Assembly (NCBI GenBank): GCA_003247275.1
Contig: QKAA01000028.1
Span: forward strand, 1 to 11,461
Reading direction: 5' to 3'
From: a bacterium
Lineage (GTDB): Bacteria > Patescibacteriota > Microgenomatia > UBA1400 > RBG-16-45-19
DNA: 11,461 bases
In this document: piece after piece, positions 1 to 11,461 of the stretch
Layout of the letters: every line of letters begins with the position of its first letter
Numbering within the stretch: position 1 is the stretch's first letter
The notes under the pieces: model-generated
Told to the model about the DNA's origin: nothing
Database searches by the model: none
Seen by the model: only the letters and a program-made list of their open reading frames with translations
Position numbers and translations under genes: made by a program

Positions 1-32
1 AAATATACTATTTTGGCAATATTTGTCTTATT

Positions 33-1289
33 TTAGGAAGCGAAACTTTCTTTGATCTGTTTTTGAGGGAGATGAATCTTTCTGGGAGTAATGATGAGGA
101 AAATTAAGCTGATTAAAGCTAGTAGCCAACCAATGGCTCCAAAGGCTTTTTGTTCACCAATAAGCGCGGCCAATCCGCCAGCAATAATTGGCCCGATGAC
201 AAACCCAAGGCTACTCATGGAATTGGTAAGTCCGACTAAGGTATTGGCATTATGACCTAAGCGCTCACAGTAATCTTCGATAGCTCCTTTTATTTCGGGA
301 ACAGTTATAGAGAAAAAGATGGCACCGATGCCAATGTGGATCATGAAGTTTTGAAAGTCTGATTGAAAGATTGAAGTTCCGAAAGAAATGCCAGCGAGTA
401 GTCCGGCGCTGTAAGCAGTTCTTTTTTTGCCGATGCGTTTACTGACTTTGATTCCAAGTGGAGCCACGATAAAGGCTGGAAGAAGATAAACTACATAAAA
501 GAAATCCGATAGTGCGCTGGTATTTCTTAAGGAATTAGCAAGAACTGCTCCAGCTGTCCAGAAAGTGGAGTCAACGATGGTTAAAAAAAGTAAAAATAGG
601 AGAACCGGAAATAACTTTTTTTCTAAGATCGCCCAAATTATTAAACCTTTTTTTAAGGAATGAGTTTGTTCAGGAGTTACGTAAGGATTTCTAATATGTT
701 TGCCGTAGATCAGTTTAAAAATAAGTATGCCAAAAATGGTAATCAACTGCATAAAAATGGCTGTATATAAAGGAATTTTTGCACCAATGGAAAGCAATGA
801 GAGGGCGAGTGTTGGTCCAATAATGTAAGCTAAACTGCTAAAGGCGTTCATAACTGCCCAACCAAAATCGTGCTGATCATGGGCCAGATAATGATGGATG
901 TAGTTTGATTTGGCGAAAAGAAGCAATTCATAGTAGATGCCCCAAATTCCCATGGAAAGGATAACGACGATGAGGCTTGTCTTCCCTAATAAGATTAATG
1001 GAAATACTGATGACAATATAATCCCGACTAAGCTATAGACATAAAAACTTTTCTCTTTCATGTTGTTGCTTAAAAGATAGTCGATAAAAAATCCTACAAC
1101 CGAAGATAAACTAAAAATTATGCCCATGTAAAACGAATTATGAACAATTGATTCAATAATATTCGGGGCCATGAAGGACATGGTCGAATCGCCTAATGAA
1201 TAAAAAAAGATGATGATAACAAAGAAAATGAAGCTTGATCTGATTAATGGCCGTTTGGCGGCATCACGATTCATGCCAAATGTATACAT
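33..1289 (-). CDS. MFS family membrane transporter
   Basis: The 418-residue product is hydrophobic throughout and shows about 12 predicted membrane segments (roughly residues 17-35, 50-70, 83-102, 105-125, 145-168, 172-195, 226-250, 262-282, 292-308, 312-332, 352-375, 383-402). A central basic and polar loop around 196-225 separates two six-helix halves, as in the major facilitator superfamily. The motif A region after TM2 is degenerate (GFFIDYLL, 67-74), but its counterpart in the second half (278-291, ending RIGKKRT) is recognisable. The substrate cannot be read from the sequence; drug or metabolite export is only a guess. The start at 1289 is taken because a -10-like TAGCAT lies 6 bases upstream; an in-frame ATG at 1274 (residue 6) is the alternative. 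Neither has a Shine-Dalgarno. It follows a phosphoribosyltransferase-like gene on the same strand after a 108-base gap that holds an unusual repeat array. Confidence 0.85.
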   Translation of the reverse strand: MYTFGMNRDAAKRPLIRSSFIFFVIIIFFYSLGDSTMSFMAPNIIESIVHNSFYMGIIFSLSSVVGFFIDYLLSNNMKEKSFYVYSLVGIILSSVFPLILLGKTSLIVVILSMGIWGIYYELLLFAKSNYIHHYLAHDQHDFGWAVMNAFSSLAYIIGPTLALSLLSIGAKIPLYTAIFMQLITIFGILIFKLIYGKHIRNPYVTPEQTHSLKKGLIIWAILEKKLFPVLLFLLFLTIVDSTFWTAGAVLANSLRNTSALSDFFYVVYLLPAFIVAPLGIKVSKRIGKKRTAYSAGLLAGISFGTSIFQSDFQNFMIHIGIGAIFFSITVPEIKGAIEDYCERLGHNANTLVGLTNSMSSLGFVIGPIIAGGLAALIGEQKAFGAIGWLLALISLIFLIITPRKIHLPQKQIKESFAS

Positions 1290-1295
1290 ATATTA

Positions 1296-1324
1296 ATGCT
1301 ATCTCAAAATGAGGATGTTGACAA
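1296..1324 (-). promoter_or_regulatory. Putative promoter of the MFS gene, leaderless type
   Basis: On the minus strand, TTGTCA (1319-1324) is followed after 17 bases by TAGCAT (1296-1301), which fits sigma70-type -35 and -10 boxes. The -10 ends 6 bases before the ATG at 1289, so transcription would start at or next to the start codon. No Shine-Dalgarno is present. This is a pattern match only. Confidence 0.4.
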
Positions 1325-1335
1325 AGACTGAACAA

Positions 1336-1377
1336 TTTACAGTACGAGGTTTACTGCTGTAAAAATTTTGCTGTAAT
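1336..1377. repeat. Four-half-site dyad array, candidate operator
   Basis: Four 7-bp half-sites stand in strict 7-bp register: TTTACAG (1336-1342), a 7-bp spacer, TTTACTG (1350-1356), immediately CTGTAAA (1357-1363), a 7-bp spacer, CTGTAAT (1371-1377). The left two are inverted copies of the right two, with the dyad axis between 1356 and 1357. The spacers are not symmetric, so the constraint seems to lie on the half-sites. Half-site pairs 1336/1357 and 1350/1371 are each 21 bp apart, about two helical turns. The array begins 11 bp upstream of the putative MFS -35 box and ends 20 bp from the stop codon of the preceding gene. A DNA-binding site for a regulator of the transporter is the simplest reading. 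No regulator gene lies in the window. Confidence 0.5.
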
Positions 1378-1397
1378 TAATCAACTTGGGAGATCGA

Positions 1398-2093
1398 CTA
1401 TCCCAAATCGAATTCTTGAAGTAATTGTGATTGGGAAATAATTTGGTCAACATTATTATATGCATGCTGTTTTAACTCTATGATCTCCCATTCTTCGTCA
1501 ATTTTTTCCCATGGAAATAAAATTTCTTGCTTGCTTTCGATGCCAAGTTTTTTACACTCTGATTCCGATAATTCTTTACAACAGTTCGTTAATTTTCCGT
1601 AAATTGAAACCTCCGCATCCTTAACTACATCTTGATAATTGTAATCCATATTGGATGCTGCATAGATAATACGAGATTGAGGAAACATTGCCTTTAAATC
1701 TTTGGCCGCATATTTAGCTTGATTCCCATAACAATGATTGCCCTCAACTAATAAAATTGTGGGGTTTACTTTGCGAATTGTCCCTTTATTAACAGACAAC
1801 AATCTTCTTAGTTCGCATTTACCGTTTTTAAAAAAGTATTTATATTGAACAGGTACGATCGTTGTTAGTACATCAAAAAGGTATGCCAAGTAAGTGGCGG
1901 GAATATTTCCGCCGCGAAGAATTGGCACAACAACATCTATGGTCAAGTGGTGAGTGGTAACATATTCTTTTACTTTTGTAAGTAGTGAGTCCAGTTCAGC
2001 TTGATATTCTACTATCGTCTGCACATGATAGTTGTTTTTATTGTATTTTTTTAGTGCTTCTTTCAGAGAATCTTGATTGTTCATTATCACCAC
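1398..2093 (-). CDS. Phosphoribosyltransferase-like protein with altered PRPP loop
   Basis: The 231-residue product resembles type I phosphoribosyltransferases: a Rossmann-like strand and loop VVVPILRGG (54-62), a later hydrophobic strand with the PRPP-loop position ILLVEGNHCYGNQ (113-125), and an FPWE segment (193-196) like that of purine phosphoribosyltransferases of the xanthine/hypoxanthine type. The usual acidic pair and Thr-Gly of the PRPP loop (DDxxxTG) are replaced by E117-G118 and Y122-G123, so catalysis is doubtful or the substrate differs. Five cysteines (93, 121, 171, 172, 180) are present. It lies 18 bases downstream of xseB and probably shares that transcript. The start is uncertain: ATG at 2093, GTG at 2090 and ATG at 2084 are in frame. 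A GGTGAT lies close to the last but too near to be a normal ribosome binding site. It may be a regulatory or salvage PRTase; the function is not known. Confidence 0.65.
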   Translation of the reverse strand: MVIMNNQDSLKEALKKYNKNNYHVQTIVEYQAELDSLLTKVKEYVTTHHLTIDVVVPILRGGNIPATYLAYLFDVLTTIVPVQYKYFFKNGKCELRRLLSVNKGTIRKVNPTILLVEGNHCYGNQAKYAAKDLKAMFPQSRIIYAASNMDYNYQDVVKDAEVSIYGKLTNCCKELSESECKKLGIESKQEILFPWEKIDEEWEIIELKQHAYNNVDQIISQSQLLQEFDLG

Positions 2094-2111
2094 ATTTTAT
2101 TTCGGTTTATG

Positions 2112-2369
2112 TTAAAAGTCTATGTCTTGGTCAACAACCTCTTCCTTGGAGATATTGACTTCATCGTCTTTTTTGACCTTAACGTTGATTTCTTCAATTT
2201 TATTGTCTAATTCAGTTAATTTCTTTTTAAGGAAAACTGATAATTCTGCAGCTCGTTTAAATTTAGGGATGGCTGCTTCTAAATCAAGTTCTTCCTGCTC
2301 AAATTCGCTGGTTAATTGTTTTAGCTCTTCATAGGCAGTCGCGAATGAGAGTGATTGTTTATTTGACAT
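2112..2369 (-). CDS. xseB: Exonuclease VII small subunit
   Basis: The 85-residue, highly charged helical protein matches the XseB pattern: FATAYEELKQL (9-19), then a turn and LDLEAAIPKFKRAAEL (28-43), then a third helix with KLTELDNKIEEI (50-61), forming the family's antiparallel coiled coil. Exonuclease VII cuts single-stranded DNA to acid-soluble oligonucleotides in the cytosol, and several XseB copies coat the helical arm of one XseA. The acidic tail after residue 65 is normal for the family. Its start overlaps the end of xseA by 11 bases in another frame, which indicates translational coupling and a balanced XseA:XseB supply. No Shine-Dalgarno lies before the ATG on the coding strand, consistent with coupling. 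Confidence 0.9.
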   Translation of the reverse strand: MSNKQSLSFATAYEELKQLTSEFEQEELDLEAAIPKFKRAAELSVFLKKKLTELDNKIEEINVKVKKDDEVNISKEEVVDQDIDF

Positions 2370-3534
2370 AGGAGGTTATCTTTCCTTTTGCTAATTGGGT
2401 AATGATTGTTTGATTTTTTTCAACCGCTTCTGCGGAATTAATTATTCTACCAGCAACAGAAGTGGTAATAGAGAATCCTCGTTTTAAAACATTCTGATAG
2501 TTAAGTGTGTCAACGAGATGAATGAGATTGGCGACATCTTGCTTGTAATACTGTTGTTTGTTTTTGATTATTTGGGTAATTTTATTAATTGAAGTGTCTA
2601 TTTGTTGATGATATTTATGACTATAGTTTTGAAATATGTTATTTGATCGGGCAATGACATGCTTTATGTTCGCTAGCTGCTGATGAATCGTTTGATAAAT
2701 GAGCTGTTGATAGGTGTCTATTTCTAAGGCAATTTCGTTTCTATCTCTCACAGCTAATTCTGCGGCATTTGAAGGGGTGGAGGCACGCACATCAGCAACA
2801 TAATCGGTTAATGACCAGTTGTCCTCATGTCCAATAGCTGAGACAGTCGGGACTTTGAGTGAGAAAAGGAGGCGGGTAATCGATTCATCGTTAAAGGCTT
2901 GGAGATCTTCTAAACTGCCGCCGCCGCGAGCCAGAATCACTAAATCAAACGATTCTGGATGGCTATTAATAAAACTTAGGGCACTTTTGATTGTGGGTAC
3001 GGCTTCTCTCCCCTGCACGTTTACCGGTAGTAGCTTAATGGTTAACCCACTCATACGAGCTGACAAAATTTTAATGAGGTCATAATAAGCAGACGAATCT
3101 TTGGCAGTAATTAGACCGATTTTAGTTGGCCACAAGGGTAATTGACGTTTTCTTTCGATAGCGAACAACCCTTCTGATTCAAGTTGACGCTTTAATTTTT
3201 CAAAAGCTAGTTGAAGAGCGCCTTCTCCTTGAGGAGTAATTGTGTTGGCAAAAAATCTGAATTTAGTTGTGCCCTTATAAACTCCTGCTGTTCCGGTGAT
3301 TCTCACCTTCATTCCAGGTTCTAGCTGGCGAAAATTATGAATTAGATGGCTCATGGAAAATATATCCATGGAAGATGAAGCATCTTTGACGGTACCAAAA
3401 ATGAGCCTGCCATTTTTAATATCTAGGCGACTTAATTCGCCCTCAACTGTAACTTCTCCTAAGAGAGCAAGATGATTACCGATAGCTTCGTTAAATTCAG
3501 AAACTTGAAAAATTGGGTTAAATGCGTCTACCAT
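2359..3534 (-). CDS. xseA: Exonuclease VII large subunit
   Basis: The 391-residue product has the XseA architecture. An N-terminal OB-fold covers about residues 8-105 (VEGELSRLDIKNGRLIFGTV). The catalytic core covers about 110-300 and contains IGLITAKDSSAYYDLIKIL, VQGREA, ARGGGSLEDLQAFNDE, AIGHEDNWSLTDYVADVRAS and TPSNAAELA, all diagnostic for the family. A helical, Gln-rich arm (about 265-355) binds XseB, and a C-terminal segment contains VLKRGFSITT. It is shorter than the E. coli protein (456 residues), mainly in the helical arm. In the GHE motif the usual following Thr-Asp is Asp-Asn. It degrades single-stranded DNA in both directions without metal and acts in mismatch repair and damage clearance. 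It is transcribed divergently from the plus-strand metalloprotease gene with only 37 bases between the start codons. A TAGAAT lies 6 bases before the ATG and no Shine-Dalgarno is present. Confidence 0.95.
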   Translation of the reverse strand: MVDAFNPIFQVSEFNEAIGNHLALLGEVTVEGELSRLDIKNGRLIFGTVKDASSSMDIFSMSHLIHNFRQLEPGMKVRITGTAGVYKGTTKFRFFANTITPQGEGALQLAFEKLKRQLESEGLFAIERKRQLPLWPTKIGLITAKDSSAYYDLIKILSARMSGLTIKLLPVNVQGREAVPTIKSALSFINSHPESFDLVILARGGGSLEDLQAFNDESITRLLFSLKVPTVSAIGHEDNWSLTDYVADVRASTPSNAAELAVRDRNEIALEIDTYQQLIYQTIHQQLANIKHVIARSNNIFQNYSHKYHQQIDTSINKITQIIKNKQQYYKQDVANLIHLVDTLNYQNVLKRGFSITTSVAGRIINSAEAVEKNQTIITQLAKGKITSYVK

Positions 3535-3571
3535 ATGGCTATTCTAACTCATGTAGTATGATGACTCGAAC
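3535..3571. promoter_or_regulatory. Compact divergent promoter region (xseA / ygjP-like)
   Basis: The 37 bases between two start codons hold a minus-strand -10-like TAGAAT (3541-3546, 6 bases before the xseA ATG) and a plus-strand -10-like TATGAT (3557-3562, 9 bases before the ATG at 3572). The -35 regions, if used, would lie inside the opposite gene's promoter or start, and none matches consensus well. Neither gene has a Shine-Dalgarno, so leaderless or nearly leaderless transcripts are likely. Confidence 0.4.
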
Positions 3572-4243
3572 ATGGATTACACATTAAAGCGAAATAATCG
3601 ATCACGCTCAATTAAAATAAGCCTTTCTCACGATGGACAGGTGGTTGTTTCAGCCCCACGATTTGTGCCAAAAAACATTATCGCTGCATTTGTTAATCGG
3701 CAGATTCCCTGGATCGAGCGACAACAACAAAAGCTTTCACTTAAAAAAATGGCCAACCCCACATTTAATTGGGACGATAAAATCATTAGCATTTATGGAA
3801 CGCTTTATTCAATTATTTTTGCTCCCGATCAAAGTGAGAAGGTCACGCTTTTGAAGGGAAACTGCATGGTTCATCCTGTTACTGGTAGCGAAAATGATGT
3901 GAGAAAAACACTGCTTTTATGGCTTAAGCGTGAAGCAGAAAACTATATTCTTAACCAGGTGCAGCGGAGTGCAAAGATAATGAATACTGACTTTGGTTCA
4001 GTTCGATTTGGCCAACAAAAAAGCCGATGGGGTAGCTGCACGGGTAAAAACGATTTGTCATTTAATTGGCGTCTGATTCATTTCCCTAAAGAGGTGATTG
4101 ATTACGTCATTGTCCATGAGTTAGCTCATACGAAACATCACAATCACTCAGCTTCGTTTTGGGAGTTGGTTGGAGCGTATTGTCCTCATTGGAAACAACA
4201 GCGAAATTTTTTGAAACGACAAGTGGTGTTATTGGAGAAGTAG
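3572..4243 (+). CDS. YgjP-like (DUF45) zinc metallopeptidase
   Basis: The 223-residue protein carries the DUF45/YgjP signature. The N-terminal region is beta-rich and contains RSRSIKISLS and VSAPRFVP. SRWGSC (151-156) and the strand LSFNWRLIHFP (162-172) precede the zinc site HELAH (182-186), with a third histidine at 192 in the NHSASFW segment and C-terminal CPHWKQQRNFLK. H182, H186 and H192 are the expected zinc ligands and E183 the catalytic base. No signal peptide or membrane segment is visible, so it should be cytosolic. Family members are putative SprT/WSS1-type proteases, sometimes linked to DNA-protein crosslink or restriction systems, but substrates are mostly unknown. Its sharing of a promoter region with exonuclease VII is suggestive of DNA repair, no more. 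The upstream ATGs at 3551 and 3558 are not usable (immediate stop; other frame), so 3572 is the start. It is the only plus-strand gene here. Confidence 0.9.
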   Translation: MDYTLKRNNRSRSIKISLSHDGQVVVSAPRFVPKNIIAAFVNRQIPWIERQQQKLSLKKMANPTFNWDDKIISIYGTLYSIIFAPDQSEKVTLLKGNCMVHPVTGSENDVRKTLLLWLKREAENYILNQVQRSAKIMNTDFGSVRFGQQKSRWGSCTGKNDLSFNWRLIHFPKEVIDYVIVHELAHTKHHNHSASFWELVGAYCPHWKQQRNFLKRQVVLLEK

Positions 4244-4244
4244 A

Positions 4245-5234
4245 TTATTTAGCGAAAATGGCCACATAGAAACCATCTTTGCCAGATAAGCAGGCGTGAG
4301 TGAAGTCGTTAGATAGTTGGGTTTCCCGATGTCCTTCAGTTGAAGTGTCCCAGCCCCACTCAATAACGTGAATGGGATCCTGTGCGGTGGGCCAGTAAGC
4401 TAAGTTTTCAGCGACTTGTTGTCTTTGGGTCATATCGAATAGTAAACCTGACTCAGCGTCTTTAGAAAATCCATCGTGAGCATCGAGCGGATATTTGTCA
4501 GGATTTGGATATGATGCGGGATCTAAGTGGCTGGCGAGCAACTCCAATTGATCGTTAACTCGTTTTCTGGCATATTCACAAAGTTTATCGTCTTGGGACA
4601 AGGTGGTACGCCCCTGACTTTGTCGATAAATCGACAGAGCGTTCCACAATTCTGCTTCGGTGAAATTTTTAATCGGAGTGGTTGAAATTGTTTTAGTGAG
4701 ACTTCTGGCACTTACTAAACTAATGGCAACTTCAGCTGAGGAAGTGGCGACGCACAGGTGAGTTAATTTGTCTGAGAGAAAATAGGCGCTCATTGAAGCG
4801 TCGGAGGTTATTTGGGAGGCAAACCATTCTAGATTAAGCGGTTGGCTAAACATAGAAAGCTGAACTGACTGACATTCGGGACAAAGAGCACTGATTTTAT
4901 CTTCTGAAAGCGTTTGATGATTGAGATAATTGCGAGCAAGGGCACAGGTTTTAATGCCTTCGGGCAAATTGGTGAGATTTTGCTGTTGGCGGACTTGATT
5001 AATTAATTGACTAATATCTTGCTCGGACGTTGGCGTAGGAAGTGGAACAACTGGGGTTTTGATGGTTGAAACGATTTGGTTTATGGCTTGCTTGGGATTG
5101 GTGAAAAATGATTGAAGATTTTGCGATTGAGGAGATAACATACTCTTCTCAATTAGTGATTGTTTTTTGGCATAGGTAAGGGCCGCGAAACACACACAGG
5201 CAAAGAAAATAATCCGAACTATTCGACGTTTCAT
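4245..5234 (-). CDS. Exported protein with tandem CAP (SCP/PR1-like) domains
   Basis: The 329-residue protein starts with a basic N-terminus and a hydrophobic stretch (5-21), either a signal peptide or an uncleaved membrane anchor. A disordered segment with PVVPLPTPT (61-69) follows. Residues 191-329 form a CAP/SCP domain: helix with LWNALSIYRQSQG, H253 (LDAHDGF), E276 (VAENLA), EWGW (292-295), H302 (TEGHRE) and the last strand GFYVAIFA. Residues 71-177 look like a worn second copy: C97 and C161 match C219 and C315, LSDKLTHLC matches LSNDFTHAC, and EW (136-137) matches EW (292-293), but the His/Glu residues are absent. Bacterial CAP proteins are usually cell-surface or secreted and their activity is seldom known. 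The gene is downstream of rpsI and convergent with the metalloprotease gene; the two stop codons are one base apart. No Shine-Dalgarno is present. Confidence 0.85.
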   Translation of the reverse strand: MKRRIVRIIFFACVCFAALTYAKKQSLIEKSMLSPQSQNLQSFFTNPKQAINQIVSTIKTPVVPLPTPTSEQDISQLINQVRQQQNLTNLPEGIKTCALARNYLNHQTLSEDKISALCPECQSVQLSMFSQPLNLEWFASQITSDASMSAYFLSDKLTHLCVATSSAEVAISLVSARSLTKTISTTPIKNFTEAELWNALSIYRQSQGRTTLSQDDKLCEYARKRVNDQLELLASHLDPASYPNPDKYPLDAHDGFSKDAESGLLFDMTQRQQVAENLAYWPTAQDPIHVIEWGWDTSTEGHRETQLSNDFTHACLSGKDGFYVAIFAK

Positions 5235-5243
5235 AGCACGACT

Positions 5244-5252
5244 ATTTTAGCA
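5244..5252 (-). promoter_or_regulatory. Extended -10 promoter of the CAP-protein gene
   Basis: On the minus strand the sequence TGCTAAAAT matches the extended -10 pattern TGnTAnnnT. It ends 9 bases before the ATG at 5234, which would give a leader of only about 2-3 bases. No clear -35 is visible, as expected for an extended -10. The site lies in the 62-base gap after rpsI and would give this gene its own transcript. Confidence 0.45.
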
Positions 5253-5274
5253 AAATACAATTTGTAGAAAAGGT

Positions 5275-5296
5275 AAAAAAGGCTTGAAGCTCTTGC
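5275..5296 (-). terminator. Weak terminator-like element after rpsI
   Basis: On the minus strand, a short stem (AAGC AAGA GCTT, partly within the rpsI stop codon, or GCT/AGC just after it) is followed by six T residues (5275-5280). The stem is only 3-4 bp, so this is at best a weak intrinsic terminator at the end of the ribosomal operon. The T run is the main support. Confidence 0.25.
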
Positions 5297-5722
5297 TTAA
5301 CGCTTTGGACTTTGTTTTTTGCGTCGAGCTTTGCCGCCAGTGCCAACTTTACGAGATTCTTTCATACGAGAGTCTCTAGTTAGTAAACCAGCTTTTTTAA
5401 GCAAAGAACGATAAGCGGTAGCGTCTAATGAGGCTAAAGCTCGTGATATACCGTGAACAACGGCGCCTAGTTGGGCGGTTTTTCCTGAACCTTCAACTTT
5501 AGCGGTGAAACTAAATTTACCACTGGTTTCGGTTACTTCAAAAGGCTTGAGATAGTTTTTCACGGCAACTTCACCAGGGAAGTACTGACCGATTGGCTTA
5601 TCGTTAACCATCATGTCGCCACTTTTTTTATAGAGTCTGACTCGAGCTACAGCGGTCTTTCTTCGACCAACAGCATAGATATAGTCAGTTTTTTTTGATT
5701 TATTTTTGGTGGTTTCTGCCAT
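5297..5722 (-). CDS. rpsI: 30S ribosomal protein S9
   Basis: The 141-residue product matches S9: YAVGRRKTAVARVRLY (16-31), the strand and loop GQYFP (45-49), VHGISRAL (89-96), LLKKAGLLTRDSRM (106-119) and a basic C-terminal tail. S9 sits in the head of the small subunit, and its tail reaches the P-site tRNA. The usual tail end QFSKR is here QSPKR: the final Lys-Arg is kept, but the aromatic-Ser-Lys arrangement is changed to Ser-Pro. The N-terminus carries a short basic leader (residues 2-13). The gene follows rplM by 12 bases, the standard L13-S9 pair, and closes the ribosomal block. No Shine-Dalgarno is visible, so translation is probably coupled to rplM. Confidence 0.97.
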   Translation of the reverse strand: MAETTKNKSKKTDYIYAVGRRKTAVARVRLYKKSGDMMVNDKPIGQYFPGEVAVKNYLKPFEVTETSGKFSFTAKVEGSGKTAQLGAVVHGISRALASLDATAYRSLLKKAGLLTRDSRMKESRKVGTGGKARRKKQSPKR

Positions 5723-5734
5723 ATTGGTTTACTT

Positions 5735-6169
5735 TTATGCTTTCTTTTGTGATTTATCGATTTGCTGTTGATAGGGTTGTTGATCATCAACAAAGACTTT
5801 AAGACGTTTCATTCTCTCGTCTCGAAGTTTGTTTTTGGGCAACATCCCTTTTACGGCATGAATGATAACTTTTCGAGGATCTTTTTCCATTAAATCTTCA
5901 AAATTAATTTCTTTAAATCCTCCTGGAATCATGGAGTGATGTTGATAGAGTTTGTTTTTTGCTTTAGTACCAGTGACAGCAACATCTTTGGCATTAATAC
6001 AGACGACATAATCTCCTGCATCGATATTGGGGGTATAGGTTGGCTTATATTTACCAATCAGTTTTACGGCAATATCAGTTGCAGCTCGACCGAGCACTTG
6101 TGATTTGAGATCGATTAAGTGCCACTCGCGATTGACTTCTTTGGCTTTTTGAACGGTTGATTTCATCAT
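5735..6169 (-). CDS. rplM: 50S ribosomal protein L13
   Basis: The 144-residue protein matches L13: REWHLIDLKSQVLGRAAT (14-31), KYKPTYTPNIDAGDYVVCIN (40-59), the Lys-rich segment with KLYQHHSMIPGGFKE (73-87), and VIIHAVKGMLPKNKLRDERM (101-120). L13 is an early assembly protein of the large subunit bound to 23S rRNA. The ATG at 6169 is chosen because a perfect GGAGGT (6178-6183) lies 8 bases upstream; the adjacent ATG at 6166 would have an 11-base spacer. That GGAGGT is also the last Gly-Gly codons of rplQ, and the two genes are only 2 bases apart, so translation should be coupled. Confidence 0.97.
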   Translation of the reverse strand: MMKSTVQKAKEVNREWHLIDLKSQVLGRAATDIAVKLIGKYKPTYTPNIDAGDYVVCINAKDVAVTGTKAKNKLYQHHSMIPGGFKEINFEDLMEKDPRKVIIHAVKGMLPKNKLRDERMKRLKVFVDDQQPYQQQIDKSQKKA

Positions 6170-6171
6170 AT

Positions 6172-6735
6172 TTATTTACCTCCAGAGATACGTTTTTGAG
6201 GAACATGTTTGGCTGCTGTGGTAGCAGATTGAGGTTGTCTTGGAGCTTTGTTGACAACTTTCTCATCTTTGACTGGAGCAGTTTTTTTGGCAGTACTACT
6301 GGCAGGTTTCTTTGCTTCCTCTTTTTTGGTGGGAGCTTTTGCAGCTTCTTTATCTTTGGAAGATTTTGCCTCTACGGCTGGCTTCCAATCGAGGATTTCT
6401 AGTTTAACCATTTCAGCATCGTCACCACGGCGCTTGCCGATTTTAGAGATTTTTAAAAACCCACTTGAGCGGTTTAACTTGGGAGCAATTTCGTCAACTA
6501 AGCGGTTAACTGCTTTAGTTTGATTTAACTCTTGATCAATTAAGCGGCGGGCATGCACGGTATTCTTTTTAGCTTTGGTAATAAGCTTTTCAAAAGAGCC
6601 GCGAAGTGCGTTAGCTTTTGCTTTTGTGGTGGTAATTGAACCGTGCTCAATTAACGATAATGATAGATTTTTAAAGAGAGCACGACGACTGGTAATGTCG
6701 CGATTAAGTTGTTTGCCTTTTACTGCATGTCTCAT
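6172..6735 (-). CDS. rplQ: 50S ribosomal protein L17 with long basic tail
   Basis: The first ~117 residues match L17: MRHAVKGKQLNRDITSRRAL, NLSLSLIEHGSITTTKAKA (23-41), ELNQTKAVNRLVDEIAP (69-85) and the final beta strands with SGFLKISKIGKRRGDDAEMV and KLEILDW (111-117). L17 lies near the exit of the peptide tunnel. Residues 118-187 form a 70-residue Lys/Ala/Pro/Ser-rich extension, probably disordered, absent from the standard ~120-residue protein. The start at 6735 has AGGGGA (6744-6749) 8 bases upstream, a good Shine-Dalgarno. The gene follows rpoA by 22 bases, the usual alpha-operon order. Confidence 0.96.
   Translation of the reverse strand: MRHAVKGKQLNRDITSRRALFKNLSLSLIEHGSITTTKAKANALRGSFEKLITKAKKNTVHARRLIDQELNQTKAVNRLVDEIAPKLNRSSGFLKISKIGKRRGDDAEMVKLEILDWKPAVEAKSSKDKEAAKAPTKKEEAKKPASSTAKKTAPVKDEKVVNKAPRQPQSATTAAKHVPQKRISGGK
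6178..6183 (-). promoter_or_regulatory. Consensus ribosome binding site of rplM inside rplQ
   Basis: GGAGGT on the minus strand encodes the Gly-Gly near the C-terminus of L17 and sits 8 bases before the rplM ATG. It is the strongest Shine-Dalgarno in the window and decides the rplM start. Confidence 0.8.
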
Positions 6736-6757
6736 GTCTTTATTCCCCTATGATCTC

Positions 6758-7678
6758 TTATGACTTTTTCAAGTCGAGACCCTTCTGTTGCAAAGCTGCG
6801 ACCACGATATCTACAGACTTTTCACCCAAATTTTTAACTTTGGCAATACTATCGTTATCTGCATTGCAGAGATCTTTAACGGTTGGATAACCACCTTTTC
6901 GAAGAGCGTTGGCAATTCTGGTAGGAAGATCTAATTCTTCAACAGTTAAGCGCATGACTTCGTTTTCAGCTGGAGTCAATTCTGGTTCAACTTCTGGAGT
7001 TTCAACGATGATAGGATCGAAAATTTGTTTGAAGTGAGCAACGAGAATTTTTGCTGCTTTTTCTAAGGCATCTTTGGCATCAATGGTGCCATCAGTCCAG
7101 ATGTCGATAATTAAATTGTCGAAATCGGTTCGGCGACCAACACGAGTGGCCTCAACTTTGTAGGCAACACGAGTGATAGGAGAAAAAGAAGCGTCAACAG
7201 GAATGTCTCCTAAGGTGGACACGTCTTGTTCTGAAGCAGGAGCGTAACCACGACCACGAGCAATAGTAATCTCGGCTGAAAGTGATTTCTTGGCGGCTAA
7301 AGTAGCGAGTTCTTGTTCAGGATTAGCTAAAACAACACCTGCGGGTAAAGAAATGTCTTTACCGGTTACAGTTTTATCGCCTTTAGCTTCTAATTTAACA
7401 ACAACTTCATCTTCTTTTTCTAAACTGAAACGTAATTGTTTAACGTTTAAGACGAATTCGACGATATCTTCTCGCATGCCTTCAAGTGAAGAAAATTGAT
7501 GTTGAATACCATCAATTCTGACTTTGGTAACGGCAGCGCCCTGAATTGAAGACAACAAAACTCGGCGTAAACTGACGCCCAGAGTGTGACCGTATCCTTT
7601 TTCTAAAGGCTCGAGGGTCAAACGAGCATGATTTTTCTCAATTGTCTCTGGGACAACTGTAAATGTTGGTTGTAGCAT
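6758..7678 (-). CDS. rpoA: RNA polymerase alpha subunit
   Basis: The 306-residue product has the alpha NTD (about 1-225), with LEPLEKGYGHTLG, SLRRVLLSSIQGAAV and the EDIVEFVLNVKQL segment for dimerisation and beta/beta' contact. A Pro/Glu-rich linker follows (about 225-240), then the alpha CTD (about 242-306). The CTD keeps the DNA-contacting residues: R254 and N257 (TRIANALR), G285, K287 and S288 (NLGEKS), so UP-element recognition should be possible. I place the start at 7678 rather than at the upstream in-frame ATG at 7693. AAAGGAG (7684-7690) lies 5 bases before 7678, and MLQPTFTVVPE is the normal alpha N-terminus. It lies between rpsD and rplQ as in other bacteria. Its 91-base 5' spacer can fold into a pseudoknot and may control it separately from the ribosomal proteins. 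Confidence 0.97.
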   Translation of the reverse strand: MLQPTFTVVPETIEKNHARLTLEPLEKGYGHTLGVSLRRVLLSSIQGAAVTKVRIDGIQHQFSSLEGMREDIVEFVLNVKQLRFSLEKEDEVVVKLEAKGDKTVTGKDISLPAGVVLANPEQELATLAAKKSLSAEITIARGRGYAPASEQDVSTLGDIPVDASFSPITRVAYKVEATRVGRRTDFDNLIIDIWTDGTIDAKDALEKAAKILVAHFKQIFDPIIVETPEVEPELTPAENEVMRLTVEELDLPTRIANALRKGGYPTVKDLCNADNDSIAKVKNLGEKSVDIVVAALQQKGLDLKKS

Positions 7679-7683
7679 GGTTT

Positions 7684-7690
7684 CTCCTTT
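7684..7690 (-). promoter_or_regulatory. Ribosome binding site deciding the rpoA start
   Basis: AAAGGAG on the minus strand lies 5 bases before the ATG at 7678. It also sits within the codons of the longer open frame that begins at 7693, which shows that the longer start is not used. Confidence 0.8.
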
Positions 7691-7698
7691 CATAATTT

Positions 7699-7763
7699 CT
7701 CGTGGTTCCCGATAGTGCTAACCATGCTATTTTTGGAACTAGCACCATCATCTGAGTCACGAG
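7699..7763 (-). ncRNA. rpoA leader: clamp stem enclosing a possible pseudoknot
   Basis: In minus-strand RNA, CUCGUG (7758-7763) and CACGAG (7699-7704) form a perfect 6-bp outer stem that encloses about 53 bases. Inside, GUGCUA (7740-7745) pairs with UAGCAC (7715-7720), and the adjoining GUUCC (7735-7739) pairs with GGAAC (7705-7709). These two stems cross, as in an H-type pseudoknot. A competing nested fold exists: UGCUA with an earlier UAGCA copy (7725-7729), plus GGUU with AACC, the latter eating into the outer stem. The element lies between the rpsD stop and the rpoA Shine-Dalgarno, with no open frame. Ribosomal protein S4 is known to bind a pseudoknot in the enterobacterial alpha operon leader, so S4 is a natural candidate ligand here. 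RNA processing is the alternative. Confidence 0.5.
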
Positions 7764-7769
7764 CGGTTA

Positions 7770-8378
7770 TTATCTCGAATAATACTCAACGACTAAATTT
7801 TCATTAATGTCGATATCAACGTCATCTCGACTAGGAGCGGCTTTAACGTTGCCTGATAATCCTTGTCGTTCTAGCCATTTGGGCATATTTTTGCCTTTTT
7901 CTTCAAGTGATCCAGCAACAGATGGAATTTTTGAAGCTTTTTCACTTATACCAATTTTCATGCCAGCAGCGACTTGGAAAGAGGGCCTATCGAGCTTGGC
8001 TCCGTTGACTTTAACGTGTCCGTGAACAATTAATTGTCTGGCAGCAGCTCTGGTAGGAGCAAAGCCCAAGCGATAGACAACGTTATCTAAGCGTGATTCT
8101 AATAATCGAAGCATTTCTTTACCGGTTTCACCCGTTTTTTTACTGGCTTTGGTGTAGTAACGGCTGAATTGTTTTTCTAATAAACCATAGGTCCATTTCA
8201 TTTTTTGTTTTTCGCGCAATTGAATACCATATTCAGATAGTTTTTTGGCACCCTTGCGACCATGTTGTCCAGGGGGGATATTTAATCGTTTAGCTAATTT
8301 AGTAGATCCAGTTTTTAATCCTAAATCAGCTCCTGATCGTCTGGATAATTTATTTTTTGGACCGGTATATCTTGCCAT
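7770..8378 (-). CDS. rpsD: 30S ribosomal protein S4
   Basis: From the ATG at 8378 the product has 202 residues and begins MARYTGPKNKLSRR, the normal S4 N-terminus. An in-frame upstream TTG (8399) would add seven unlikely residues. The zinc-binding cysteines of C+ S4 proteins are absent, so this is the C- form. The S4 RNA-binding domain spans about 93-155 (LESRLDNVVYRLGFAPTRAA, then HGHVKVNGAKLDRPS). The C-terminus ends NENLVVEYYSR. S4 is a primary 16S rRNA binder that nucleates small-subunit assembly and, in well studied bacteria, represses its own operon. No good Shine-Dalgarno precedes the ATG. Instead a stem-loop ends 10 bases upstream. It follows rpsK by 43 bases and precedes the structured rpoA leader. 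Confidence 0.97.
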   Translation of the reverse strand: MARYTGPKNKLSRRSGADLGLKTGSTKLAKRLNIPPGQHGRKGAKKLSEYGIQLREKQKMKWTYGLLEKQFSRYYTKASKKTGETGKEMLRLLESRLDNVVYRLGFAPTRAAARQLIVHGHVKVNGAKLDRPSFQVAAGMKIGISEKASKIPSVAGSLEEKGKNMPKWLERQGLSGNVKAAPSRDDVDIDINENLVVEYYSR

Positions 8379-8388
8379 ATTTGATTTA

Positions 8389-8408
8389 TTCTCGCGCAAA
8401 TACGAGAA
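8389..8408 (-). promoter_or_regulatory. Stem-loop just upstream of the rpsD start
   Basis: In minus-strand RNA, UUCUCG and CGAGAA form a perfect 6-bp stem with an 8-base loop in the rpsK-rpsD spacer. The 3' arm holds the only purine-rich, weakly Shine-Dalgarno-like bases (GAGAA) before the rpsD ATG, which starts 10 bases later. The fold could modulate rpsD translation. A short stem can arise by chance. Confidence 0.35.
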
Positions 8409-8421
8409 ACATTCCTTTTAA

Positions 8422-8820
8422 TTATCGATTGTGTTTTTTCTTGCGTGGTTTGGTGCCGTTGTGAGCAATCGGCGTTACGTCAGCAATAAGAGAAATATGG
8501 AATTGTGAATTCTTAAGGACACGGAGGGCTGAATCTCTTCCTGCACCAGGACCCTTAATAAACACTTTCAATTCACGCATACCTCGCTCTTTGGCTTGTT
8601 CAACAACTTTCTCGATGGCCATGGTGGCGGCATAAGGAGTTGATTTTCTGGAACCAGAAAAGCCTGAATGACCAGATGAACTCCAGGCTAATGTATTGCC
8701 CTGTTCATCAGTTACAGTTACCAAAGTGTTATTGAAGGTTGAAGTAATATAAAGGTTCCCCTTCATGACTGCTTTGAGAACTTTTTTACGTTTGGTTGCG
8801 GTTTTTTGTTGTACTGCCAT
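8422..8820 (-). CDS. rpsK: 30S ribosomal protein S11
   Basis: The 132-residue product matches S11: GNLYITSTFNNTLVTVTDEQ (21-40), the LAWSSSGHSGFSGSRKSTPY loop (44-63), the amphipathic AAT-to-ERGM helix, LKVFIKGPGAGRDSALRVL (84-102) and DVTPIAHNG (114-122) with a basic tail. S11 lies on the platform of the small subunit near the Shine-Dalgarno helix. The N-terminal ~15 residues are basic and non-conserved. AAGGT (8827-8831) lies 6 bases before the ATG. It follows rpsM by 27 bases, in the classical S13-S11-S4 order. Confidence 0.98.
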   Translation of the reverse strand: MAVQQKTATKRKKVLKAVMKGNLYITSTFNNTLVTVTDEQGNTLAWSSSGHSGFSGSRKSTPYAATMAIEKVVEQAKERGMRELKVFIKGPGAGRDSALRVLKNSQFHISLIADVTPIAHNGTKPRKKKHNR

Positions 8821-8847
8821 ATTTTTACCTTAGATTGACTGACTTAT

Positions 8848-9237
8848 TTATGCTGCTTTCTTTACTGCATCATCCTTCTTCATGGCGCCAACAGTGCGGC
8901 GTTTGCCACGACGAGTACGAGCATTTACTCTGGTTCTTTGGCCACGAGAAGGAAGATTAGCGGTATGACGCATACCTCGGTATGAGCCAATACGCTTTAA
9001 GTTTTGAATGTTGTCGCGGATTTTTTGACGAAGAACACCTTCAATGGGATATTGCTCAATGGCGCGCTGAAGACGATTTAATTCGTCAGCAGTTAAATCT
9101 TTAGCCCTGGTATCAGGGTTAACTTTGGCTTGTTTGAGAATATCTTCTACATTGGAACGGCCGATACCGAAGATATAGGTAAGAGCTATCTCGGTTCGTT
9201 TGTTATCTGGTATATCAATTCCTGCGATACGTGGCAT
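8848..9237 (-). CDS. rpsM: 30S ribosomal protein S13
   Basis: The 129-residue product begins MPRIAGIDIPDNKRTEIALT and continues YIFGIGRSNVEDIL, VEDILKQAKVNPDTRAKDLT, and IGSYRGMRHTANLPSRGQRT with the basic NARTRRGKRRTVG tail, all diagnostic for S13. S13 forms the inter-subunit bridge in the head of the small subunit, and its tail approaches P-site tRNA. The tail ends in a lysine/alanine-rich stretch. There is no Shine-Dalgarno in the AT-only 27-base spacer after rpmJ, so translation may depend on coupling or on an unstructured leader. Confidence 0.98.
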   Translation of the reverse strand: MPRIAGIDIPDNKRTEIALTYIFGIGRSNVEDILKQAKVNPDTRAKDLTADELNRLQRAIEQYPIEGVLRQKIRDNIQNLKRIGSYRGMRHTANLPSRGQRTRVNARTRRGKRRTVGAMKKDDAVKKAA

Positions 9238-9264
9238 ATTATTTATTTATTCTTTAATTAGTAA

Positions 9265-9378
9265 TTATCCTTGGCGTTGTTTATGACGTGGATTGGTGCA
9301 AACAATACGAATTACACCTTTTCGTCGGACTATTTTACACTGTTTGCATCGTTTTTTAACGCTGGCTTTTACTTTCAT
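9265..9378 (-). CDS. rpmJ: 50S ribosomal protein L36 (zinc-binding form)
   Basis: This small gene encodes 37 residues starting [20 protein letters not shown] and ending RHKQRQG before TAA (9265-9267). C11, C14, C27 and H32 form the CxxC-x12-C-x4-H zinc ribbon of the C+ form of L36. The size, sequence and position between infA and rpsM are all canonical. L36 is the smallest protein of the large subunit and binds 23S rRNA near L6. A weak purine-rich AAGAGA precedes the ATG. It is easily missed by gene callers with a length cutoff. Confidence 0.97.
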
Positions 9379-9405
9379 AGTATTTCTCTTGTTTATTTTA
9401 ATAAC

Positions 9406-9645
9406 TTATTTGGCTCGGTATGTAATTCTGCCCCGATTTTTATCATACGGAGTAACTTCGATTTTTACTTTATCTCCAGGCATAACTCGGATGCGAAACT
9501 TTCTCATCTTACCATTTAAGGTACATAGTAAAGTACGATCTTTGTAGTCTTCCGGAGCAGTTGAATCTACGGTAACTCGAAACATCGTGTTTGGTAGCGC
9601 CTCAGTGACGATGCCTTCAAGTTCAATATTATCGTTTTTAATCAT
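9406..9645 (-). CDS. infA: Translation initiation factor IF-1
   Basis: The 79-residue protein is an S1-like OB-fold with [18 protein letters not shown] (7-24), [18 protein letters not shown] (43-60) and [14 protein letters not shown] (64-77), matching IF-1. IF-1 blocks the A site of the small subunit during initiation. The usual length is about 72; the extra residues lie in the loop after MFRV (about 27-36, acidic with Pro). The gene is preceded by its own extended -10 promoter and lacks a Shine-Dalgarno. It would head a transcript running through rpsI. Confidence 0.97.
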
Positions 9646-9671
9646 ATCAAGATGTAATTTGGGTTCATGGG

Positions 9672-9680
9672 ATTATAACA
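9672..9680 (-). promoter_or_regulatory. Extended -10 promoter in front of infA
   Basis: On the minus strand TGTTATAAT is a perfect extended -10 (TGnTATAAT), the best promoter match in the window. It lies in the 113-base map-infA spacer, 26 bases before the infA ATG, predicting a leader of about 20 bases. No good -35 is seen at 16-18 bases. It would drive infA to rpsI separately from secY-adk-map. Confidence 0.6.
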
Positions 9681-9721
9681 CTTACCCAACAAAAAAACAT
9701 GCCCTTTTTATTAACGGAGGA

Positions 9722-9747
9722 CAAAGCTTTGGTATTGTAGCAAAGCT
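9722..9747 (-). repeat. Hairpin after map
   Basis: In minus-strand RNA, AGAGCUUUG (9739-9747) pairs with CAAAGCUUU (9722-9730 region) through 8-9 bp including one G-U, with a 9-base loop. It begins 11 bases after the map stop. No U tract follows directly, so it is not a good intrinsic terminator. It could protect or process the 3' end of the adk-map message. Confidence 0.4.
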
Positions 9748-9758
9748 CTTTATTTACC

Positions 9759-10517
9759 TCAAGTGGCAATCGAGCCGTCGGTAAGAACGACGGGTCCATT
9801 TGGGGTAATAAAGACATCCTCTTCAAAAACTGCAGAAATAGAGCCATCTTTGGTAGCAAGTGACCAACCGTCCTCGAGTAGACGGAGGGGCCAATTACCC
9901 GCCATATACATGACTTCTATGGCCAACACCATTCCAGGAACTATTTTGGTGTGTAAATTGGGGTCGTTGGAAGTAAAACAAGGAATAGGCGGATCTTCAT
10001 GCATGGTTTTACCCACTCCATGACCAGTTAAATTGCGAGTGACATTGTAGCCGGCTGCTTCAATGTGTTTTTGAATTGTGGCCGATATATCCTTGATTTT
10101 ATTGCCAGGAACAGCTTGTTTTATGGCTTTTTTTAAGGTTTTTTTGCCAACTTGTAAGAAATGTTCTTGCTCTGAGTTAGCTTCACCAACCACAAAAGTT
10201 GTGGATGTGTCGGTGGTGGTGCCGTGGTAATACATGCCGGTATCAATATTGACTACATCGCCTGGATGAATTGTTCCTTTGGGAATGCCATGAACCATAA
10301 CCTCGTTAACACTGATGCAGGTGGCCCATTTGTATCCGGGAACTTTTTGAAATCCTGGTTCGCCTCCAGCAGCGCGAATTTGCTGCTCAACGTAATTGTC
10401 TATGTCAGCGAGATTGTGATGCGTCTGAGCAAACTCTACCGCCTGGGCTTTAATTTTGGCAATTTTCCGTCCATTTTCTTGGTAAATCTTAAAGTATTCT
10501 GGATCGTGCAATGCCAT
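9759..10517 (-). CDS. map: Methionine aminopeptidase, type I
   Basis: The 252-residue product has the pita-bread fold motifs. H76 lies in NEVMVHGIP. The five metal ligands are D92 (VNIDTG), D103 (TDTSTTF), H166 (TGHGVGKTMHEDP), E201 (VLAIEVMYMAG) and E232 (AVFEED). The usual Pro after the E201 ligand is Val, and the usual His after E232 is Glu; both are near but not in the metal shell. The enzyme removes the initiator Met co-translationally. Lack of the type II insert and of N-terminal extensions makes it type Ia. It lies 6 bases after adk, as in the standard secY-adk-map-infA order. It is the only gene in the window ending in TGA, with an in-frame TAA three codons later. No Shine-Dalgarno is seen, which suggests coupling to adk. 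Confidence 0.96.
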   Translation of the reverse strand: MALHDPEYFKIYQENGRKIAKIKAQAVEFAQTHHNLADIDNYVEQQIRAAGGEPGFQKVPGYKWATCISVNEVMVHGIPKGTIHPGDVVNIDTGMYYHGTTTDTSTTFVVGEANSEQEHFLQVGKKTLKKAIKQAVPGNKIKDISATIQKHIEAAGYNVTRNLTGHGVGKTMHEDPPIPCFTSNDPNLHTKIVPGMVLAIEVMYMAGNWPLRLLEDGWSLATKDGSISAVFEEDVFITPNGPVVLTDGSIAT

Positions 10518-10523
10518 ATAGGA

Positions 10524-11111
10524 CTAACTGTTCTTTCCGTTGGTGGCAACCAATTTTTGGGCAGCCTCAATCATTTTGATTCTCTCGAGGATTTGTCGAT
10601 GAATATCTTTGATTGATTGTTCGCCATTAATGGTGTGAAGTAAACCTTTTCGACGATAGTGATCTAAAACTGGAGTAGTGAATTCGTGGAATGAGGCAAT
10701 GCGCTTTCGGATAGCAGCTAAGGTGTTATCTTCTCTTACGCCCTCATCGACTCGACCAGATAAGCGCCATAAAGCTTCTTTGTCTGAGACCTCAAGAGAG
10801 ATGACCATATCAACGCCATTGCTGAAAGCTTTTGCTTGAGGCACAGTGCGAGGAAAACCATCTAAGATATAGCCATTTACGTACTCTGGTTTTTTTAAGT
10901 ATTCTTCAATAACTGGCAAGACTTTATCGTCTGGAACGAGAGCTCCAGAATTTACGACCTCTTTCATAAATCGACCAAGGGGAGTTTTCTCTTTGGTCAT
11001 TTGGCGAAAGATGTGGCCAGAAGATAAATAGGGCAGAGATAATTTTTCGGAAAGCAGATTTCCTTGAGTTGATTTTCCAGCTCCTTGGATTCCGATAAGA
11101 ATAATTTTCAT
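10524..11111 (-). CDS. adk: Adenylate kinase, short-LID form
   Basis: From the ATG at 11111 the product has 195 residues starting MKIILIGIQGAGKSTQ. The P-loop is GIQGAGKS (7-14), and R36 and DGFPR (84-88) match AMP- and phosphate-contacting residues. R116 and R120 (RLSGR) and R126 supply phosphate-binding arginines. The ~38-residue LID found in long bacterial enzymes is reduced to about five residues (121-125), so no zinc site exists. The NMP motif is SSGHIFR, with His33 in place of the usual Asp. It interconverts ATP, AMP and ADP in the cytosol; a UMP/CMP-kinase-like preference cannot be excluded, but the position between secY and map supports adk. GAGAGGG (11122-11128) lies 10 bases upstream. 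An in-frame TTG at 11135 is rejected as the start because the conserved N-terminus begins at 11111. Confidence 0.92.
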   Translation of the reverse strand: MKIILIGIQGAGKSTQGNLLSEKLSLPYLSSGHIFRQMTKEKTPLGRFMKEVVNSGALVPDDKVLPVIEEYLKKPEYVNGYILDGFPRTVPQAKAFSNGVDMVISLEVSDKEALWRLSGRVDEGVREDNTLAAIRKRIASFHEFTTPVLDHYRRKGLLHTINGEQSIKDIHRQILERIKMIEAAQKLVATNGKNS

Positions 11112-11163
11112 GAATGTAGTACCCTCTCTTTTCAAGATTTAGTATTTTTATATTTCATGCAGA

Positions 11164-11461
11164 CTAGGATAAGAACCTATCGTAATTTCTCATTACTAAT
11201 AGGGCTTCCATTGATTTACTGGTTTCGAGAATGACAGAAACCACGATAAGAATACCTGTGCCTCCTAAGGTGAGGGAAGTCACTCCAGTGGCAAGTTGGG
11301 CTAGGGCGGGTAAGATGGCAACGACGCCCAAGAAGAGGGCTCCCATAAAGGTAATTCTGGTTAAGACATAATTAATGTATTCGGCAGTGGCTTTTCCGGG
11401 TCTAATGCCGGGGACAAAGCCACCATTTTTCTTAATTTCGTCTGCAATTTTCTCTGGATCA
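11164..11461 (-). CDS. secY: Protein translocase subunit SecY, C-terminal part
   Basis: The gene runs off the high-coordinate edge, so only the last 98 codons are seen. They begin DPEKIADEIKKNGGFVPGIR, continue PGKATAEYINYVLTRITF, then TM9-TM10: a hydrophobic stretch with GALFLGVVAILPALAQL and a second with GTGILIVVSVILETSKSMEA, ending MRNYDRFLS. These match the SecY segment after cytoplasmic loop 5 and the C-terminal cytosolic tail. SecY forms the membrane channel for protein export. Its place before adk is standard for the end of the spc operon. The spacer to adk is 52 bases, with no clear terminator. Confidence 0.96.
   Translation of the reverse strand, partial: DPEKIADEIKKNGGFVPGIRPGKATAEYINYVLTRITFMGALFLGVVAILPALAQLATGVTSLTLGGTGILIVVSVILETSKSMEALLVMRNYDRFLS

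Follow-up and report, generated by a model that had tools for sequence, protein, structure and literature searches.

In Escherichia coli, ribosomal protein S4 represses the cistrons for uS13, uS11, uS4, and bL17 within its own operon and spares the intervening one, as reported in PMC10931766. The spared cistron is rpoA, because the gene order puts it between those of uS4 and bL17, and since rpoA is thus reported to escape S4 repression, how the supply of RNA polymerase subunit alpha is matched to that of ribosomes is a standing question. The E. coli S4 pseudoknot, i.e., the Rfam family RF00140 (Alpha_RBS), stands before rpsM and overlaps translation initiation; S4 bound to it traps the 30S subunit. 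For the same genes, structured leaders reported as S4 leader candidates are listed in Bacteroidia, Clostridia, Flavobacteria, and Fusobacteriales (Eckert and Weinberg 2020, PMC7247131); in the part of that source available to us the listed genes begin with rpsD or rpsM and none with rpoA, and we read these candidates as lying upstream of rpsD or rpsM. Also described is a regulatory RNA that lies within a ribosomal protein operon where a later cistron begins, namely the site from which S8 acts inside the E. coli spc operon, with retroregulation (PMC10931766); the element discussed below is likened to it by position, not by sequence, and both the protein and the operon are different.

The window considered here, that is, the whole stretch of 11,461 nt that was analysed (contig C31), comes from a draft genome of 696,481 bases with 89.78% completeness, and its minus strand has the gene order rpsM-rpsK-rpsD-rpoA-rplQ. 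Loci of the same order that are identical in sequence to named contigs bear the names Candidatus Pacebacteria, Candidatus Woesebacteria, Candidatus Microgenomatus, and Patescibacteria. Its rpsD-rpoA spacer holds an element, read as RNA from the minus strand (7769 to 7694), which is probably an undescribed switch for making RNA polymerase alpha and not the pseudoknot proposed for it at first. As the preliminary description had noted, it stands directly before rpoA, with the S4 gene directly upstream; it thus shares with RF00140 the operon and the presence of the S4 gene, and differs from it in standing between rpsD and rpoA. The comparison with Rfam that had been suggested left it without a family: with Rfam 15 and E up to 5, nothing reached the gathering score in the whole window or in 20 related loci (15 of type I and 4 of type II, as defined below, and others). 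A snoR53Y match at 7705-7740 on the plus strand (22.6 bits against a cut-off of 43) concerns a eukaryotic family and the other strand, and was taken as chance. Among the papers listed from an open-licence library, none deals with an rpsD-rpoA spacer element. Given that there is no Rfam match, and that known S4 sites and leaders lie at rpsM or rpsD, we regard the element as new, a structured RNA whose general kind is known and whose position is unusual.

The features of the locus are collected in Table 1. For rpoA, an in-frame AUG at 7693 is also present in the list of open reading frames, and the start at 7678 is preferred because of the Shine-Dalgarno spacing and the alignment of homologues. 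The L17 protein encoded by rplQ has a long C-terminal tail rich in lysine and alanine, and its best NCBIfam score is with the "sunset domain variant" model, under the cut-off of that model.

Table 1. Coordinates of the spacer element and of the neighbouring genes in the window
Feature	Positions	Strand	Basis or remark
P1 5' arm, CUCGUG	7758..7763	-	sequence, minimum free energy fold; 6 of 8 P1 positions paired in the type II count
Internal loop, 5' strand, ACUCAGAU, contains conserved C-RGA-N	7750..7757	-	common to L004, L010, L039, and L009
P2 5' arm, GAUGGUGCUA	7740..7749	-	fold and type II comparison; reaches 7737 with G-U pairs
GUUCC, 5' side of crossing stem with GGAAC 7709-7705	7735..7739	-	not conserved
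P2 loop segment, UAGCAUGGUU	7720..7729	-	10-nt complement of the rpoA start region
P2 3' arm, UAGCACUAUC	7711..7720	-	minimum free energy fold and type II comparison
Internal loop, 3' strand, GGGAAC, conserved GGGA[AC][AC]	7705..7710	-	type II comparison
P1 3' arm, CACGAG	7699..7704	-	sequence, minimum free energy fold, type II comparison
rpoA start region, AACCAUGCUA, complementary to P2 loop	7673..7682	-	complementarity scan
Shine-Dalgarno of rpoA, AAAGGAG	7684..7690	-	sequence
rpsD, ribosomal protein S4	7770..8378	-	directly upstream of element
rpoA, RNA polymerase subunit alpha	6758..7678	-	start AUG 7678-7676
rplQ, ribosomal protein L17, next after rpoA	6172..6735	-	open reading frame list and family models

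The free minimum of the element is a nested fold that uses the perfect 6-bp clamp already pointed out in the preliminary description (P1 of Table 1) and a hairpin, P2, of 10 pairs, or 13 when the terminal G-U pairs are included, which is longer than the stem drawn there and had been overlooked; the last base of its loop segment UAGCAUGGUU is also the first base of its 3' arm. The nested fold has an energy of -25.9 kcal/mol (z -4.16; 0 of 200 shuffles equally good), and on a longer stretch z is -3.43 with 2 of 200 shuffles equally good; according to the folding model, the plain nested fold is much more stable than its composition would suggest.

The spacer was then compared across the order, where the window's genus counts one genome and its family two. 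RpoA was matched in 86 of the 88 genomes, and leaving out G019 and G046 (no rpoA match) together with G027 and G062 (a C-terminal piece only) gave 84 readable rpsD-rpoA spacers. They divide into 37 with a form termed type I, five with a form termed type II, one degenerate type I (G031, locus L008; 14.2 bits, E 0.34), which is counted in neither type, and 41 with neither, an assignment made by reading the spacers by eye, with a pattern, and with the covariance model R1 described below. Type I is carried by 36 genomes of family f10 and by G073 of f11; type II by the window genome (f1), G002 (f2), and G074, G075, and G076 (f11), and f11 contains both types. The only other genome of the window's family, the sibling G001, has a 45-nt spacer with neither form. 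A different clamp-and-hairpin, with UGCGGGAUA preceding the hairpin, occurs in this spacer in two f15 genomes (L006 of G086 and L063 of G087) and is possibly a further form; a third f15 genome (L013) is without it.

The five type II spacers follow one order: a closing G-C pair, 1-5 nt, C-RGA-N, a P2 closed by G-C, GGGA[AC][AC], and C. What is kept is the clamp P1, an asymmetric internal loop in which CRGA-N faces GGGA[AC][AC], and the hairpin P2, all of them nested. With arms placed by hand in the script, three of the five being delimited by typed patterns, P2 pairs with its own partner at 7, 6, 7, 7, and 7 of 7 positions (window, L004, L010, L039, and L009, in this order here and below), against a mean of 3.25 and a maximum of 5 in 20 cross pairings. 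For P1 the corresponding values are 6, 8, 7, 7, and 3 of 8, against a cross mean of 3.95 and a maximum of 6, so that the window P1 merely equals the best cross pairing; the low value of L009 comes from an ungapped test, and its minimum free energy fold shows a P1-like stem. The MAFFT alignments of type II (A3, A4, and A5) misplaced the stems and were discarded, which is why there is no covariance model for this type. A type II descriptor, scanned over 2,656,260 bases (both strands counted, duplicate loci included), found six distinct sites, i.e., the five spacers and one in L136, an unrelated Desulfofundulus contig, and a similar pattern had the element as its sole match in the window's own genome (189 kb, both strands); both descriptors were written after the sequences had been seen, with the window in view, and the window's match is therefore not independent. 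In the same way, the window fits the type II definition (CRGA-N, a flush P2 closed by G-C, GGGA[AC][AC]C), which includes the window. Five genomes, drawn from three families, keep the nested fold at one and the same place despite sequence change.

The pseudoknot proposed in the preliminary description fared differently. Its parts are in the letters as described: besides the clamp, the perfect 6-bp stem GUGCUA 7745-7740 / UAGCAC 7720-7715, the 5-bp crossing stem GUUCC/GGAAC of Table 1, a second UAGCA copy at 7729-7725, and GGUU 7723-7720 with AACC 7707-7704. When the spacer was shuffled 20000 times with its dinucleotides preserved, a perfect 6-bp clamp around perfect crossing stems of 6 and 5 bp appeared in 8 of the shuffles; the same geometry occurs in 62 of 37512 windows of 76 nt (step 10, both strands, 189,055 bases of the own genome); it is uncommon, not unique. 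Between the P2 interior and the GGGA strand, complementarity extends over at most 5 nt in the window and over at most 3, 2, 3, and 2 nt in the other four type II spacers, so that the crossing stem is lost in these relatives, the outcome which the preliminary description itself had named as refuting it; GGGAAC, which this stem needs, is the conserved internal-loop strand. The same measure in type I ranges from 1 to 5 nt, and 5 of the 37 rows reach 5, a count in which leftover P2 arm is included.

Structural conservation of an RNA element holds for part of the order, and P2 of type I shows covariation. The type I consensus is C-RGA-[P2]-GRN-GAAAC; all 37 rows fit it, all of the elements lie within the rpsD-rpoA spacer, and Shine-Dalgarno-like letters follow 0-4 nt after each. 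R1 was built from 26 of these rows, with the remaining 11 of the 37 matches outside the model. In the 37-row alignment P2 is paired in 98.6% of 216 cells, against 78.3% when shuffled and 74.5-79.2% when slid; its covariation score is 0.718 against 0.328 (0 of 500 shuffles that high), and 61 cells have both sides changed against 21.5 in shuffles. Five pairs had a double change, which 126 of 500 shuffles equalled, and there were 11 pair types, equalled in 486 of 500; all these pairing figures lean towards structure because the alignment was fitted to R1. The consensus predicted by a tool on alignment A1 has the same six P2 pairs. Across the class Microgenomatia (373 genomes), R1 had matches at E <= 0.01 in 22, of which 20 belong to the window's order; the matches in G171 (E 0.0027) and G354 (E 0.0059) fall within long reading frames, whose gene identity was judged by eye, and were taken as chance, and second matches in some genomes have E 0.08 or worse.

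As a detector for the window element R1 failed: with filters off it gave 0.3 bits in the window, at another place, and no score on the other type II spacers. Because R1 does not score the window, we infer the kinship of the two types by other means. Both stand at the same site and occur together in f11, and in both CRGA precedes P2 and a G-rich GA[AC][AC]C strand follows it; judged from this the two types likely share an origin, though they may be unrelated.

The P2 loop has a second potential partner, which the preliminary description had not noticed. Its segment UAGCAUGGUU is complementary over 10 nt to AACCAUGCUA, which covers the rpoA start, and among 78 gene starts (Shine-Dalgarno-bearing and mechanically chosen from 189 kb of the own genome) no other match of this kind is as long, the next being one of 9, one of 8, and five of 7. 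The test across genomes covered 51 spacers of at least 45 nt with a placed start, six duplicate loci being excluded, and none of the start regions of 50 foreign genomes fitted the window spacer equally well. In f11, L004 and L039 have AUGGUAG/CUACCAU (7 nt) and GGUAG/CUACC spans 5 nt in L010; these matches start near -50 to -53, and that of the window at -51. Foreign starts fitted equally well in 7 of 50 cases for L004, 2 of 50 for L039, and 12 of 50 for L010, controls that are weak because the f11 genomes share CUACCAUG and by which the f11 matches do not stand out. No such match was found in L009 (f2), and a 7-nt one is present in the type I locus L085. At the fifth base pair the window has U-A where f11 has A-U, a single compensatory difference, read by eye. 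From this complementarity, present in the window and three f11 genomes, pairing of the P2 loop with the rpoA start could take place. Estimated energies are -13.4 kcal/mol for the loop-start duplex, -19.4 kcal/mol for the P1 and P2 core, and -26.1 kcal/mol for the free nested minimum, and the nested fold with the loop-start pairs forced has -20.3 kcal/mol; by these nested-model estimates both states appear reachable.

On balance we lean towards the reading that the element is a cis-acting structured RNA 5' of rpoA that controls rpoA translation. Its absence from the sibling G001 and the 41 of 84 spacers with neither form speak against this. The action of the fold on translation would differ between the types. 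In type II, the P2 loop would pair with the start codon region of rpoA and block initiation, a loop-start pseudoknot that would be alike in principle to RF00140, whose structure also overlaps initiation. In type I, the element, by its closeness to the Shine-Dalgarno, could occlude it directly. A two-state switch, as in the preliminary description, may still operate here, with other partners than those it named: the P2 loop and the rpoA start codon. A ligand at the conserved internal loop would shift the balance between the states; what this ligand would be is a guess, with S4, whose gene is just upstream, first among the candidates by its neighbourhood, and with L17, alpha itself, or some other molecule as further options. 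The full picture, an undescribed RNA family in an order of Patescibacteria (Microgenomates) whose P2 loop captures the rpoA start codon, with the balance set by an internal-loop ligand, possibly S4, is one that we offer tentatively. As a separate observation, the P2 5' arm of type I is mostly pyrimidine (alignment A6), and its TTCCT matches the Shine-Dalgarno in L035, L036, L037, and L045; pairing of this arm with the Shine-Dalgarno could, from the letters, be an alternative switch.

A different possibility, to which we give a limited chance, is that S4 feedback in this operon acts through the element, its site having shifted from the operon head to the rpsD-rpoA spacer, where bound S4 would repress rpoA-rplQ and perhaps destabilise the upstream messages. 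S8, which does so at the third cistron of the spc operon in E. coli, is the precedent for such action inside an operon with retroregulation (PMC10931766). The S4 gene lies just upstream in all of the spacers counted, and rpsM has no convincing alpha-operon element. RF00140 exceeds its curated cut-off (38 bits) in 0 of the 88 genomes and gives nothing at 7699-7763; with E up to 10, sub-threshold matches occur in 46 of the 88, the eight best by E-value lying about 1.5 kb upstream of rpoA, at the rpsM start, where the window has one as well (9205-9319, minus strand, 20.3 bits), and several relatives are alike. These matches were rejected as structural evidence, as in the five alignments inspected it is the opening codons of rpsM that carry the score, and the upstream helices are poor. 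Against a shifted S4 site, 41 of the 84 genomes have S4 upstream of rpoA and lack both forms, and the conserved strands are missing from the genome's own 16S rRNA: GGGA[AC][AC]C and G[AG]NGAAAC are both absent, and a relaxed scan gave five overlapping matches at one place, 975, which were taken as chance. The 23S rRNA, sought for the same mimicry comparison, was not found in this assembly. The 16S rRNA in question (L196, contig C15, 9333-10816) has GUGCCAGAAGCCUCGGCAAUGC in its 530-loop region, which differs from the usual universal sequence.

It is improbable, in our estimate, that the element serves message processing or stability, for example as an RNase III site that sets the rpsD:rpoA message ratio with no ligand. 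A stable hairpin on a clamp, with the long P2 of the window, between genes of different demand would suit such a role; however, P2 of type I has just about 6 bp, which is short for RNase III, and processing needs neither conserved internal-loop letters nor closeness to the Shine-Dalgarno. Still less credit goes to the idea that the window hairpin arose by chance as an inverted repeat within a loose spacer and has no link to the elements found in other families. The sibling G001 without the element, the silence of R1 on the window, and a window P1 that does not exceed the best cross pairing would all agree with it, but the arrangement of CRGA-N, a flush G-C-closed P2, and GGGA[AC][AC]C recurs at the same place in five genomes with one other site in 2.66 Mb, and the z of the fold also argues against chance. 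Finally, the crossing pseudoknot (GUGCUA/UAGCAC with GUUCC/GGAAC) is very improbable as the functional fold, rare as its geometry is among shuffles, given that the crossing stem reaches 5 bp in the window only and that its duplex, at about -4.7 kcal/mol, has to compete with the P2 extension that it displaces.

The reading that we prefer, translational control by a structured RNA 5' of rpoA, specifies a definite candidate pairing, that of the loop UAGCAUGGUU with AACCAUGCUA, and the element represents one more family of structured RNA for which Rfam has no match. The result would be a control point for alpha that is separate from S13, S11, and S4; a conserved element at rpoA would be a control point of polymerase supply inside a ribosomal operon, in a setting of reduced genomes with little known regulation. 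If this is true, the supplies of polymerase and ribosome would be either uncoupled or cross-linked at rpoA.
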